From: Opitutaceae bacterium TAV5
GTDB lineage: Bacteria > Verrucomicrobiota > Verrucomicrobiia > Opitutales > Opitutaceae
NCBI GenBank assembly: GCA_000242935.3
Contig: CP007053.1
Location: 4,511,001 to 4,575,000 of the forward strand
Direction: 5' to 3'
Length of the DNA: 64,000 bases
Numbering within the stretch: position 1 is the stretch's first letter; the number at the start of each line of letters is the position of its first letter. The notes beneath the pieces are model-generated. The model saw only the letters and a program-made list of their open reading frames with translations. It had not been told where the DNA came from and searched no databases. The translations under genes and the position numbers were made by a program. This document shows positions 1 through 64,000 of the stretch, piece after piece.

Positions 1-555
1 GGCGAGTGTCCCAACTACGAAAACCGCATGTGGCTCCTCCGCCGCGGCCACCCCTTGCGCCCCCTCTACCCCGACGCGCAAGCCGCCGTCGCCCACATGC
101 ACGGCCACGAGTGGTGGTCTGCCGACGGCCGCCATGTCTGGTACATCCACTACGGCCGTGGTGTCATGCGCGTGAACCCCTTTATTCCCAATCCCGAGTC
201 CGAACCCGGAACCACCTCCGGGCCAGCCGGCAATCCCGACCCCGAAAACATCTGGCCCCTCGACTACGTCTCGCATGCCCACACCTCGGCCGACGAAACC
301 CTTGTCGTTGCCGACTGCTTCCCCGGCCCCCGCACCGGCCCCGCCAAAGTCGCCTTCCTCAACCGCGCCACCGGCCGCACCGCGGACATTGTCACGAACA
401 TGCCATATCCCCCGGAGCCGCTTCCCCGCTACCACGCGCATCCGCATCCTCAATTCTGTTACGGTGACCGCTACATCTGTTACACCACCTTCGTGTACGG
501 ACGCAGCGATCTCGCGCTGACTCCCGTTTCCCACCTGCTGGAGGCGACGGCATGA
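1..555 (+). CDS. Oligogalacturonate lyase-like protein (PL22-type beta-propeller), C-terminal part
   Basis: The gene runs in from beyond the left edge; the open frame begins at base 1 and stops with TGA at 553-555, leaving about 184 residues. The visible part has beta-propeller-like blade text (GHEWWSADGRHVWYIHYG) and a late RYHAHPHPQF segment. The closely spaced histidines resemble the metal-binding HxH of PL22 oligogalacturonate lyases, intracellular enzymes that cleave short pectin fragments to 4-deoxy-L-threo-5-hexosulose uronate. There is no terminator-like hairpin after the stop. Family assignment rests on motif resemblance to the C-terminal half only; another TolB-like propeller protein is the alternative. 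The missing N-terminus prevents any statement on export. Confidence 0.55.
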   Translation, partial: GECPNYENRMWLLRRGHPLRPLYPDAQAAVAHMHGHEWWSADGRHVWYIHYGRGVMRVNPFIPNPESEPGTTSGPAGNPDPENIWPLDYVSHAHTSADETLVVADCFPGPRTGPAKVAFLNRATGRTADIVTNMPYPPEPLPRYHAHPHPQFCYGDRYICYTTFVYGRSDLALTPVSHLLEATA

Positions 556-583
556 AACAATGAAACAATGAGCAGCGGCGAAA

Positions 584-962
584 ATGCAGTCTGATCATGG
601 TTTCACGGTTTGCTGCCATGAAACGCCGCCAGACCCTGCCAACCCGCGTCCGGTCCGGCCCGCGCGTTATGTTTTTCTCCGGTTCGACGAAGGCCAGTTC
701 AGGCTCACCAATTACCGAGACACGGCGAGTGTCGCTTCACGTATCCGCGGATGCGATTCCTGGCTGGCCGGAAAATTCCGCGGCGGGAGTCGATACAGGG
801 TGGTTCGATCCACGCACGGGCGAAGTGAGAAAGAGCTTGCCGGGAGAGGCCGGAGGCGCGTCCGGGCAGGTGTTTGTACCGCCTGCTTCCGGGGAGGATG
901 AAGATTGGGTGCTCATCTTCGGGGAGACGTGTCCGGATTGTCGCCGCCCGTCCGTATTCTGA
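584..962 (+). pseudogene. Decayed C-terminal tail of a glycosidase (collagen-binding-like domain)
   Basis: The frame ending at 962 contains GWFDPRTGEVRK followed by FVPPASGEDEDWVLIF. That is the signature of the small C-terminal 'putative collagen-binding' domain found after DUF4038-type glycosidases. Upstream residues in this frame (after an ATG at 597) are low-complexity and do not look like protein, whereas the neighbouring frame starting at 584 reads PARYVFLRFDEGQFRLTNY, closer to what the domain should have at that position. I read this as a remnant with at least one frameshift and no catalytic part. An expressed small orphan protein is possible but less likely. Confidence 0.45.
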
Positions 963-984
963 TGCCAGTGTCCCGAATGTTTTT

Positions 985-1065
985 GATTTTACACAAAGAT
1001 CGCAAAGGACGGGAAGGGGATAACTGGCAAGCCTTTGCGCTCCTTGCGGCCTTTGTGTAAAAATC
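985..1065. repeat. Long-arm intergenic palindrome (type ACACAAAG)
   Basis: The left arm GATTTTACACAAAGATCGCA (985-1004) pairs with the right arm ending CTTTGTGTAAAAATC (1051-1065), apart from a few mismatches. The centre between the arms is about 30 bases. It lies between a decayed gene and the 3' end of the IclR gene. The design (20-30 base arms, unpaired centre, intergenic) matches the other palindromic elements of this window although the arm sequence differs. Confidence 0.6.
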
Positions 1066-1153
1066 TGAAGGCTTTGGGGCTTTGGTATGATGCCTCCGGA
1101 GGACGGTTTCGCGTCCGCGGCCGGAGTGCAGGGAGGGGGGCGGGTACCGGTTT

Positions 1154-1993
1154 TCAGCGGCTGGCGGCGTTTTTCCGGGGGCGTCCGCGACGGTTGCCGG
1201 GGGGCGCGTCGCTGGCGGGGAGTTGCGAGCCGTGGTCCCAGAGTTTTTCTATCTCGGCCGCGGACTGGCGGAGTCCGGCCAGGATCGTGTCGATGTAGCC
1301 GGGTTTGTTCATGCGCATGGTCGGGGCGCTGGCGCCGAGGGCGGCGAAGACGGTCCCCCAGGCATCGTGCACGGGGACGGCGAGGGCGCTGACGCCTTCG
1401 CTGAATTCGTCGCAGGTGCGGCTGAAGCCTTGCTCGCGGATTTTTGCCAGTTCCGTGGCGAAGGCGGCGGGGTCGGTGATCGTGCGCGGGGTGTGCGGGG
1501 TGAGTCCGTGGCGGGTGAGGTAGCTTTCCAGCACGGCCGGGCTGGCGTGCGCGAGGAGCATCTTGCCGTAACCGGTGGCGTGGGCGTTGTGCAGCTTGAT
1601 CTCGTTGAGGTCGTTGACCGCGAGAGCCTGCTGGCCGGCGACGTAGGCGAGGTTGAGGAAGCGGCCCTGGTCGTTGACCACGAGTTGCACGGTTTCGTTG
1701 AGTTCGTCGGCAAGACGCTGGACGACGCCGCTGGAGGCCGTCGAAAGGAACTGATGGTAGGTGGGGTGGTTGCCCAGGTGCATGAGGCGCATGCCCGGGT
1801 AAAAGAGGCGCGTGGTTTCGTCCTGCCGGAGATAACCGCGCGCAACAAAAGTCATGGCGATGTTGTGTGCGGTAGCGACGTTGATGCCGAGTTGCTGGGC
1901 GAGGGCGCGCGTGCCGATGCCGGCCTCGGCGCGAAGGACGGCTTCAAGAAGGTTGAGACTTTTGTCGAGGGTGAGGACGACGGGCATACGCAA
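1154..1993 (-). CDS. IclR family transcriptional regulator with AT-hook-like tail
   Basis: A 279-residue DNA-binding regulator. The N-terminal winged helix (about residues 5-65) includes LTLDKSLNLLEAVLRAEAG and GTRALAQQLGINVATAHNI, standard for IclR proteins. An effector-binding domain follows (about 80-250), with HNAHATGYGKMLLAH and EFSEGVSALAVPVHD. After it comes a basic tail, NRRGRPRKN, the core of an AT-hook, which is unusual for this family. The start is ATG at 1993; ATG at 1987 is equally possible. It lies 97 bases downstream of the glycosidase gene on the same strand, so it may be co-transcribed and control the two upstream genes in response to a sugar or sugar acid. The ligand is unknown. 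Confidence 0.85.
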   Translation of the reverse strand: MRMPVVLTLDKSLNLLEAVLRAEAGIGTRALAQQLGINVATAHNIAMTFVARGYLRQDETTRLFYPGMRLMHLGNHPTYHQFLSTASSGVVQRLADELNETVQLVVNDQGRFLNLAYVAGQQALAVNDLNEIKLHNAHATGYGKMLLAHASPAVLESYLTRHGLTPHTPRTITDPAAFATELAKIREQGFSRTCDEFSEGVSALAVPVHDAWGTVFAALGASAPTMRMNKPGYIDTILAGLRQSAAEIEKLWDHGSQLPASDAPPGNRRGRPRKNAASR

Positions 1994-2089
1994 AGAAAAG
2001 CCTGAAGGACTGAATGGCTGAAAGGCTGAAATCTAAATGAATGGGGAGCGTCGAGCCTTGTCCCTGTGTAACGAGGTGTTCGAGCCTGC

Positions 2090-5000
2090 TTATTGAGTGA
2101 TTTCGAGTTCGTAGGCGAGTACGGGCGGATGGCTGCCTTGCGAGGTTTGGAGCGCGAAGGTCAGGGCGGTATCCACGTGAGTGACGGGGAGGGTGTAAAG
2201 TCGTTTGCCGCCGGTGGAGAGGGCATGCAGCGCGATGGAGGCGTTCGCCGGTGCGGCAAGGGTAAGGGTAACGTCGGCGGAACCTCGGCGGACGAGGAGC
2301 GGAGTGGAGCCCCATTCTTCAAGGATCTTGCGTTCCGGCGTGCGGAAGCGGGTCCCGGTGTTCTGCACGTCGGTGAGGTGCAGGAGCAGCAGACGGCGGC
2401 TGGTTGCGAGCGGATGGTCGTCCATGGCGGAAACGGAGACCATTGCGGGGCCGTCGGTGCGGACGTGGAGGACGGTTCCGCCGACTTCGCCGGAGCGGGT
2501 GAGCATGAAGGCTTCGGTACGTGGGGTGACGACAGAGAAGCGGCCGGCAGTGACGTCGAGGTCGAGTTCGCCGGTGTCGCTGCGGTAGCGGCGAGTGGCG
2601 GGGTTGAAGCGGTCGGACGGGAGGACGTCGGCAGCGAGGATCTGTTGCGGGAGTCGCGGGGTTTCCTCGAAGGAGGGAACGTCGAGGGTGCCGTGTCCGC
2701 CGGGTTCGGTGACGGCGGCGAGGAGCTTGCGTCCGGTATCGCGATAGTTGCCGGTGACGACCGTGCCGAGGCCGGTGACGAGGCCGAGTCGGGAAAAATC
2801 ATCGGAATACGAGCCGAGTGCTTCGGGGGAGGCGAAGGCGGTGGAGGGATTGATCTCGAAGGCGATGAGGTTTTCCGAGGGGCGGACATCGCCGCGAAGG
2901 AATAGCAGGGCGATGAGGCGGTCGGCGAGCGTTGCGACGGGGTCGTTGGAGCTGTTGAAGCTGACGATGGACGAGGGCTCGGTGAGGTGGTTCACCAGGC
3001 CGCCGTTGTAGGCGAAACGCCAGATGCCGTCCCAATCCTGAAACGCGGCGTAGGCTCCGAAGAGCGGCCCGGCCTCGGCGCGGTAGCGGTTGGGGAAAGT
3101 GTAGTTGAATTCCGTTACCGTATAGGGAAGTCCGGCGATGCGTGTCGGAAAAAGCTGGCGCGGCAGTTCGGCGTCCTTGGCCAGGGCGGGTTCGTCGAGG
3201 TGGAGGTAGGGGAGATCCCACAAGGCGCCGACGAAGCGGGGGTGGTCCCAGTAGCGGTGCACGTCCACGTAGTCGAGATGGTCGCGGACGAGGGCGAGGG
3301 GTTTGTAGTCGCGGTGGTTGATATCGGTGAGCGGGGCGTGGGTGCCGATGCCGTTTTTGAGAAAACGGGCGAGGGCGGCCTGAGAGGAGAGCTGGCGTTC
3401 GGAGAGGAAGCGGGCGAAGGCGAGGGAACGGTCGCGTTCGGAGAGTTTGCCAAGGCCCTGGGCTGCGAGCCAGGCAGCGAAGCGTTGCTGGTAGAGTTGG
3501 GCGATGGAGGCGTCGGAGGTCCAGGTGGCGGAGAGAACGTTTTCGTTGACGGGACAGATGCCGACGAGCGCGGGGTCTTCGGCCCAGGTGAGGCCGGTAT
3601 GGGGGTTGCGGTGGGTGAGGAGTTTCCGGGCGAAGTGTCCCCATGCGCGTTGCGCGGAGGAAGAGACGGCGACGGCGGGCTTGATGCCGTTGCGGGTGCG
3701 GGTGTCGAGTTCGTCGATCTCGCCCGCGGGGAAGAAGCGGGTGCTGAAGAGGTCGATGTTGACATGGATGCCGGCGGCTTTGAGGCGGGAGACAAGGTAG
3801 TCGAGGCGGTCGAGTTTTTCCGGGTCGATGTCGTGACTGCTGGCAGCGCCGGGCTTGAGGAGGAGTGCATCGAAGTGGTGGATACGAACGGCGTTGTAGC
3901 CCATGCGTGCAAGGCGGAGGGCGAGGCGGTCGGCGAGGCTGCGATCGATGTAGTTGGTCTGGAAATTCAGGTTGGCGCCGAAGAAGCGGGCGCGTTGGCC
4001 GGGCTGGTTCTCGAAATAAAAACGGCCGTCGCGAATGACGAGGGGGCCGTGTTTACCGGCGGGAGCGTCGAGGAGGTGGGAAAAATCGAGGATGCTGCCG
4101 GGTTCGACGTCGTGTTCGAAGGCGAGGGGCTGCCAGTCGGGGCCGGCGGAGAGGACGAGGTGTTTGGCGGCGGCGGTGGGAAGGGGAGGGAGGGAGTCGG
4201 GACTGCCGGTGATTCCGGCGATCATCCAGACGGCACGTCCGGAACCTTCGAGGGTGAGGTGAGTAACGGGTTTTCCGGGGAGTTCGAAGCGGGAGAGGTA
4301 GAGGCCAATGTCGCTGAAGCGGGGATTGGAGCCGCGCCAGGCAAGGAGACCGTTGGGGGCGTCATGGGGAGATGTCCAGTTGCCGGCGTCGCGGTGGGCG
4401 AGCACGGGGATTTTCGTGGTGGTGCCGTCGGGATGGGTGGCGACAAGGGTGCCGAGGAGTTCATGCTGCGGGTGATCCCAGGCGTAAGCGTGGAGCAGAT
4501 ACAGGGTGCGGAGAGCGGTGGCGGGCGGGGCGACTTCGGCGGTTTTCAAAAAATAGTCGCGGTGGCGGCCGGCGAAGGCGAGAGCGGCTCGTCCGTGGTT
4601 CGTGGCGGGGTCGATAATTGAAAAGGGGATGCCGGCGAAGATTTGCGAACCGGTGGGGAAGGCGCGCAGGTCGTGGTCCTTGCCTTCGTCTGTCCAGCCG
4701 CCGGCCCGGTCGCCGGCCACGTCGTCGGCGAAGTCCACATTGGCGGTGACACGAAAGTCGAGCGGCTCGAAGGTGTGGGGACGCCAGGCGAGTTCGCAGG
4801 TAAAGGTGCGGGTGGCGGTCGAGTCGGGTGGGTCGCGGGGTTCGAGAATGAGGCTGAAGTGGCTCTGGTCGTAGTGGCGGTTGTCGGCGACGAGGGCGCG
4901 GAGGGGGGCGCGGAGTTCGAGGGTGCCGTTTTCAAGGGGGATACCGATGGTCCCGGTGCGGGCGGCGGCAAGGTCGAAACGACCGGTTGGTGTATCCGGG

Positions 5001-5497
5001 AGTTGGATGCTACGGGTGTCGAGGGTGAGGGTTCTTCCGGCGAAGGAAGCGGCGGGCAGGCGGACGGTCCAGCGGAGGGAGTTCACGGCGGTGCCGTCGT
5101 GGACGGCCGAGAGTGTCACGGTGAGGCGAAAGGAGCCGGGGCCGCTGCGTTCGAGGGTTTCCCGGAGGGCGAGCGGCGCGGGGGAGGTCTTGGGCTTGAA
5201 GTCGGCTTCGAGTATCCAGAAGCGGTCACCATCGCGGCGGGGGTGGCCGGGGGCGGCGGCAATGGCTCCGGCGGAGTTTTGCTGGGTGCCGCGCCCGGCT
5301 TCGCGGTAATCGAGGAGCAGGGTGAGATCGGCGAAGCGGAGGATGCCGTCGGGCTGCGCCACGAGCGCGGCGTGTTTTCCGAGGGAAAAGGTGGCGGAGT
5401 CTGAAACCGGCTGAAGATGTCCGGACGGCAAGGACGATGCAGGGGGCGCGATGGCGAGTGCGGACAGGAGCGGCAGGAGGATAACGGGGGATTTCAT
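2090..5497 (-). CDS. Secreted GH-A clan (GH5-like) glycoside hydrolase
   Basis: A protein of 1135 residues starting at ATG 5497 with a clear signal peptide (MKSPVILLPLLSALAIAPPA). Roughly the first 450 residues are beta-rich. They include a module (GGWTDEGKDHDLRAFPTGSQ, then FSIIDPATNHGRAAL and LYLLHAYAW) that recurs near the C-terminus of the GH2 protein at 36656-40300. A TIM barrel follows, with MGYNAVRIHHFD, the likely acid/base glutamate in PVNENVLSATW (about residue 652) and the likely nucleophile in TVTEFNYTFPN (about residue 796). The C-terminal third is beta-sandwich-like. It should hydrolyse a polysaccharide outside the cytoplasm by a retaining mechanism; the substrate cannot be read. 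It starts 30 bases after the stop of the 818-residue protein, so the two probably form an operon. Confidence 0.8.
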   Translation of the reverse strand: MKSPVILLPLLSALAIAPPASSLPSGHLQPVSDSATFSLGKHAALVAQPDGILRFADLTLLLDYREAGRGTQQNSAGAIAAAPGHPRRDGDRFWILEADFKPKTSPAPLALRETLERSGPGSFRLTVTLSAVHDGTAVNSLRWTVRLPAASFAGRTLTLDTRSIQLPDTPTGRFDLAAARTGTIGIPLENGTLELRAPLRALVADNRHYDQSHFSLILEPRDPPDSTATRTFTCELAWRPHTFEPLDFRVTANVDFADDVAGDRAGGWTDEGKDHDLRAFPTGSQIFAGIPFSIIDPATNHGRAALAFAGRHRDYFLKTAEVAPPATALRTLYLLHAYAWDHPQHELLGTLVATHPDGTTTKIPVLAHRDAGNWTSPHDAPNGLLAWRGSNPRFSDIGLYLSRFELPGKPVTHLTLEGSGRAVWMIAGITGSPDSLPPLPTAAAKHLVLSAGPDWQPLAFEHDVEPGSILDFSHLLDAPAGKHGPLVIRDGRFYFENQPGQRARFFGANLNFQTNYIDRSLADRLALRLARMGYNAVRIHHFDALLLKPGAASSHDIDPEKLDRLDYLVSRLKAAGIHVNIDLFSTRFFPAGEIDELDTRTRNGIKPAVAVSSSAQRAWGHFARKLLTHRNPHTGLTWAEDPALVGICPVNENVLSATWTSDASIAQLYQQRFAAWLAAQGLGKLSERDRSLAFARFLSERQLSSQAALARFLKNGIGTHAPLTDINHRDYKPLALVRDHLDYVDVHRYWDHPRFVGALWDLPYLHLDEPALAKDAELPRQLFPTRIAGLPYTVTEFNYTFPNRYRAEAGPLFGAYAAFQDWDGIWRFAYNGGLVNHLTEPSSIVSFNSSNDPVATLADRLIALLFLRGDVRPSENLIAFEINPSTAFASPEALGSYSDDFSRLGLVTGLGTVVTGNYRDTGRKLLAAVTEPGGHGTLDVPSFEETPRLPQQILAADVLPSDRFNPATRRYRSDTGELDLDVTAGRFSVVTPRTEAFMLTRSGEVGGTVLHVRTDGPAMVSVSAMDDHPLATSRRLLLLHLTDVQNTGTRFRTPERKILEEWGSTPLLVRRGSADVTLTLAAPANASIALHALSTGGKRLYTLPVTHVDTALTFALQTSQGSHPPVLAYELEITQ

Positions 5498-5527
5498 TCT
5501 GAATTTGAATTTTGAATACATATGGAG

Positions 5528-7984
5528 TTACCAGGAAAGGAAAATGTCGCCGGAGACCGTGGCCGATGTTTCGAGCATGGTACCGTGTGGCGTGTGTATG
5601 GTTTTGAGGGGAGCCGTGTCTCCGGATATGAAGGGCCATTGAAGATTGACAAAGGCGGTGACGGGACCGGCGTCGGGTGGCGGAAAGAAGCGGAGGGTGG
5701 CGTCGCGCAGACCGGAGACCCGAAGGCGGCGGGTGACGCCGACCTGGGCGGGGTGGCGTTCGATGCAGCCGGCAACGCCGGTGGTTTGTCCGTCGATAAA
5801 GACCCGGCATTCGTGGCGCCAGGCGCGAGGCAGACGGTAGGCGCCCCCTCCCTCGGTGAGGAGTGTTTCGCAGCCAACCAGCAAGGGGACGCCAAACGGG
5901 GTTCGCAGCACAAGCTCCACCGTGGTGTCGGGTGTGTATCCAGAGAAAAACCAGGCATTGGCATGACGATGGATGCCAAGGATGGGGCGTCGCTGGGCGG
6001 GTGAAACCGCGGAGCAGCCGATATGCCAGCCGAAGCGGGTGATCGCCTGCCGGACGAGTTCGGAGAAGGGGAAGGCGTCTTCTCTGCGGTCGGGAACGGG
6101 GAGATGGGAGCCTTTTGTGATGGTAAGAGGCAAGGGGGCGCGCAGCCACCAGACAAGGCCACCGGCGGGCGTCTGGAAGTGCGCGGACAGCGCGCGTGAT
6201 TCTCCGCCTCGCACGGCGACAACCGGAGGCGTTTCGGCGTTCGGCGCAGTGGTCTCGGTCAATGCCCCGGCGGAGGCAATGGAGCGGTGCTCGTAATGGT
6301 TTGTTCGCTCTGGGTCCGTGAGAAAACAGTCCAAAACCGGCAGGGCGGACTGGATGTCGAGGCGTCCCGAAAGGGGAGCGGCGGGCGCAAGTCCAAGCCG
6401 GGATCGGAGAACAGGGGCGGCGTCGAGCGGACCGTAAACGAGCAGCGACCCGCCCGCGTCGGCCCGGTCGAGAAGACGCTGTTCGGAGGCAGGATCGAGG
6501 GGCGCTGGCGTGACGAGAACACGACCGGCGAGCACGTCGAGGGCGCGGCGTTCCGCAAGGGCGGCGAAGGCCCGGGTGCTGATGACCGTATTCAGGGGCA
6601 GGCCGTCGTTGATGGCTTCGCGGACAAACCAGTCGATGTGGAACAGGCGACCGGGCGCGGGCTGACTGCCAAACATGGCATCGTGTATTTCATCGAAAGG
6701 ATACAGCCAGACGAAGGGGCCGGGGGCGTCGGGACGTTCGGCCCAGGCGCGGAGGAGATGTGGCGTCGATTGATTGGGAACGGTTTCAGGCATGCGTCCG
6801 TGCGAGTCGTCGATGCTGAGGAGGTTGAGTGTATCGGCTGTCTGGATGCGACCGTCGGCGGCGACGCGGGCGGTAGCGAGCGGCAGATAGATGTCGTGCG
6901 GCTGGCCTTCGTAGCGGTCGAGCCAGGGGGAATTGAGCCACCAGGGGTCATGGATGTAGTAGCGGAAGGGAAAACCGGTGCGTTCCGGCGGCAGCTCGGC
7001 GATGCGGCTCATGTAACCGGCCAGCTCAATGCCGAAGTCTCCGTTGATGGCGGCCCAGGGAGAGTTGGGGGGAGGGGCGAAGTTGAATTTGCCCTCGTAA
7101 AGTTCGCGAAGGGGCGTGGCGTCGCTGGCGAGATCGGTGGCCGTGCCGAGATTGGTACCGCGCGTTTCGATACCAATGTGCTGAGGCAGTTCATTGCGGA
7201 GATCGTGCCAGAAGGCGAGGATGCGATCGCGGGTGTCGCGGGCTTTTTGCGGATCGACGGCGGCGGTGAATATCGTGCCGTCGAAAAGCGGGCCGATGGT
7301 GAGCCATGTTTCCATCCCGAAGCCGAAGCCGTTGGAAAGCCAGAGGTAGTCGAGCCCGATGTCGGCGGCGAGAAGGCGAAACTGGCGGCCGAGAAAGGTG
7401 CCGATGCTTGTGTCCTGCGGGATGCCTTCGGGGAAGGCCGCGTAGCGGCGTGTATCGGAATTCAGGATTCCATAGCAGCAGACGAAGCTGGCCTTGCCCA
7501 TGGTGTCGGAGAGGCAGATCTCGCGATGGCGTTTGTATTTGAAATCGGAGGGCGCGAATTCGCCGCCCGGATCGAAGGCGAGGCCGACGCGGAAAGGCTT
7601 GCCCTTGGTGGCGGGGGCGGCGGCCGCGGCTTCGCGCCAGGCGCGGGCGATCGTGGAGAGGCGGCGGTAAGTGATGGGGCGGGCATCGGGACGATAGAGC
7701 CAGGCGCGTGAGTGCAGGCTCTTTTTTTCGGGGTCAGTAGGGATGCTGTCGAGGTGGGCGTTGCTGTTGCCGACGTAGCGCGCCCATTCCATTTCGGCAT
7801 CGAGGTCGCCGGTGTAGTCGAGGATTTCGGAGCCGTCGGAAGCCCAGAACAGAATTGAAATGGCGGAGGCGTGGCGGGCGAGGTGATCCCATTGGCGGAA
7901 GGCTTCGGCGCAGGTGGCGAGTGTGGCCGCGTCGTCGAGATTGTAGAAGGGCTTGAGCGAGACTTCGAGGGTGAGGTTTTGCAT
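5528..7984 (-). CDS. Uncharacterised 818-residue protein, probably carbohydrate-active
   Basis: I do not recognise a named family. The start is ATG at 7984 and there is no signal peptide, so the protein is probably cytoplasmic. The N-terminal 450 residues look like an alpha/beta barrel: LTLEVSLKPFYNLDDA, ISILFWASDGSEILDY, GLDYLWLSNGFGFGMETW and FVWLYPFDEIHDAMFG, rich in Trp, Asp and Glu. About residues 480-560 (RVLVTPAPLD, GGSLLVYGPLDAAP) resemble the amidotransferase-like trimerisation domain of GH42-type enzymes. The rest is beta-rich. It precedes the secreted GH5-like gene by 30 bases and an IclR gene follows, suggesting a cytoplasmic glycosidase or isomerase acting on products of the secreted enzyme. 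Specificity is unknown. Confidence 0.7.
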   Translation of the reverse strand: MQNLTLEVSLKPFYNLDDAATLATCAEAFRQWDHLARHASAISILFWASDGSEILDYTGDLDAEMEWARYVGNSNAHLDSIPTDPEKKSLHSRAWLYRPDARPITYRRLSTIARAWREAAAAAPATKGKPFRVGLAFDPGGEFAPSDFKYKRHREICLSDTMGKASFVCCYGILNSDTRRYAAFPEGIPQDTSIGTFLGRQFRLLAADIGLDYLWLSNGFGFGMETWLTIGPLFDGTIFTAAVDPQKARDTRDRILAFWHDLRNELPQHIGIETRGTNLGTATDLASDATPLRELYEGKFNFAPPPNSPWAAINGDFGIELAGYMSRIAELPPERTGFPFRYYIHDPWWLNSPWLDRYEGQPHDIYLPLATARVAADGRIQTADTLNLLSIDDSHGRMPETVPNQSTPHLLRAWAERPDAPGPFVWLYPFDEIHDAMFGSQPAPGRLFHIDWFVREAINDGLPLNTVISTRAFAALAERRALDVLAGRVLVTPAPLDPASEQRLLDRADAGGSLLVYGPLDAAPVLRSRLGLAPAAPLSGRLDIQSALPVLDCFLTDPERTNHYEHRSIASAGALTETTAPNAETPPVVAVRGGESRALSAHFQTPAGGLVWWLRAPLPLTITKGSHLPVPDRREDAFPFSELVRQAITRFGWHIGCSAVSPAQRRPILGIHRHANAWFFSGYTPDTTVELVLRTPFGVPLLVGCETLLTEGGGAYRLPRAWRHECRVFIDGQTTGVAGCIERHPAQVGVTRRLRVSGLRDATLRFFPPPDAGPVTAFVNLQWPFISGDTAPLKTIHTPHGTMLETSATVSGDIFLSW

Positions 7985-8231
7985 GGCTGGAAAGGCGTCC
8001 CGGAGAGATTCGGGGAGGAGGGAAAAGAAAATGTCGGCTTTAGTGTTTAGAATATAAGAACAGAAATAGATATTTGTTTGGATTTTCTAAAAATAAAGCG
8101 AAAAACAATTGACTCGCAGGTTTTTTATGTGCGCTATCTTGCGCATGACCTTCTCTTACCCGGAAGGAAATCTCAAAAGTTTGATAACGTTTGTATATTG
8201 TAAACACTACCCACAAGGTTCACTCAACACC
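7985..8231. promoter_or_regulatory. Divergent promoter region between the 818-residue protein and the PEP-CTERM gene
   Basis: This 247-base gap separates divergent genes and is much more AT-rich than its surroundings (about 8035-8110). A possible rightward -35, TTGACT, lies at 8109-8114; the -10 region is ambiguous (CTATCT around 8134), and GCGC-TATCTT-GCGC (8131-8144) is a small inverted repeat. GTTTGTATATTGTAAAC near 8188 is a near-palindrome that could be an operator. The leader of the PEP-CTERM gene would be about 90 bases. No terminator or RNA gene is seen. Confidence 0.35.
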
Positions 8232-9110
8232 ATGAAAACTCCCGTCCAAAGTTGCAGCCGTTCCCGGGGCCTGGCCTCAATTTTCGCCGCCCTCGTCGCT
8301 TTGCCTCTCGCGCAGGCGACCACCATCGTGCCCGATGTCTGGTATTCCGCCACCAGCCCTGGAACCCCCGTGACCGACGGCGTGCAGTTCACCACGAATG
8401 ACGGCACTGCGGACACGGTTCGGCACGTCCTCACCTATTTCACGCCGGCGAGCCTGTCGAATGTTGGCGATTCGGTAAGCATGTCCCTGAAGTTTTCGGC
8501 GACGTTTACGGGGACCCCTTCCACATGGGGGGCCAATCTCTTCGGCTTCGGTCTTTATGATTCGGGTGGCAGCCGGATATCCGCCGATGGCCTCGGAGGC
8601 ACGGGGGGCACGGGGAGTCCCTTCAGTGGCTACACCGGTTATCGGGTCGCTGTGCGTCCACGGGTGAACACCACTCAGTCTCCTTTCGATGGAGGGCTCC
8701 GTGCCCGAACAGGTGATAGTGCTACCCTTGGAAACAATGGCGCCCATACCGAGGTCACGGGGGGAGGGGCAGGCGGCACAACGGGCACAGCCAGGACATT
8801 TGTATCCGGGACCGAATACAACATCACCTATACGATCACGCGTACCGATGCGAGCTCCCTGAGTATCTTGTTCGAAGTCGGGGGGCTGAGTGGTTACAGC
8901 CACACTTGGTCCGTGGCCTCAACCTACACCACCTTCGACACCTTTGCCATTACGCTTTCCAATCAAAACATCTTCGACTCCATCACGCTGACGGATGTGA
9001 GCATTACCTCCAACTCCTTCATCCCCGAACCGAAGACGGCGGCCGTTCTGCTGGGCCTTGGCGTCCTGGCGATTGGCGTTGGTCTGCGTCGGCGTTGCCG
9101 CCAGGTTTGA
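8232..9110 (+). CDS. PEP-CTERM sorting domain protein
   Basis: A 292-residue exported protein. The start at ATG 8232 gives a normal signal peptide (GLASIFAALVALPLAQA); an ATG further upstream in frame would add a non-signal extension. The middle is Gly/Thr/Ser-rich and beta-strand-like, with no recognisable catalytic motif. The C-terminus has the full sorting signal: FIPEPKTAAVLLGLG, a hydrophobic helix, then the basic RRRCRQV. PEP-CTERM proteins are processed by an exosortase and end up at or beyond the cell surface in exopolysaccharide-producing Gram-negative bacteria. The gene is followed 18 bases later by a pseudopilin gene, a pairing that recurs in this window. Confidence 0.9.
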   Translation: MKTPVQSCSRSRGLASIFAALVALPLAQATTIVPDVWYSATSPGTPVTDGVQFTTNDGTADTVRHVLTYFTPASLSNVGDSVSMSLKFSATFTGTPSTWGANLFGFGLYDSGGSRISADGLGGTGGTGSPFSGYTGYRVAVRPRVNTTQSPFDGGLRARTGDSATLGNNGAHTEVTGGGAGGTTGTARTFVSGTEYNITYTITRTDASSLSILFEVGGLSGYSHTWSVASTYTTFDTFAITLSNQNIFDSITLTDVSITSNSFIPEPKTAAVLLGLGVLAIGVGLRRRCRQV

Positions 9111-9128
9111 TCCCCCTCTCCTCCTGCA

Positions 9129-9848
9129 ATGAAGCCCCCGCCCCCCCTCCCCCGCGCTTTCACGCTCGTCGAGCTTCTCACGGTGATCGCCATCATCGGC
9201 ATTCTGGCGGCCATCATCATTCCCACGGTCGGAAAAGTGCGGGAAACCGCCCGCATGACGCGCAGCCTCTCCAACCTCAAATCCATCGGACAGGCCGTGC
9301 AGCTTTACTTGGCGGATAACAAGGACCGGTTTCCTCCGCTAGGACAGGGCACGGGGTTTACGGAACCGCTCTGGACGGATACCGGCATCGGCTACCCCGA
9401 TTGGAAAAAGGGTCTGAATACATATCTCCCGACGACCGGGCGGAAGCGTTTTGTGGACTACAAGGGCACGGAATACTCGATCAACGAGGTTTACGTGGAC
9501 CCGACGCTGGCTGCCGACCGTCACCATAATGTGGGAGATTACGGAGCAAGCCGGGAAATTTTCAAACCGGATGGAAGTGAAATTACCCTGCATCAAATCA
9601 CCAACAGTCCGTCGCGCACGGTCTTGGCGGCAGCAGGGGAAACAACTACGCAAACACCTCCGGTTGGCAGTTGGTTTATCGAGACATGGAATTGGGCCAA
9701 TGGCATTGCAGTGAGTAATTCACCTGGCGATCGCGGCACGGGCAAGGTGGCTGTGGTGTTCGTTGACGGACACGTGGAGCAACTGCCCAAGGCGCGACTC
9801 GACAGCGACCAGGCTTACCGGCGCTCGTTGTTTTTGATCAAACCGTAA
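9129..9848 (+). CDS. Type II secretion pseudopilin-like protein (prepilin N-methylation domain)
   Basis: A 239-residue protein whose short basic/proline leader ends in the prepilin cleavage and methylation motif RAFTLVELLTVIAIIGILAA (about residues 10-29). A helical stalk follows (RMTRSLSNLKSIGQAVQLYL). The C-terminal FVDGHVEQLP corresponds to the H-x9-DG region of the DUF1559-like pseudopilins that are greatly expanded in Verrucomicrobiota, Planctomycetota and Lentisphaerota. It should be an inner-membrane or pilus-tip component of a type II secretion or type IV-like fibre. Transcribed with the PEP-CTERM gene 18 bases upstream. Confidence 0.85.
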   Translation: MKPPPPLPRAFTLVELLTVIAIIGILAAIIIPTVGKVRETARMTRSLSNLKSIGQAVQLYLADNKDRFPPLGQGTGFTEPLWTDTGIGYPDWKKGLNTYLPTTGRKRFVDYKGTEYSINEVYVDPTLAADRHHNVGDYGASREIFKPDGSEITLHQITNSPSRTVLAAAGETTTQTPPVGSWFIETWNWANGIAVSNSPGDRGTGKVAVVFVDGHVEQLPKARLDSDQAYRRSLFLIKP

Positions 9849-9874
9849 GAAAGGCGTTGCCTCGATGCACTGGA

Positions 9875-10960
9875 TTACGCGCGCAGGTCTCTCACCGTTT
9901 TACCCCGGCGCCAGCGGCCGGGGATGAGGAGGCCGCGGGGGTGGGCGGGGACGCCGGTTTCGTTGTTCGACAGTGCGCCGATCAGCAGATCGGTCGCGGC
10001 GGCGGCGACGGCCTCGCTTTGCTGGCAAATGCCGGTCGTCACGGCGTCGTCCTCCGCCACGTGCAGGTGGGCGAAACCGATGTCCTGCGGCACCGAATAC
10101 CCGTGGGCACGCAGCACCCGCGGGATGTGAGGCTCCGTCGAAATGATCACCGTCGGACGATGCTTTTTTACCCAGTCGACCAGAATGTCGTCGGCAAGCG
10201 TGACGAGCGGCGGGAGCGGACGGAGGCCGAACTCCTGCTGCATCGTGGCCAGATAGCCGGCGACAAACCGGTGAGAAACCACCGTCTCCGTCAACGGTTC
10301 GCCGACATAACCGATGCGGCGATGACCGAGACTCCGGAGTTCTCGCACGGCAAGCTGCGTGGAGAGGTGCTGGTCGTTGCTCGCGAAGTGGAGCGCGGGC
10401 GAGTGGAAGGCCGTGCCGACTCCCGCAATCGCAAATTTTGAAAGATCCACGGGAATGGCCGTGGCGGAACCGTCCGCTCCTTCCCTGAAGCCTTGCAGAA
10501 GGAGTCCGCGCACGCCCCGGGCAAGCAGCACTTCGGTGAGCCGCGCGGACAAACCGTCCGGATGATTGCACAGGCGTGGATCGCGTGTCCACACGCGCTC
10601 GAACGCATAACCGGAGGCTTCGGCCCGGGCGCGGGCGCCGTTGTGAAACGCGGCCGAAACGAGGTTGGCGCGCCAGTCCTGCGGCGTATCACGAAAATCC
10701 AGCCAGGCGAGATTCCAGCGCGCGACGGGCGGGCGGCGGTTGCGCACCTGCGCCATGAGGGCGGAGACCAGCGGATGCGACCGGTGCCCGAGACGTTGCG
10801 CCACGGCCTGCACATGCTGGCGGGTTTTTGTTCCGATGCGGGCGTCGCCGCGGAGTGCCCTGGAGACCGTGCTGGTGGCGACGCCGGCCTCGCGCGCAAT
10901 CGCAGAGAGCGGCACGTGGGCGCTGTCGGACGGATGAGTGCGGTCGGGAGCGGGCGGCAT
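9875..10960 (-). CDS. LacI family transcriptional regulator
   Basis: 361 residues from ATG 10960; longer upstream extensions in the same frame lack regulator sequence. The N-terminal LacI helix-turn-helix is PLSAIAREAGVATSTVSRAL (about residues 17-36). A periplasmic-binding-protein-like effector domain follows, with LGHRRIGYVGEPLTET and VIISTEPHIPRVLRAHGYSV. It is divergent from the GH130 phosphorylase gene. The shared 151-base spacer holds a perfect palindrome (GCAACGCGTTGC) of the type LacI proteins bind, so it probably represses the phosphorylase and itself until a mannosyl-sugar inducer appears. The inducer is inferred from the neighbour only. Confidence 0.88.
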   Translation of the reverse strand: MPPAPDRTHPSDSAHVPLSAIAREAGVATSTVSRALRGDARIGTKTRQHVQAVAQRLGHRSHPLVSALMAQVRNRRPPVARWNLAWLDFRDTPQDWRANLVSAAFHNGARARAEASGYAFERVWTRDPRLCNHPDGLSARLTEVLLARGVRGLLLQGFREGADGSATAIPVDLSKFAIAGVGTAFHSPALHFASNDQHLSTQLAVRELRSLGHRRIGYVGEPLTETVVSHRFVAGYLATMQQEFGLRPLPPLVTLADDILVDWVKKHRPTVIISTEPHIPRVLRAHGYSVPQDIGFAHLHVAEDDAVTTGICQQSEAVAAAATDLLIGALSNNETGVPAHPRGLLIPGRWRRGKTVRDLRA

Positions 10961-11004
10961 GGATGTCACTCCAGTCAGAGGGATTCGTCCGAAAGCGGCA
11001 ATCC

Positions 11005-11026
11005 CATTGCGCAACGCGTTGCATAA
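11005..11026. promoter_or_regulatory. Putative LacI-type operator
   Basis: The perfect 12-base palindrome GCAACGCGTTGC (11011-11022) sits in ATTGCGCAACGCGTTGCATA. The central CG with flanking AA/TT is typical of LacI-family operators. It is the best palindrome in the divergent lacI/GH130 spacer, about 50 bases from the regulator start and about 90 from the phosphorylase start. Confidence 0.55.
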
Positions 11027-11061
11027 CGGGAAAGGCAGTAACCGGATTTCCGGCTGGCGGC

Positions 11062-11081
11062 CTGCCGACTTACGTCGGCAG
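11062..11081 (+). other. Small hairpin in the leader of the GH130 gene
   Basis: CTGCCGAC-TTAC-GTCGGCAG is a perfect 8-base stem with a 4-base loop, ending 30 bases before the GH130 start codon. It could be part of the 5' leader or another protein-binding site. No T-run follows it, so it is not an intrinsic terminator. Confidence 0.4.
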
Positions 11082-11111
11082 CTACGGGAAGTTAAATCCG
11101 TTTCCCTCACC

Positions 11112-12341
11112 ATGCCGCCCATGAGCAAATCCGCATCCCGAACCCCGAAATCTTCATCCACGCCCGCCGCCTTCACGGTCCGGGTCAAAAAAGTCCGCGC
11201 TGCGCACGAGGCTTTCCTGCGCCGCAAGAATCCCGTCGATCCGCTTTGGGATAACGGCGTGTTCGAGCGCTTCCGTTATCCGGTGGTGACGGACCGCCAT
11301 ACGCCGCTCGAATGGCGTTACGATTTCAGCCCGAAAACCAATCCGTTTTTCATGGAACGGCTCGGCATCAATGCGACGCTCAACCCCGGCGCGTTTTTGT
11401 GGAAAGGCAAGGTATGCCTCGTCGTTCGCACCGAGGGTTACGACCGCAAGAGTTTCTTTGCCATCGCCGAGTCGAAAAACGGCATCGACGGTTTCCGTTT
11501 CTGGCCGGAGCCGGTCGATCTGCCGGAAATCGCTCCGGAAACCAACGTGTACGACATGCGCATCACGCCGCACGAGGACGGCTGGATTTACGGCGTGTTC
11601 TGCGCCGAGTCGCGCGACCCGAAGGCCGCGCCGTCCGACCTGTCTTCGGCGGTGGCGCAGGCCGGCATCGTGCGCACGCGCGATTTCAAGAAATGGGAGC
11701 GATTGCCGAACCTGCGCACACCCGCCTCGCAGCAACGCAACGTCGTGCTGCATCCCGAGTATGTGGACGGCCACTACGCGTTCTACACGCGGCCAATGGA
11801 CGGGTTTATCGACGTGGGCAGCGGCGGCGGCATCGGCTGGACGCTCTGCAAGGACATCACGACCGGAAAAACTGGTCCGGAAAAGATCATCGACGAGCGG
11901 GCCTATCACACGATCAAGGAGTCGAAAAACGGCCAGGGCCCCGCGCCGATCAAGACACCGCAAGGCTGGCTCCACATGGCGCACGGCGTGCGCGGTTGCG
12001 CGGCGGGACTGCGCTACGTGCTCTACGCGTTCATGAGCTCGCTTGACGATCCTTCAAAAATCATCGCGCGGCCGGGCGGGCATTTTCTCGCACCGTACGA
12101 GGGCGAACGCGTGGGCGACGTGTCCAACGTGACATTCACCAACGGCTGGGTGCAACTGCCCGACAAGGCGAAGACGATCCTGCTCTATTACGGTGCGTCG
12201 GACACGCGCTGCTATGTGGCGCGCACGACGACGGCAAAGCTCGTGGACTGGTGCCTGAACACGCCCGGGGACGCGCTGACCACGCGCCGCGCCGTGGACC
12301 AGCGGCTCGCGCTCATCCGGGCGAACCGGAAACAGGTGTGA
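11112..12341 (+). CDS. GH130 4-O-beta-D-mannosyl-D-glucose phosphorylase
   Basis: A 409-residue cytoplasmic enzyme closely resembling the GH130 subfamily-1 phosphorylases that convert mannosyl-glucose plus phosphate to mannose 1-phosphate plus glucose (EC 2.4.1.281). Diagnostic stretches are LEWRYDFSPKTNPFFMERLG, GYDRKSFFAIAESKNGIDGF, TNVYDMR (the conserved acid Asp, about residue 148), SQQRNVVLHPEYVDGHYAFY, RAYHTIKESKNGQGP and WLHMAHGVRGCAAGLRY. Length fits the family. The first 30 residues form a Ser/Pro/Thr-rich extension; ATG 11112 was chosen, with ATG 11121 as alternative. It is divergent from, and probably controlled by, the LacI gene. Mannan breakdown in the cytoplasm is the expected pathway, although no epimerase or mannanase is adjacent. 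Confidence 0.92.
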   Translation: MPPMSKSASRTPKSSSTPAAFTVRVKKVRAAHEAFLRRKNPVDPLWDNGVFERFRYPVVTDRHTPLEWRYDFSPKTNPFFMERLGINATLNPGAFLWKGKVCLVVRTEGYDRKSFFAIAESKNGIDGFRFWPEPVDLPEIAPETNVYDMRITPHEDGWIYGVFCAESRDPKAAPSDLSSAVAQAGIVRTRDFKKWERLPNLRTPASQQRNVVLHPEYVDGHYAFYTRPMDGFIDVGSGGGIGWTLCKDITTGKTGPEKIIDERAYHTIKESKNGQGPAPIKTPQGWLHMAHGVRGCAAGLRYVLYAFMSSLDDPSKIIARPGGHFLAPYEGERVGDVSNVTFTNGWVQLPDKAKTILLYYGASDTRCYVARTTTAKLVDWCLNTPGDALTTRRAVDQRLALIRANRKQV

Positions 12342-12371
12342 GCGAGAGCAGGCTCGCCATAAAGGCGGGGC

Positions 12372-13235
12372 ATGACCAGAGTCGGTGTTGTCATGCCCGA
12401 CCTCTTCATCATCGCCGGACCCAACGGCGCGGGGAAAACCACCTACGTGCGTCGTTTCCTGCCCGAAGAAATGCAGACGCGGGAGTTCGTGAACGCCGAC
12501 CTGATCGCCGCCGGACTTTCGCCCTTCGCGCCCGAAAGCGTCGCTTTCGAGGCGGGGCGTCTGATGCTGGCGCGATTGCGGGAACTGGCGGCGAGGCGCG
12601 CATCGTTCTCGTTCGAAACGACCCTGGCGGGTCGCGCCTATGCGCCGTTGTTGCGCGAGCTACGCGTGGCGGGGTACCGCATCCGGCTCGATTTTTTGTG
12701 GATTCCCGACCTCGACGTCACCCGCAACCGGGTCCGCCAGCGTGTGCACAAGGGCGGGCACGACATCCCGGATGATGTGCAGCAACGGCGTTTTCATCTC
12801 GGCATCCGGAATCTGGTGACGCTTTATCGCCCGCTGCTCGACCACTGGCGGCTTTACGAAAACACACAGGAAGATCCTCATCTGGTGGCAGAAGAAGAAA
12901 ATGGCCGACTGGACATAGCGGACGCCATCGTACTTGACCGCATCGAGCAGGCCGCCAGTGTCTCCTTTATGAACGAGCAAGCTTCTTCCGGTGAAATGAA
13001 CGAGGCACGCGCGATGTATGGGCGTTCCGCGGAGACCCGCGCCTCGATGCGCGCCATGCGCAAGGCCTACGCCGATGCGGTGCTCGAAAATCTGCGTTTC
13101 GGCTTGCCGGTCATCCAGTATCGGGACGGCAAGGTCGTGGAGGTGCCGGCCGAGCAACTGGCGCCCAAGGCCCGGCGCATCCTCGAAGCCAACGGGGAAT
13201 TTCTCCCCGAGGAAATCGCCGCCGGGCGGGCGTGA
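12372..13235 (+). CDS. Zeta-toxin-like P-loop kinase
   Basis: 287 residues. The Walker A loop GPNGAGKTTY (about 16-25) is followed by NADLIAAGLSPFAPESVAFE and FSFETTLAGRAY, the layout of zeta-toxin family kinases; epsilon/zeta toxins phosphorylate UDP-N-acetylglucosamine. RLDFLWIPDLDVTRNRVRQR resembles the downstream arginine-rich helix. The C-terminal 80 residues, ending in KVVEVPAEQLAPKARRILEA, are an extra tail. No small epsilon-like antitoxin gene is present on either side: the GH130 gene ends 30 bases before and a convergent gene follows. It may therefore be a stand-alone housekeeping kinase rather than a toxin. Start ATG 12372, alternative 12393. Confidence 0.78.
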   Translation: MTRVGVVMPDLFIIAGPNGAGKTTYVRRFLPEEMQTREFVNADLIAAGLSPFAPESVAFEAGRLMLARLRELAARRASFSFETTLAGRAYAPLLRELRVAGYRIRLDFLWIPDLDVTRNRVRQRVHKGGHDIPDDVQQRRFHLGIRNLVTLYRPLLDHWRLYENTQEDPHLVAEEENGRLDIADAIVLDRIEQAASVSFMNEQASSGEMNEARAMYGRSAETRASMRAMRKAYADAVLENLRFGLPVIQYRDGKVVEVPAEQLAPKARRILEANGEFLPEEIAAGRA

Positions 13236-13257
13236 GAGGATTCCGGCTGCCGGTTTG

Positions 13258-14070
13258 TCAGGCGACCGGCACGGGTTGTCGTTTTTCGTTTTCCAGCCGT
13301 CCGAGCAGGCGAAGCAGGCCGTCGAGAATGGTCAGCGGGTGGGGCGGGCAGCCGGGGATGTAGAGATCGACCGGCACCGTCGTATCCGCGCCGCCGAGCA
13401 CCTGCGGATTGCCGGCGAAGGGTCCGCCCGAAATCGCACACGCGCCGGTGGCGATGACGAGCTTCGGATCGGGCACGGCGTCCCAGGTTTTGCGCAGCGC
13501 GAGTTCCATGCCCTTGGAAACAGGGCCGGTGACGAGCAGGCCGTCGGCGTGGCGTGGCGAAGCGACAAACTGGATACCGAAACGGGAGAGATCCCAGCCG
13601 ATGGTGCCGAGAACGTTGACGTCGGCCTCGCAGGCGTTGCAACCGCCGGCGCTGACCTGGCGGAGTTTCAGCGAGCGACCGAAGAGTTTTTTGAGTTTCG
13701 CATCGAGCGCTTCGGCAAGGCGGAGTTGTTCGCGTCCGGGATCGGGAGCGAGGACGAGGTCGTCGCGCCGGCGCACGGCCATGCGGTGGTCGCCGGTCGG
13801 CACGATGGCGCCGTCGGGGCAAGCTTCGAGGCACTCGTTGCAGAACAGGCAGCGGCCGAGGTCGAGCGACGCGAGCCGTCCATCGGCGGTGCGCGTAATG
13901 GCGTTGGTCGGACACGCGGGCAGGCAGTCCGCGCAGCCGTCGCATTTTGCCGGGTCGATCCGCAGCGCGCCGCCATGCCGGTCGGGCAAGGCCGGGGCCG
14001 GCCCTTGCGGCCAAGCCATCGTGGCGCAGCCGCGTTTCAGGCGATGAGCGATGGTGTCGAGGACGAACAT
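13258..14070 (-). CDS. Ehr complex fused ferredoxin-small subunit (HyfH-HyfI/NuoI-NuoB-like)
   Basis: A 270-residue fusion of two electron-transfer subunits that are separate genes in hydrogenase-4. The N-terminal half carries two 4Fe-4S motifs: C43-C46-C49-C53-P (KCDGCADCLPACP) and C74-C77-C80-C84-P (RCLFCNECLEACP). The C-terminal half is the NuoB/HyfI-like small subunit, with cluster ligands in GGCNACEAD (144, 147), ATGACAISGGPF (211) and IPGCPPHP (241). All cluster cysteines are present, so electrons should pass through it. Start ATG 14070. It is the last gene of the complex operon and is separated from the large-subunit gene by 800 bases containing two palindromic repeats and a GxxExxY gene. 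Confidence 0.85.
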   Translation of the reverse strand: MFVLDTIAHRLKRGCATMAWPQGPAPALPDRHGGALRIDPAKCDGCADCLPACPTNAITRTADGRLASLDLGRCLFCNECLEACPDGAIVPTGDHRMAVRRRDDLVLAPDPGREQLRLAEALDAKLKKLFGRSLKLRQVSAGGCNACEADVNVLGTIGWDLSRFGIQFVASPRHADGLLVTGPVSKGMELALRKTWDAVPDPKLVIATGACAISGGPFAGNPQVLGGADTTVPVDLYIPGCPPHPLTILDGLLRLLGRLENEKRQPVPVA

Positions 14071-14080
14071 GGATTGGAAA

Positions 14081-14200
14081 TTAACCACAGAGACACGGAG
14101 ACACAGAGAACAAACCACAGAGAAGAGATGACGAAAGGAAGTGTTTGGTTTTCATGAATACGCTTGGTGCTTTCTGTGCCTTCGTATCTCTGTGGTTGAC
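14081..14200. repeat. Long-arm palindromic element A (type TTAACCACAGAG)
   Basis: It begins TTAACCACAGAGACACGGAG and ends ATCTCTGTGGTTGAC, so the two ends are inverted copies. The centre shares GCTTGGTGCTTTCTGTG with element B at 14742-14862, to which it is a direct repeat. It starts 10 bases before the small-subunit start codon and, with B, brackets the GxxExxY gene. Confidence 0.75.
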
Positions 14201-14213
14201 CTCCGGTTTGGTT

Positions 14214-14714
14214 TTAGAATCTGGATCTGAACCAGAGTAGGGCCGAGGCGCACAGGAACAGGGCGAGTTGTCCAAAATCGGAGCGGATACGTTTTTCGTT
14301 TTTGAAAAGGCTTCCGGCAACCACTCGTTTGATTCCGTCTTTGAGGGTGGGCACATTGAAATTGATCAGCAGGCCGAGCGAGCGCCGTTCAAGTTTCAGA
14401 TAAGTGAGGAGTTGAGCATGATGAACCGGTTCCAGTGACTGGACGGCTTTCAGTTCAATGATCAGCTCTTTTTCCACGATGAAATCGAGGCGGTATCCAC
14501 AGTCGAGTCTCGCTCCCTTGTAAACGAGAGGCATTTCCCGTTGCCGTTCAAAATTCAGGCCGGCCAGGGCCAATTCGTGGGCCAATGCTTCTTCATAGGC
14601 CGACTCCAGCAACCCGGGGCCAAGTTCACGATGAACTTCCATACAAAGGCCGATCACCCGGTGGCTCAGTTCGTTCAGCTTGGTTCGTTGAATTTCGTCA
14701 TGTGATGTTATCAT
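14214..14714 (-). CDS. GxxExxY protein (PD-(D/E)XK nuclease-like family)
   Basis: 166 residues from ATG 14714. The signature GLLESAY (G-x2-E-x2-Y) lies in GPGLLESAYEEALAHELALA, followed by LDCGYRLDFIVEKELIIELK, where D-x(n)-ExK resembles a PD-(D/E)XK nuclease core, and HHAQLLTYLKLERRSLGLLI. The family is common in environmental bacteria, and its biological role is not established. The C-terminal 30 residues (GQLALFLCASALLWFRSRF) are hydrophobic and beyond the usual domain end. The gene sits inside the Ehr operon, bracketed by direct repeats A and B, and has no functional link to the complex. It looks like a later insertion. Confidence 0.85.
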   Translation of the reverse strand: MITSHDEIQRTKLNELSHRVIGLCMEVHRELGPGLLESAYEEALAHELALAGLNFERQREMPLVYKGARLDCGYRLDFIVEKELIIELKAVQSLEPVHHAQLLTYLKLERRSLGLLINFNVPTLKDGIKRVVAGSLFKNEKRIRSDFGQLALFLCASALLWFRSRF

Positions 14715-14741
14715 AAGAAAAATCTTTCTGGCAGTTTCAGA

Positions 14742-14862
14742 TTAACCACAGAGGCACGGAGACACAGGGGGCAAACCAACGAGAGGAAATGGGGGAAAGT
14801 AGCGTTTGTATCTCATGACTGCACTCGGTGCTTTCTCTGTGTCTTTGTGTCTCTGTGGTTAA
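14742..14862. repeat. Long-arm palindromic element B (type TTAACCACAGAG)
   Basis: It opens with TTAACCACAGAGGCACGGAG and closes with GTGTCTCTGTGGTTAA, a near-perfect inverted pair. The centre (ACTCGGTGCTTTCTCTGTG) matches element A. It begins 27 bases upstream of the GxxExxY start codon and ends 14 bases after the large-subunit stop codon. Confidence 0.78.
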
Positions 14863-14876
14863 ATTCTGTCAGGTTT

Positions 14877-16412
14877 TCACAGGTCGAAGCCGCAGTAGGA
14901 GAGGTTGAAGCTTTTGTTGCAGATCGGGAAATCGGAGATCGCCTGGCCGCGCAGCGCGAGGGCGAGGCCGGTCCAGTTGTGGAAGGACGGGTCGACGATC
15001 TTGTAACGGCGGAAGCGGCCGGTGGCATCCGTAATCGCGACGTGGCAGACTTCGCCGCGCCAGCCTTCGACGAGCGTCACGGCCAGCGAGTCGGGAGCGG
15101 GGGAGGGCAGGGGGGCGCCGGTTTCGTCGCGGGTCCGGATGGCGCCCTCGGCGGGCGATTCGAGTTGTTCGAGGATCAGTTGTCCCGACCGCTGGATTTC
15201 GAGCCAGCGCACGCGGGCGCGCGCGAATACGTCCCCGCCCGGCCACACCGCGACCGGCGCCTGGGCGAGCCGGTGCCAGCCCGCCGGATGATCGTAACGC
15301 ACGTCGCGCACGATCCCGCAGGCGCGGGCGGCGAGACCGACGAGACCGGATTCCGCGGCCTGTGGTCCCGTCACGGTGCCCACGCCCTCGAAACGCGCGC
15401 GCGCCGAGGCGGCGTCCCAGAGCCAGGCGGCAGCCTGTTCCACGTCGGCCAGCGCGGCGCGGAGCCGCTCCGCGAGTTGCGTGGCGCGCGCCGGTTCGAG
15501 GTCGTGACGGCAGCCGCCGGGCCGCACGAGTCCGCGCCCGAAGCGGTTGCCGCAGAGCAGCGCGGTGAGGTTGAGAAAATCGCCGCGGATTTTTCCGCAG
15601 GCCGAAGCGGTCGGCAAAAATGCCACGTCGCCCGCGAGCGCGCCGATATCGCCGGTGTGGTTGGCGAGGCGTTCCAGTTCCAGCGCGATCAGCCGCAGCC
15701 ACTGGGCACGCAGCGGCGCTTCGGCCCCTCCGTCGCCGGCGAGGGCTTCGAGCACGCTGGCGTGGGCGGTGGCGTGGGCGATGGTTGTGTCACCGGACAC
15801 GGTTTCGAGCTGTGCCATCGTCGCACGGTGCGGACCGCCGGCGAGGGCTTCCTCGACGCCGCGGTGCTGGTAGCCGAGCGCGATTTCCAGGTGCAGCACT
15901 TCCTCGCCCGCGCACTGGAAACGGAAATGCCCGGGCTCGATCACGCCGGCATGCACCGGGCCGACCGCCACTTCGTGAATCTCGCCGCCGTCCACACGGA
16001 AAAATTCGCCGTTGCGCGGCGCGCCGTCGCGAACGCCGGCGTCCGTTGCCGCGGCCAGGCGCACGGGTTTCAGCCAGGGGTGCGCCGCGGGTACGAGGCC
16101 GTGCTGCTCGTAAAGCTCGCGCTCGAAAAGGTGCGCCTGTGGATGGCGTGGCGTCAGCGCCGGATAACTCTCGCCGGGAGCGAGCGGCGTGCTGCGGGCG
16201 ACGGCCAGTGTGTTGTCGGCATCGAAAGCGATGACGGATACGATCCGCGTCCGCTCGTCCTCCGGCACGCCGAACCAGGCGCACAGCCGCGCGCCGCGGG
16301 CGAGTTCGCCGGAGGTGCGTTGCACAAACTCCGCGACCGGCCATTCGGGGACTTCCGCCAGCGGGAGACTCGTGGCGTTGGCGAGCAGGGCAAAGGAGGT
16401 GGAGCGGCTCAT
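14877..16412 (-). CDS. Ehr complex large subunit (HyfG/HycE-like, NuoC-NuoD fusion) lacking Ni-Fe ligands
   Basis: 511 residues. About 1-125 is the NuoC-like 30-kDa domain (PRHPQAHLFERELYEQHG) and about 140-511 the 49-kDa/large-subunit domain. True group 4 hydrogenases bind Ni-Fe by two CxxC pairs. Here the N-terminal site reads LETVSGDTTIAHATA (202-216), with no cysteine, and the C-terminal site reads DPSFHNW (about 474-480) instead of DPCxxC. The protein ends ICNKSFNLSYCGFDL. It therefore cannot hold a Ni-Fe centre and matches the energy-converting hydrogenase-related (Ehr) complexes. It would be the peripheral-arm subunit of a membrane redox/ion-translocating complex with an unknown electron acceptor. 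It starts 9 bases after the HyfF-like stop codon. Confidence 0.88.
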   Translation of the reverse strand: MSRSTSFALLANATSLPLAEVPEWPVAEFVQRTSGELARGARLCAWFGVPEDERTRIVSVIAFDADNTLAVARSTPLAPGESYPALTPRHPQAHLFERELYEQHGLVPAAHPWLKPVRLAAATDAGVRDGAPRNGEFFRVDGGEIHEVAVGPVHAGVIEPGHFRFQCAGEEVLHLEIALGYQHRGVEEALAGGPHRATMAQLETVSGDTTIAHATAHASVLEALAGDGGAEAPLRAQWLRLIALELERLANHTGDIGALAGDVAFLPTASACGKIRGDFLNLTALLCGNRFGRGLVRPGGCRHDLEPARATQLAERLRAALADVEQAAAWLWDAASARARFEGVGTVTGPQAAESGLVGLAARACGIVRDVRYDHPAGWHRLAQAPVAVWPGGDVFARARVRWLEIQRSGQLILEQLESPAEGAIRTRDETGAPLPSPAPDSLAVTLVEGWRGEVCHVAITDATGRFRRYKIVDPSFHNWTGLALALRGQAISDFPICNKSFNLSYCGFDL

Positions 16413-16421
16413 GGCGCGGGT

Positions 16422-17954
16422 TCAGGGACTGAGGGGAGCAATGGGAGTGATGTGACCAATGGGACTGATGTGGCCGGGGGGGGGAGGCGCGCTGGCGGAT
16501 GTTTGGGGCGGGACCAGCTCCGCCACCGCCCCCGTCCACGCATCGCGCAGCACGGCGGGCGTGGCCAGGCCAAGCCAGAGCGAGAGGGCGAGCAGCGCGA
16601 GCGGCGGGGCCACCACGCCGGCGGTTTCGCGAACCAGCGGCGCCGGCGGCTTTTTGTCGCCGTCTGTCTCCGTCTTTCCATAGACGACGGCGAACACCAC
16701 GCGCGACATTCCGAAAAACGCGAACAGCAGGCAGCCGAGCAGCAGGCCGCCGGTCAGGCCGTGTCCGCCTGCGAAGGCCGCCAGCACCACGCGCAGTTCG
16801 CTGAAAAACGGGCCGAAGGGCGGGCACGCCGTCACGGCGAACATCCCCGCGACGAAGACCGCCGCCGAGAGCGGCGTCACTGCCGACATGGCGCGCGCGG
16901 CGTCCAGCGTGCTCGCGCCCGCCGCGCGCCGGAGGTTGCCCGCGCTCAGGAACAGCGCGCCCTTGGTCAGGCCGTTGGCCCATACGTGAAACAGCGCCGC
17001 CCATACGCCGGCCGCGCCGAGCGAGGCGGCGATGACGAGGATGCCCATGTGTTCGACACTCGAATACGCGAGCATCCGCTTGAAATCCCGTGTGCCGAGC
17101 AGGAAGAGCGCGGCGACCAGCATCGAGAACAGTCCGATGGCCAGCAGCGTGTGTCCGGCCACTTCGCCCGCGCCGGCGGCGTCCACGACGGCGCGCACGC
17201 GCAGGATTGCGATGAAAGCCACCGTCGTCACGCCACCGGCGAGGACCGCGCCGACGATGCCGGGGGCCTCGCCGTAGGCGTCGGGCTTCCATGTGTGCAT
17301 CGGGGCCAGCCCCATTTTTGTGCCGTAGCCGACGAGCAGCAGCACCCATGCGATCAGCACCCACGGATGCGAGAGGTTCGCGCCTTGGGCCGCGAGCGCG
17401 GCAAACGTCAGGTCGCCCGCGCCGCCGCCGTGCAGCGACGCGTAGCCGAGGGCGAACGAACCGAGCAGCGACAGCGCGATGCCCGTGCCGCCGACGAGCA
17501 GGTACTTCCAGGTCGCCTCGAACGCCCGCGGTGTGTCCGCGAAGTGCAGCAGCGGCACGGTGGCGAGCGTGAGCGCTTCCGTGGCGATCCACAACAATCC
17601 GAGATGTCGCGCCTGCAACCCCGCGCTCAACAGCCCGAGCAACGACAGCAGCAACGTCACGAAGACGCGGTTGGGCCGCTCCGCCCGCGCCCGCAGGTAG
17701 GCGACGCCGTAGGCCGCGCAGGCGAGAAACAGCAGCGACACCGCCGGCAGCGTCGCCCGCGCCACCGCATCGAAACCGAGCCATGCGCGCGGCGACACGT
17801 CCGGGGGATTGACCAGCAGCCAGAGCGCCAGCACCGCGTGCGCCAGCGCGGTCGCCGGCAGCAGCCACGTGCGCGCCTGCGAATTTTTTCCCGGCCACGC
17901 CGCCGCGAATGCGGCTCCGGCGAAAGGGATCAGAATGAGCAGGTGGGCGAGCAT
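16422..17954 (-). CDS. Ehr complex antiporter-like membrane subunit (HyfF-like)
   Basis: 510 residues, about 14 hydrophobic helices, belonging to the proton-conducting NuoL/M/N/MrpD family. Key charged positions are visible: a helix with WIATEALTLATVPLLHF (TM5-type Glu), YLLVGGTGIALSLLG, the lysine in GYGTKMGLAPMHTWKPDAYG, and KRMLAYSSVEHMGI. The start ATG 17954 gives a normal first helix; further upstream the frame runs into repeat C. The C-terminal tail (PPGHISPIGHITPIAPLSP) is low-complexity and encoded by a degenerate ATGGGAG repeat, so it probably is not part of the fold. Same operon as the large subunit. Confidence 0.85.
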   Translation of the reverse strand: MLAHLLILIPFAGAAFAAAWPGKNSQARTWLLPATALAHAVLALWLLVNPPDVSPRAWLGFDAVARATLPAVSLLFLACAAYGVAYLRARAERPNRVFVTLLLSLLGLLSAGLQARHLGLLWIATEALTLATVPLLHFADTPRAFEATWKYLLVGGTGIALSLLGSFALGYASLHGGGAGDLTFAALAAQGANLSHPWVLIAWVLLLVGYGTKMGLAPMHTWKPDAYGEAPGIVGAVLAGGVTTVAFIAILRVRAVVDAAGAGEVAGHTLLAIGLFSMLVAALFLLGTRDFKRMLAYSSVEHMGILVIAASLGAAGVWAALFHVWANGLTKGALFLSAGNLRRAAGASTLDAARAMSAVTPLSAAVFVAGMFAVTACPPFGPFFSELRVVLAAFAGGHGLTGGLLLGCLLFAFFGMSRVVFAVVYGKTETDGDKKPPAPLVRETAGVVAPPLALLALSLWLGLATPAVLRDAWTGAVAELVPPQTSASAPPPPGHISPIGHITPIAPLSP

Positions 17955-17961
17955 GGATGAA

Positions 17962-18120
17962 TTAACCACAGAGGCACGGAGACACGGAGGGACCACGAAG
18001 GAGGCGGGGTCCGGAAGATACGTTGATGGGTCGGACGAAACGACGGTCGGGAAAGGATTTTCGGGAAATACAAAAAATCCCCTCCGTGGTTTTTCTTCGT
18101 ACCTTTGTGTCTCCGTGGTT
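17962..18120. repeat. Long-arm palindromic element C (type TTAACCACAGAG)
   Basis: The opening arm TTAACCACAGAGGCACGGAG is the same as in element B; the closing arm is TTTGTGTCTCCGTGGTT. The centre is unrelated to that of A and B. It fills practically the whole gap between the HyfE-like stop and the HyfF-like start, so it is probably transcribed within the operon. Confidence 0.72.
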
Positions 18121-18126
18121 CATTTT

Positions 18127-18768
18127 TTATTCCTTCAGCGCAGTGAGCTTGCCCGTGTCGAGCGAGTCGAAGGTGCGCTGGATGCGGTCCACGATGATGC
18201 CGATGACGAACACGCCGACGGTGAGATCGAGCAGGATGCCCGATTCCACGAGCAGGGGCGTGGAGTGGAGGAGCAGCAGGCCGAACAGGTAGATGCCGTT
18301 TTCCAGTATCAGATAACCGCATACCTGCGAGATCGCCTTGGTGCGGCCGATGAGAAGCACAAACCCGGTCAGCACGGAAGCCAGCGCGCCGGGCACGAGG
18401 AGCGTGTCCGCATGTTCCGGCAGCAGGGGAAGCGTCCGCGCAAACGCCACGGCCGCGATGGTGCCCGCCGTGCCGAGGAGCAGCGACGGCACCTGGCCGA
18501 TGAGCGGCTCGATCTCGCGCTCGATGCTGGCGGCGCGCATGGCCCGCCGCAGCAGATGCGAGATGACAAACCCCTTGACGATGACGGTCGTCAGCGCGAC
18601 GAGGCCCACGCGCCAGTCGAATTTCGCCTCCAGCAGCAGCGGCAGCACGCCGAGCGCCATGCCCTGCACGGCCACGGCGCGGATCACGCCGGGCAGCCGG
18701 CTGCTCGCCAGCGCCACGAGGTTGAGACCCATGGCGAGGCCGATGAGGAGATTGGCGGTCGAACTCAT
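18127..18768 (-). CDS. Ehr complex membrane subunit (HyfE-like)
   Basis: 213 residues with about six hydrophobic helices. HyfE subunits combine a NuoK-like core, seen here as LILENGIYLFGLLLL and GILLDLTVGVFVIGII with the buried Glu of LENG. The start ATG at 18768 lies 5 bases after the HyfC-like stop, so translation is probably coupled. Length fits HyfE. It should link the antiporter modules to the membrane foot of the complex. Confidence 0.85.
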   Translation of the reverse strand: MSSTANLLIGLAMGLNLVALASSRLPGVIRAVAVQGMALGVLPLLLEAKFDWRVGLVALTTVIVKGFVISHLLRRAMRAASIEREIEPLIGQVPSLLLGTAGTIAAVAFARTLPLLPEHADTLLVPGALASVLTGFVLLIGRTKAISQVCGYLILENGIYLFGLLLLHSTPLLVESGILLDLTVGVFVIGIIVDRIQRTFDSLDTGKLTALKE

Positions 18769-18773
18769 GCCGC

Positions 18774-19790
18774 TCACCGGGCGCCTCCTTCCATGGGGTT
18801 GTCGGAATGACCGGGCGGGACGCCTGCCGTTGTCGCCACGGGGCGACGCAGCGCGTCGTCGGCAGCGGCAGGAATGCCGCCGCTCCGGAGGGCGAGCAGC
18901 AGCGCGAAGAGGCAGAGCAGGAATGCCGTGGTCAGGAGCAGCGGCACCTGCCGGAACGCGAGCCGCGCCAGCAGCGATTCCACCAGACCCACGCCGATCG
19001 TCACGACGAGCACCGATCCGGCGAGGATGCCGGCGGCCGCCAGCGGCGGCCATTCGCCCATCGGCAGCACCGTCTGCGGCAGCAGCACCGCGAAGAGGAG
19101 CAGTTTCATGGCCGCGCCGTGCAGGATGATGGCGAGCGGCGGGCCGCTGTGATCGAGGATCATCGCCTCGTGAATCATGGTGAGTTCGAGATGCGTGTTG
19201 GGATCGTCGAACGGCACGCGGCAGTTTTCGGCGAGGAGCACGGTGAACAGGCCCGCGGCGAGCATCAGCGCGCCGCCGCCCGGCGGATGGTCGAGCATGG
19301 CATCGAGCGCCACGCTGCCGCTCTGCACCGCGAGCGCGAGGATGGCGGTGATGAGCGCCGCCTCGGCAATCACCGCAAAGCTCACCTCGCGCGCCGCGCC
19401 CATGCCTTCGAAGGCCGAGCCGGTTTCCAGCGCGGCCCAGGCCGTGCAAAACCGCGCGACCGCGAGCAGGTAAACGAACAGCAGCACGTCTCCCCGAAAA
19501 TCGAGCGCGCCGCCCACCGGGCCCAGCGGCATCAGCAGCGCCGCCCCGAGCAGGGCGACCCAGGCGATGGCCGGCCCCGCGATGAAGCCGGGCGAGGCGA
19601 GGTCGCTGAGCACGACGCCCTTTCGCCAGAGCCGGGCGAGGTCGTAGTAGAGTTGCAGCAGCGGCGGGCCGCGACGCCCGGCGACCCACGCCTTCACGCG
19701 GTTGACGATACCGGGCAGCAGCGGGGCGACCAGCAGCCACAACGCCAGCCGGAGCACGAGGTCGAGGAGGGTGGAGAGAACGGTTGTCAT
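18774..19790 (-). CDS. Ehr complex NuoH-like membrane subunit (HyfC-like)
   Basis: 338 residues, NuoH/HyfC/HycD family, the membrane subunit contacting the peripheral arm. Characteristic sequences are RRGPPLLQLYYDLARLWRKG, ETGSAFEGMGAAREVSFAVI and LLAENCRVPFDDPNTHLELT (the conserved loop with ENxRxPxDDPxTHLELT), followed by MIHEAMILDHSGPPLAI. Its ATG (19788-19790) overlaps the HyfB-like TGA by 4 bases, indicating coupled translation. No HyfD-like gene is present, which agrees with reduced Ehr/Hyc-type layouts. Confidence 0.9.
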   Translation of the reverse strand: MTTVLSTLLDLVLRLALWLLVAPLLPGIVNRVKAWVAGRRGPPLLQLYYDLARLWRKGVVLSDLASPGFIAGPAIAWVALLGAALLMPLGPVGGALDFRGDVLLFVYLLAVARFCTAWAALETGSAFEGMGAAREVSFAVIAEAALITAILALAVQSGSVALDAMLDHPPGGGALMLAAGLFTVLLAENCRVPFDDPNTHLELTMIHEAMILDHSGPPLAIILHGAAMKLLLFAVLLPQTVLPMGEWPPLAAAGILAGSVLVVTIGVGLVESLLARLAFRQVPLLLTTAFLLCLFALLLALRSGGIPAAADDALRRPVATTAGVPPGHSDNPMEGGAR

Positions 19791-21847
19791 TGTCCGCTTC
19801 CTCCCGCGTTTCCGCCGAGCCAGGTGATGATGCCCAGCACCGCGAGGCCGCATAACAGGTATGCGATGTAGAACTGCAACCGGCCGTGTTGCAGGTGGCG
19901 CACGGCAGCGTTGATGCGCATGACGCCGCGGGCCGCCGGGCCGATGACGCGCTCCAGCACCGTTTCCGGCACGCGCTCCGTCAGGCTCGCCCCGCCCTGC
20001 GCCGGCAATACGCCGTGCGGACGCCGCAGGCTGCGCTCCGGACGGAAAATCCACGCGAACCACTCCGCGACGATGCCGGAAAACGATCCGCCCGTGTACT
20101 GCATCCGCGCCGTCGGCGCGGCGTATCCGCAATCCCAGGTCGGGCCGCGCCGCAGCGTCGCGGCATCCGCCTCGCCGGGCGCGCCGCGGCCGGCGCGGAC
20201 GCGACGCCACAGCCACACGCCCGCGCCGGCGAAAAGAATGGCCAGGGCGACATGCACGAGGCCGAGTGTCGCCAGCGGCGCCGGGTGCGCGCCCGCGGCC
20301 TCCGTCGCCCATGCCGGATGCCACGCGCCGACGGCGCGCGAGACCGCCGGCCAGACGAGCACCGGTATCAGCCCGAGCAGCACGCACAATCCGCCGAGCG
20401 CGGCCATCGAGCCGCGCATGAGGGGACCGCATTCGTGGGCATGCGCCACCGCGTCGGAACGCGGCGCGCCGAGAAAGACCGTCGCTCCGGCCTTCACGAA
20501 GGTGGCCAGGGCGAGCGCGCCTGCGACCGCCATCATGAGCACCGCCGGCATCGCCGCCCACATGGCCACGCTGCCGCCGGTGGCCACGTCGAACAGTCCG
20601 AGATAGAGCAGCCATTCACTGACGAAGCCGTTGAGCGGGGGCAGGGCCGACACGGCCGCCGCGCCCAGCGCGAACGCCGCCGCCGTCCACGGCATCCGTT
20701 TCCACAAACCGCCGAGCCGGCTCATCTCGCGGGTGCCGGTGGCGTGGAGCACACTGCCCGCGCCGAAAAACAGCAGCGCCTTGAACAGGCCGTGATTCCA
20801 CACATGCAGCAGCGCGCCGGCCAGCAGGAGGCGTCCCCAGGCGGCGTCATTGTGGGCTGCGCCGAGCAGGCCGCCGCCGAGGCCGATGGTGATGATGCCG
20901 ACGTTTTCCACCGAGCAGTAGGCGAGCAGCCGCTTGAGGTCGTTCTGGGCAAAGGCGAAGGCGATGCCGAGCAGCGCGCTGACCGCGCCCACGCCGAGCA
21001 GCACCCAGCCGGCGGCCTCGGGGACGGGCAGCCAGCCGCTGAAACGCACCAGTCCGTAGACGCCGATCTTGATCGTCACGCCCGACATCAGCGCGGACAC
21101 GTGGCTCGGCGCGTTCGCGTGCGCCGACGGCAGCCAGATATGGAGCGGGAAAAGCCCGGCCTTCAGGCCGAAGCCTGCGAGAGCGAGCCAGAAAAGCGGG
21201 GCGAGGCCGGCGTCGCCGGTGGCGGCGTGGTCGCGCATCGGGCCGAGTTCCCAGGAGCCGGTGCGCGCCGCCAGCAGGGCGAAGAAGGCGAACAGGCAAA
21301 GCGTGCCGGCGTGGGAGGCCGCAAGGTAGAGCCAGCCGGCCGCGCGCACGTCGTCACGCTGCCGTTCCAGCGTGATGAGGAAGTAGCTGGCCACGGCGAA
21401 GAGTTCCCAGCCGATGAGGAAATGGAGTCCGTTGGCGTTGAGCAGGACGAAACCGATGCAGAGCACCATGACGCTCCACCAGACCCGGCTGCGCCGGGCG
21501 GAGTCGGGGTGGTCTTCGTCGCTCCAGTATTCGTGCGAGTAGACGGCACCGGCGCCGGCGACCACGGCGAGCAGGGCGAGGAACAACGCGCTTACGCCGT
21601 CGAGGCGGAGCGAGATGATCTCGCCGGCGAGGGGAAATGCGCTTCGCCATTGCCATACCATGGTCGCCGCATCCGTGCCGGTGCCTGCTCCCGCCGGGCC
21701 GAAGAGGATCGAAAGCGCCGCGCCGAGACCGGCGGCGCAGGCGACGAGGTTAAGGGTGAGCCAGTCGCCGCGCGGCAGCCGCCACGCCGTGGCGATGGCG
21801 GCGACGAGGGAGAGGAAGGCGAGGGAAAGGAGGAGGCCGGTGATCAT
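19787..21847 (-). CDS. Ehr complex antiporter-like membrane subunit (HyfB-like)
   Basis: About 686 residues from ATG 21847 (MITGLLLSLAFLSL); the frame is open further upstream, but only through repeat-derived text such as GTGFQPV and AGVSPA. It belongs to the NuoL-like proton-conducting family: WELFAVASYFLITLERQ (TM5 Glu), GFGLKAGLFPLHIWLPSAHA (TM7 Lys) and LKRLLAYCSVENVGIITIGL. After the antiporter core comes a C-terminal part with CGPLMRGSMAAL, a soluble loop containing WDCGYAAPTARMQYTGGSFS, and a final helix. It is the first membrane gene of the complex and probably the proton or sodium pumping arm. Confidence 0.88.
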   Translation of the reverse strand: MITGLLLSLAFLSLVAAIATAWRLPRGDWLTLNLVACAAGLGAALSILFGPAGAGTGTDAATMVWQWRSAFPLAGEIISLRLDGVSALFLALLAVVAGAGAVYSHEYWSDEDHPDSARRSRVWWSVMVLCIGFVLLNANGLHFLIGWELFAVASYFLITLERQRDDVRAAGWLYLAASHAGTLCLFAFFALLAARTGSWELGPMRDHAATGDAGLAPLFWLALAGFGLKAGLFPLHIWLPSAHANAPSHVSALMSGVTIKIGVYGLVRFSGWLPVPEAAGWVLLGVGAVSALLGIAFAFAQNDLKRLLAYCSVENVGIITIGLGGGLLGAAHNDAAWGRLLLAGALLHVWNHGLFKALLFFGAGSVLHATGTREMSRLGGLWKRMPWTAAAFALGAAAVSALPPLNGFVSEWLLYLGLFDVATGGSVAMWAAMPAVLMMAVAGALALATFVKAGATVFLGAPRSDAVAHAHECGPLMRGSMAALGGLCVLLGLIPVLVWPAVSRAVGAWHPAWATEAAGAHPAPLATLGLVHVALAILFAGAGVWLWRRVRAGRGAPGEADAATLRRGPTWDCGYAAPTARMQYTGGSFSGIVAEWFAWIFRPERSLRRPHGVLPAQGGASLTERVPETVLERVIGPAARGVMRINAAVRHLQHGRLQFYIAYLLCGLAVLGIITWLGGNAGGSGQ

Positions 21848-21865
21848 GGGCGGCTTGCGGGGAAT

Positions 21866-22142
21866 GTGGCGCGGGCGTCCCGCCCGCTCCGGAGTGGCAC
21901 GGGCCTCCGGCCCGTGTCTGTGCAGCAGGACGGGTTGCCTGCCCGTGCGGGGAAGCGGGCGGGACGCCCGCAGAACAGAGGCCAGAGACCAGAGGACAGA
22001 AGGCCGGTTCCGGCTGCCGGTTGTCTGGCCTCCGGCCTCTGTCCTCTGCCCTCCGGATTGCGGACGGGACGCCCGCGCCACCACGAAAGCGGGCGAGACG
22101 CCCGCGCCACTTCGGAACACGGGCTGGAAGCCCGTGCCACGG
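21866..22142. repeat. Cluster of short GC-rich palindromic repeats (GCGGGCGTCCCGCCCGC type)
   Basis: The 313-base gap between the HTH-EIIA gene and the HyfB-like gene consists almost entirely of small hairpins. They include GCGGGCGTCCCGCCCGC (21871-21887), GGCACGGGCCTCCGGCCCGT (from 21897), GCGGGCGGGACGCCCGC (around 21959) and GCGGGCGAGACGCCCGCGCC (around 22089). Translated, these give the recurrent peptides GTGFQPV, AGVSPA and ARASRP. Similar units occur at 32409-32470 and 60492-60513. No promoter for the complex could be made out within them. Confidence 0.75.
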
Positions 22143-22160
22143 TGAGGGCCATTGCGGTGT

Positions 22161-22844
22161 TCAAGCTCCGGCCTCCTTTTCCGCTTCGGCCAGGGTGGCG
22201 TGGATCTCGGCATCCTCTGCGCCGCGCAGCACGGCGGCGCGCAGCGGGCCGCGCCCGAGCAGGCGGCAGAGTTTGCCGAGAAAATCGAGGTGCGCGCGCG
22301 GCGACGGGGCGATGAAGAAAAACAGCCGGGTGATCGGGACGCCGTCAGGGGCCTCTTCGGAGAGCGCGAGCGGCTCGCGAAGCAACAACAGGGCGAGGGT
22401 GCCGGAGTCGCGCCCGAGGGCGACGCGGGCGCTCGGGTGGGGCATGGCCAGCCCGTCGCCGATGGGAGCGAAGGTGATGCCGCCCCGGGTGTGGAGCCGT
22501 TGCACGATCAGCCGGCGGATCGGATCGGTGGCGCCGGGCAGGGTGGCGACGACCTGGTCGAGCACGCCGGTCAGGCCATCGGCGGAAACGTCGCGCCAGA
22601 TGCCGCCGGCGCGCAGCAGGGGTTCCAGGCGCAGGCTGGCAGAAACCGCGGGGGTGGAAGGGGCGAGAAAGCCGGTGCGGGCGGCGAGACCGCGACCAGC
22701 GGCCCAGTTGGCGACTTGCGTGCGGTCGAAAAGGAGACGGCCGCGATCCGGGGTGTTGGGGAGCCCCTCGTGTTCAATCCAGTCTTCGACGGTTTTTTCG
22801 GAAACTCCGAACGATTCGGCAACTTGTATGAGATTGAGATACAT
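22161..22844 (-). CDS. HTH domain fused to PTS EIIA (PtsN-like) protein
   Basis: 227 residues from ATG 22844. About residues 1-50 are an excisionase/MerR-like DNA-binding helix-turn-helix (NLIQVAESFGVSEKTVEDWI, then GRLLFDRTQVANWAAGRGL). About 75-225 are an EIIA(Ntr/fructose)-type domain with the likely phosphorylated histidine in GDGLAMPHPSARVAL (H136) and TRLFFFIAPSPRAHLDFLGK. Such a protein could sense PTS phosphorylation and act on DNA. It is the first gene ahead of the Ehr operon on the same strand, separated by 313 bases of repeats, so it may control or be co-transcribed with the complex. It is divergent from the toxin-antitoxin pair. Confidence 0.82.
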   Translation of the reverse strand: MYLNLIQVAESFGVSEKTVEDWIEHEGLPNTPDRGRLLFDRTQVANWAAGRGLAARTGFLAPSTPAVSASLRLEPLLRAGGIWRDVSADGLTGVLDQVVATLPGATDPIRRLIVQRLHTRGGITFAPIGDGLAMPHPSARVALGRDSGTLALLLLREPLALSEEAPDGVPITRLFFFIAPSPRAHLDFLGKLCRLLGRGPLRAAVLRGAEDAEIHATLAEAEKEAGA

Positions 22845-22941
22845 CCGGGAAACGGCGCGACGGCCCCTTGAGAGTGAGGGAGCCGAGGTTCGGAAATTAT
22901 TGGCCGGTTCGCAAGAACGTAGCGGTCTCCGGTGGAAGGTG

Positions 22942-22984
22942 GCATACTGCTGTTGCCAAGTGGCAAAAGGACGGGACAGTATGC
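22942..22984 (+). promoter_or_regulatory. Nested palindrome, probable operator of the DUF433/DUF5615 pair
   Basis: The outer arms GCATACTG (22942-22949) and CAGTATGC (22977-22984) are exact inverted copies. Between them lies TTGCCAAGTGGCAA (22953-22966), a second perfect palindrome. The block ends 4 bases before the antitoxin start codon, the usual place for an autoregulatory toxin-antitoxin operator. It is 98 bases from the divergent HTH-EIIA start. Confidence 0.6.
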
Positions 22985-22988
22985 GCGT

Positions 22989-23228
22989 ATGAACTATGCA
23001 GCTTGGTTTGAACGCAATCCCGGCGTGTGCGGAGGACAACTCGTCATCAAGGGAACTCGCGTGCCTGTAAGAACGGTCCTGGCGAGCCTGGCGGAGGGTC
23101 ATCGGGTGGAAGATATCCTGAAAAATTTTCCGGGCCTGAGCGACGAAGCAATGCGGGCGGTCATTGCCTTCGCTGCAGCATCGGCCGAAGAAGATATCCC
23201 TCTCCCGCAACTGCCCGCCGTTGCGTGA
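22989..23228 (+). CDS. DUF433 family antitoxin
   Basis: 79 residues from ATG 22989 (MNYAAWFERNPGVCGGQLVI); a longer frame from 22932 would read through the operator palindrome and is not accepted. GTRVPVRTVLASLAEGHRVE and NFPGLSDEAMRAVIAFAA are the DUF433 helix-turn-helix fold typical of VapB45-type antitoxins. The stop overlaps the start of the toxin gene (GTGA), so translation is coupled. Confidence 0.88.
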   Translation: MNYAAWFERNPGVCGGQLVIKGTRVPVRTVLASLAEGHRVEDILKNFPGLSDEAMRAVIAFAAASAEEDIPLPQLPAVA

Positions 23229-23575
23229 AAATCAAACTCGACGAAAATCTTCCCGTATCCTTGGCGGTTGCCCTTCGGCAGCTTGGTCACGATACGGACA
23301 CGGTTGCGGACGAGAATCTCTGCGGTTGCCCCGACGATGCGGTCTGGCAGGGCGCGCAGGGCGAAGGCCGGTTTCTGGTGACGCAAGATCTGGATTTTTC
23401 GGATGCGCGACGCTTCACCCCGGGAACGCATGCAGGAATCCTGCTCCTCCGGCTCAAGGAACCGGGGATGACTGCGCTGGAGGGCCACGTGCTGCGCCTT
23501 TTCCGGAACGAGCCGGTCGAGACCTGGAGCGGCCGTCTTGTGATCGCCACCGATCTCAAGTTGCGCTTGCGATGA
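23225..23575 (+). CDS. DUF5615 family PIN-like toxin
   Basis: 116 residues from a GTG start at 23225 that overlaps the antitoxin TGA. The Mut7-C/PIN-like fold is indicated by KIKLDENLPVSLAVALRQLG, HDTDTVADENLCGCPDDAV, RFLVTQDLDFSD and GTHAGILLLRL. The acidic residues of DEN, PDD and QDLDFSD would form the metal site of a putative RNase. DUF433/DUF5615 pairs are a recognised type II toxin-antitoxin arrangement. The gene ends 9 bases before the convergent FAH gene. Confidence 0.86.
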   Translation: MKIKLDENLPVSLAVALRQLGHDTDTVADENLCGCPDDAVWQGAQGEGRFLVTQDLDFSDARRFTPGTHAGILLLRLKEPGMTALEGHVLRLFRNEPVETWSGRLVIATDLKLRLR

Positions 23576-23584
23576 CACACCGCG

Positions 23585-24418
23585 TCACACCGGCTCGGCG
23601 ATCACCGGGTTGGTGAGGGTGCCGATTTTTTCGATTTCGATGCTGATGGTGTCGCCGGGCTTCATGAAGACGGGCGGCTTGCGGGCGAAACCGACGCCGT
23701 GCGGCGTGCCGGTCAGGATCACCGTGCCGGGCAGCAGCGTCTTGCTGCCGCTCAGGAAGGAGACGAGCGTGGCCACATCAAAAACCATGTCGGACGTGGT
23801 CCAGTCCTGCATGATCTCGCCGTTGAGCAGCGCGCGCAGTTTCAGCGCGCCGGGGTCGGGAATCTCGTCGCGCGTGACGAGCACCGGGCCGAGCGGGCAG
23901 AACGTATCAAAACTCTTGCCTTGGCAGAACTGGCCGCCGCCGAGGCGCTGCTGCCAGTCGCGGGCGGAGACATCGTTGGCGCAGGTGTATCCGAGAACAT
24001 ACGACAGGGCGTCCTCGCGGCTGACGTTCTTGCAACGGCGGCCGATGACGACGGCCAGTTCGGCCTCGAAATCGACTTCGTGACTGGCGCAGGCGACGGG
24101 GATTTCGACGGGGTCGCCGGGATTTTGCAGGGAGGAGGTGGCTTTCAGGAAGAGCATGGGGCGCTCGGGCACGCCCTTGCCGCCCTCCTCGGCGTGTTTG
24201 CGGTAGTTGAGGCCGATGGCGAGGATGTTGGGCGGCCGGACGGGGGCGAGGAGCTTGCCGGGCGTGACGACGCGGCCCGTGACGAGCCGCGCGGGATCGA
24301 CGGCGCCGTGGCCGGGATTGTCGGAAAAAAGATCACCGTCGATAGCGAGGGCCGAACCGTCGGGCCGGAGCGCGGCCCATGCCGGGCCATCGGAAGAAAG
24401 GTGGCGGATAATGCGCAT
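23585..24418 (-). CDS. Fumarylacetoacetate hydrolase family protein
   Basis: A 277-residue cytoplasmic enzyme. It has the FAH fold: AIGLNYRKHAEEGG, metal ligands in HEVDFEAELAVVIG (E118, E120) and CANDVSARDWQ (D149), then GKSFDTFCPLGPVLVTRDEI and GTPHGVGFARKP. Family members hydrolyse or decarboxylate acylpyruvates or related 2-keto acids, often in sugar-acid or aromatic catabolism. Context (a downstream position after the sugar isomerase/pyruvyl transferase genes, 230 bases away) does not fix the substrate. Confidence 0.88.
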   Translation of the reverse strand: MRIIRHLSSDGPAWAALRPDGSALAIDGDLFSDNPGHGAVDPARLVTGRVVTPGKLLAPVRPPNILAIGLNYRKHAEEGGKGVPERPMLFLKATSSLQNPGDPVEIPVACASHEVDFEAELAVVIGRRCKNVSREDALSYVLGYTCANDVSARDWQQRLGGGQFCQGKSFDTFCPLGPVLVTRDEIPDPGALKLRALLNGEIMQDWTTSDMVFDVATLVSFLSGSKTLLPGTVILTGTPHGVGFARKPPVFMKPGDTISIEIEKIGTLTNPVIAEPV

Positions 24419-24648
24419 GAGGGAAGAGCAGGATACAGGCGGGGGAGGCAGACAAGCTCTTGTTCGGGTGCATGTCCGCCCACGCTCACCTGCTCACCGG
24501 CTGTCCGGATCAGGTTTTTCCCGAATCCTCGCCAGAGTCACCCCGCCCACGTCGATCGGATCGACTCCACGCAGCGGGCGGTTGCGTTTACGGCATCGTC
24601 ACCCTCGTATTCGACCGGAGGTTTATGGGCGGGTGAATGGATGTGGGT

Positions 24649-25899
24649 TTATACGCGGGCGAGGGACTTCGTGAGGGCGGCCATCTCCTCGCGCTGTTTC
24701 TCCAGCACGACTTCGCGCGCCTTGGCGGCCTTGGCTTTCGCTGCGGCGGGGTCTTTGGCAATCGCGAGCACGGTCGGCACGATCCGCGTGACCTCGTCAG
24801 GCTTGTCGAGATCGAAAAGCCACTCGTCGAGGCCGATGTCGCGCCACATAAAACCCTTCTGCGTCTGCTCCTCGAAGCGGCAGACAACGGCAGGGATGCC
24901 GCTGGCGATGCACATAATGGGGCTGTGCATTTCGTTGCCGAACAGCCCTGCGCTGCGCACGTAGGTGCTGAGCGCCTCGTCGGTAAGCCAGAAATGATCG
25001 CGCCAGACGACTTTCTTCTTCACGTCGTCGGGCAAGGGATCGAAAACCATCTCCTTGCCGAGCTGGATCTGCGTTTTGTCCTCGTGGCAGACAAGCACCT
25101 TCAAATCCGTCTCGCGGGTGATGGCGATGATCGCCGCCCGCAACTGCGCGTGATCGTGCTCCTTCATTTCCTCGTTCCGCTTCTGCTTGGCCTCGTTGAC
25201 CTTGTGGGCGCCGATGAGCCAGTGCGGCGTTATGCGCCAGCGCGGAATGCAGCACATGAACTTCCCCTCCTCCAGCCCGTGCTCGCTCATAAACGCGGTG
25301 GCGGCTTTGTCGTTGCGCAGCGTGACGACGCCAAAAGCTGTGTCCGGGCCCCACTCCATGATCGGCGCGGTGCACCCGCGATTCCGCGCCTTCTTCAGCG
25401 AGATGCTTTCGCGGAAAAAAATGAAGTCCGCCTTGCTCGCCGTATCTATCTTCTTCTGGTCAACGCGCCCGACCAGCGTCACGCCGATGACGCCAAAAGG
25501 TTTGCCGGTTTCCCGATGCCAGCGCGCCGCATGTTCAGACGCCCCAAAGCCGGCGGAGGAGCCGTGCAGGAAAAAATCGCACTCCTGAAACGCGGTGGCG
25601 ATGTCCTTCTTGTTTGAAACCACGATGACGTTGGGGAAACGCCGGGCGAGCAGGGCGTCGGCGCCATCCCCGAGGTTGCTCGGCCAAAGGCGGACCTCGG
25701 CATCGATCCTGAATTTTTCCAGCAGTTCGAGCAGTCCGAGATAATGCGCGATGTCGCCGATATTCATGCTCTGCCAGGCATTGCGCAAAAGGATGCGTGG
25801 TCGGCGTCCCGTTTTTTCGGCAATCGCGGTGAGCGATCCGGCGAGCGATCCGGCGAGTGTGGCAGCGAAGCTGAAGCGGAGGAAGGAACGACGATTCAT
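24649..25899 (-). CDS. Tat-exported polysaccharide pyruvyl transferase-like protein
   Basis: 416 residues from ATG 25899. The N-terminus has a twin-arginine signal (NRRSFLRFSFAATLAGSLAG) in which AGSL is duplicated. The body resembles polysaccharide pyruvyl transferase proteins: SMNIGDIAHYLGLLELLEKF, DFFLHGSSAGFGASEHAARW, FIFFRESISLKKA and AGLFGNEMHSPIMCIASGIP. That family adds pyruvyl ketals to surface polysaccharides, usually in the cytoplasm. Export by Tat is unusual for it, so this member may have another job on an extracytoplasmic sugar. It lies 37 bases downstream of the isomerase gene. Confidence 0.75.
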   Translation of the reverse strand: MNRRSFLRFSFAATLAGSLAGSLTAIAEKTGRRPRILLRNAWQSMNIGDIAHYLGLLELLEKFRIDAEVRLWPSNLGDGADALLARRFPNVIVVSNKKDIATAFQECDFFLHGSSAGFGASEHAARWHRETGKPFGVIGVTLVGRVDQKKIDTASKADFIFFRESISLKKARNRGCTAPIMEWGPDTAFGVVTLRNDKAATAFMSEHGLEEGKFMCCIPRWRITPHWLIGAHKVNEAKQKRNEEMKEHDHAQLRAAIIAITRETDLKVLVCHEDKTQIQLGKEMVFDPLPDDVKKKVVWRDHFWLTDEALSTYVRSAGLFGNEMHSPIMCIASGIPAVVCRFEEQTQKGFMWRDIGLDEWLFDLDKPDEVTRIVPTVLAIAKDPAAAKAKAAKAREVVLEKQREEMAALTKSLARV

Positions 25900-25936
25900 G
25901 GGTGAGTTGGGGATGATTTTGAAAGAGCGGAGCGGG

Positions 25937-26722
25937 TTACGCTTTCGCGCAGGACGGGACTGGTTGCCCGGCAAGAACCGCGCGAATGGCCGTCACGCAA
26001 CGGGCGCTTTGTTCCACCGGGTCTTCTCCCTCGAACTCAACCACGACTGACCCGTCGAATGGCAGCTTGCGGAATTTTTCGATGAAGGCCGGCAAATCCA
26101 GTGCGCCTTGCCCCACCACGACGTCCTGGCATTTGCCTTCGCGGGTGAAAGCGAGGTCCTTGAAATGGACGCCATACAATCTCTCTCCGAACATATCCAG
26201 CCACTCCATCGGATTTCCCGCCGCTTGCAGGCACCAGGCGGTGTCGAGACAGAGGCCGACCTGTTTGCTACACTTCTCAAATACATAGCGCAGGGCGGTC
26301 GGATTGCCGAGCCAATGCCTGCCGCCGTGATTGTGGATGGCGGCGTGCACGCCGTATTCGCCGCAGAATCGTTCCACCATTTTTATGACGGTTTCATGGT
26401 CCTGGGGTTCAAATGAACAACTCACCAGGCCGCACTGCGAGCGTTGCGCAAAGGCGAAGAATCGGCGGTTGAAGGCTTCGTCGTTTTTCAAATTGGTGAC
26501 TCCGATTCCGGAGATGCGAATCCCCGACTCGCGGCAAAGACCGATCAGTTTTTCCTGCTCCGCAACGTCGTCGTAATTGACGTGGCAGGCCGAGAGATCG
26601 ACGCCATCCACACCGCATTTTTTTACGGCGGCGATCAGGTCGGGGATCTCTTTGATCGTGCGAAACGAATACGTTTTGATGCCCAGCTTGCGGGCTAGAT
26701 CGAAGGAGGTTGGTGTGTTCAT
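25937..26722 (-). CDS. Sugar phosphate isomerase/epimerase (AP endonuclease 2-type TIM barrel)
   Basis: 261 residues of the xylose-isomerase-like TIM barrel family. The metal-site strands are visible: ISGIGVTNLKNDE, HAAIHNHGGRHWL, VGLCLDTAWCLQAAGNP, YGVHFKDLAFTREGK and GSVVVEFEGEDPVEQ. Such proteins interconvert or epimerise sugars, inositols or sugar acids. There is no signal peptide, so it is cytoplasmic. It is the first gene of a probable two-gene operon with the pyruvyl-transferase-like gene. The true substrate is unknown. Confidence 0.85.
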   Translation of the reverse strand: MNTPTSFDLARKLGIKTYSFRTIKEIPDLIAAVKKCGVDGVDLSACHVNYDDVAEQEKLIGLCRESGIRISGIGVTNLKNDEAFNRRFFAFAQRSQCGLVSCSFEPQDHETVIKMVERFCGEYGVHAAIHNHGGRHWLGNPTALRYVFEKCSKQVGLCLDTAWCLQAAGNPMEWLDMFGERLYGVHFKDLAFTREGKCQDVVVGQGALDLPAFIEKFRKLPFDGSVVVEFEGEDPVEQSARCVTAIRAVLAGQPVPSCAKA

Positions 26723-26797
26723 CGGTGAGATTTTTTCAAAAACAGAGCGGAATGGGGGGAGGGCAGGAAGATGACGTGGCGGCTTGCTTGATGGATG

Positions 26798-27562
26798 TCA
26801 GCGATCGAATTCGGGACTGCCTATCGGCGTCGTATCGTCGGCAGGAGTCCAATACGGGTCACGCGTTACCTTACGCATGTTAACGGCACCGCGGGTGACA
26901 TCGCCCCACATGATTTCGCTACATTTTTTTGAAGCCACGTTGCCGGCAACATACAGCACACTGACCCGCCCCGAATGCGCTTTCGGAACGGCGTCGCCGA
27001 GGGCCTTTGCATCGCTTTTGCCGCTAAAGAGGCCGGTCGTAAGCCAGCGAAGGTCCCGTATTTGGAATATATCGATGCCGTAAACCTGCCGGGTTGGCTC
27101 CGTCACATTGGAAAGAGGGTTCATGCTGAGAGGATCGTTAAAACCGTGCTTCCACTTGTCCGTCGTGCAACCTATACCGCGAGCTGCAATTTGCGCAGGC
27201 GTCGGATTTTTGGGCATGGCCAGATAAGGAGAAAGGGTGGAGTGGAGGTTTGCACCGCCATAGTGGGATTCCGGGAGAATGCTTTTGCTGTCCTGCAAAT
27301 ACATTTGCAGTGCCACGCCCCATTGGCGCATGGCGGAGAGGCATTTTGCGGAGCGGGCTTTCTCGCGAACCTTTGCGGTCACGGGAAGGATGATGGCAGC
27401 GAGGATGCCGATGATAACGATGACGGTCAGGAGTTCGATGAGCGTGAAGGCGGCATGGGCCGGGGCAAGGCCGAGACCTTCACGTGAAGGTCTGACAGGA
27501 GACGGAGCGAAGCTCCGTCTCCTGTCAGTAAGAAGGGGTAGTGGCATCGGGTTGGTGTTCAT
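26798..27562 (-). CDS. Pseudopilin-like protein with unusual long leader
   Basis: 254 residues from ATG 27562. The prepilin motif AAFTLIELLTVIVIIGILAA is at about residues 37-56, after a leader of roughly 37 residues; typical leaders are 5-15. The leader is encoded across two back-to-back hairpins (27475-27527) that look like an inserted repeat. After the motif come KVREKARSAKCLSAMRQWGV and the pseudopilin body, and the H-x9-DG-type end is only weakly kept (HSGRVSVLYVAGNVA). It follows the 27576-30935 gene by 13 bases and would be co-expressed with that secreted protein. Whether the prepilin peptidase accepts such a leader is open. Confidence 0.78.
   Translation of the reverse strand: MNTNPMPLPLLTDRRRSFAPSPVRPSREGLGLAPAHAAFTLIELLTVIVIIGILAAIILPVTAKVREKARSAKCLSAMRQWGVALQMYLQDSKSILPESHYGGANLHSTLSPYLAMPKNPTPAQIAARGIGCTTDKWKHGFNDPLSMNPLSNVTEPTRQVYGIDIFQIRDLRWLTTGLFSGKSDAKALGDAVPKAHSGRVSVLYVAGNVASKKCSEIMWGDVTRGAVNMRKVTRDPYWTPADDTTPIGSPEFDR
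27475..27527. repeat. Two adjacent perfect hairpins within the pseudopilin leader
   Basis: GACCTTCACGTGAAGGTC (27475-27492) is a perfect 18-base palindrome. It abuts a second inverted repeat with 16-base perfect arms and a 3-base loop (27493-27527; left arm TGACAGGAGACGGAGC). Both lie inside the coding sequence of the pseudopilin gene and keep its frame, encoding the stretch around SFAPSPVRPSREGLG. Confidence 0.8.
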
Positions 27563-27575
27563 GGCGGGGGGGATG

Positions 27576-30500
27576 TTACGGGTGGAAGGTGATCGTGATT
27601 TGCCCGCCGCGTGGAAGTTGGAGGCGATAATGCAGGGCGGCGGGATTGGCGGCATTGAGCGCAGGCGTTTTATCGAGGGCAGAGGCGGGCAGCGGCGTGT
27701 CGTCCAGGAGAACAGAGTCAACACGGCGGGGCGCGGCAAATTCGAGGACGAAGGGCTTGTCGTTGACCAGATCAACCACAAGACGCCTTTCATTTTGAAT
27801 CCAATCACTGGATACGAATCGGGCGGGTTCCCAGTTGATGAGCGAGACGCCGGTGTCGTGTCCGCTCCAGGCACCGATCATGCCGCCCGCGTCGTATTTT
27901 GGCGCGGTGCGTTTGATGTGTTTTAGCCAGATGGTGATGTCCTCCTGGATTTTCGCGGCGGGCCAGTCGGGGAGATAGCTGCGGGCCGCGATGTGGGTTG
28001 CCGTGCGCGAGGGGTTAGTGGGCATCTCGCGCCAGTCGGAAAAATATGTGTCCATGAAGACGGCCTGGAAATCTCTCATAAAATCAGCGCCGAGGGCGTT
28101 GAAATAGAAGCCGAACATTTCGGGCATTTCGCCGGTCCATGAAAGGCACATGGCGATGTGATCAAGGCCACTGGCTGAATTGGACTTGGCGACCTCGATG
28201 CAGGGGCCGTCCTCGGCAAAACCGGCTCCGTAGAGTCTGGGGGATTTTTTCTCCGGGTCGAGATAGCGGGCGAAGTTGAAGCGGAGCGCGGTGGATGCCG
28301 CGAGTTTTGCGCGGAGGTAGGCGATGCGCTCAAAATCGTCGGTCTTGCCCAAAACCTCGGCCATGCGTTCCATCGCGGCGACGCCGGCGTATGCGATGGT
28401 GTCCATGTCAATGGAGCCGTATTTGGTGGCCTCGCGCGAGGTGGTTTGCGGGATTGCCCAGTCGTTGAGAACCTCGAAAATCCGCAGGGTGTCCATGATA
28501 CGCGGCCAGAGTTTTTCGATCAGCGCCCAATCGCCGCTGTATTTGGCGTAGAGGTAGGTTGAATACGCGGCCTGGCCGACGTTGGAGTTGGGGTCGCCGA
28601 ACATCGCGGGCAACGCGGTGCGGTCCCGCCAGCCGCGGACATAGTAGGGTTCGCCGGTGAAACGTTCTCTGCGGGGAATCCACGACGAAGGTTCATACAT
28701 GCGCACGACGAGCGGGCGGGCGATTCCCAGCAACTCGTTCCGGGCTTGTTCGGACAAAAATCCGCCGCCGAGGAGTCCGTGGGACCAACGCTTGAAGTAG
28801 GGGGCTTTCCACGGATGGTTGTTGTAATAGGTGTGCGGTTCTGCGGTCGCAACGGCATGGATCCCGGCTTCAACCGCCTCGATTGTACCGGAAAATTCGG
28901 TACGGCGCGGGAACGCGGCGTGAGGCGCGGCGAAGCGGGGCAGTTCGTAGGTGAGCGTGTTGCCGTTTTGCCAGCGCCAAGGGCCGATCTGGGTCTTGAC
29001 TTCGCGGACAGCATTTTTTCCTGAAACACCGTTTGGGATGCCTGACCAGCCACGTGAATCCCGGCCCCAACTGTAAATCGGCGGGATGGGGGCGTAGTCG
29101 GGCGCCTGCCAGTCGGGCCGGCCCCAGCGTTCGTAAGTGAATTCGTTAAAAATGCGAACGGTGTCGTCCTCGACTTTGTAATACTCGCGGCAATCCACCG
29201 GATAAGTGCGGAGGAAACGGGCGAGGAGGCGGGCGCGGTCTGCGAGGAGCGCGGCGTCCCAGTTGTCGTTGAGCAGGCCGTGGAAGGCGGTGCTGACACC
29301 CCAGCGTCCGGGCGGCAGGCGAAGGCCGGAGGCTGTCCATTGAACAGGGCCGCGGGCGTCGGAGGTGAAGAGCACGGCCACGGCCTTGTCGCCAAAGAAG
29401 GTCGGGGAAGGTTTTTGTCCGCCGATGCCCCAGATGCCCACGAACCAGGGTTCTTGCAGGTTGCGGATGTCTTGCGGCTTGTTGAGAAGCCCCCGACTGG
29501 TGAGGATGGCGGAGGGACCGATTCGGGAGATCTTGCCGGAGCCAGACGCGGAGGAGAGAGTTTGGAAACGGTCCTCGTCCTCGTCGGGCGCGCCGCTGCG
29601 GACGGGAAGATTGCCGCCGCCGCGTGAGCTGAGGTTGAGGGGACGGGGTGAATCAACGAGAAACCCGGGAACAAGGATGCCGTAGGTGTAGTGGAGGGTG
29701 TCTTTCTCAACGCCCATGTCCATTTTCATGGTGGTCCAGTTGACCTCGATTTTTTTGGAATCCTCGTAGGTCTCGCGGGCGCGGGCTTTCCATTCGCCGC
29801 CGGCGCGTCCGGTGGCGTCGGCGGTCTGGCCGTCGGCATAGAAATCAAAATCCTGACGGCGGGTGCGCTGGCGTTCATTGCCAGTGTAGGCGCGGAACCA
29901 CGTTGCGGCGACGAGTTCGGTAAGGAGTCCGTTGTAGGCGGTGTTTGCGAAGCGTCCGGCGGTGTTGTAACTGATGCCTTCGCGATACGTTTCGCCATCG
30001 ATTTGGCGGGTGGGGAAATGGATGGGCGGCAGCGGTGCCCATTTGGATTCGGGGAGCGCGGCCTGAAGCGGAGTGACACTTTTGATTTCGAGCGCGACAT
30101 CGGGGTCGGTGCTTATCACCGCAAGTGTGCCCAGATTCTGGGGACGGGGAGGCAGGTCGTAGGGTTGGGATTCGGTGAGTTTGGCGAGATCAAGAGTGTA
30201 GTCGTGTGTGCCTGCCTGAAGGTCGAGCGCTGGGTAATCGTAGATGATACGTCTGTCGATCATGGCCGTCAGTTTTCCCTGCGTGCGAACGGGGGCGGTG
30301 ATGCTGACGCGAAGGGTGGTCTGGTGGGATTGCAGCGGAGTTTCGAGCAGTGACCATTCGGCGGGAGTGATGATGGCTTCGCTGATGTCGCAAAAACCAC
30401 CCCCGTCCGCGTTCTTGCCGGAACCGCGCCAGATGGAGGCGACATGGATTTCGAGCGAATGGACGTTGCGGTTGAGGGAAACGGCCTGGATTTTTTCACG

Positions 30501-30935
30501 AACGTTTTTGAGTTCAACGTTGAGGGGCGCGGTCGCGTCGCCGTTGAGAATAATGGTAAGCTGACGGGGTGCCGCCCAATTGGCGCGGCTGTTTTGCACG
30601 AAAGCGAGGCGCTGAATGTCGCGGGGTTGTTTGAAGCGGATGGTGACGCCGCCGTCTTCGAGTTTGTTGAAGCGTGTCGAGGTCTCTGGTTTGCCGTCGA
30701 AGAGACCGCGAGTGGAACGTTTTGGGTCGGCGGGAATGGTGACGATGGATTTGATTTCGTTCGTATTCCAGGCCACCCAACTGAGCGGGAGTTCGGATTC
30801 AGCCTGAAGGGGGGGGGGGGCATTACCCGCAGCCCTGATGTGGACAGGCATCAGGGCAACGCAAAGGCAGAGCGCCACGCTGGCAGTCAATGCGTCAGGC
30901 CGGAGGCATAATCGGATGAAACGGAGGGGCATCAT
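27576..30935 (-). CDS. Large secreted protein of unknown family, probable glycosidase (paralogue 1)
   Basis: 1119 residues with a signal peptide (LTASVALCLCVALMPVHIRA). I do not recognise a numbered glycosidase family. About residues 45-200 look like a discoidin-type beta-sandwich (GVTIRFKQPRDIQRLAFVQN). The region from about 650 to 1000 is helical with repeated aromatic and acidic patches (YGSIDMDTIAYAGVAAMERM, CLSWTGEMPEMFGFYFNAL), like an alpha/alpha toroid. The C-terminus is a small beta domain ending LQLPRGGQITITFHP. Its neighbour upstream (30965-34351) is a tandem copy, clearly homologous throughout. A 12-base C tract lies in codons 38-42, so length changes there would abolish expression. 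It is followed by a pseudopilin gene 13 bases on. Confidence 0.75.
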   Translation of the reverse strand: MMPLRFIRLCLRPDALTASVALCLCVALMPVHIRAAGNAPPPLQAESELPLSWVAWNTNEIKSIVTIPADPKRSTRGLFDGKPETSTRFNKLEDGGVTIRFKQPRDIQRLAFVQNSRANWAAPRQLTIILNGDATAPLNVELKNVREKIQAVSLNRNVHSLEIHVASIWRGSGKNADGGGFCDISEAIITPAEWSLLETPLQSHQTTLRVSITAPVRTQGKLTAMIDRRIIYDYPALDLQAGTHDYTLDLAKLTESQPYDLPPRPQNLGTLAVISTDPDVALEIKSVTPLQAALPESKWAPLPPIHFPTRQIDGETYREGISYNTAGRFANTAYNGLLTELVAATWFRAYTGNERQRTRRQDFDFYADGQTADATGRAGGEWKARARETYEDSKKIEVNWTTMKMDMGVEKDTLHYTYGILVPGFLVDSPRPLNLSSRGGGNLPVRSGAPDEDEDRFQTLSSASGSGKISRIGPSAILTSRGLLNKPQDIRNLQEPWFVGIWGIGGQKPSPTFFGDKAVAVLFTSDARGPVQWTASGLRLPPGRWGVSTAFHGLLNDNWDAALLADRARLLARFLRTYPVDCREYYKVEDDTVRIFNEFTYERWGRPDWQAPDYAPIPPIYSWGRDSRGWSGIPNGVSGKNAVREVKTQIGPWRWQNGNTLTYELPRFAAPHAAFPRRTEFSGTIEAVEAGIHAVATAEPHTYYNNHPWKAPYFKRWSHGLLGGGFLSEQARNELLGIARPLVVRMYEPSSWIPRRERFTGEPYYVRGWRDRTALPAMFGDPNSNVGQAAYSTYLYAKYSGDWALIEKLWPRIMDTLRIFEVLNDWAIPQTTSREATKYGSIDMDTIAYAGVAAMERMAEVLGKTDDFERIAYLRAKLAASTALRFNFARYLDPEKKSPRLYGAGFAEDGPCIEVAKSNSASGLDHIAMCLSWTGEMPEMFGFYFNALGADFMRDFQAVFMDTYFSDWREMPTNPSRTATHIAARSYLPDWPAAKIQEDITIWLKHIKRTAPKYDAGGMIGAWSGHDTGVSLINWEPARFVSSDWIQNERRLVVDLVNDKPFVLEFAAPRRVDSVLLDDTPLPASALDKTPALNAANPAALHYRLQLPRGGQITITFHP
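30809..30820. repeat. 12-base G/C homopolymer tract near a start codon
   Basis: Twelve consecutive G on the plus strand (C in the coding strand) encode the AP-P-P-L stretch just after the signal peptide of the 27576-30935 protein. The tandem paralogue has no such tract at this point. Tracts of this length are prone to slippage; a change of one base would shift the frame after about 40 codons. A sequencing length error is also possible. Confidence 0.75.
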
Positions 30936-30964
30936 GAGAGGCGAGTGGGGACGGGTGTGGCGGG

Positions 30965-33900
30965 TTATGGGTGAAAGGTAACCAAGAGCTTGCCGCCGCG
31001 CGGGAGTTGCAGGCGGTAGTGAAGGGCGGCGGGATTGGCGGCGTTGAGCGCGGGCGACTGCGTGAGCGCGTTTGCGGGCAACGGCTTCCCATCAAGAACG
31101 ACGGCAGCGACGCGACCCGGCGCGGCGAATTCAAGGGTGAAGGGTTTGTCCGCGGTCAGTTCGACGGTGAGGAGGCGGCGAGCCTGCTCCCACGTGCTGG
31201 AGACGAACCGGGCAGGCTCCCAGTTGATGAGCGAGACGCCGGTGTCGTGGCCGCTCCAGGCACCGATCATGCCGGCGGTGGTATAGGGAGGTTGGCCTTT
31301 TTTGATGTGTTTCAGCCAGATGTTGATGTCCTCTTTTATTTTGTCGGCGGGCCAGTCGGGCAGGTAACTGCGGGCAGCGATATGGGCCGCACTGCGCCCG
31401 GTGTTGGTGGGCATGGTGCGCCAGTCCGGGAAATATTTTTCCATGAAGTCGGACTGGAATTCCCTCATGAAGTCGGCACCGAGAACGTTGAAAAGGAAGG
31501 AATACATTTCGGGCAACTCGCCGGTCCAGGTGAGGCACATGGCGATGTGATCCAGGCCCACACCCCAACCGGCCTTGGCGGTCTCGATGGAGGGCCCGTC
31601 TTCGGCAAAGCCGGCTCCGTAGAGTCGGGGGAATTTTTTTTCCGGGTCGAGATAGCGGGCGAAGTTGAGACGGAGCGCGGTGGCGGCCGCGAGCTTGGCC
31701 TGGAGGTAGGCAATGCGTTCGGCGTCCTCGGTTTTGCCCAGCACCTCAGCCATGCGGCCCATCGCGGCGACGCCGGCATAGGCGATGGTGTCCATATCGA
31801 TGGAGCCGTATTTGACGGCTTCGCGCGAGGTGGTCTGGGGGACGGCCCAATCGTTGAGGACTTCGAAGATGCGCAGGGTGTCCATTACGCGCGGCCAGAG
31901 TTTTTCGACCAGCGTCCAGTCACCGCTGTATTTGGCGTAGAGATAAAGTGAATACGCAGCCTGGCCGACATTGGAGTTGGGATCGCCAAACATCGCGGGC
32001 AGCGCGCGACGGTCGCGCCAGCCGCGGATGTAGTAGGGTTCGCCGCTGAAACGTTCTTTGCGGGGAATCCACGATGAGGGTTCATACATGCGGTGGACGA
32101 GTGGCCGGGCGACGTCGAGGATATCGCCGCGGGCTTGCTCGCCGAAGAAGCTGCCGCCGAGGAGTCCGTGGGACCAGCGCTTGAAGTAGGCCAGATGCCA
32201 CGGGTGGTTGTTGTATTGCCGGAAGGCGTTCCCATCCGCGGGTGCACCGGTCATGACGGCGTGGACCTCATCCTCGGCCTTCGTGATGATGTCTTCGAAT
32301 TCGGGACGGCGGGGGAAGGCGGCGTGTGGAGTGGCGAAGCGGGGGAGCGTGTAGGCGAGGGTGTTGCCGTTTTGCCAGCGCCAGGGGCCGAAGGGGGTGT
32401 GAATGTCCGAGGGGGAGTTGCCCGTGCCACGCGGAGAGGCAATGGTTGCGGGCGAGACGCCTGCGCCACCGGGAATCCCGGGCCAGCCGCGAGAATCCTT
32501 GCCCCAACTGTAAATCGGCGGGATAGGGGCGTAGTCGGACGCCTGCCAGTCGGGACGGCCCCAGCGTTCGTAGGTGAATTCGTTGAAAATGCGAACGGTG
32601 TCGTCCTCGACTTTGTAATACTCGCGGCAGTCTACCGGATAGGTGCGGAGGAAGCGGGTGAGGAGGCGGGCGCGGTCCGCGAGCAACGCGGCGTCCCAGT
32701 TGTCATTGAGCAGGCCATGGAAGGCGGTGCTGATGGCCCAGCGTCCGGGCGGCAGGCGGAGGCCCGCTGCGGTCCATTTGACAGGGTCTTGGGCGTCGCT
32801 GCTAAAGAGCACGGCCACGGCCTTGTCTCCCCAGAACGTGGGGTTGTCATCGCCAATGCCCCAGATGCCCACGAACCAGGGCTCATTCAGGTCCCGGATG
32901 TCCTGCGGCTTGGTCAGCAGACCTTGGCTGGTAAGGATGGCGGCGGGGCCGATCCGGGGAAATCCTCCGGAGTCCGACGTGGAGGAGAGCGTCTGGAAGC
33001 GGTCCTCTTCCTCGTCGGGTGCGCCACTGCGGATGGGGATGTTGCCGCCGCCCCGGGAGCTAAGGTTGAGGACCCGGGGGGAATCGACGAGGAAGCCGGG
33101 GGCAAGGACGCCATAGATGTAGTGAAGCGTGTCATTTTCGATCTTCAGGTCCACTTTCATGGTGGTCCAGTTCACATTGATCTTCTCGGAGTCTGCGTCG
33201 GTTTTGCGAATGTTGATCTTCCAAAGCTCCTCGCCGCGCCCGGTGTCGTCGGTCTGCTGGCCATCGGCATAGAAGTCGAATTCCTGGCGACGGGCGAGTT
33301 GCCCGGCATTGGCGGAGTAGGCGCGGAACCACGAGGCGCCGACGAGTTCGGTGAGGAGTCCGTTGTAGGGAGTGTTGCCGAAGCGGCCGGCGGTATGGTA
33401 GCTGTGTCCTTCCTTCCACGTTTCGCCATCAACCAGGCGCGTGGGAAAATGGATGGGGGGCAGCGGGTCCCAGCGGGCCTCGGGCAGCGCGGCTTCAAGC
33501 GGCGTGACAGTCTCTATCTTGAGCGCGGTATCGGGATCGGTGCTTGTCAGGATAAGTTTGTCCAGATGCTGTGCGCGGGCGGGCAGGTCGTAGGGTTCGG
33601 ATTCGGTGAGCTTGCCGAGATCGATGACGTAGTCGTGCGTGCCAGCCTGAATGTCGAGCGGGGGATAGTCGTAGGTGATACGGTTGTCGATCATGGCCGT
33701 CAGGCTGGCCTGCGTGCGAGCGGAGGCGGTGACGCTGAGGCGCAGCCGGGTCTGCTGCGGTTGAAGGGGGCTCTCGAGCAGGGACCACTCGGCGGGGGCG
33801 ATGTCGGCCTCGCCGATGCCGGAGAAGCCACCCCAAGTCATGCTTTTGCCGGATTCACGCCATGTGGTTTCGACGCGGACGGTGAGTTGGCGGACGGCGC

Positions 33901-34351
33901 GGTTGAGGGGAATGGCCTGGATTTTGCCGCGAGCGTTCTGGAGTTCGATGCGCAGGGGATTCGCTTCGTCGCCATTAAAGATGACGGTGAGTTGGCGGGG
34001 CAGAGCCCAGTTTTCAGAGCCTCCTTGCAAGAAGGCCAGACGACCGATTTGCCGGGGCTGTTTGAAGCGGATGGTAGTGACGCTGCCTTCGAGTTTTTTG
34101 AAAAATGTGCAGGTCTTGGTTTTACCATTGAGGAGCCCCTTGGTGGAGCGCTTCTGGTCATCCGAGTTGGTCGTGATGGATTCGATTTCCTCCGCGTTCC
34201 ACGCGACCCACCGGAGAGGCGGGTCGTATTCGGCGCGGAGCACCGTGGCCTCAGCCGCCGCCCGGGCAATGATGGGTATCCCGGAAATGCCGACGGAGGC
34301 GAGGGCAAGGGCGAGAAAACTGCGTAGCCGGGAGGAACGCGGAGAAATCAT
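30965..34351 (-). CDS. Large secreted protein of unknown family, probable glycosidase (paralogue 2)
   Basis: 1128 residues, signal peptide at the N-terminus (SFLALALASVGISGIPIIAR). It aligns end to end with the 27576-30935 protein: shared blocks include KVEDDTVRIFNEFTYERWG, FKRWSHGLLGG, AMFGDPNSNVGQAAYS, GSIDMDTIAYAGVAAM and IGAWSGHDTGVSLINWEPAR. They are therefore a tandem duplication 29 bases apart. At one surface loop this copy carries GGAGVSPATIASPRGTGNSP in place of unrelated text in the other copy. That peptide is the read-through of a GC-rich genomic repeat. Domain layout is as for paralogue 1: beta-sandwich, mixed central region, helical toroid, small C-terminal beta domain. Substrate unknown; probably first gene of the operon. 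Confidence 0.75.
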   Translation of the reverse strand: MISPRSSRLRSFLALALASVGISGIPIIARAAAEATVLRAEYDPPLRWVAWNAEEIESITTNSDDQKRSTKGLLNGKTKTCTFFKKLEGSVTTIRFKQPRQIGRLAFLQGGSENWALPRQLTVIFNGDEANPLRIELQNARGKIQAIPLNRAVRQLTVRVETTWRESGKSMTWGGFSGIGEADIAPAEWSLLESPLQPQQTRLRLSVTASARTQASLTAMIDNRITYDYPPLDIQAGTHDYVIDLGKLTESEPYDLPARAQHLDKLILTSTDPDTALKIETVTPLEAALPEARWDPLPPIHFPTRLVDGETWKEGHSYHTAGRFGNTPYNGLLTELVGASWFRAYSANAGQLARRQEFDFYADGQQTDDTGRGEELWKINIRKTDADSEKINVNWTTMKVDLKIENDTLHYIYGVLAPGFLVDSPRVLNLSSRGGGNIPIRSGAPDEEEDRFQTLSSTSDSGGFPRIGPAAILTSQGLLTKPQDIRDLNEPWFVGIWGIGDDNPTFWGDKAVAVLFSSDAQDPVKWTAAGLRLPPGRWAISTAFHGLLNDNWDAALLADRARLLTRFLRTYPVDCREYYKVEDDTVRIFNEFTYERWGRPDWQASDYAPIPPIYSWGKDSRGWPGIPGGAGVSPATIASPRGTGNSPSDIHTPFGPWRWQNGNTLAYTLPRFATPHAAFPRRPEFEDIITKAEDEVHAVMTGAPADGNAFRQYNNHPWHLAYFKRWSHGLLGGSFFGEQARGDILDVARPLVHRMYEPSSWIPRKERFSGEPYYIRGWRDRRALPAMFGDPNSNVGQAAYSLYLYAKYSGDWTLVEKLWPRVMDTLRIFEVLNDWAVPQTTSREAVKYGSIDMDTIAYAGVAAMGRMAEVLGKTEDAERIAYLQAKLAAATALRLNFARYLDPEKKFPRLYGAGFAEDGPSIETAKAGWGVGLDHIAMCLTWTGELPEMYSFLFNVLGADFMREFQSDFMEKYFPDWRTMPTNTGRSAAHIAARSYLPDWPADKIKEDINIWLKHIKKGQPPYTTAGMIGAWSGHDTGVSLINWEPARFVSSTWEQARRLLTVELTADKPFTLEFAAPGRVAAVVLDGKPLPANALTQSPALNAANPAALHYRLQLPRGGKLLVTFHP
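32409..32470. repeat. GC-rich repeat inserted in frame within a coding sequence
   Basis: GCGGGCGAGACGCCTGCGCC (32449-32468) differs by one base from the intergenic repeat at about 22089-22108. The preceding TTGCCCGTGCCACG resembles the CCCGTGCCACGG unit at 22131. The segment is read through without a stop or frameshift in the paralogue 2 gene. The tandem homologue has no counterpart. Confidence 0.75.
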
Positions 34352-34392
34352 GACGGGTAGCGGGGGGGGAGGTGCGCGTGAACGTCACCGGG

Positions 34393-35115
34393 TCAGCGGC
34401 GGCGCTTGAACAGAAAGCAAGCGATGCCGACGAGACCAAGGACCGTGGTGACCGTCGCGGGTTCCGGAACGTTGGAGATCACCGGAGTGAGCGTCATCGA
34501 AAAATTGGGCGCCCCAACTGTTGCTATCCAATTGCCGCCGCTCAAGTTCCACCGCTCAACGTTTGCTATCGTAGCCGTATTATTGAAACCGTAATTATAG
34601 GGAGCCGCGGGCGTTTGGGCGGTGGTGACCGATTGGTTGTTCAGGAAGTAATAAGATGCCCCTGCTTCCAAAACCACACGGTTTGTAAAGGGATATATCT
34701 TGGTGGAGTCCTTCGTCCACTCACCGCTAGTGGCGATCAAGCCAGTGGTCGAAGTGTTAACCGTCGAGGGGGGCTTCCCATTTGGGTCGAAGGTATCGTC
34801 GAAAATCAGAACATAGCCGCGACCAGTAGGGGCGGCACTTGTGCCACTGCTGGACAGCCAAGTGAAGGAGGTTAGCTCCCAACCGGTCTGGTTGAGTTCC
34901 GTGTAGGCGGGCAGGGTGATCTTCATGCCCGGAGTCGAATTGTTCGTGCTACTCCCGCCGACAGTAAAGCTATAGACACCGGTATCGCCATTCCAGTTCA
35001 GGCTGGGCGGTGTTGCCGCTTGAGTGGTGGCGGAGAGAAGTAAAAACGTGACGAGGCCGATCAGGAGGGCGGCGGCGCACGGGGTCTTACGGTTTATTTT
35101 TGATGTTGGGTTCAT
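34393..35115 (-). CDS. PEP-CTERM sorting domain protein
   Basis: 240 residues from ATG 35115, with signal peptide (AAALLIGLVTFLLLSATTQA). The body is Ser/Thr/Asn-rich and beta-strand-like (PSLNWNGDTGVYSFTVGG, VVLEAGASYYFLNNQS), typical of exported surface proteins with no enzyme motif. The C-terminus carries the sorting signal NVPEPATVTTVLGLVG, a helix and FKRRR. It lies between a GntR-type regulator gene upstream (47-base gap) and the paralogue pair downstream (41-base gap), all on one strand. Confidence 0.9.
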   Translation of the reverse strand: MNPTSKINRKTPCAAALLIGLVTFLLLSATTQAATPPSLNWNGDTGVYSFTVGGSSTNNSTPGMKITLPAYTELNQTGWELTSFTWLSSSGTSAAPTGRGYVLIFDDTFDPNGKPPSTVNTSTTGLIATSGEWTKDSTKIYPFTNRVVLEAGASYYFLNNQSVTTAQTPAAPYNYGFNNTATIANVERWNLSGGNWIATVGAPNFSMTLTPVISNVPEPATVTTVLGLVGIACFLFKRRR

Positions 35116-35162
35116 GGCAGGGCGATTTTGGTTTTTTGACGGAATTTGGGGATTTGGCGGGA

Positions 35163-36206
35163 TCAGGGTTTTTCGCCGCCGTCCGATATGCGTTGGATCA
35201 ACTTGTCGGCGATGTCCGAGATGGAGACGTCGATATAGTCGGCGTCGAAGTTGCAGTAATAACTCAGTTCCACGTTGCGGTGGAAAAAAACGAAGAGGTC
35301 TTTGGGAACCTTGATCCCTGATTCCAGGATGGCCTGAATCGCGCCCTGAACCGTGTTGTCCGGGTAAACGATCAAGGCATCCGGACGGCGTTTGGCGGAG
35401 AGCAGTTCCCTGGTGTTGCGGTAACCGATTTCCCCCCAGCCATGCCGGGAGATTTCGCTTTCCTCGATCAGGCGCAGGCGGTCCGGACGAATCGTCACGC
35501 CAACGGATTTCAGGCCGGTGACAAGAAAGCTGTCCGCCTCTCTTTTGGGTATGCCTGCCGGGGCAATCATCGCCACGCGTTGGCAAGCCCGCTGCTTGAG
35601 CTTTGCCGCGATGCCATCGAAATCGATCAGGGGGTCCCGCATCATGCGGATTTTCCCGATAGGGAGACGATTAAACCAGTTCTGATCATAGGATCTGACT
35701 ATAACTCCTATAACAGATTGCAGCCGGCTGGAGATGATCGCGTCCTGCAGTTCCGCGGGCGGTTTCAGGTGCTCTTCACTTGGCCGGTAGTCGTCATAAA
35801 GGACAAATTCGATGCCTTGCCGCTGAAGCCTCGCGCAAAGCATGTCGCGCAAGGCAAAGGCAAATGAGATGTCGGAAAAGGAGAAGGAGTCGGGGGCTTT
35901 CGACATGTAGATCCCGACGCGAAGCACTTCGCCATTTTGGGCGGCGACAAACATTCCCTTTCCCTGCTGTTTGTTCAGGAGCCCGGTGTTGACCAGCGAG
36001 TCGGTCGCCAGTTTGACGGAAAAGATGTTCGTTCCCCAGAGTCGGGCGAGTTCCCGCACGGAGGGGAGTTTCTCGCCGGGCTGGAGCGCGCCGGATTCGA
36101 TTTTCCCCTGAAGATAGTGCGCAAGCTCCCGATGGATCCCGGCGGTGCTGTTGCGCCGGAAGTCACTCAGTGATTCAGGGGGGCATATTGAATCCAGATA
36201 TCGCAT
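35163..36206 (-). CDS. GntR-type winged helix / LacI-like sugar-binding regulator
   Basis: 347 residues. The N-terminal GntR helix-turn-helix is IESGALQPGEKLPSVRELAR with LWGTNIFSVKLATDSLVNTG (about 35-80). A periplasmic-binding-protein-like effector domain follows (VLRVGIYMSKAPDSF, VAMIAPAGIPKREADSFLVT, PDALIVYPDNTVQGAIQAI). This is the AraR/GntR-LacI chimera that controls sugar-use loci. Immediately upstream, CAGTTATAACAG (about 36210-36221) holds the palindrome GTTATAAC, a possible autoregulatory site. It probably controls the PEP-CTERM/paralogue/pseudopilin genes downstream. Confidence 0.85.
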   Translation of the reverse strand: MRYLDSICPPESLSDFRRNSTAGIHRELAHYLQGKIESGALQPGEKLPSVRELARLWGTNIFSVKLATDSLVNTGLLNKQQGKGMFVAAQNGEVLRVGIYMSKAPDSFSFSDISFAFALRDMLCARLQRQGIEFVLYDDYRPSEEHLKPPAELQDAIISSRLQSVIGVIVRSYDQNWFNRLPIGKIRMMRDPLIDFDGIAAKLKQRACQRVAMIAPAGIPKREADSFLVTGLKSVGVTIRPDRLRLIEESEISRHGWGEIGYRNTRELLSAKRRPDALIVYPDNTVQGAIQAILESGIKVPKDLFVFFHRNVELSYYCNFDADYIDVSISDIADKLIQRISDGGEKP

Positions 36207-36405
36207 TACAGTTATAACAGTTGAGGTTGTTTTGATGATGTAGCAAGCACAAAAGTGTTTCGTCAGCGGGGCAGTCTCCCTTTTGCCTGATGTCTCAGCA
36301 AGGTGTCGGGGGGGGGCGAGGTGGCTGAGAAGAGGAAGGTTTCTAGACGCGACCGGCGATATTGGGCGGCATCACGACGTTTTTTGCCCGCCAACTGTCA
36401 CCCAG

Positions 36406-36579
36406 GTAAGAAAGCGGCAGGGCAAACAGCAGCAGGCGCGTTCGCTGCTGGAAACCACCGGCTACAAGATCGACGCGGTGGCGTGCCTGAGCGGTTACCG
36501 GAACACGCCGACTTTTTGCAGGGTGTTCAGGCAACGCACAGGGCAGACGCCGAGCGAGGCGCGGCAGGGCAGGGGCTAG
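36406..36579 (+). pseudogene. Remnant of an AraC family regulator (C-terminal HTH)
   Basis: The last 57 residues of this frame read ARSLLETTGYKIDAVACLSG and RNTPTFCRVFRQRTGQTPSE, the second helix-turn-helix of AraC/XylS proteins. The rest of the regulator (sensor domain, first helix-turn-helix) is absent, and upstream sequence (36207-36405, including a run of nine G at 36308-36316) has no coding character. It stands on the opposite strand to its neighbours and is almost certainly a decayed relic. Confidence 0.7.
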
Positions 36580-36655
36580 CGCCGCACCCGGTCGAGCGCC
36601 GGCGCTACTGATCCTGCGAACGCCGCTTCCCCGGCCAGACCAAAAGCCGCTGCGC

Positions 36656-39600
36656 TTACGGGGCCAGTTCGCCGGTGATGCCCACCAGGATCGGAACCGG
36701 AGCGATGCCGGGCAGCCACTCGATGGTGTTGTCGAAACCGGACGAGAGGAAATCGATGGTGAGGATTTTCTTTTGCGGATGAGGGTTCTCCAGCACGGCC
36801 CGGTAAACGCCGACCAGGCCCGTTCCCTGCCGGTTGCCCCGGACGATGACCGGAGTCGCCTCGGGCAGCTCGCGGGGGGCGCGCCAGTCGCCGATGTTGC
36901 GCCCGTTTACCAGCAGGTAGTCGTGGTGCGTGCCGTCCTCGTAGTGGAGCCGGTAGCGGCCGACATCGTCTCCCGGCCACGCGCTGGCGTGGAGGAAGAA
37001 GAGGCGGGTCAGTTTCCGGTTCACCGGCAGGCCATCGATCCGCGCCGGAAATCCGGGGCGCTCCGAGCCGCGGAGAACCAGACAGGATTTTCCGCCGTTG
37101 GCGGCGGGGTCGATGATCCGGAACGGCACGCCTCGCAACTCCTGCAGCCCGGTGGGCATGCCGGCAAAGTCATCGGGTCCCTGGGCAGTCCAGCCCCCCC
37201 GCTTCCCGTCATCGGCGAAGCCCTGGTTCGCATGCGCGGAAAGGTCGATAAAGATTTCGCGGCCGGCCGGGATGACCGCAAGCTGGCCACCGCTCTCCGG
37301 CAGCGGCTTCACCTTGGCATAGGCCGGAGCGCCGCCCAGCATGTAGCCGAGCACGTTTCGCAAATACAGCGACGCGGAGCTGTCCACGCCCCAGAGCCGG
37401 GTGGCGTTGAGTTGCGTCCAGAAAATCCGCCCGCGCCCCACCGTGGCTTCCATGACGGCGTTCTCGATCTTGTTCGACGAGAGCTGCGGGGCGCGCACGG
37501 CGATGGCATTGGTCGTGAAAGGCTCAATGCCCGCGTCGATGACGTAGCCGGCGTCGGGGCTGTTCCACTGGTCGAAATCCCGCTGCGAAAGCCCTGCGAA
37601 AACCGGATGCTCCGGGATGGCCAGATCGACGTAGGCCAGATGGGAGGGGACAACTTTCAGGCCGGGCAGGAGGCTGCGGTCGGAGGGGGCTTGCTCCAGA
37701 ATGAGGAGCTTGCCGCCTTCCCGCGCCCACGCGCGCAGCGCGCGGTGGTCCACGGCGACTCCGCCCGGGCCCGGCGAGGCGGCGGGCAGGATCGCGGCCG
37801 TGTGCTGCGAGGAAAGCCGGGCGACGGGCACGGTGTCGAACGGCACAGACAACGCGGTGAGGATGCCCGCAGTGCGGTCCACGGAGCCGGCATCGCCGGT
37901 GTCGAGCAGCGCGACGGTTTCCGCCACGGCGAGGGGTTCGGCGAGCAGCGTGCGGTCCCGGATGCCGACGTTGTAGAAATTCCGGCCGATGACGCCGCCC
38001 GCGGAGTTGTTCAACGTAATGCGGATTTGCGGACAGGGAGATGACACCGGGGGGATCGAGAGCTTCACCGGCAGGACGGCCTTGTGCCAGGGGGCTATCT
38101 CTCCCGGGGAAAACCGGCCCAGCTCGACATCTTCCCCTGCGGGCGTCCGCAGCCACACGCGGAAATGGACGTCGCGCAGGGGCTCCGGCGTGCTGTTGAC
38201 GGCGAAGAGCTCGGCCTCGTCGGTGTCGCCGGAAAAGAAATTCACCGGGGGCAGGCCCGCTGCGTTGCGGATGCCGGGCAGGACCGGCTGATTCCACAGG
38301 GTCGCGGCCTCGAGGGTGTCGGAGAGGAACCAGGGGGCGAAGCCGTCGACCCGGAGGTCCTGCCGCACCTGCTCCAGCAGCCGGTGCCCGAATTTCGCCC
38401 GGCCGTAGGGCAGCCCGCGTTCCGGATCGAGCGCGGCGGCGAGGCCGATGGTGCCCGCCAGGCCGATGCCGTTGGGCTTTCCCCAACTGGCAGGGGCGCG
38501 TGCGTATCTGGCGTAGGCCTCGATGTCGTTCAGCCTGAACTCCGGGTCCGACAGGCCGCCCCAGGAGAAGCCGACGCACTCCCAGATGACATAGGGCATC
38601 CCGAGGTCGCGGCCCTCCCGGCCGTAGTGCTCCAGCGAGCCGGCGTAATTCTTGTCCATGACAGAACGGAAGACCGTCCACGACGGCCGGAAAAACCCGG
38701 CGTAATCATGCAGGTCGAGAAAGTCCGTGTTGAGCGGCTCGGTGCCGTAGGAAAACCAGCTCGCCGACCCCGAGAAACTCCCGACCGGGCGGCCCTGCCG
38801 GTCGAGCCGGCGGACGAGGTCCACCTGGCGGTCGAGCAGCCACCTGATCTCCGGCCGGTCCTTGTGGATGACCTCGTTGCCCGTGCTCCACATGACCACC
38901 GAGGGGTGGTTGTGGTCGCGGGCCAGCCACTCGGCCAGCTCGCGGTCGTTGTTTTCCTGAAAGGCCGGCACGTCGATCCTGTTGGTGAAGGACCAGCCCC
39001 ACTCGTTGTAGATCATGATCCCGATCTCGTCGGCCAGTTCAAGGGCGTCGGGCACGGGCGGCATGTGCGCGGGGCGAAGGATATTCACGCCGAGGCTCCT
39101 GAAGCGCGCCAGCCGGCCGCGGAGCTGCTCGCGGTCTTCCTCCGGGGTGCGTCCCCGTCCGCCGTATGTCGCGGAGGAGAAGTTTTCCCCAAAGAGGTAG
39201 ATCCGCGTGCCGTTCAGGTGGAACTTGCCGTCGATGATCCGAAAATCCCGGAAGCCGAAGCGTTCGGCGCGGGCGGAGACAACCTGACCGTCTCGCGCCC
39301 GAATGTATCCGTTAAGGTAATACATGAACGGTTCGTCGGGCGACCACCGGACGGGGCGGTCCAGCCTGATCGTGGCCGAACCGGTGTTGTCGCCGGGCTT
39401 GAGCGAGACCGCGCCCGGGCCGACGGCGGCGTTCAGGCGGTTGGGATCGGCCTTGAGCGCGGTGCTCACCGCGAAGCCCAGGCCGAGCATGGCGTCCCGG
39501 CCGGTCCGGTTGTCGATCACATAGTCGATGCGCAGGGAGTCGTCGGCGAGCACCGGGGTAACGAAAATCTGCCGGAACCGGATGGCGGGCTCCAGCCGCA

Positions 39601-40300
39601 GGGAGACCGACTGCCAGAGGCCGCCTTTGATGTCGTCAAAACCCCACTGGGAGCCATACACGTGGGTGGCGAGCGGCACGTCGCCTCGGTTGGGGCCGAA
39701 GTCGGTCAGGACGCGGAGGGCGATCCGGTTTTCACCGGCGCGGACGGCGTCGGTCACATCGAACTCGCAGGGCGTGAAATCGCCCTTGTGCCGGCCGACC
39801 TCGCGACCGTTGACGAACACCGTGGCGTCGTAGCCGATGACGCCGAAATGCAGCAGCACCCGTTTGCCCCGGGCGAGGTCATCTCCGGACAAGTCGAAGG
39901 CGCGGCGATAAGTGCCCTTGACGTAGGGCTGCGACCTGGAGCGAAACCTGGGGTATTGCCGATACCAGTCCAACGGCACGGGAATCTCGTCCCAGGCGGA
40001 ATCGTCGAAGTCGGTTTTTTCATATTCCCTGTCGCGCGCCGTGGGCTCGCCAAAGGGAGCAGCCGACTGTTCCAGACGGGAAAGTTTCCAGTTCCCGTTC
40101 AGCGAGCGGGTCTCGTTGAAATCACCAGGGACGATCCGCGTGCCGTCCGGCAACGCCACTTTGATCTCCCGCGGGGTGATGGCGGTGGACGCGGGAGGCA
40201 AAGGCGTGGGCTCCGGATAAAATGGCGGCACAACGCCAGACGCGGCGCCTCCGCAAGCGAAAGTGAGCCACAAAACAATGTAGAGGGAAAGGGACTTCAT
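36656..40300 (-). CDS. Secreted GH2 family glycoside hydrolase
   Basis: 1214 residues from ATG 40300 with signal peptide (SLSLYIVLWLTFACGGAAS). The layout is that of GH2: sugar-binding sandwich (SRSQPYVKGTYRRAFDL, HFGVIGYDATVFVNGREVG), immunoglobulin-like domain, then the barrel with GVNILRPAHMPPVPDAL, acid/base glutamate in VMWSTGNEV (E476) and likely nucleophile in MPYVIWECVGFSWGG. A glutamine-amidotransferase-like segment follows (ILTALSVPFDTVPVARL). The C-terminal module (GGWTAQGPDDFAGMPTG, FRIIDPAANGGKSCLVL) also occurs in the GH5-like protein at 2090-5497. Retaining beta-glycosidase acting outside the cytoplasm; beta-galactosidase or glucuronidase cannot be distinguished. Confidence 0.88.
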   Translation of the reverse strand: MKSLSLYIVLWLTFACGGAASGVVPPFYPEPTPLPPASTAITPREIKVALPDGTRIVPGDFNETRSLNGNWKLSRLEQSAAPFGEPTARDREYEKTDFDDSAWDEIPVPLDWYRQYPRFRSRSQPYVKGTYRRAFDLSGDDLARGKRVLLHFGVIGYDATVFVNGREVGRHKGDFTPCEFDVTDAVRAGENRIALRVLTDFGPNRGDVPLATHVYGSQWGFDDIKGGLWQSVSLRLEPAIRFRQIFVTPVLADDSLRIDYVIDNRTGRDAMLGLGFAVSTALKADPNRLNAAVGPGAVSLKPGDNTGSATIRLDRPVRWSPDEPFMYYLNGYIRARDGQVVSARAERFGFRDFRIIDGKFHLNGTRIYLFGENFSSATYGGRGRTPEEDREQLRGRLARFRSLGVNILRPAHMPPVPDALELADEIGIMIYNEWGWSFTNRIDVPAFQENNDRELAEWLARDHNHPSVVMWSTGNEVIHKDRPEIRWLLDRQVDLVRRLDRQGRPVGSFSGSASWFSYGTEPLNTDFLDLHDYAGFFRPSWTVFRSVMDKNYAGSLEHYGREGRDLGMPYVIWECVGFSWGGLSDPEFRLNDIEAYARYARAPASWGKPNGIGLAGTIGLAAALDPERGLPYGRAKFGHRLLEQVRQDLRVDGFAPWFLSDTLEAATLWNQPVLPGIRNAAGLPPVNFFSGDTDEAELFAVNSTPEPLRDVHFRVWLRTPAGEDVELGRFSPGEIAPWHKAVLPVKLSIPPVSSPCPQIRITLNNSAGGVIGRNFYNVGIRDRTLLAEPLAVAETVALLDTGDAGSVDRTAGILTALSVPFDTVPVARLSSQHTAAILPAASPGPGGVAVDHRALRAWAREGGKLLILEQAPSDRSLLPGLKVVPSHLAYVDLAIPEHPVFAGLSQRDFDQWNSPDAGYVIDAGIEPFTTNAIAVRAPQLSSNKIENAVMEATVGRGRIFWTQLNATRLWGVDSSASLYLRNVLGYMLGGAPAYAKVKPLPESGGQLAVIPAGREIFIDLSAHANQGFADDGKRGGWTAQGPDDFAGMPTGLQELRGVPFRIIDPAANGGKSCLVLRGSERPGFPARIDGLPVNRKLTRLFFLHASAWPGDDVGRYRLHYEDGTHHDYLLVNGRNIGDWRAPRELPEATPVIVRGNRQGTGLVGVYRAVLENPHPQKKILTIDFLSSGFDNTIEWLPGIAPVPILVGITGELAP

Positions 40301-40339
40301 AGGCCTTGGGTAAATTAACTGGTATGACGCGGCAGGTGG

Positions 40340-40454
40340 TCCGGGGAGCGCACGCGTCTCGTGTGCCGGCTTGGGCGTCCCGCCCGAGCCTCTCGGCCCG
40401 AAGCTGTTCGGCGAGACGCCGAACACAACACGCGAGACGCGTGCGCTCCCCGGA
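40340..40454. repeat. Composite palindrome with 22-base perfect outer arms
   Basis: The outer arms at 40340-40361 and 40433-40454 are perfect inverted copies (left arm begins TCCGGGGAGCGCACGCGT). Smaller hairpins sit inside, including TTCGGCGAGACGCCGAA near 40407. It fills most of the 166-base gap between the pseudopilin stop and the GH2 start, where no other feature is seen. Transcribed on the minus strand it would fold strongly between two genes but lacks a following T-run. Confidence 0.75.
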
Positions 40455-40466
40455 CCCGCCAGTCAG

Positions 40467-41189
40467 TTACTGGTAATGCTCCGTCTGTCCGGACCAGAGT
40501 CGCCAGACATCATCTGATTTGGCGAATTTGCTATTTTTCGACTCGGAAGAAACATGCCCGTCCAGCCAGACAACATTGCAAGTGTCACCGGAATGGCGAA
40601 AGGAAACGGTATAATCGTCAGGTGTTTTCCAGGTCCCCCACGCAGCCGGGCGAACAAAGCCGCGCCATGCGACCGTATCGGCATGATATTGGTCCGTGAA
40701 CAATACGGTGCGGGAAGGATTGTCTGCCTGCGACATGTTCATCCTCCCGGCCAGCACACCACCCGTGCCCTTGCTCAACCAGAAGTAGTTATGCCCATAA
40801 CCAAATCCTCCCTCCTTGCCCGGACAAACGAATACAGGGACTTCCCGATAGCCGGAAAAATCACCCGTCGCACTTCGCCCCATGTAAGCGGCGAGCAATC
40901 CGGTCCAATGATTTTTATGAAGCGGCTTGTTGTTTTGATCACTCGGATCAAACGCAGGCACGATGTATCCCCGGTCATCGACAGAATACATCCCTGCAGC
41001 CACACCGATCTGGCGAAGATTGCTTTTGCACTGTGTGGAGCGGGCATGGCTCCGGACCCGTCCGAGCGTGGCCAACATAAGCCCTGCCAGCACGCCGATG
41101 ATGGCGATCACGGTAAGGAGCTCGATCAATGTAAAACCGGGGTTCCGGGTAAGCCTGACGAATTGTTTGTTGTGAGGTAACGTTTTCAT
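40467..41189 (-). CDS. Type II secretion pseudopilin-like protein
   Basis: 240 residues. The short basic leader is followed by PGFTLIELLTVIAIIGVLAG, the prepilin peptidase and methylation motif, then RSHARSTQCKSNLRQIGVAA. The C-terminal FRHSGDTCNVVWLDGHVSSE is a full H-x9-DG motif of the pseudopilins expanded in this phylum. It precedes the GH2 gene on the same strand and may be co-transcribed with it across the composite palindrome. Confidence 0.88.
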   Translation of the reverse strand: MKTLPHNKQFVRLTRNPGFTLIELLTVIAIIGVLAGLMLATLGRVRSHARSTQCKSNLRQIGVAAGMYSVDDRGYIVPAFDPSDQNNKPLHKNHWTGLLAAYMGRSATGDFSGYREVPVFVCPGKEGGFGYGHNYFWLSKGTGGVLAGRMNMSQADNPSRTVLFTDQYHADTVAWRGFVRPAAWGTWKTPDDYTVSFRHSGDTCNVVWLDGHVSSESKNSKFAKSDDVWRLWSGQTEHYQ

Positions 41190-41316
41190 CGGTTGGGTAT
41201 CGGGAATGTCGATTCAGGTGTTCGTGATGGGGATGTTTTTCTCTCCGTTCGAAATTCTTGCCGGAGCAGTGGGGCCAATTGCCTCTATGGGAGTATGTCA
41301 CCTGGTCCTGTTGGCG

Positions 41317-42060
41317 TCAGTCAACGGAACCGATGACGCTGCCAGGCGCAGCGTAAAGTTGCTTCACTTCGGAGGCGTCGAGTTGCCCGGAGTATACCTG
41401 GAGATCGTAGATGGAGCCCTTGAACTGATTGTTGGTGTATTTGGGTGAAAATGCCCAGTTGCCTACACGCCCTGGGGCCAGGGAAAAACGGGCGGGATCA
41501 TCCCACGTCCTGTTCTTGGCCAGTGCACCATTGAAATAGAGATTGGCCGTTTGGGCGGTCTTGTCCCATGTGACGACGACATGATACCAAGCATGTTCGG
41601 TGATTTTTCCGAGTTGGGTGTTGGTGTTTGCGACATTGATCTCCACCCGGTCTTTGTCGGCTGCGATGGATATGCGGAGGTCTTTGTTGTAGGTGCCACC
41701 CATGTTGAGGAGGTAATCCGCGCCTTCACCCGCATTGCTTCGGTCTGCCTTGAACCAAAAGCTCAGCGAACCCACGTCGGACAATGCCACAACGGGAATG
41801 GTGAATCCCGATACGCTGTCGGCAGCCTGCCCGATCTGAATGGAAGCGACCGGACCGGAGGCTTCGGGCGGGCGGGCGGCATCGTAAGCCAACGCTGCCG
41901 GCAAACCATCAATGGTGGCGGCAATGGCATTGGCGGTGCCGATGGAATCATTCAGGTTACCGTTGAACTCGTATCGATGTGTCAGCGTAGCGGTGGCATG
42001 GGCGGATGTGCTGGCGCAAAGGATACCGGTCAGGATGGCGGCAAGGCGAGGGATGTTCAT
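41317..42060 (-). CDS. Secreted LamG/concanavalin-like domain protein
   Basis: 247 residues from ATG 42060 with signal peptide (RLAAILTGILCASTSAHA). A single LamG-type jelly roll fills the rest: LTHRYEFNGNLNDSIGTAN, VGSLSFWFKADRSNAGEGAD, HAWYHVVVTWDKTAQTANLY and FKGSIYDLQVYSGQLDASEV. Unlike its upstream neighbour it has no PEP-CTERM tail. Such domains bind glycans. It sits 29 bases downstream of the homologous LamG-PEP-CTERM gene, so the two look like a duplicated pair of which this copy lost, or never had, the anchor. Confidence 0.85.
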   Translation of the reverse strand: MNIPRLAAILTGILCASTSAHATATLTHRYEFNGNLNDSIGTANAIAATIDGLPAALAYDAARPPEASGPVASIQIGQAADSVSGFTIPVVALSDVGSLSFWFKADRSNAGEGADYLLNMGGTYNKDLRISIAADKDRVEINVANTNTQLGKITEHAWYHVVVTWDKTAQTANLYFNGALAKNRTWDDPARFSLAPGRVGNWAFSPKYTNNQFKGSIYDLQVYSGQLDASEVKQLYAAPGSVIGSVD

Positions 42061-42089
42061 GGCTTGACAGGATGTGAAGATAAAGGGGA

Positions 42090-42941
42090 TCAGGCCCGGC
42101 GGGTGCGGCGACGGTGGCAAGCTACGGTCCAGGCCAAGGAGACGCTACCGAGGAAAAGTACGAGGGTGCCGGGTTCGGGGACGGCGATGGCGAGTCCGGG
42201 GTTGACGGCGAGGAAGGCCACCTGCCCGGCGTCGAGCAGCCCCGAGTATATCTGAAAGTCGTAGATAGCGCCTTTGAATTGGTTCTCGAGATAGCTGCTG
42301 CTGGTCCCGGCGGGAAAACTCCAGTTGCCGACGTTGATATTGGTGGTGGCGAACTTGCTGGCGGCAACGCTGGTGCTGCTACCGATGAGAGCACCGTTGA
42401 CATAGAAGAATGCGCTTGTGTTGGCCGTGTCCCAAGTGACGGCGACATGATACCAGGTGTCCTGCGTCACCCCCGCCGACCAGGTGCCGATGGTCGTGTC
42501 TCCAATGGCGAAACGGAGCTGGTTGCTATTATTGTCGCGGAGAAAGAGTCTGATTCCTTTCTGCCAATCTCCGCCCTGGTTGAACACGTAGTCCGCCTGA
42601 CTGTTCGTAGTTGCGGCCAGATCAGACCGGAGCCAGAGGCTGATGGAGCCTGTCCCGGAATAGGCGGCGCTATTGATGGTGAAACCGGAGCGGACGTCGG
42701 TGGTTTGTCCGACCTGAAGCGATTGGCTGGGGTTGGTGGCGCCCGTGGGGGTGCCGCCGCCGAAACCAGGGGCTTCGGAGTAGGTTCCGGTTCCGCTGGC
42801 GGCGGCGCCGGTCGTACCGACGGAGTCGTTGAGAGTGCCGTTGAACTCATAGCGGTTCGTAAGCGTGGCGTCGGCTTGGGCGAGCGTCGTGGCGCAGACG
42901 AGGGCGGACAGGACGGCGAGGGTGCGGGTTTTTATAGTCAT
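42090..42941 (-). CDS. LamG domain protein with PEP-CTERM sorting signal
   Basis: 283 residues from ATG 42941, signal peptide TLAVLSALVCATTLAQA. The LamG jelly roll (ATLTNRYEFNGTLNDSVG, GTGSISLWLRSDLAATTNSQ, DTWYHVAVTWDTANTSAFFY, FKGAIYDFQIYSGLLDAGQV) parallels that of the following gene. The C-terminus is AVPEPGTLVLFLGSV, a helix, then RRRTRRA, an exosortase sorting signal. It is probably a surface-held glycan-binding protein. The upstream GntR-type gene, 94 bases away on the same strand, is the likely regulator. Confidence 0.9.
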   Translation of the reverse strand: MTIKTRTLAVLSALVCATTLAQADATLTNRYEFNGTLNDSVGTTGAAASGTGTYSEAPGFGGGTPTGATNPSQSLQVGQTTDVRSGFTINSAAYSGTGSISLWLRSDLAATTNSQADYVFNQGGDWQKGIRLFLRDNNSNQLRFAIGDTTIGTWSAGVTQDTWYHVAVTWDTANTSAFFYVNGALIGSSTSVAASKFATTNINVGNWSFPAGTSSSYLENQFKGAIYDFQIYSGLLDAGQVAFLAVNPGLAIAVPEPGTLVLFLGSVSLAWTVACHRRRTRRA

Positions 42942-43035
42942 AATTTTGATATGGGTTGGCTTGTGATGGCAGTGGTTTGGGCGAACGAAAAAAGGCGATG
43001 GCAGGCGTGTGGGGGAAAAAAAGGCGTGTGGGGAA

Positions 43036-44145
43036 TCAAGCACTTGAGTGCCCGGCGATGAGAGTTCCCCGGACAGTCTCCTCGTGGTGAATGAGTGGTT
43101 TCCTGGATACGATTTGATCGAGCATCTCGAAGCTGCGACGGCCTATTTCCTCCCGCGGAATCTTGTAGGTGGTCAGGGTGAGGCCGTCGGGGCCGGTGAG
43201 TCCGTAGTCGTTGCAACTGGCCAGGCGCAGGTCGCGGGGGGCCTGGAGGCCGCGTTCACGGGCGGCGTAAAGGCAGCCGAGCGCAAGGTAGTCGTTGGCG
43301 CAGACGACGGCGTCGAGCGTATTGTTGGCGGAGGCGAGGAGCCGATGGCCGAGATCGGTGGATTCGCGCAACGGGTTTTCGAAGTCGGGATGCACTTCCG
43401 GGTCGAGCACCACGCCGCCGGGCGGGGGCGTGAGGCCGGCTTCTTCCAGCGCCCAGAGGTAGCCCCGGTATTCATCGGTGACGGCGGGGATGTTGGCGTA
43501 GTTGGCGAGAAAGCCGATGCGGCGCATCCCGCGCTCGATCAGGTGGCGTGTCACGGTGCAGGCCGCGTGGAAGGCGTCCACGATGATCGTGGGGCTGCCG
43601 ATGGCGGGAAGGCTGACTTCGGTGAGGACGATCGGAAGGCGCGAGGCAATGAGAGCGCGTGAAAAATTGACGACGTCTTCGGGGGTGGGCAGGAGCGGGA
43701 AAACCACGGCGCCCTTGACGTCGAACTCGGAGAGGCGGCCAACGAATTCCATCTCCTTCTGATAATCGGTGCCGCTGGGCAGCATGACGATGCGGCGTCC
43801 GGCTTTGCGGCCGGCGTCTTGAAATCCTTTGAGCGTGCGCCAGATGCCGTCGTGCTGATCGCTGGGATAAATGAAAGCGAAGGCATCGAGTTCGATTTCA
43901 GGACGGGAGGCGGACGGGGTGCTGCGCAGGACGCGGGTGCCGGTTTTGGTACGACGCTCGACAAGACCGGCGTGGACAAGCTGGGCAATGGCCTTGCTGA
44001 CCGTGGACCGACTGCAGCCGAATTCGGCAGCCAGTTCAATTTCGGTGGGTATTTGACTGCCAATTGACCAGTGGCCGTCTGCAATCCGGTTCCTGAGGGT
44101 GGAAAAAATATTATCGAGCTTGGAGTGAGTCTCGGCAGGGTTCAT
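43036..44145 (-). CDS. GntR-type winged helix / LacI-like sugar-binding regulator
   Basis: 369 residues. The GntR DNA-binding domain is SIGSQIPTEIELAAEFGCSR with STVSKAIAQLVHAGLVERR (about 27-70). The LacI-type effector domain contains RTLKGFQDAGRKAGRRIVML, GMRRIGFLANYANIPAVTDE and DAVVCANDYLALGCLYAARE, and it ends GTLIAGHSSA. A 33-base inverted repeat abuts its start codon, strongly suggesting autoregulation. It probably controls the LamG genes immediately downstream. Confidence 0.9.
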   Translation of the reverse strand: MNPAETHSKLDNIFSTLRNRIADGHWSIGSQIPTEIELAAEFGCSRSTVSKAIAQLVHAGLVERRTKTGTRVLRSTPSASRPEIELDAFAFIYPSDQHDGIWRTLKGFQDAGRKAGRRIVMLPSGTDYQKEMEFVGRLSEFDVKGAVVFPLLPTPEDVVNFSRALIASRLPIVLTEVSLPAIGSPTIIVDAFHAACTVTRHLIERGMRRIGFLANYANIPAVTDEYRGYLWALEEAGLTPPPGGVVLDPEVHPDFENPLRESTDLGHRLLASANNTLDAVVCANDYLALGCLYAARERGLQAPRDLRLASCNDYGLTGPDGLTLTTYKIPREEIGRRSFEMLDQIVSRKPLIHHEETVRGTLIAGHSSA

Positions 44146-44177
44146 TTGATAGCCAAAATTCTATTTTGGTAGTCAAA
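44145..44177 (-). promoter_or_regulatory. 33-base inverted repeat directly upstream of the GntR-type gene
   Basis: Arms TTTGATAGCCAAAAT (44145-44159) and ATTTTGGTAGTCAAA (44163-44177) are inverted copies with two mismatched pairs around a 3-base centre. The inner CCAAAAT-TCT-ATTTTGG is perfect. On the minus strand the repeat touches the start codon, so a bound regulator would cover the ribosome-binding and initiation region; autoregulation is inferred. Confidence 0.65.
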
Positions 44178-44252
44178 TGCAAGCCGATTTTTTGAACATC
44201 GTTATTTCTGATGCGTGGCACCCATGTGATCGCTGCTCTTGAGGGATATAAA

Positions 44253-44627
44253 TCAGCGTGCCGCCAGCCAGCAAAGGAGGAAGAGGAGGCAGGCGAGCAG
44301 GTCGCAGAGGGCGCCGGGGAGGAGCAGTTTGCCGAGCGGCGTTGTCCGCCGGCGCAGGACGAGCAGGCCGAAGGCGAGTTTTTCGGCGCCGACGGCGAGG
44401 AGCAGCGGGTGGCGGACCGTCGCATCGCGCGCGGCCCAGAAGAGCAGGAGGCCGCAGATCACGACCAGCACGCCCCAGTGACGCAGGACGAGCCAGCCAC
44501 CCGCGCCAAATGTATCGGCCGGCAGACGACGCGCGAAGACCGTCCGCGGGGCAAGGGCGGCGACGCCTGCGACCAGCGTAAGCGCGGCGATGGCGAAGAG
44601 GATCAGGTGGATGGCGGATTCACTCAT
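44253..44627 (-). CDS. Small four-helix membrane protein
   Basis: 124 residues from ATG 44627, which overlaps the end of the flavoprotein gene by 8 bases. Four hydrophobic helices are seen (IHLILFAIAALTLVAGVAAL, GVLVVICGLLLFWAA, AEKLAFGLLVL, ALCDLLACLLFLLCW) with few charged residues. I do not recognise a family; there are no cysteine pairs, but a lone histidine (LRHWG) lies near helix 2. Its coupling to the oxidoreductase suggests a membrane anchor or partner for that enzyme. Confidence 0.7.
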   Translation of the reverse strand: MSESAIHLILFAIAALTLVAGVAALAPRTVFARRLPADTFGAGGWLVLRHWGVLVVICGLLLFWAARDATVRHPLLLAVGAEKLAFGLLVLRRRTTPLGKLLLPGALCDLLACLLFLLCWLAAR

Positions 44628-46344
44628 GATCGGAAGCGGCCGGGAGGTTGCCGGAGGCAGGCGCGGGGGCCGGGGAATGTGGCGGCGTTCGCGGTTCGGC
44701 GACGGCAGCGAAAGGCTTGAACGAAGAAACGAGCTGGCGGGTTTCGTCGCGCGAAATGCGGAGCAGCGCGACCGGCTCCAGCGCGCGGACGGTGGCGGTG
44801 CGACGCACGTCGTGCAGGACGGCAATCTCGCCGAAATGGTCGCCCGCGCTGAGGATGGCGACAGGCTGGCCGTCCTGTGAACCGCCGGCGTGGCCGGCGT
44901 CGCCGGGAGCAAGCACCTCGACGCTCCCGGACTGGATCAGGTACATGGAGCGGCCGATGTCACCCTGGCGGATGATGACCTGGCCGGGTTCGTAGAGTTC
45001 GCGGGTGACTCCGGTTTGCCCGGAGCTCTGCACGCTGGTGATCTCGCGGCCGAAGAGCGGCACAGTGATCCAGTCGAGCAGGGTGCGCACGCGTTTCGAC
45101 CAGGCGGGCAGGTAAACGATCATGCAGGAGCGCCACACGAGCCAGGCCGGGATTCCTTTCAGCGGCAGCCCGAAAAGCTGGCCGACCGCCTGCCCGGCGC
45201 CGAGCACGCAGCAGTCGCCCATGCCGGTAAACGCATAAGGGCGGAGCGGCCGGCCGCGCAGGGTGCGAAGGAGGTTTTGCCCGACCGTGGCGCCGCCTTT
45301 CATGGCGTAGAGCGCGAGCGCGGGCGCGGTCTCGCCGTTTTTCATCGGGACGGCGGCGCAGTCGCCGGCGCTCCAGACACAGGCCGCGGCATCCACGCGG
45401 CCGAAGGGATCGGTGACGAGGCGGCCGTGGTCGTCGCGCGCGAAAGGAAGCGTATCCAGCAGCGGATGACGCGCGGTACCGGTGCACGAGATGATGGTGC
45501 GGGTGTCGAGCTGCGAATCGTCGGAGAGGAGGGCGGCGACGGGTGTGGCGGACTTGAGCCGGACGCCGAGGCGGAGCGTGACGCCGCGGCGTCCGAGGAC
45601 GGCGGCGGCGTGTTGCGAGAGGGCGGGGAAGCGGCGACCGAGTTCGGGGAGGATGGCGTTGCCGGAATGGACGATGGTGATGCGGCATTCGTCGCGGCGG
45701 ATGCCGGGAAAATCGCGCCGGGCGAGGTCGTCGAGAAAACCGGCGAGTTCGGCGGCGACCTCGATGCCGGCGTAGTTGCCGCCGGCGATGACGAAGTGGA
45801 GGAGCCGGCGGCGTTCTTCGGGATCGGTCTCGGGCTCGGCGAGTTCGAGCATGGCGAGCAGGTGATTGCGCACGCGCAGGCAATCGAGATAGCTCTTGAG
45901 CCGAAGGGTGTGCTCGCCGACGCCGCGGTAACGCGTGAGGTTGTCCACGGAGCCGAGATTGACGACGAGATGGTCGTAATCGACCGTGCCGGGGCGGCCG
46001 TCGAGGTGGCGCGTGAAGTGGACCTGCTTGCGGGCGGTGTCGATGGCATTGGCCTCGGCGCAGATGAAGTGGCCGGGCGCAAAGAGGCGGCGCGAGGGCG
46101 AGATGATCTGCGCGGCCTGGATCTTGCCGACAAGGAGTTCGGGCACGAGGCCGTGGAAGGTATGGTAATTGTTCTGGTCGATGACGATGAGATCGATCTC
46201 TCCGCGGCGGACGGCGTGGCGGAGCTGTTTGACGAGCCAGATGGCGACGTAGCCGCCGCCGAGGACGAGCACGCGGACAGGGCGGCGGGACGCGCGGGTT
46301 GCGGGCGAGGAGGGGGACGCTGGGGTGGCCGGCGATGTTGTCAT
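44620..46344 (-). CDS. NDH-2-like NAD(P)/FAD oxidoreductase with C-terminal cyclic-nucleotide-binding domain
   Basis: 574 residues. About 20-420 form a two-dinucleotide-fold flavoprotein of the type II NADH dehydrogenase kind: FAD loop VRVLVLGGGYVAI (G29-G31), FHGLVPELLVGKI, second nucleotide fold HFVIAGGNYAGIEVAAELAG, and CVWSAGDCAAVPMKN near the flavin. At about 440-550 a cyclic-nucleotide-binding domain follows (ELYEPGQVIIRQGDIGRSMY, DHFGEIAVLHDVRRTATVRA, with the FGE...RRTAT phosphate-binding cassette at 504-516). NDH-2 enzymes pass electrons from NADH to quinone without pumping. Control by a cyclic nucleotide inside the same chain is unusual. Its ATG overlaps the stop of the EF-hand protein by 4 bases. 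Confidence 0.85.
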   Translation of the reverse strand: MTTSPATPASPSSPATRASRRPVRVLVLGGGYVAIWLVKQLRHAVRRGEIDLIVIDQNNYHTFHGLVPELLVGKIQAAQIISPSRRLFAPGHFICAEANAIDTARKQVHFTRHLDGRPGTVDYDHLVVNLGSVDNLTRYRGVGEHTLRLKSYLDCLRVRNHLLAMLELAEPETDPEERRRLLHFVIAGGNYAGIEVAAELAGFLDDLARRDFPGIRRDECRITIVHSGNAILPELGRRFPALSQHAAAVLGRRGVTLRLGVRLKSATPVAALLSDDSQLDTRTIISCTGTARHPLLDTLPFARDDHGRLVTDPFGRVDAAACVWSAGDCAAVPMKNGETAPALALYAMKGGATVGQNLLRTLRGRPLRPYAFTGMGDCCVLGAGQAVGQLFGLPLKGIPAWLVWRSCMIVYLPAWSKRVRTLLDWITVPLFGREITSVQSSGQTGVTRELYEPGQVIIRQGDIGRSMYLIQSGSVEVLAPGDAGHAGGSQDGQPVAILSAGDHFGEIAVLHDVRRTATVRALEPVALLRISRDETRQLVSSFKPFAAVAEPRTPPHSPAPAPASGNLPAASDHE

Positions 46345-48689
46345 GGGGTGGAGGATACGCGGGAACGATTGAGCGCGAGCAGGGTTTCGCGGACGGCGGG
46401 GTGGCGGGCGAGGATCGTTTCGAAGGCCTCGCGGTCGAGCGAGAAGAGGCGGGTGTTGCCATCGGCGACGGCCGTGGCGGCGCGGCGGGCGGAGGCTGAA
46501 AGCAGCGCGCCTTCACCGAAACAGCCGCCGGCGTGGAGGGTGGCGAAAGTCTCACCCTTGCGGCTGATGCGGACGGCGCCGGTGGCGACCATGTAGAACC
46601 TGTTGCCGGGTTCGCCTTCGCGGAGGATGGTTTCGCCGCCCTTGAAAAACACCGGCTGCATTTCGTCGGCAAGATCGGCCACGAGCGCGGTGTTGTTGAG
46701 GTCGCGGAGGAAGGGGACGCGGCCGGCGAGTTGCCGGCGGAGGGCGCGGGTGTTGATGTCGATGCGGCGGTTTTCGTGCAGGGCGCGGAGTTGGGCGCGG
46801 ATGTGCGGGTGATTTTCCGTGAGCCAGGAAAAGGCGGCGCGGGTGAGGGCGAAGAGCGTTGACGGATGGACGGCGGTGATGGTGGCCGAGCGAGGTTCGT
46901 CGGTGAGCAGGCTGCCTTCGCCGATGCAGCCGCCGGGGCCGAGATCGGCGAGGATTTCGCCGGCCTTGCTCACGCGCACGAGGCCGGCGGCGACGAGGTA
47001 GAATTTGTCGCCCTCGGAGCCCTCGGTGACGAGGGTGGCGCCGGCCGGGAAGGTTTCGGAAACGAGCGAGGCGGCGAGGTCGCCGATGAGTTCGTCGCCC
47101 GCACCGGCGAGGAAGGGGACGCGGCGGAGGAGGTCGCGTTTGACCCGCTCGCGGAGGGCGTCGGTCTTGCGGGCATCGAGGACGGCGGAGAGGCCGCGGC
47201 CGATCATCTCGCGGGGGCGGCGCGTCCAGGTGGCGCGGAAGACGTCGTGGTAGATGTAACGCCAGACGGGCTCCATCTTGTGGAGAAATTCGGCGAAGGT
47301 GATGCGGCCGTCGGCATCGCGGTCGGTGCGGGCGAGGTAGCGGTCGGTTTCCGATTCGGGCAGGCCCCACTCGAGGAGGAGCAGGTCGAGCTCGGTGGCG
47401 CCGAGGAGGCCGTCGCCGTCGATGTCGAGGTGACGGAAAACGAGCCCGGCCTTGTCGCGGTCGGTGACGGCGCGTTCGACGGCGATGGCGTGGAGCGCGT
47501 GGGAACGGATGGCGCCGATGCTCCAGAGATCGCGCCGGAAGCGCTCGAAATCGACCGGGCCGGAGGCGAGCAGGCGGTCGGCGCAGGCCGCGGCTGCGGC
47601 GGCGGACAGGCCCCAGGGCGCGAGCGCCTGTTGCAGCTCCTCGCCGTCGAGCTGGCCGTCATGGTCGCGATCGAGTCCGTCGAACCAGTTGCGGGCGGCA
47701 TCCTCGCCGGCAGAGTCCGCAAGGGTGGCGGCTCTCCAGAGATGGGCGGAGTCGGGGGGCAGGGTGCTGTCGCGCGCTTTTTCGCGAACGAAGTCGTTGT
47801 ATTCGGCCGGGGTGCGGATGAAGACGAGGCGGTAGAGCAGGATGTAGGCGCCGATGAAGGTGACCAGCAGGAGGAAGCCGAGCGAGCCGAAGAGGGCGGG
47901 GATCATGGTGGCGCCGGCCGCGAGGATCGCGATGGAGTACTTCATCGGGCTGAAGAGCCTCAGCATGTCGAAGATGTAATAATAAATGCGGCACCAGACG
48001 TAGATGTTGAAAACGAGAAAGGTATTCACCGCCCACATACGCGATTCCGGATGGGCGAGCAGCATGCCGGCGCAGAAACCGTGGGTGACGATGCACAGCA
48101 GGTACGAGGGCACCATGATGGCCTTGCTGCCGAACACGCCGGGAGTCTGGAAAAACGCCGACGGCACATGGAAAAACAGCGCCGCGCAGGCCGTGACGAG
48201 GGCGGCGGGGACATTGCCGGTAACGCAGGCAGTGAAGCCGGCGACGAGTTCGATGCTGCCGGAGAGGATGTGTATCCGCAGAATCCGGCGCCGCCACGGC
48301 ACCATCAGGAATTTCGGATGGGCGGGGATGATGTAGTGGTAGGCGATGACGATGACGTTGGCCAGGGCGGAGATGAACACGAGCGCCCAGGTGCCGGGGC
48401 CGACGGGCGTTTCCGGGCTGCGGGCGAACACCCAGTAGATGGGGAAGGTGAGCAGCAGGAGCGGACCGAGCAGGGCGACGGATTTGCCGGGCGAGGCGAG
48501 CGCGGACGCGGCGGATGCAGCGGCCGGCCCGCTGGCGGCGGCCGAGGATGACAAGGGAGAGGCAACGGCAACGCTTCCTCCGGAGAGCGGGGAGGCGGCT
48601 GGCCGCGGCGGTGTGGTAGAAGAAGAGCCGGCGGGAATCACGGTGAATGCGGACGGACGCAAGCGTAGCAAGTTGCATTCCGTATGCAA
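46341..48689 (-). CDS. Membrane protein with three EF-hands and two cyclic-nucleotide-binding domains
   Basis: 782 residues. A Ser/Ala/Pro-rich stretch (1-70) precedes about seven hydrophobic helices (70-292) with histidines in or near them (AYHYIIPAH, RIHILSG, LFFHVPSAFF, IVTHGFCAG). Three calcium loops follow: DRDHDGQLDGEE (340-351), DIDGDGLLGATE (422-433) and DRDADGRITFAE (456-467), all with canonical acidic ligands. Two cyclic-nucleotide-binding domains (about 525-630 and 655-765) have phosphate-binding cassettes GEGSLLTDEPRSAT and FGEGALLSASARRAA. The combination is not a family I know. It heads a three-gene overlapping operon with the cNMP-domain flavoprotein, suggesting a calcium- and cyclic-nucleotide-sensing redox complex. 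Start ATG 48689; a later start within the low-complexity region is possible. Confidence 0.8.
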   Translation of the reverse strand: MHTECNLLRLRPSAFTVIPAGSSSTTPPRPAASPLSGGSVAVASPLSSSAAASGPAAASAASALASPGKSVALLGPLLLLTFPIYWVFARSPETPVGPGTWALVFISALANVIVIAYHYIIPAHPKFLMVPWRRRILRIHILSGSIELVAGFTACVTGNVPAALVTACAALFFHVPSAFFQTPGVFGSKAIMVPSYLLCIVTHGFCAGMLLAHPESRMWAVNTFLVFNIYVWCRIYYYIFDMLRLFSPMKYSIAILAAGATMIPALFGSLGFLLLVTFIGAYILLYRLVFIRTPAEYNDFVREKARDSTLPPDSAHLWRAATLADSAGEDAARNWFDGLDRDHDGQLDGEELQQALAPWGLSAAAAAACADRLLASGPVDFERFRRDLWSIGAIRSHALHAIAVERAVTDRDKAGLVFRHLDIDGDGLLGATELDLLLLEWGLPESETDRYLARTDRDADGRITFAEFLHKMEPVWRYIYHDVFRATWTRRPREMIGRGLSAVLDARKTDALRERVKRDLLRRVPFLAGAGDELIGDLAASLVSETFPAGATLVTEGSEGDKFYLVAAGLVRVSKAGEILADLGPGGCIGEGSLLTDEPRSATITAVHPSTLFALTRAAFSWLTENHPHIRAQLRALHENRRIDINTRALRRQLAGRVPFLRDLNNTALVADLADEMQPVFFKGGETILREGEPGNRFYMVATGAVRISRKGETFATLHAGGCFGEGALLSASARRAATAVADGNTRLFSLDREAFETILARHPAVRETLLALNRSRVSSTP

Positions 48690-48735
48690 ATACCGTGCGA
48701 GTTTTGTGGCGCGTGATTGTATGAACGAAATCGGG

Positions 48736-48954
48736 TCAACCCGCTTGTTTCACTCCGGGAAGCACGGTCTTGTGGCCGCGAACGCATTCCTTGCCGGCGG
48801 CGAGAGCGCCGAGCCAGTGCGACAGGGTCAGCGCGCTCGAGGCACTGGTGTAGCGTCCGCCGAGGTCGAGGGTCGCGGCCAGTTCGACCAGTTCATCCCG
48901 GAGGGCCAGAAGCTCGGCCAGTGACAGGTCCGGCGGGTGAACGGGCGTAATCAT
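48736..48954 (-). CDS. Hypothetical 72-residue protein
   Basis: A short frame with credible amino-acid composition (LSLAELLALRDELVELAATL, then SALTLSHWLGALAAGKEC). It begins 19 bases after the outer-membrane-protein stop codon on the same strand. No family is recognised and no clear ribosome-binding site precedes ATG 48954. It may be chance coding in GC-rich DNA; given only because it fills an otherwise empty stretch. Confidence 0.35.
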   Translation of the reverse strand: MITPVHPPDLSLAELLALRDELVELAATLDLGGRYTSASSALTLSHWLGALAAGKECVRGHKTVLPGVKQAG

Positions 48955-48973
48955 CGGAGGTGTCTGCCAACTG

Positions 48974-49879
48974 CTAGAACGATGCGGTCAGCGAAAGGGA
49001 GACGAACGCGGCGTCGTCGGGTTCGACCTTCACATTGCGGTCATAATAATCGAATTCGCGTTCGAAAACGTAGCCGCCTTCGACCCGCAGGGACAGGCGC
49101 GGCGTCAGTTTCCAGGTCGCACCGACGCTCGCATTGAACTCGCTGACATCGACTTTGGTGTTACGCAGATTGCGGCCGGCCGGCGCCTGGATGCCGGGAT
49201 CGTCGGTGGCATACGTTCCGCCGTTCACACCCACTCCGCCGAAAACCGAGAGACGGTCGTTCACCGCGTACGCGATCTCGGTGCGCGGCACGCCGGCGGT
49301 GAGCAGCCACGATTCGTTGATCTGCCAGCGCAGGCTGGCGACGGGCATCACGACGTCGTCCGCAAACGGATTCACGCGCACGCCGAAGACCAGCGCGAGG
49401 GCCGGATTCACGGTCCAGCGCGCCATGACGTTGAACGGAACGTTGAAGCGATCGCTGTCGCTCACTTCGCCGTCACCATAGAGGCCGGGGCGGACATTGG
49501 CCAGGAGCTCCCAGTCCGGGTTGATCTGCCAGGTGGCGCCAATGACGAGCGCAACCTGAACCAGTTCATCCGGCAGCGCCACGGCCGCGCTGCTGGTGTT
49601 GATGTCGAGGTAGTCGACGTGGATGCCGCCTTCGAGCGTGATCGCCGGCGACAGCCGATAGGGCTGGATGGCGGTGATCCGGAAGTGGCTGATATCGACG
49701 TCGCCGGTTTTCGAGCCGCCGGTGACGGTGTCGGCGTTGGCGACAAAACCGGCGGAGGCAACGAATTCGACCGAGCCGAAATCGGAGAGGAACGTGGTCG
49801 AAGGCGCCTGGGCGAAAAGGCCGACCGTGGACAACGCGGTGGCGGCGGTGAGCCCGAAGGCGATGTGCTGGATTTTCAT
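48974..49879 (-). CDS. Outer membrane beta-barrel protein
   Basis: 301 residues, signal peptide FGLTAATALSTVGLFAQA. The mature part alternates polar and hydrophobic residues in strands (FGSVEFVASAGFVANADTV, PAITLEGGIHVDYLDINT, LSLRVEGGYVFEREFDYY) and ends FVSLSLTASF with a terminal phenylalanine, the usual sign of a BamA-assembled barrel. Function (porin or surface protein) cannot be read. It is divergent from the LytS-type kinase gene with a 292-base spacer in which I see no clear operator or terminator. Confidence 0.78.
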   Translation of the reverse strand: MKIQHIAFGLTAATALSTVGLFAQAPSTTFLSDFGSVEFVASAGFVANADTVTGGSKTGDVDISHFRITAIQPYRLSPAITLEGGIHVDYLDINTSSAAVALPDELVQVALVIGATWQINPDWELLANVRPGLYGDGEVSDSDRFNVPFNVMARWTVNPALALVFGVRVNPFADDVVMPVASLRWQINESWLLTAGVPRTEIAYAVNDRLSVFGGVGVNGGTYATDDPGIQAPAGRNLRNTKVDVSEFNASVGATWKLTPRLSLRVEGGYVFEREFDYYDRNVKVEPDDAAFVSLSLTASF

Positions 49880-50171
49880 GACAGGAAAAATTCGGATGCG
49901 GTGACTTTGTCCGGCGGCGGGGGAAACCCAACGCGGACCGTTCCGGCGCGTCTGCTTTCGGCCGGGCGCGGAAAAAATGGACGCCAGCGCGGAACGAAAA
50001 ACAGGGCTCTACGGAACTGCGATATCCCTGTCGCCGTGACGACGCCAGGCGCCGCTCCGTCCGGCCTGTCCTCCGCGCCCGGGTCGATTTTTCCGCGCCG
50101 GGACGGGGAAATTTGACTTCGGGCGGACGTCGCCCGGATGCTGGCCGGCGCCTCTCTGGGGCGCGCTACCG

Positions 50172-52187
50172 ATGCAACCAACCGATCCGGCAATCTTCAC
50201 CGGCGTGGAGCTGATCACGCTGATCTGCGCCACGCTGGTGACGGCGATTTTCCTGACACTCTCGCTGCGTGCCGGCTCCGCCGTGGTTGCGCCGCGCGCC
50301 AATGTCATTCTGGCATTGTGCGCGTTCATGTGGAGCCTGGGCGGTATCACGTCCAGCTTGCTGGAAGTCTTCGGCGCCTCCCCGGAAGACCGCTGGCTGC
50401 TGCTGGCGCAGGCGATGAAGATGGCGGGCGCGATCATCTGGATCGTGCCGATGATGGCGATCTGGCGGCCCTACGTGCAGCGCCCCTGGGAGCGGATCGG
50501 CCTGCGGCTGCTGCAAGGCGTCGCGTTGCTGGCGGCGCTGTTTTACCTCGTCACGTATCTGGCCGGAGCTTGGGGCGGGTGGTTTCCGGTGCCGCTGGCG
50601 CAACTGAAAGAGTCGTTTCGTTTCGTGATGGCCGCGAGCGGCGCGGGGATGCTGGTCATCAGCGGAAGCATCCGGAAAACGGAATCGCTGCCCCGGGTCA
50701 TCCGGGTCTCTTTCGGACTTGTCCTGGCGGGGATCCTCATCCTCACCCTCGGGCTCGGGTTGCGCGCCGTGTGCCCCTCGGGTGGCGTCACCGATACGCT
50801 GTCGTTGCTGATCGCCCTGGCGCCGCTGGTCATCCTGTGCGGAGCGCTTTTCCTGTATTCGAAGTTTCGATTCGCCGACTGCTTCATCCATCAAAGCCTC
50901 TTCATCGTCATGACCGCGATCGTTGCCAGCGTGATCGCGGTGTTCTCGCAGGCGAAGGGGGGCGTATGGCTGTGGACCGATCCGGACGGGCCGGAAGCGG
51001 TCCGGATTCTGTTCGCCGGGCTGGCGGTGACGATTCTGTCCGCCGGAACCATTGCGCTCGGCCGGATTCTCAACCGGCTGGTTGACCGCCATATTTTCCC
51101 CCCGCCCGATTACGGGCTCGTCATCGATCAGTTGCGCGAGCGGCTTGCAGCCCTTCGGGACGAGGAGGAAATCGGGCAGGCCGTCACCGCCACCGCGCGC
51201 GAGGTGCTGGACCTGGAGGACGTGCGGGTGGTGACGGTTTCGGAAGGGCTCGCGGTCTCGCTTCCACGGCGGTGCCCCCGCGGATTTGTCGAACTGGCGC
51301 CCGGCGATCCTTTGCACGGGTTGCTGCCGACGGCCGGCGTCGAGTTGCTGGTCCCCGTCCCCGATCGCGGGGAACTGACCCAAGTGCTGGCGATTGCTCC
51401 CGGGAGAAAACGCCGCGGCCTCGTCACGCACGAGATCGGGTTTTTGCGGGAAGTCGCCACCCGGATCAGTTCGCGCCGGGAATCGCTGCGCCATGAACGT
51501 GCCCTGCTCGAAAAACACCACCGCGAGGAGTTCCTGCTCCGGCAGGTGGTGGAGTCCGAATTGCGGGCGTTGCGCGCGCAGGTGAATCCCCATTTTCTCT
51601 TCAACTCGCTCAACACCCTCGCCGACCTCATCGTGACGGACACTGCCCGCGCCGAGACCATGACGTTGCGGCTTGCGCAGGTATTCCGTCACGTGCTCGC
51701 CCACTCGACCCGGCCGCTGGTTTCCGTCCAGGAGGAAATGGATTTCCTGCGCCGCTACCTGTACATCGAGGAGGCGCGTTTTGGCGAACGCTTGCGGGTG
51801 AGTTTCGAGATCGATCCGGAAACCGTGACCCGCGCCATTCCGTCGCTCATCCTGCAACCGCTGGTGGAAAACTCGCTCAAACACGGGCTCGGCCCGAAGC
51901 TCGGCGCCGGACACCTGCGGATCGCCGCGTCGAAGGATGCCGGTCACATCCGGCTTACGGTTGAGGATGACGGGGTCGGCAACGCCGCGGACGCTGTCCG
52001 CGACCCCGTTGTTGCCGCGCCGCGGCGTCCCGATTCGCCGGGCGTGGGTCTGGCCAACGTGCGACGCCGGCTCGAAGCCCTCTATGGCGGGCGCGCCTCG
52101 TTTGCGCTTGAAGCGCTCGCTCCGGCGGGCTGCCGGGCCACGCTGATGATTCCGTTCACCGACGAAGCCCTTCCCGCCACCGCATGA
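50172..52187 (+). CDS. LytS/YehU-type sensor histidine kinase
   Basis: 671 residues. Eight or so N-terminal helices (about 10-300) form a membrane sensor (LITLICATLVTAIFLTLSL, VILALCAFMWSLGGITSSLL), followed by a GAF-like linker (about 315-440). The kinase core is of the His_kinase (LytS) class: RAQVNPHFLFNSLNTLADLI, with the phospho-acceptor H474, and ATPase N box LILQPLVENSLKHGLG plus GVGLANVRRRLEALYG. It overlaps the response-regulator gene by 4 bases. Signal unknown; the membrane part resembles 7TM-type sensors. Confidence 0.9.
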   Translation: MQPTDPAIFTGVELITLICATLVTAIFLTLSLRAGSAVVAPRANVILALCAFMWSLGGITSSLLEVFGASPEDRWLLLAQAMKMAGAIIWIVPMMAIWRPYVQRPWERIGLRLLQGVALLAALFYLVTYLAGAWGGWFPVPLAQLKESFRFVMAASGAGMLVISGSIRKTESLPRVIRVSFGLVLAGILILTLGLGLRAVCPSGGVTDTLSLLIALAPLVILCGALFLYSKFRFADCFIHQSLFIVMTAIVASVIAVFSQAKGGVWLWTDPDGPEAVRILFAGLAVTILSAGTIALGRILNRLVDRHIFPPPDYGLVIDQLRERLAALRDEEEIGQAVTATAREVLDLEDVRVVTVSEGLAVSLPRRCPRGFVELAPGDPLHGLLPTAGVELLVPVPDRGELTQVLAIAPGRKRRGLVTHEIGFLREVATRISSRRESLRHERALLEKHHREEFLLRQVVESELRALRAQVNPHFLFNSLNTLADLIVTDTARAETMTLRLAQVFRHVLAHSTRPLVSVQEEMDFLRRYLYIEEARFGERLRVSFEIDPETVTRAIPSLILQPLVENSLKHGLGPKLGAGHLRIAASKDAGHIRLTVEDDGVGNAADAVRDPVVAAPRRPDSPGVGLANVRRRLEALYGGRASFALEALAPAGCRATLMIPFTDEALPATA

Positions 52188-52945
52188 AAGTTCTGATCGC
52201 AGATGACGAACCCTCGGCCCGCTCCCGCCTGCGCCGCCTGCTCGCCGGCGAGGCCGGCCTGGAAATTGCGGGCGAGGCGGCGGATGGCCTGGCCGTCGTG
52301 GCGATGGTGGAAAGCCTGCGGCCCGACCTCGTTTTTCTCGATATCGGGATGCCCGGTCTCAACGGCCTCGACGCCCTGCGCGCGCTGCCGGCCGGGCAGC
52401 CGCTGCCGCTGGTGATTTTTGTCACGGGCTACGACGAGTACGCGATGAGCGCGTTCAGGGAACACGCGCTCGCCTACCTGCTCAAGCCGGTCGACCGCGA
52501 GGACCTCGCGCTGGCGGTGGAACGCGCCCGCCGTCTGCACGCCTGGGCGGACGATGGCGGACGTGCGCGCCATGCGGTTGCGCGGCTCGCCGGTGAAGTG
52601 AAGCTGCCGCTGCGCCAGATCGTGGGCCGCCGGCAAGGCCGCGTGTTGCTCCTTCCGGTGGAGGGTATCCGGTATTTTTCCATTGACCAGGGGATCGTGA
52701 AGGCCCGGACGGAAACGGAGTCGTACAGTGTGAGTTTTCAGCTCGCCGAGCTGGAGAGCCGGCTGGAGGGAAGCCCGTTTTTCCGCGCCCGGCGCGAGGC
52801 TTTGGTCAACCTCGCGCACGTGCGGGAAATCCGCCCGTGGTTCCGGCGCGGGCTGTTGCTGGTGATGAACGATACGCCGGCCAGCGAGATTGTGGTGAGC
52901 GAGCGTCAGATTCCCGCCTTGCGGCAGGTGATGCCGGGACTGTGA
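52184..52945 (+). CDS. LytTR family response regulator
   Basis: 253 residues. A receiver domain (MKVLIADDEPSARSRLRRLL, phospho-acceptor D53 in VFLDIGMPGLNGLDAL, YLLKPVDREDLALAV) is followed by a LytTR DNA-binding domain from about 140 (GRVLLLPVEGIRYFSIDQG, RARREALVNLAHVREIRPWF). The ATG overlaps the kinase stop (ATGA), so the pair is translationally coupled. It ends 9 bases before the convergent ureC gene; no terminator hairpin is visible in that gap. Confidence 0.92.
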   Translation: MKVLIADDEPSARSRLRRLLAGEAGLEIAGEAADGLAVVAMVESLRPDLVFLDIGMPGLNGLDALRALPAGQPLPLVIFVTGYDEYAMSAFREHALAYLLKPVDREDLALAVERARRLHAWADDGGRARHAVARLAGEVKLPLRQIVGRRQGRVLLLPVEGIRYFSIDQGIVKARTETESYSVSFQLAELESRLEGSPFFRARREALVNLAHVREIRPWFRRGLLLVMNDTPASEIVVSERQIPALRQVMPGL

Positions 52946-52954
52946 AGAGGCGCC

Positions 52955-54730
<1,776 letters not shown>

Positions 54731-54732
54731 GG

Positions 54733-54800
54733 GAGAGGGCGGAGGATGGAGGGCGGAGGATGGGAGATATGGGAAGATGTAGGAGTAATGGGAGTTATGG
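54733..54800. repeat. Degenerate ATGGGAG-type spacer repeat
   Basis: The gap between ureB and ureC is built from short purine-rich units (GGAGGATGGAGGGCGGAGGA, GGAGATATGGGAAGATGTAG, TAATGGGAGTTATGGGG). The same kind of units fills the ureA-urtE spacer and encodes the C-terminal tail of the HyfF-like protein. Confidence 0.55.
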
Positions 54801-55124
54801 GGCGGCTGTCGGGGAAAGGGGGCCGTTGACGAGGGCGTTGAGACCGTAGACCTCGCGGGCGCCGGCGAGGGCGACGAGGTGGACGGTTTTGGTGTCGCCG
54901 GCCTCGAAGCGGACGGCCGTGCCGGCCGGGATGTCGAGGCGGTAACCGCGGGCCGCGGCGCGGTCGAAGGCGAGGGCGCGGTTGACTTCGTAAAAGTGGA
55001 AATGCGAGCCGACCTGGATGGGGCGGTCGCCGGTGTTGGCCACGTCGAGCGTGACGGTGGCGAGGTTCTGATTGGCCTCGAGCGGAGGGGCGTCGGGAGC
55101 GGTGATGATTTCTCCGGGAATCAT
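54795..55124 (-). CDS. ureB: Urease subunit beta
   Basis: 109 residues from ATG 55124, the standard start ([13 protein letters not shown]). Conserved beta-subunit sequence: [57 protein letters not shown]. An upstream in-frame ATG at 55163 would add 13 residues encoded at the edge of palindrome D and is less likely. It forms the urease core with UreA and UreC. About 170 bases, mostly repeat D, separate it from ureA. Confidence 0.96.
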
Positions 55125-55148
55125 GGGAACAGGGCGGTGCGTTTTTTT

Positions 55149-55245
55149 AACCACGGATTTCACGGATCAGAGTTTCGATACTTCGATCCTGCGACGCTTC
55201 GACACTGCGAAGGTTTTATCCGTGAGATCCGTGTAATCCGTGGTT
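55149..55245. repeat. Long-arm palindromic element D (type AACCACGGATT)
   Basis: Left arm AACCACGGATTTCACGGAT (55149-55167) is mirrored by GATCCGTGTAATCCGTGGTT at the right end. The 50-base centre has internal TTCGATACTTCGATCC repeats. It fills the ureA-ureB gap, so the urease operon is transcribed through it. Confidence 0.75.
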
Positions 55246-55292
55246 GGTTTGGTGGTTTGGGTTTCAGTCTTCAGGGTTTCGACCCTTCGCTT

Positions 55293-55595
55293 TTATCGGA
55301 TCGGGTTGTGGACGGTGACGAGTTTGGTGCCGTCGGGGAAGGTGGCTTCGACTTGCACGTCGTGGATCATCTCGGGGACGCCTTCCATGACATCGTCGCG
55401 TTTGAGGAGCGTGGTGCCGTGGCTCATGAGATCGGCGACGCTGCGGCCGTCGCGGGCGCCTTCGATGATCTCGTAGGTGATGATCGCAATGGCTTCCGGG
55501 TAGTTGAGTTTCAGGCCGCGCGCCTGTCGGCGGCGGGCGAGGTCGGCGGCGACGACGATGAGGAGTTTTTCACGTTCGCGGGGCGTCAGGTGCAT
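55293..55595 (-). CDS. ureA: Urease subunit gamma
   Basis: The 100-residue small subunit with the canonical start [20 protein letters not shown], then [40 protein letters not shown] and [18 protein letters not shown]. Full family length. It is the first urease structural gene, 45 bases after the urtE stop codon, so urea uptake and hydrolysis genes appear to form one transcription unit. Confidence 0.96.
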
Positions 55596-55640
55596 GGATG
55601 GGAGATATGGGAGGGATGGGAGCTATGGGAGATATGGGAA
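55596..55640. repeat. Degenerate ATGGGAG-type spacer repeat
   Basis: The 45-base gap between urtE and ureA is GGATGGGAGATATGGGAG with further units (GGATGGGAGC, TATGGGAGATATGGGA), i.e. nearly pure tandem copies of (A/T)ATGGGAG. No ribosome-binding site other than the GGAG units themselves is visible. Confidence 0.55.
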
Positions 55641-56414
55641 TCAGACCTGGAGGTGTTCGCGGACGATGTCGTCGGTGAGGGCGGCGATGGGGCCGGCGTA
55701 GGTGATGGCACCGCGGTCCATCGCATAAAAACGGTCGGCGACGTCGCGGCAGAAATCGACGTACTGCTCGACGAGGAGAATGGAAAGCTCGCCCTTGAGT
55801 TTTTTCAGGGTGTCGCCGATTTCGTCGATGATCGAGGGCTGGATGCCTTCGGTGGGTTCGTCGAGGATGAGGAGCTTCGGGCGCGTGAGGAGGGCGCGGG
55901 CGATGGCGAGCTGCTGTTGCTGTCCGCCGGAGAGGACACCGCCTTTGCGGGAGGCCATCGACTTGAGCACAGGGAAGAGCGTGTAAACACGGTCGAGGTC
56001 GGGCTGGCCGGCGGCGCCGAGGCGGCCGTGGACGGCGAGACCGACGCGAAGGTTTTCCTCGATGGTGAGGTGCGGAAAAATATCGCGGCCTTGCGGGACG
56101 TAACCGATTCCGGCGCGGGCGCGGACGTCGGTGCGCTGGTTTTTGAGGGCGTGGCCGTCGAGGCTGATCGTGCCGGCGCGAACCGGAAGCAGGCCCATGA
56201 TGCAGCGCAGCGTGGTGGTCTTGCCCACGCCGTTGCGACCCATCAGGCAGACGACCTCGCTGGGACGGACGTCGAGGGTGACACCGCGCAGGATGCGGGA
56301 GCCGCCGATGTTGGCCTCGACGCCGGCGAGCGCGAGCACGGGCGGCGGGGACGACGATGTCGCCGGTTCAGTGTTCGGGGTCCGCAGTTCAGGGTTGTCG
56401 GAAACGGGTGGCAT
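55641..56414 (-). CDS. urtE: Urea ABC transporter ATP-binding subunit UrtE
   Basis: 257 residues from ATG 56414. LivF-type ATPase: Walker A GRNGVGKTT, RAGIGYVPQGRDIFPHLTI, signature LSGGQQQQLAIARALL and Walker B KLLILDEPTEGIQPSIIDEI; the last stretch is characteristic of UrtE. The first 26 residues (SDNPELRTPNTEPATSSS) are not part of the usual fold and appear to come from an intergenic-type repeat read in frame (56363-56402). Energises urea import with UrtD. Confidence 0.93.
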   Translation of the reverse strand: MPPVSDNPELRTPNTEPATSSSPPPVLALAGVEANIGGSRILRGVTLDVRPSEVVCLMGRNGVGKTTTLRCIMGLLPVRAGTISLDGHALKNQRTDVRARAGIGYVPQGRDIFPHLTIEENLRVGLAVHGRLGAAGQPDLDRVYTLFPVLKSMASRKGGVLSGGQQQQLAIARALLTRPKLLILDEPTEGIQPSIIDEIGDTLKKLKGELSILLVEQYVDFCRDVADRFYAMDRGAITYAGPIAALTDDIVREHLQV

Positions 56415-56425
56415 TGCTGGAGATT

Positions 56426-57196
56426 TCACTTGCCGCGGCCGAGGTAAACCTCGCGGACTTTCGGGTTTTGCTGGACGTCGTCGAAATTGCCTTCGCAGAG
56501 GATGCTGCCCTGGTGAAGGACGCTGACCTTGCGGCCCTGGGCGATCTGTTTGACGAAGGTCATGTCGTGCTCGATGACGACGAGACTGTGTTTTTCGGCG
56601 AGGCTGACAAGGAGTTCGCCCGTGCGGTGGGTTTCCTCGTCGGTCATGCCGGCGGCGGGTTCGTCGACGAGGAGGAGGCGGGGCTCCTGGGCGAGGAGCA
56701 TGGCGATCTCGAGCCACTGTTTCTGGCCGTGCGAGAGTTCGCCGGCGAGGCGGGAGGATTGTGTATCGAGGCGGACAAGACGCAGGAGCTCGTCGATGCG
56801 ATCGGCGTGTTCGCGGGGGACGCGGCGGGTGAGGGAGGCGAAGACACCGCGTTTGGCGCGGATGGAAAGGCGGACGTTGTCCCAGACGGTGAGCTGGACG
56901 TAAACGGAAGGGGTCTGGAACTTGCGACCGATGCCGAGTCCGTTGATGGCGCATTCGTCGAGCGCGGTGAGATCGGTGTCGCCGAATTCGATCTTGCCGG
57001 TGTCGGGCTTGGCGCGGCCGGTGAGCAGGTCGAAGAAGGTGGATTTGCCGGCGCCGTTGGGTCCGATGACGGTGCGGAGCTCGCCGGAATCCAGGTAGAA
57101 GTTGAGTCCGTTGATGGCGCGGAAGCCGTCGTAGGTCTTGGTGACGTCCTCGACAGTGAGGAGAACGGGGCGCGGATGGGTGGTGAGCGGGACCAT
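56426..57196 (-). CDS. urtD: Urea ABC transporter ATP-binding subunit UrtD
   Basis: 256 residues from ATG 57196. LivG-type ATPase: VTKTYDGFRAINGLNFYLDS, Walker A IGPNGAGKSTFFDLLTG, the family-typical GIGRKFQTPSVY and ELSHGQKQWLEIAMLLAQEP, and Walker B LLLVDEPAAGMTDEETHRTG. The gene ends 11 bases before urtE. The 53-base spacer ahead of it consists of GCTGAAA-type units. Confidence 0.94.
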   Translation of the reverse strand: MVPLTTHPRPVLLTVEDVTKTYDGFRAINGLNFYLDSGELRTVIGPNGAGKSTFFDLLTGRAKPDTGKIEFGDTDLTALDECAINGLGIGRKFQTPSVYVQLTVWDNVRLSIRAKRGVFASLTRRVPREHADRIDELLRLVRLDTQSSRLAGELSHGQKQWLEIAMLLAQEPRLLLVDEPAAGMTDEETHRTGELLVSLAEKHSLVVIEHDMTFVKQIAQGRKVSVLHQGSILCEGNFDDVQQNPKVREVYLGRGK

Positions 57197-57249
57197 TTTC
57201 GGAAAAGCTGAAACGCTGAAAACTGAAAAGCTGAAACGGGAACCGGTAT

Positions 57250-58452
57250 TCAGGTGGAGCCGGGTTTGTGGCCGGGTGCGCTCGCGGGCGTGGCGACGGG
57301 CGGCGTGCTGTCGACGGGAGCGGCGGGTTCGGAGACAGGGGTGCCGCTGCGGCGGCGGGAGAGCCAGGCTCGGATGCGCCCCGGGATGCTGACGATGCCG
57401 CCGGGCAGGAGCAGCACGACCACGATGAAGAGCGCGGCCATGATGAAGAGCCAGAGCTCGGGCGCGGCGCGGGTGGCCCAGCTCTTGAGGGCGTTGACGC
57501 CGACGGCGCCGATGATGGGGCCGAGGAGCGTGCCGCGTCCGCCGACCGCCACCCAGACGACGGCCTCGAGGGATTTGTCGGGCGTCATTTCGGAGGGATT
57601 GATGATGCCGACCTGGGCGACGTAGAGCGAGCCGCCGAGGCCGCTGGTCATGGCGGCGAGGACGAAGACGAAGAGTTTGTAGCGCCCGGTGTCGTATCCG
57701 GAAAACCGGACGCGGTTTTCGCCGTCGCGGATGGCTTGCAGGATCTGGCCGGCCTTGGTGCGGGTGAGCCAGCGGAAGAAAAAGAAAACGGCGGCGAGCG
57801 TGAGAATGGAAGCGATGTAGAGGCCGCGGCGGGTGGCGGCGTCGTTGATGTCGAAACCGAGAATTTTTTTGAAATCGGTGAGCCCGTTGTTGCCGCCGAA
57901 GCCGAAGTCGTTGCGGAAAAACATGAGCGCGGCGGCATAGGTGAGCGCCTGGGTGAGGATGGAGAAGTAGACGCCCTTCATGCGCGAGCGGAAGGCGAGG
58001 TAGCCGAAGACCCAGGCGAGCGCGCCGGGAACGGCGAAGACCATGAGCAGCGCGAACGTGAAACTGTAGAAGGGCTGCCAGTGGAGGGGGATTTTTTCGT
58101 AGCCGAGGAAGACCATGAAGTCCGGCATGTCGTTCTTGTACTGGCCGAGCTTGCCGATCATGAGGATGAGGTACATGCCCATGGCGTAGCCGCCGAGCGC
58201 GAAGAAGAGCGCCTGGCCGAGGCTGAGGATGCCGGTGAAACCCCAGAGGAGATCGATGCCGAGGGCGAGGATCGCGAGCGTGGCGTATTTGCCGTAGAGG
58301 TTGAGCGTGAAGTTGCTGACGTGCAGCGTGTGGCCGGAGGGGAAGGCGATGTTGCAGACCGGGAGGATGACCGCGAGGACGAGGAGGACGGCGGCGAAGG
58401 CGGTCCACTGGAGCGGAGTGAAGAGGGAGGAGGTGGTGCGCGCGGGAGTCAC
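57250..58452 (-). CDS. urtC: Urea ABC transporter permease UrtC
   Basis: 400 residues from a GTG start at 58452 (GTGACTCCCGCGCGC). LivM-type permease with about ten helices: LAILALGIDLLWGFTGILSL, GQALFFALGGYAMGMYLILM, FGFGGNNGLTDFKKILGFD and AVVWVAVGGRGTLLGPIIGA. The 35-residue C-terminal tail is Pro/Ala-rich and cytoplasmic. It forms the channel with UrtB. Confidence 0.93.
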   Translation of the reverse strand: MTPARTTSSLFTPLQWTAFAAVLLVLAVILPVCNIAFPSGHTLHVSNFTLNLYGKYATLAILALGIDLLWGFTGILSLGQALFFALGGYAMGMYLILMIGKLGQYKNDMPDFMVFLGYEKIPLHWQPFYSFTFALLMVFAVPGALAWVFGYLAFRSRMKGVYFSILTQALTYAAALMFFRNDFGFGGNNGLTDFKKILGFDINDAATRRGLYIASILTLAAVFFFFRWLTRTKAGQILQAIRDGENRVRFSGYDTGRYKLFVFVLAAMTSGLGGSLYVAQVGIINPSEMTPDKSLEAVVWVAVGGRGTLLGPIIGAVGVNALKSWATRAAPELWLFIMAALFIVVVLLLPGGIVSIPGRIRAWLSRRRSGTPVSEPAAPVDSTPPVATPASAPGHKPGST

Positions 58453-58506
58453 AAGTGGTACGGTGCTTTTACGGGTCTCACGGGGCCGGCTGGCGGGCCC
58501 ATGTTT

Positions 58507-60213
58507 TCAGTCCAGGCTGCGGTTGCGGGTGGGGAAGAGGCCGCCGGGTTTCCACTGCAGGAAGAGGATGATGGCGACGAGGACGAGGATCTTGCCCATG
58601 ACGGCGCCGAGGAAGGGTTGCAGGATCTGGTCGATGGAGCCGATGCCGAGCGCGGCGTAAACGGTGCCGGCAAGGCTGCCGACGCCGCCGGAGACGACGA
58701 CCATGAAACAGTCGACGATGTGCGACTGGCCGAGGCCGGGGCCGACATTGCCGATCTGCGCGAGGCAGGCACCGGCGAGACCGGCGAGGCCGGAGCCGAA
58801 GGCGAAGGTGAGCATGTTGACGCGTTCGGTGCGCACGCCCATGCACGAGGCCATGGCGCGGTTTTGCGTGACGGCGCGGATGTAGAGGCCGAAGCGCGTG
58901 CGGTTGAGCAGGAGCCAGGCGCCGGCCACCACGACGACGGCGAAGGCGATCACGAAAATGCGGTTGTAGGTGAGGGTGAGGTCGGCGATCTCGATGTTGC
59001 CGCGCAACCAGGCGGGGCTGTTGATCTGGACATTGGCCGGGCCGAAGACCGTGCGGAAACCCTGCTGGAGGGCGAGCGACACGCCCCAGGTGGCGAGCAG
59101 GCTTTCGAGCGGGCGGCGGTAGAGCCACTGGATGACGCTGCGTTCGAGGACGAGCCCGACCAGCGCTGCGGCAAGGAACGAGATAGGCAGGGCGGCGAGG
59201 AAGTAGTAGTTGTAACCGGCGCCGCTGGCGCCAAACCAGCCGGCGAAGAGATTTTGCGTGACGTAGGTGGCGTAGGCGCCGACGACCATGATCTCGCCGT
59301 GCGCCATGTTGATGACCCCCATCAGGCCGTAGGTGATGGCGAGGCCGAGCGCGGTGACGAGAAGCACGGAGCTGAGGCTGAGGCCGCGAAAGGCGGTGCC
59401 CCAGAAATTGACCCACATGTAGTGATGTTCGATGGACGTGATGGCGGTGCGGGCGGCGCGGACAAGGGCGGGTGAAAGCGTGGGGTCGGCGGGTCGCACG
59501 TCCCCGCGCGCGACGATCTCCTTGAGCTGGGTGACGACGCCGAGGTGGTGGCTCGCCTGGAGTTGCTGGATGGCGGCGATCTTTTCGGTGTCGTTGCCGT
59601 TTTTCAGGTTGATGAGGGCGACGCCGTCGCCGAGCGCGCGACGGACGGCGCGTTTTTTTTCGCGGGTGAGGCGCGTTTCGAGGAGGGGGAGGTAGTCGGG
59701 CCGCTGCGTCATGCCGAGGCGCTCGGCGGCGGCGCGGCGGACGGCGGGGGAAGGATCGGCGAGATCGACGACCTGGCTGACATCGCGGATGGCGCGGCGG
59801 ATGGCGGCATTGGTCTCGATGGAGGTGACCGCCTTGGCCTGGAAGGCGAGGGGAGCAGGTTCGGCATCGGGAGCGGCGGCGGGGTCGGCCGGAGCGGTGA
59901 GCGGCTGGCCGGTTTCGATGGAAAGGGCATTGCGGGTGCCGTCGGGGTTGGCGGTGGCGGAGAGGGTGAACGGGATGCGTTGCCCGTCGGGCGTGGTGTG
60001 GATATAAATCTCGCCGGAACGCCAGGCCTCGAGGGTGGGGCGGATGCGGGCGTCTTCCTCGTTGAGCAGGGAACGGATTTGCGCGGGCTGTTCAGCGGGC
60101 GGCGCGAGCAGGACACGGATGAGGGCGCTGTCTTCGGCGGAAGCCCGGCTCGCGAAAAGAATCGCAACCGGAAGAAGGAAAAACAGGCGGGGAATGGAAC
60201 GGATAAAAATCAC
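58507..60213 (-). CDS. urtB: Urea ABC transporter permease UrtB with N-terminal extracytoplasmic domain
   Basis: 568 residues from a GTG start at 60213 that gives a proper signal sequence (FIRSIPRLFFLLPVAILFAS); a longer open frame upstream crosses repeats. About residues 30-270 are a hydrophilic region with HEAT-like helices (AVRRAAAERLGMTQRPDYLP) found in many UrtB proteins. The LivH-type permease follows: LGLAITYGLMGVINMAHGEI, GLVLERSVIQWLYRRPLES, NRAMASCMGVRTERVNMLTF and GGVGSLAGTVYAALGIGSID. Confidence 0.92.
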   Translation of the reverse strand: MIFIRSIPRLFFLLPVAILFASRASAEDSALIRVLLAPPAEQPAQIRSLLNEEDARIRPTLEAWRSGEIYIHTTPDGQRIPFTLSATANPDGTRNALSIETGQPLTAPADPAAAPDAEPAPLAFQAKAVTSIETNAAIRRAIRDVSQVVDLADPSPAVRRAAAERLGMTQRPDYLPLLETRLTREKKRAVRRALGDGVALINLKNGNDTEKIAAIQQLQASHHLGVVTQLKEIVARGDVRPADPTLSPALVRAARTAITSIEHHYMWVNFWGTAFRGLSLSSVLLVTALGLAITYGLMGVINMAHGEIMVVGAYATYVTQNLFAGWFGASGAGYNYYFLAALPISFLAAALVGLVLERSVIQWLYRRPLESLLATWGVSLALQQGFRTVFGPANVQINSPAWLRGNIEIADLTLTYNRIFVIAFAVVVVAGAWLLLNRTRFGLYIRAVTQNRAMASCMGVRTERVNMLTFAFGSGLAGLAGACLAQIGNVGPGLGQSHIVDCFMVVVSGGVGSLAGTVYAALGIGSIDQILQPFLGAVMGKILVLVAIILFLQWKPGGLFPTRNRSLD

Positions 60214-60272
60214 GGTCAATGACGGAACACGGAACAACAAGCAGGTAGCGCGCCTGGCGCCGGAGATCGGGG

Positions 60273-60310
60273 AAAAAAACGGGGACGGGTCTGGAAGAGC
60301 CCGTCCCCGT
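60273..60310 (-). terminator. Intrinsic terminator-like hairpin after urtA
   Basis: Read on the minus strand, ACGGGGACGGG (60310-60300) pairs perfectly with CCCGTCCCCGT (60289-60279) around a 10-base loop and is followed directly by TTTTTTT. This is a textbook rho-independent terminator in the direction of urtA transcription, placed before urtB, so partial read-through would be needed to express the rest of the operon. Confidence 0.7.
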
Positions 60311-60399
60311 GCAACAACAACTACAAACCAGGGAAACAAGATGATCTCATTCCCCAAACTGGAGGTGCGGGATGGCAGGAAGAGAGGGCGCGGGGGGCG

Positions 60400-60513
60400 A
60401 CGCTTCGCGTCGTCACCACAGGCCTTTTCCGGCTGGAAAAGTCGAGGCCTGTGGCCTACGTAGCGGCATGCCTCTGTGCATGCCATCTGATGCGGGCGGG
60501 ACGCCCGCGCCAC
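60400..60513. repeat. GC-rich palindromic repeats downstream of urtA
   Basis: Several small hairpins follow one another: GACGCTTCGCGTC near 60400, CACAGGCC mirrored by GGCCTGTG (about 60417-60454), GCATGCCTCTGTGCATGC (about 60466-60483), and GCGGGCGGGACGCCCGC (60492-60508). The last is the same unit as in the cluster at 21866-22142. Confidence 0.65.
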
Positions 60514-60522
60514 TCCTCCTTC

Positions 60523-61773
60523 TTACTTGAATTTTCCTTTCAGGAAGGGTTCGCCGTAGACCTGTTCATAGGACTTGAGGATCTTGAACTGGCCGTCGGG
60601 GAGAGTCTCGCCGACATAGACGTTCTTGGTGACGTGGTGATTCTTTTGCACGGTGGCCTTGCCGCCGGGACCGTCGAAGGCGATGTCACCGGATTCCAGC
60701 GCCTCGCGGACCTTGTCCACATCGAAGGAGCCGGCCTTCTCGACCGCGGCTTTCCAGAGGTAGACGCCATCATAGGAGAGCACCATGGGACTGTTGGTCA
60801 CGCGGCCTTTTTTCTCGATGCCGGGGACGGTGCTCTTTTCGAGCCAGGCGAAGAACTTTTTCTTGAACTCGGCGTTGGCCGGAGTGTCGAGCGACATGAA
60901 GTAGCTCCAGGCTCCGAGGTGGCCGACAAGGTCCTTCGTGGGCAGGCCGCGGAATTCGTCCTCGGAAACGGAGAACGACATCACCGGGCAGTCGGCGGAG
61001 TCGATGCCGGCGTTGGCGAGTTCACGGAAGAACGGGACGTTGGTGTCGCCGTTGAGCGTGGAGACGACGCAGGCGTCGCCGGAGGCGGCGAACTGTTTGA
61101 TCTCGGAAACGATCTGCTGGTAGTCGGTGTGGCCGAAGGGCGTGTACTTCTCGATGATCGCCGACTCGGGGATGCCCTTGCTGGCGAGGTACTCCTTGAG
61201 GACGAGGTTCGTGGTGCGCGGATAGACGTAGTCGGAACCGAGCAGGTAGAATTTTTTCTTTCCGAGCTCTCCGAGCAGGTAATCGACGCCGGGCGTGGCT
61301 TGCTGGTTAACGGCCTCGGCGGTGTAGAAGATGTTTTTGGAAAGCTCCTCGCCCTCGTATTGCACGGGGTAGAAGAGGAGTCCGTTGTTCTTCTCGTAAA
61401 CCGGGAGCACGGACTTGCGGCTGACGGAGGTCCAGCAGCCGAAGGTCACGGCGACCTTGTCCTGTTCGAGGAGCTGGGTGGCCTTTTCGGCGAAGAGCGG
61501 CCAGTTCGAGGCGCCGTCGACGACAACGGGTTCGATCTTCTTGCCGAGCACGCCGCCGGCGGCGTTGATCTCGTCAAAGGTGAACAGGAGAACGTCGCGC
61601 AGGGACGTTTCGCTGATGGCCATGGTGCCGCTGAGCGAGTGGAGGACGCCGACCTTGACGGTGTCCTGGGCCTGGGCGAGCGGAGCGGTGGCGAGGGTCG
61701 CGGTGGTGGCGGCGACGGCGGCGGCGAGCGCGAGAGCGCGGGAGCCGGGCATGCGATTCATTTTTGCGGTCAT
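60523..61773 (-). CDS. urtA: Urea ABC transporter substrate-binding protein UrtA
   Basis: 416 residues with a signal peptide ([21 protein letters not shown], cleavage near QAQD). Periplasmic type I binding protein of the amide-urea class: [78 protein letters not shown] and [19 protein letters not shown]. Captures urea for UrtBC. It follows the porin gene by 256 bases and is separated from urtB by a terminator-like hairpin, so it is probably made in excess of the permease. Confidence 0.94.
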
Positions 61774-62029
61774 AGGTTCAGGTTCGGAACTTTACAGATG
61801 TTGGTTTCAGACAGGCAGGTGGTGGTTTCCTGACCGGGGTGAAGGGCGCATGGATACAAAACTGGCAGAATGACAGCGGCTGTGGTTGCGGGCACAGCCG
61901 CCGGGAAAAATCGGCCGCGCGCAGGATGTCACAAGGAAAGCCCGCGCGCGGCGGTCATACAGGAGGGCGGCAGAGGCGCGGAAGAAGCACGCTGCCGCCC
62001 GGAATGTCCAGGCGGTACGGATACCGCGC

Positions 62030-63037
62030 TCAGAACTGGAAGAGAGCCTGCACGCCGTAGAACCATTCGCTGTCGCTGTCCTTCCAGTCGGTGTAGGAAA
62101 CTTCAGCGCGAACGCTCAGGTACTTGTTGAAGGCGTAGGTGGGGGAGACGGTGTACTTGAAGCCGTCGTCGTTGCCATCCGAACCGTCGACACCGCTGAT
62201 CCGGGCAATGCCGGACACCTTGTCGGTGAAGGCGTACTGGGCGAGCACGAGCCAGGAATAGTTGGCCTGGTTTTCGGCGTAGGCGAATTCACCGGCGAGG
62301 GTGAGCTTCTCGTTGACCGCATAGCTGGCCCAGAAGTCGAGGACGAACTGGCTGCCTTCGAGAGGACGATCCGGATCGGGATTTCCTTTAATTCCATCGT
62401 TGTTGCCGGTGTCGAAGCCGACGCCGAGGAACAGCGTCAGGCTGTCGATGCCGGTATAGCTGACGTAAGCCTCGAAGCCGACATCACTGAAATCGCCATC
62501 ACCCTCGAAGAAACCGTCCGCTCCGCCTTGCAGCGAGTCGAGGACCGCCACGCCGACGGCGAAATCCTTGCCGGCATAATCGACCTTCACGCCGGTGTGG
62601 TAGCCGGGAATGCCGGCGACCAAGGCGTAGGAGATCTGCGTCATGGCGACGGGATAAAACGATTCGTAACCGAGGTAGCTCAGGAACTTGCCGCCAGTGA
62701 TGGTGAAATCGCCCGTTGTCCACGAAGCGTAGATGTCGAGAATGCCCGAATCGTTTTCGTCATCCCGGCCCGGAACGTAGAGGAGGCTGACGTAGCCGGT
62801 GAAGTCCTGGTATTTCCCGGTGATGCCGAACTTGGCGGAATCATATTGCTCGGCGCCGGAGTTGAACAGCGTCGAGGTCTTTTTCCCCGCGCCGGGATCC
62901 TTGTCGGTGATCAGGCCTGCGGCGACGGCATAGCCATCGACGGACAGGTATTCGTTGATGGCTACTTCGGCGAAGGCCGGGGCTGCTACGGCTGCGGCGG
63001 TGAGACCGAGGCCGGCTAATTTCAGGCAGTTTTTCAT
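62030..63037 (-). CDS. Outer membrane beta-barrel porin, probably serving urea uptake
   Basis: 335 residues, signal peptide CLKLAGLGLTAAAVAAPAFA. Strand-rich barrel (YLSVDGYAVAAGLITD, SGILDIYASWTTGDFTITGG, DSLTLFLGVGFDTGNNDG), finishing SEWFYGVQALFQF with a terminal aromatic. This type of putative porin is often found with urea or amide transport operons. Here it directly precedes urtA on the same strand, 256 bases away, so a channel for urea is the natural guess; specificity is not visible. It would be the first gene of the sigma-54-like promoter candidate upstream. Confidence 0.8.
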   Translation of the reverse strand: MKNCLKLAGLGLTAAAVAAPAFAEVAINEYLSVDGYAVAAGLITDKDPGAGKKTSTLFNSGAEQYDSAKFGITGKYQDFTGYVSLLYVPGRDDENDSGILDIYASWTTGDFTITGGKFLSYLGYESFYPVAMTQISYALVAGIPGYHTGVKVDYAGKDFAVGVAVLDSLQGGADGFFEGDGDFSDVGFEAYVSYTGIDSLTLFLGVGFDTGNNDGIKGNPDPDRPLEGSQFVLDFWASYAVNEKLTLAGEFAYAENQANYSWLVLAQYAFTDKVSGIARISGVDGSDGNDDGFKYTVSPTYAFNKYLSVRAEVSYTDWKDSDSEWFYGVQALFQF

Positions 63038-63366
63038 AGGTATGGTTCAGGTTTTTTTTGGTCTGCCCGACGTCCCTGTCCGATGATTCGGAAAAATCCC
63101 GGAACCACTGGACCTGGCGAAACGGGCAACATTCCCATAGCCAGAATGATGCCAGCCTCTCCGGCTTTTTGAAAAAAATTCAACTGAATGATACTTAGTA
63201 TGATAAAGCACTCAAACCGGCATGGAGGCCCGTTGCGGGCGGACCCGGAAACGCGGGAGGGGCCGGGATGCAGGTCGCACACCGTGAGGCAGAAACAGCA
63301 TTTCTCCGCCGCTGCGTGTTGTCGCTGCGAACGCGAGTGCCGCCGGTCGCCGGTCTCCGGCTCCTG
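63038..63366 (-). promoter_or_regulatory. Upstream region of the porin/urea locus
   Basis: No gene is seen in these 329 bases. They contain an AT-rich patch (about 63165-63210) with the palindrome ATACTTAGTAT and TTCAACTGAA, and the sigma-54-like element listed separately. The arylesterase gene on the same strand ends at 63367, and no clear terminator hairpin follows it. Confidence 0.45.
63139..63154 (-). promoter_or_regulatory. Sigma-54-like promoter candidate
   Basis: On the minus strand the sequence is TGGCATCATTCTGGCT, which keeps the invariant GG-N10-GC of sigma-54 promoters and differs from TGGCAC-N5-TTGCW at two positions. Transcription from it would start about 90 bases before the porin ATG. 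Nitrogen control of a urea locus by sigma-54 would make sense, but a single motif can arise by chance. Confidence 0.35.
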
Positions 63367-64000
63367 CTACGGCTCGCGCAGCACCGGCTCGAGCGCCTTC
63401 CAGACGACGTCGGCCACGAGACGGTGGCCTGCGGCGTTGGGATGGAATCCGTCGTCGAGATTCAGTTCCGGCCGGCCGCCGACGCCTTCCAGCAGGAACG
63501 GGATGAGGGTCGCGTGGTTGGCTTTCGCCAGCTCGGGGAAAACCGCCGCGAAGGCCGGGGCGTAGTCGCCCATGCTGGTCGGCATCTGCATGCCGGCGAT
63601 CACGATGCGCGTGGACGGATTTTTCGCGCGCACCTTGTCGATGATGCCTTGCAGGTTCTGTTTCGTCATCTCCGGGGAGAGGCCGCGCAGGCCGTCGTTG
63701 CCGCCCAGTTCCAGCACAAAAACGTCCACCGGCTGGCGGAGTATCCAGTCGATCCGGCGCAGCCCGCCCGCCGACGTCTCGCCGCTCAGGCCGGCGTTGA
63801 CCACGCGCCAGGCGCCGGCCGGCGCCGGTGCGTTTTCTGCCGCGGCGGCCTCGATCCGCTGTTGCACCAGCCCCGGGAAGGCCTGCGTCGCCGGGTCCTC
63901 CAGCCCGTAGCCCGCGGTGAGGCTGTCGCCGAAAAACAGGATCGTGCGGGTCGCGGGCGTTGTCGCCGGCTGCGCGGAGCCGGGCCGGACCGCGCCGCCC
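63367..64000 (-). CDS. SGNH arylesterase (TesA-like), N-terminus beyond window
   Basis: The frame is open to the right edge and stops with TAG at 63367-63369, giving about 210 residues. All four SGNH blocks are visible: TRTILFFGDSLTAGYGL (Ser nucleophile), NAGLSGETSAGG, VFVLELGGNDGLRG and DGFHPNAAGH (catalytic Asp-His). This is the multifunctional esterase/lysophospholipase TesA group, usually periplasmic; the text before block I (GSAQPATTPA) looks like the region after a signal peptide, which lies outside the window. No link to the urea locus is evident. Confidence 0.9.
   Translation of the reverse strand, partial: GGAVRPGSAQPATTPATRTILFFGDSLTAGYGLEDPATQAFPGLVQQRIEAAAAENAPAPAGAWRVVNAGLSGETSAGGLRRIDWILRQPVDVFVLELGGNDGLRGLSPEMTKQNLQGIIDKVRAKNPSTRIVIAGMQMPTSMGDYAPAFAAVFPELAKANHATLIPFLLEGVGGRPELNLDDGFHPNAAGHRLVADVVWKALEPVLREP

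Follow-up and report, generated by a model that had tools for sequence, protein, structure and literature searches.

Our results support the view that three overlapping genes of Opitutaceae bacterium TAV5 are a co-inherited unit, whose Ca2+-type and cyclic-nucleotide (cNMP)-type sensor domains are divided between a membrane partner and an enzyme. The trio is rare and is present in a few termite-gut and environmental bacteria, namely TAV5 and four Opitutaceae genomes (G333, G352, G369 and G705) of one other genus, g14. The recurrence of the trio in the second genus, with genes 1 and 3 in the same five genomes, is beyond chance. The trio is located in the urease locus in all five genomes. This linkage is the strongest functional clue, and it was absent from the earlier sequence-only reading. 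The domain content and the position beside the urea-use genes suggest an undescribed signal-controlled membrane redox system.

The window analysed here is a 64-kb stretch of TAV5 DNA. The three open reading frames (ORFs) overlap by 4 and 8 bases on the minus strand, and the ORF coordinates bear out this previously described arrangement. Six gene-1 sequences were compared (TAV5, the four g14 operon copies and a paralog in G705). The features of the operon are as follows.

46341..48689, minus strand: gene 1, membrane domain, EF-hand region and two cNMP-binding domains (ORF, Pfam)
47745..48482, minus strand: gene 1 membrane domain, the best conserved part of the protein (alignment)
47637..47672, minus strand: EF-hand loop 1, canonical in six of six gene-1 sequences (loop scan)
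47391..47426, minus strand: EF-hand loop 2, canonical in six of six gene-1 sequences (loop scan)
47289..47324, minus strand: EF-hand loop 3, which the four g14 copies have lost; canonical in TAV5 and the paralog (loop scan)
46773..47060, minus strand: first cNMP-binding domain of gene 1, limits approximate, phosphate-binding signature IGEGSLLTDEPRSAT (Pfam)
46401..46652, minus strand: second cNMP-binding domain of gene 1, signature FGEGALLSASARRAAT (Pfam)
44620..46344, minus strand: gene 2, NDH-2-like FAD/NAD(P) oxidoreductase with a C-terminal cNMP-binding domain, 574 aa (ORF, Pfam)
45298..45315, minus strand: quinone-motif place of gene 2, ALYAMK (ALxAxK), not AQxAxQ, AQxAxR or APxAxQ (alignment)
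44725..44997, minus strand: cNMP-binding domain of gene 2, signature FGEIAVLHDVRRTAT (Pfam)
44253..44627, minus strand: gene 3, 124 aa, four hydrophobic segments, without a family match (ORF)

The start of gene 1 is putative, and the protein has 782 aa from TTG 48689 or 766 aa from GTG 48641. No promoter-like site was found for the operon. The best CRP-like sites upstream of gene 1 and between gene 1 and ureE matched at only 7 of 10 positions. Terminator-like sites numbered 5 versus 2.6 in shuffled sequences, which is not significant. One terminator-like site is located at the end of gene 3 (44266-44254).

According to the Pfam search, protein 1 contains cNMP_binding in two stretches (4.1e-40) and EF-hand_7 (2.7e-12), and protein 2 contains Pyr_redox_2 (1.6e-26) and cNMP_binding (2.6e-21). 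These significant matches confirm the EF-hand, cNMP and NAD(P)/FAD-enzyme assignments made earlier. In the 766-aa form of gene 1, the three canonical EF loops lie at residues 324, 406 and 440. Thus, the claim of three EF-hands holds for the TAV5 window, whereas two are kept in the other genus. The phosphate-binding signature is kept in 12 of 12 cNMP domains of the six gene-1 sequences and in all four gene-2 copies tested. Of 15 relatives, 8 retain the phosphate-binding Arg. We take GE...R to be the phosphate-binding cassette of a ligand-binding CNB domain. The EF loops and the cNMP pockets suggest that the operon proteins carry Ca2+ and cyclic-nucleotide sensors, as predicted from these motifs. 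The division of the sensors between a separate membrane partner and the enzyme agrees with the domain content and recurs in the two genera.

The membrane domain of gene 1 shows 70% identity to the other genus and 57% to the paralog, versus 40-55% for the sensor parts. Seven or eight helices are predicted, depending on whether residues 237-275 are counted as one or two, in agreement with the approximately seven helices proposed before. No significant match to the domain was obtained in Pfam, NCBIfam or the PDB sequences, and seven membrane-domain sequences gave no Pfam match at E up to 10, ferric-reductase included. The alignment shows many invariant polar residues. His residues are invariant at 6 of 6 positions across three lineages, and 115 of 236 residues are invariant overall; the His invariance is not significant once 20 residue types are allowed for. 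Heme binding through the invariant His was considered and dropped because the His enrichment is not significant. For full-length gene 1, the predicted structure had low confidence (mean pLDDT 49.7), and the membrane domain alone gave 66.2. In the Foldseek search with the domain model, nothing was found at E <= 0.001 (best 0.48, bacteriorhodopsin, TM 0.29). In a further fold comparison, soluble helical bundles reached Z values of up to 10.1, which is within noise for helical models. No fold is therefore claimed for the membrane domain.

The closest solved relatives of gene 2 among the structure database sequences are NDH-2 enzymes. The motifs of NDH-2 (FAD GxGxxG/A, GD, YD, GxGxxGxE and the quinone motifs) are defined in PMC5299459, in the part available to us. 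In the alignments, the FAD-type motifs GGGYVA, GD and YD are present in gene 2. None of the three recognised quinone motifs is kept, and the four g14 orthologs, three of which were aligned, read ALxAxQ at this place. The NADH motif GxGxxGxE is absent from gene 2; GGNYAGIE is found in the four operon copies aligned. Fifteen NDH-2-like/cNMP relatives from Opitutaceae show 28-37% identity to gene 2. Their quinone-motif place reads AQxAxR in nine, GQxAxR in five and AIxAxM in one, and 14 of the 15, all non-operon proteins, hold GGGxxGVE in place of GGNYAGIE. The TAV5 genome encodes a second NDH-2-like protein, L091, with AQxAxR. The match of protein 2 to NDH2_C (PF22366) is 7.2e-5 and 23.3 bits, under the cut-off of 27.7, and the G705 copy gives 23.8. 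No EF loop or EF-hand Pfam match was found in gene 2, and EF-hand insertions occur in NDH-2s according to the available part of PMC5299459. A non-operon match spanning the cNMP part of the gene-2 profile was detected in 21 of 150 family genomes. The fusion of an NDH-2-like protein and a cNMP domain thus also occurs outside this operon. Since the quinone and NAD motifs are altered, NAD(P)H oxidation by gene 2 itself is only putative. The NDH-2-like assignment is supported for the Pyr_redox_2 fold and the enzyme's own cNMP domain, and NADH:quinone chemistry is not supported.

The four hydrophobic segments of gene 3 fit the four-helix membrane protein described before. Gene 3 showed no significant match in Pfam, NCBIfam or the PDB sequences; two PDB sequence matches (E 0.61 and 0.91) were treated as chance. 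Among 200 genomes searched, it is limited to the five operon genomes, the same five that carry the gene 1 membrane domain among 252 family genomes. In g14 the gene order and the overlaps are kept, with identities of 59-60% (gene 1), 70-71% (gene 2) and 35% (gene 3). Gene 2 follows gene 1 in five of the six copies whose downstream side is visible, and a seventh copy ends at a contig edge. Thus, the EF-hand protein is not usually found without the flavoprotein. The exception is the G705 paralog (46% identity), whose 12-kb contig carries neither a flavoprotein gene nor urease genes. As it stands alone, the membrane domain may have another job. At the 15 loci of the NDH-2-like/cNMP relatives, neither the gene 1 membrane domain nor gene 3 is present.

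In wider searches at 1e-20, protein 1 matched 2 of 286 genomes in the class sample (TAV5 and one cNMP-only match) and 5 of 150 in the family sample. G337 was rejected as a gene-1 ortholog, as it is a cNMP-only match. In the phylum, the whole-protein profile of gene 1 matched 6 of 387 genomes at 1e-20, the five besides TAV5 in the cNMP part only, and the membrane-domain profile matched 4 of 387 at 0.01, three of them being weak partial matches of 17-18 bits. The scan of genome contigs with protein 1 alone gave no confirmed match. An alignment-based scan with two short patterns, which distant relatives could escape, gave five loci in four MAGs, all copies of G369, G333, G705 and G352 and none new. 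No plasmid match was found, and no confirmed match was found on viral contigs with two patterns.

The urt-ureABC locus is located within the same window, and ureC is 4.3 kb from the operon.

48974..49879, minus strand: DUF6268 outer-membrane protein, on the ureC side of the operon (Pfam)
50172-52187, plus strand: His_kinase-family (LytS-type) histidine kinase (Pfam)
52184-52945, plus strand: LytTR response regulator (Pfam)
52955..54730, minus strand: ureC, urease alpha subunit (Pfam)
54816-55124, minus strand: ureB (limits by tblastn)
55296-55595, minus strand: ureA (limits by tblastn)
55644-56345 and 56474-57163, minus strand: two ABC ATPases, presumably urtE and urtD by gene order (limits by tblastn)
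57250-58452 and 58507-60513, minus strand: BPD_transp_2 permeases, which we take to be urtC and urtB (Pfam)
60523-61773, minus strand: Peripla_BP_5 binding protein, presumably urtA (Pfam)

In TAV5 the two-component pair and the outer-membrane protein, which are at most candidate members of the module, part the operon from ureC, and ureEFGD is about 0.59 Mb away. In G333, G352 and G705 the trio lies between ureC and ureE (ure genes by Pfam). In G369, gene 3 is beside ureC on one contig, and gene 1 is beside ureE on another. Gene 1 and ureE are divergent in g14, with called starts about 190 bases apart. Three g14 genomes without the operon (G401, G164 and G384) have ureC adjoining ureE, and the TAV5 genus mate G287 keeps the urt-ure locus with the operon absent. 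The ureC gene itself is common; it was detected in 56 of 150 genomes at E <= 1e-100, a threshold too strict to include the G369 fragment. The UreC and UrtC trees follow the genera (in the UrtC tree, four inner branches are unresolved and two rows are long), and the operon is patchy, with position and orientation differing between the lineages. These results indicate that two lineages retained or acquired the linkage, with the operon in different orientation. Joint transfer of urease and operon between the two genera was rejected, because both trees follow the genera.

We tentatively favour, at somewhat below even probability, that the operon encodes a membrane redox complex which is gated by signals and serves the breakdown of urea. 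The proposal starts from gene content, conservation, co-occurrence, urease linkage, EF loops, cNMP signatures and three class III cyclases; from these we infer complex formation, the electron path, the ligands, the gating direction and a bicarbonate-cAMP link. The products of genes 1, 2 and 3 would form one membrane complex. Gene 1 would contribute a new domain of 7-8 helices, and its EF-hands and both of its cNMP-binding domains would make up an arm in the cytosol; gene 3 would be a small four-helix partner. NAD(P)H would reduce the FAD of gene 2, and electrons would move on to gene 1, gene 3 or both in the membrane, possibly by way of an invariant-His cofactor site or of a quinone at a non-standard site. 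The electron flow would be opened or closed when the EF-hands bind Ca2+ and the three cNMP domains bind cAMP (or cGMP). The placement of the operon in the urease locus suggests a response to urea breakdown. Urease releases CO2/bicarbonate along with ammonia, and the bicarbonate could act on class IIIb-like cyclases and so raise cAMP. The TAV5 chromosome encodes three PF00211 class III cyclases away from the operon, with YT in two and YS in one at the putative class IIIb-marking place. We take this place to be the position that marks class IIIb, and its threonine to be the same residue as that of the published work on cyclases. There, the threonine is thought to predict bicarbonate regulation (PMC3383692, in the part available to us). 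The fullest form of the proposal is improbable: a new redox machine, in which the undescribed 7-8 helix domain takes electrons from an NDH-2-derived flavoprotein that has given up the standard quinone site, and Ca2+ and cAMP gate it by urease flux, with bicarbonate read through the class IIIb-like cyclases.

Another explanation, rather unlikely in our estimate, is that Ca2+ and cNMP gate gene 1 as a channel or transporter, which would carry ammonium, bicarbonate, Ca2+ or protons that ureolysis produces or needs, with the flavoprotein as its redox regulator. The conservation of the membrane domain above the sensor parts, its invariant polar residues and its single occurrence apart from the flavoprotein in G705 fit this explanation; however, the domain is unmatched in Pfam and PDB sequences, and the fold comparisons gave no clear match. 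The sequence-only reading had proposed a Ca2+/cNMP-regulated type II NADH:quinone oxidoreductase, in which gene 2 reduces quinone and gene 1 is the regulatory anchor. The Pyr_redox_2 match, the solved NDH-2 relatives and the partial NDH2_C match of the C-terminal anchor region argue for it. About 30% of the NDH-2 family is outside the recognised quinone motifs, according to the available part of PMC5299459, and the five relatives with GQxAxR are also outside them. On the other hand, gene 2 lacks a recognised quinone motif, its NADH motif is changed where 14 of 15 relatives hold GGGxxGVE, and TAV5 already has L091. We consider this reading unlikely, and respiratory NADH:quinone entry is not upheld. 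Gating of respiratory electron entry by calcium and a cyclic nucleotide is thus only partly supported: the sensor domains are present in a co-inherited unit, but the quinone motifs are not.

A rarely transferred passenger cassette, settled by chance beside ureC twice with no functional tie to urease, would explain the patchiness in both genera and the differing orientation and position. The divergence of operon genes 1 and 2 between the genera, however, is inside the range of vertically kept neighbours (50-84%; UrtB 50-51%, UrtC 61%, UrtA 74-77%, UreC 84%). Its GC3 (0.84-0.86) is also inside the range of the neighbouring genes (0.75-0.91), and the urease linkage holds in every trio genome. We regard a passenger as improbable. 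The cNMP domains match PADLOC Pycsar effector profiles (2e-28), as expected of an anti-phage effector set that answers to cyclic pyrimidine nucleotides. However, the best PADLOC stretches span the cNMP domains only, and no cyclase is present among the flanking genes examined (GntR-type regulator, outer-membrane protein, kinase, response regulator and ureC), the three class III cyclases being elsewhere on the chromosome. With the conserved urease linkage also against it, such a defence role is very improbable.

To our knowledge, most membrane redox enzymes under Ca2+ and cyclic-nucleotide control are eukaryotic. Topic searches of the literature, in the parts available to us, found no description of such a bacterial system, in agreement with the sequence-only reading. 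A bacterial unit in which the two kinds of sensor go with a flavoprotein and a membrane domain lacking known relatives, and which is tied to urease in two lineages, would be a small testable model of this control. In a bacterium of the termite gut, the trio would also be a candidate for connecting second messengers with the use of urea.

Like the NDH-2 family, gene 2 is an FAD/NAD(P) flavoprotein with two dinucleotide domains; it has the GD and YD motifs, and its C-terminal region is anchor-like. It differs in the missing quinone motif, the altered NAD motif, the extra cNMP domain and the constant neighbours with membrane domains. The Opitutaceae NDH-2-like/cNMP proteins share the order of an NDH-2-like domain and then a cNMP domain, whereas C-terminal CBS domains distinguish the two of two examined by Pfam. 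NOX5 is an EF-hand NADPH oxidase. As a possible analogy only, it unites EF-hands, a membrane domain with conserved His and an FAD/NAD(P)H flavoprotein in one system; in the operon, the membrane domain has no ferric-reductase match, cNMP domains are present, and the flavoprotein is a separate NDH-2-like chain. The EF-hand external NDH-2 of plants and fungi is of the NDB type. It likewise joins EF-hand calcium sensing to an NDH-2-like flavoprotein, whereas the operon places the EF-hands in a separate membrane protein and adds cNMP domains.

The three overlapping genes lie on the minus strand, and the overlaps of 4 and 8 bases claimed in the sequence-only reading are confirmed by the ORF coordinates:

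46341-48689, minus strand, gene 1, ORF
44620-46344, minus strand, gene 2, ORF
44253-44627, minus strand, gene 3, ORF

As had been read, gene 1 encodes a hydrophobic part followed by an EF-hand region and two cNMP-binding domains. Its hydropathy profile shows six segments, two of them adjacent (237-275), and structure models add two polar helices (116-140 and 198-229). Thus, seven or eight membrane helices are predicted, consistent with the earlier estimate of about seven. According to Pfam, gene 2 comprises Pyr_redox_2 and cNMP domains. Gene 3 has no match in Pfam or NCBIfam, and the four helices proposed for it correspond to four hydropathy segments. A 72-aa ORF with no Pfam match is located upstream of gene 1 (48739-48954).

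The gene-1 membrane domain was detected in 5 of 252 family genomes, namely TAV5 and four genomes of one other Opitutaceae genus, g14 (G333, G352, G369 and G705). Gene 3 was found in the same five (200 searched), and the gene-2 ortholog in four of 150 genomes (>1100 bits) and in G705, which is outside that sample. More broadly, 43 of 150 genomes have NDH-2-like proteins at 1e-60, with operon orthologs and relatives of less complete cNMP match also counted; a non-operon match spanning the cNMP domain (reaching at least position 514 of the 550-position profile) occurs in 21. Fifteen loci of such relatives, the second TAV5 copy included, were drawn from 48 places listed, and neither the gene-1 membrane domain nor gene 3 was found within the DNA fetched. 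In the two relatives run against Pfam, CBS domains are present at the C-terminus.

Conservation in gene 1 is highest in the membrane domain (70% identity to g14 and 57% to a paralog in G705; 40–55% elsewhere), for which neither Pfam nor PDB sequences contain a relative. The G705 paralog (L117:3405-5675), 46% identical to gene 1, has as neighbours the efflux genes OEP and HlyD, a beta-CASP nuclease-type gene and a PP-binding (acyl-carrier-like) gene. Its 12-kb contig contains no flavoprotein or urease genes, so the function of gene 1 does not necessarily require gene 2.

Each of the six gene-1 sequences tested has canonical EF loops 1 and 2. The claim of three canonical EF-hands holds for TAV5, and loop 3 is also canonical in the paralog, but none of the four operon copies of g14 retains it. 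The phosphate-binding signatures of the cNMP domains are kept in gene 1 (12/12) and gene 2 (4/4 tested); among 15 relatives, by contrast, 8 retain the Arg that binds phosphate. The TAV5 genome encodes three class III cyclases, two with YT and one with YS at the position that marks class IIIb. A tie between the urease product and a cyclic nucleotide is one that we only infer.

On the same strand of the window lie a Peripla_BP_5 binding protein, two permeases, two ABC ATPases, ureA, ureB and ureC; from the gene order we presume that the transport genes are urtABCDE. A long extension at the N-terminus of the UrtB-type permease (58507-60513, 668 aa) shows a match to HEAT_2. A distance of 4.3 kb separates ureC from the start of the operon, and this interval contains a DUF6268 outer-membrane protein and a LytS-type kinase paired with a LytTR regulator (48974-52945). 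The TAV5 ureEFGD genes are about 0.59 Mb distant. In G333, G352 and G705, ureC and ureE flank the trio, which is encoded on the opposite strand; gene 3 adjoins ureC on one contig of G369, and gene 1 adjoins ureE on another. The g14 UreE, UreF, UreG-type and UreD proteins were confirmed by Pfam. In the trio-less g14 genomes G401, G164 and G384, ureE directly follows ureC. G287, a genus mate of TAV5, keeps collinear urt-ureABC and lacks the trio; over the 37 kb compared, DNA matching TAV5 stops at the ureC stop, and the fetched part downstream contains nothing matching 48974-52945.

In UreC and UrtC trees, the operon-bearing g14 genomes group with their own genus, and TAV5 groups with G287. Because the trees follow the genera, joint travel of the urease genes and the operon between these genera is rejected. 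The operon is either ancestral and often lost, or it arrived twice; in either case, two lineages retained or acquired the urease link, in differing arrangements. UreC of G333 (L126, L131) and G352 (L127, L130) aligns with TAV5 UreC over two segments (2-408 and 410-591) separated by an extra stretch, and the aligned parts span 610 aa; g14 genomes lacking the operon have 589.

Among solved structures, NDH-2 enzymes score best as relatives of the gene-2 enzyme part. According to PMC5299459, the main NDH-2 quinone motifs are AQxAxQ, AQxAxR and APxAxQ, in a set covering about 70% of the family. The operon copies have ALxAxK or ALxAxQ at this place, and GGNYAGIE at the NAD motif. Among the 15 relatives, AQxAxR is found in nine (including the second TAV5 copy), GQxAxR in five and AIxAxM in one, and GGGxxGVE is kept in 14. 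The AIxAxM relative (L082:6615-7892, genome G081; no gene 1 or gene 3) is truncated, 37% identical and without the FAD-binding N-terminus; its altered motif region is similar to that of gene 2, and it may be a decayed gene. Of the claimed NDH-2-like enzyme with a cNMP domain, the ancestry and the domain stand; it is not filed as NDH-2 because its quinone and NAD motifs differ.

The make-up of the operon and its linkage to the urease genes are demonstrated, while electron flow, ligands and a role in urea use are proposals. The sequence-only reading knew of no described bacterial system of this make-up, and searches of open-licence papers for combinations of these features likewise found no description. 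The operon is a small, lineage-restricted, urease-linked cassette, in which conserved calcium-type and cyclic-nucleotide-type sensors are carried on a membrane protein that has no known relatives and on a diverged flavoprotein.
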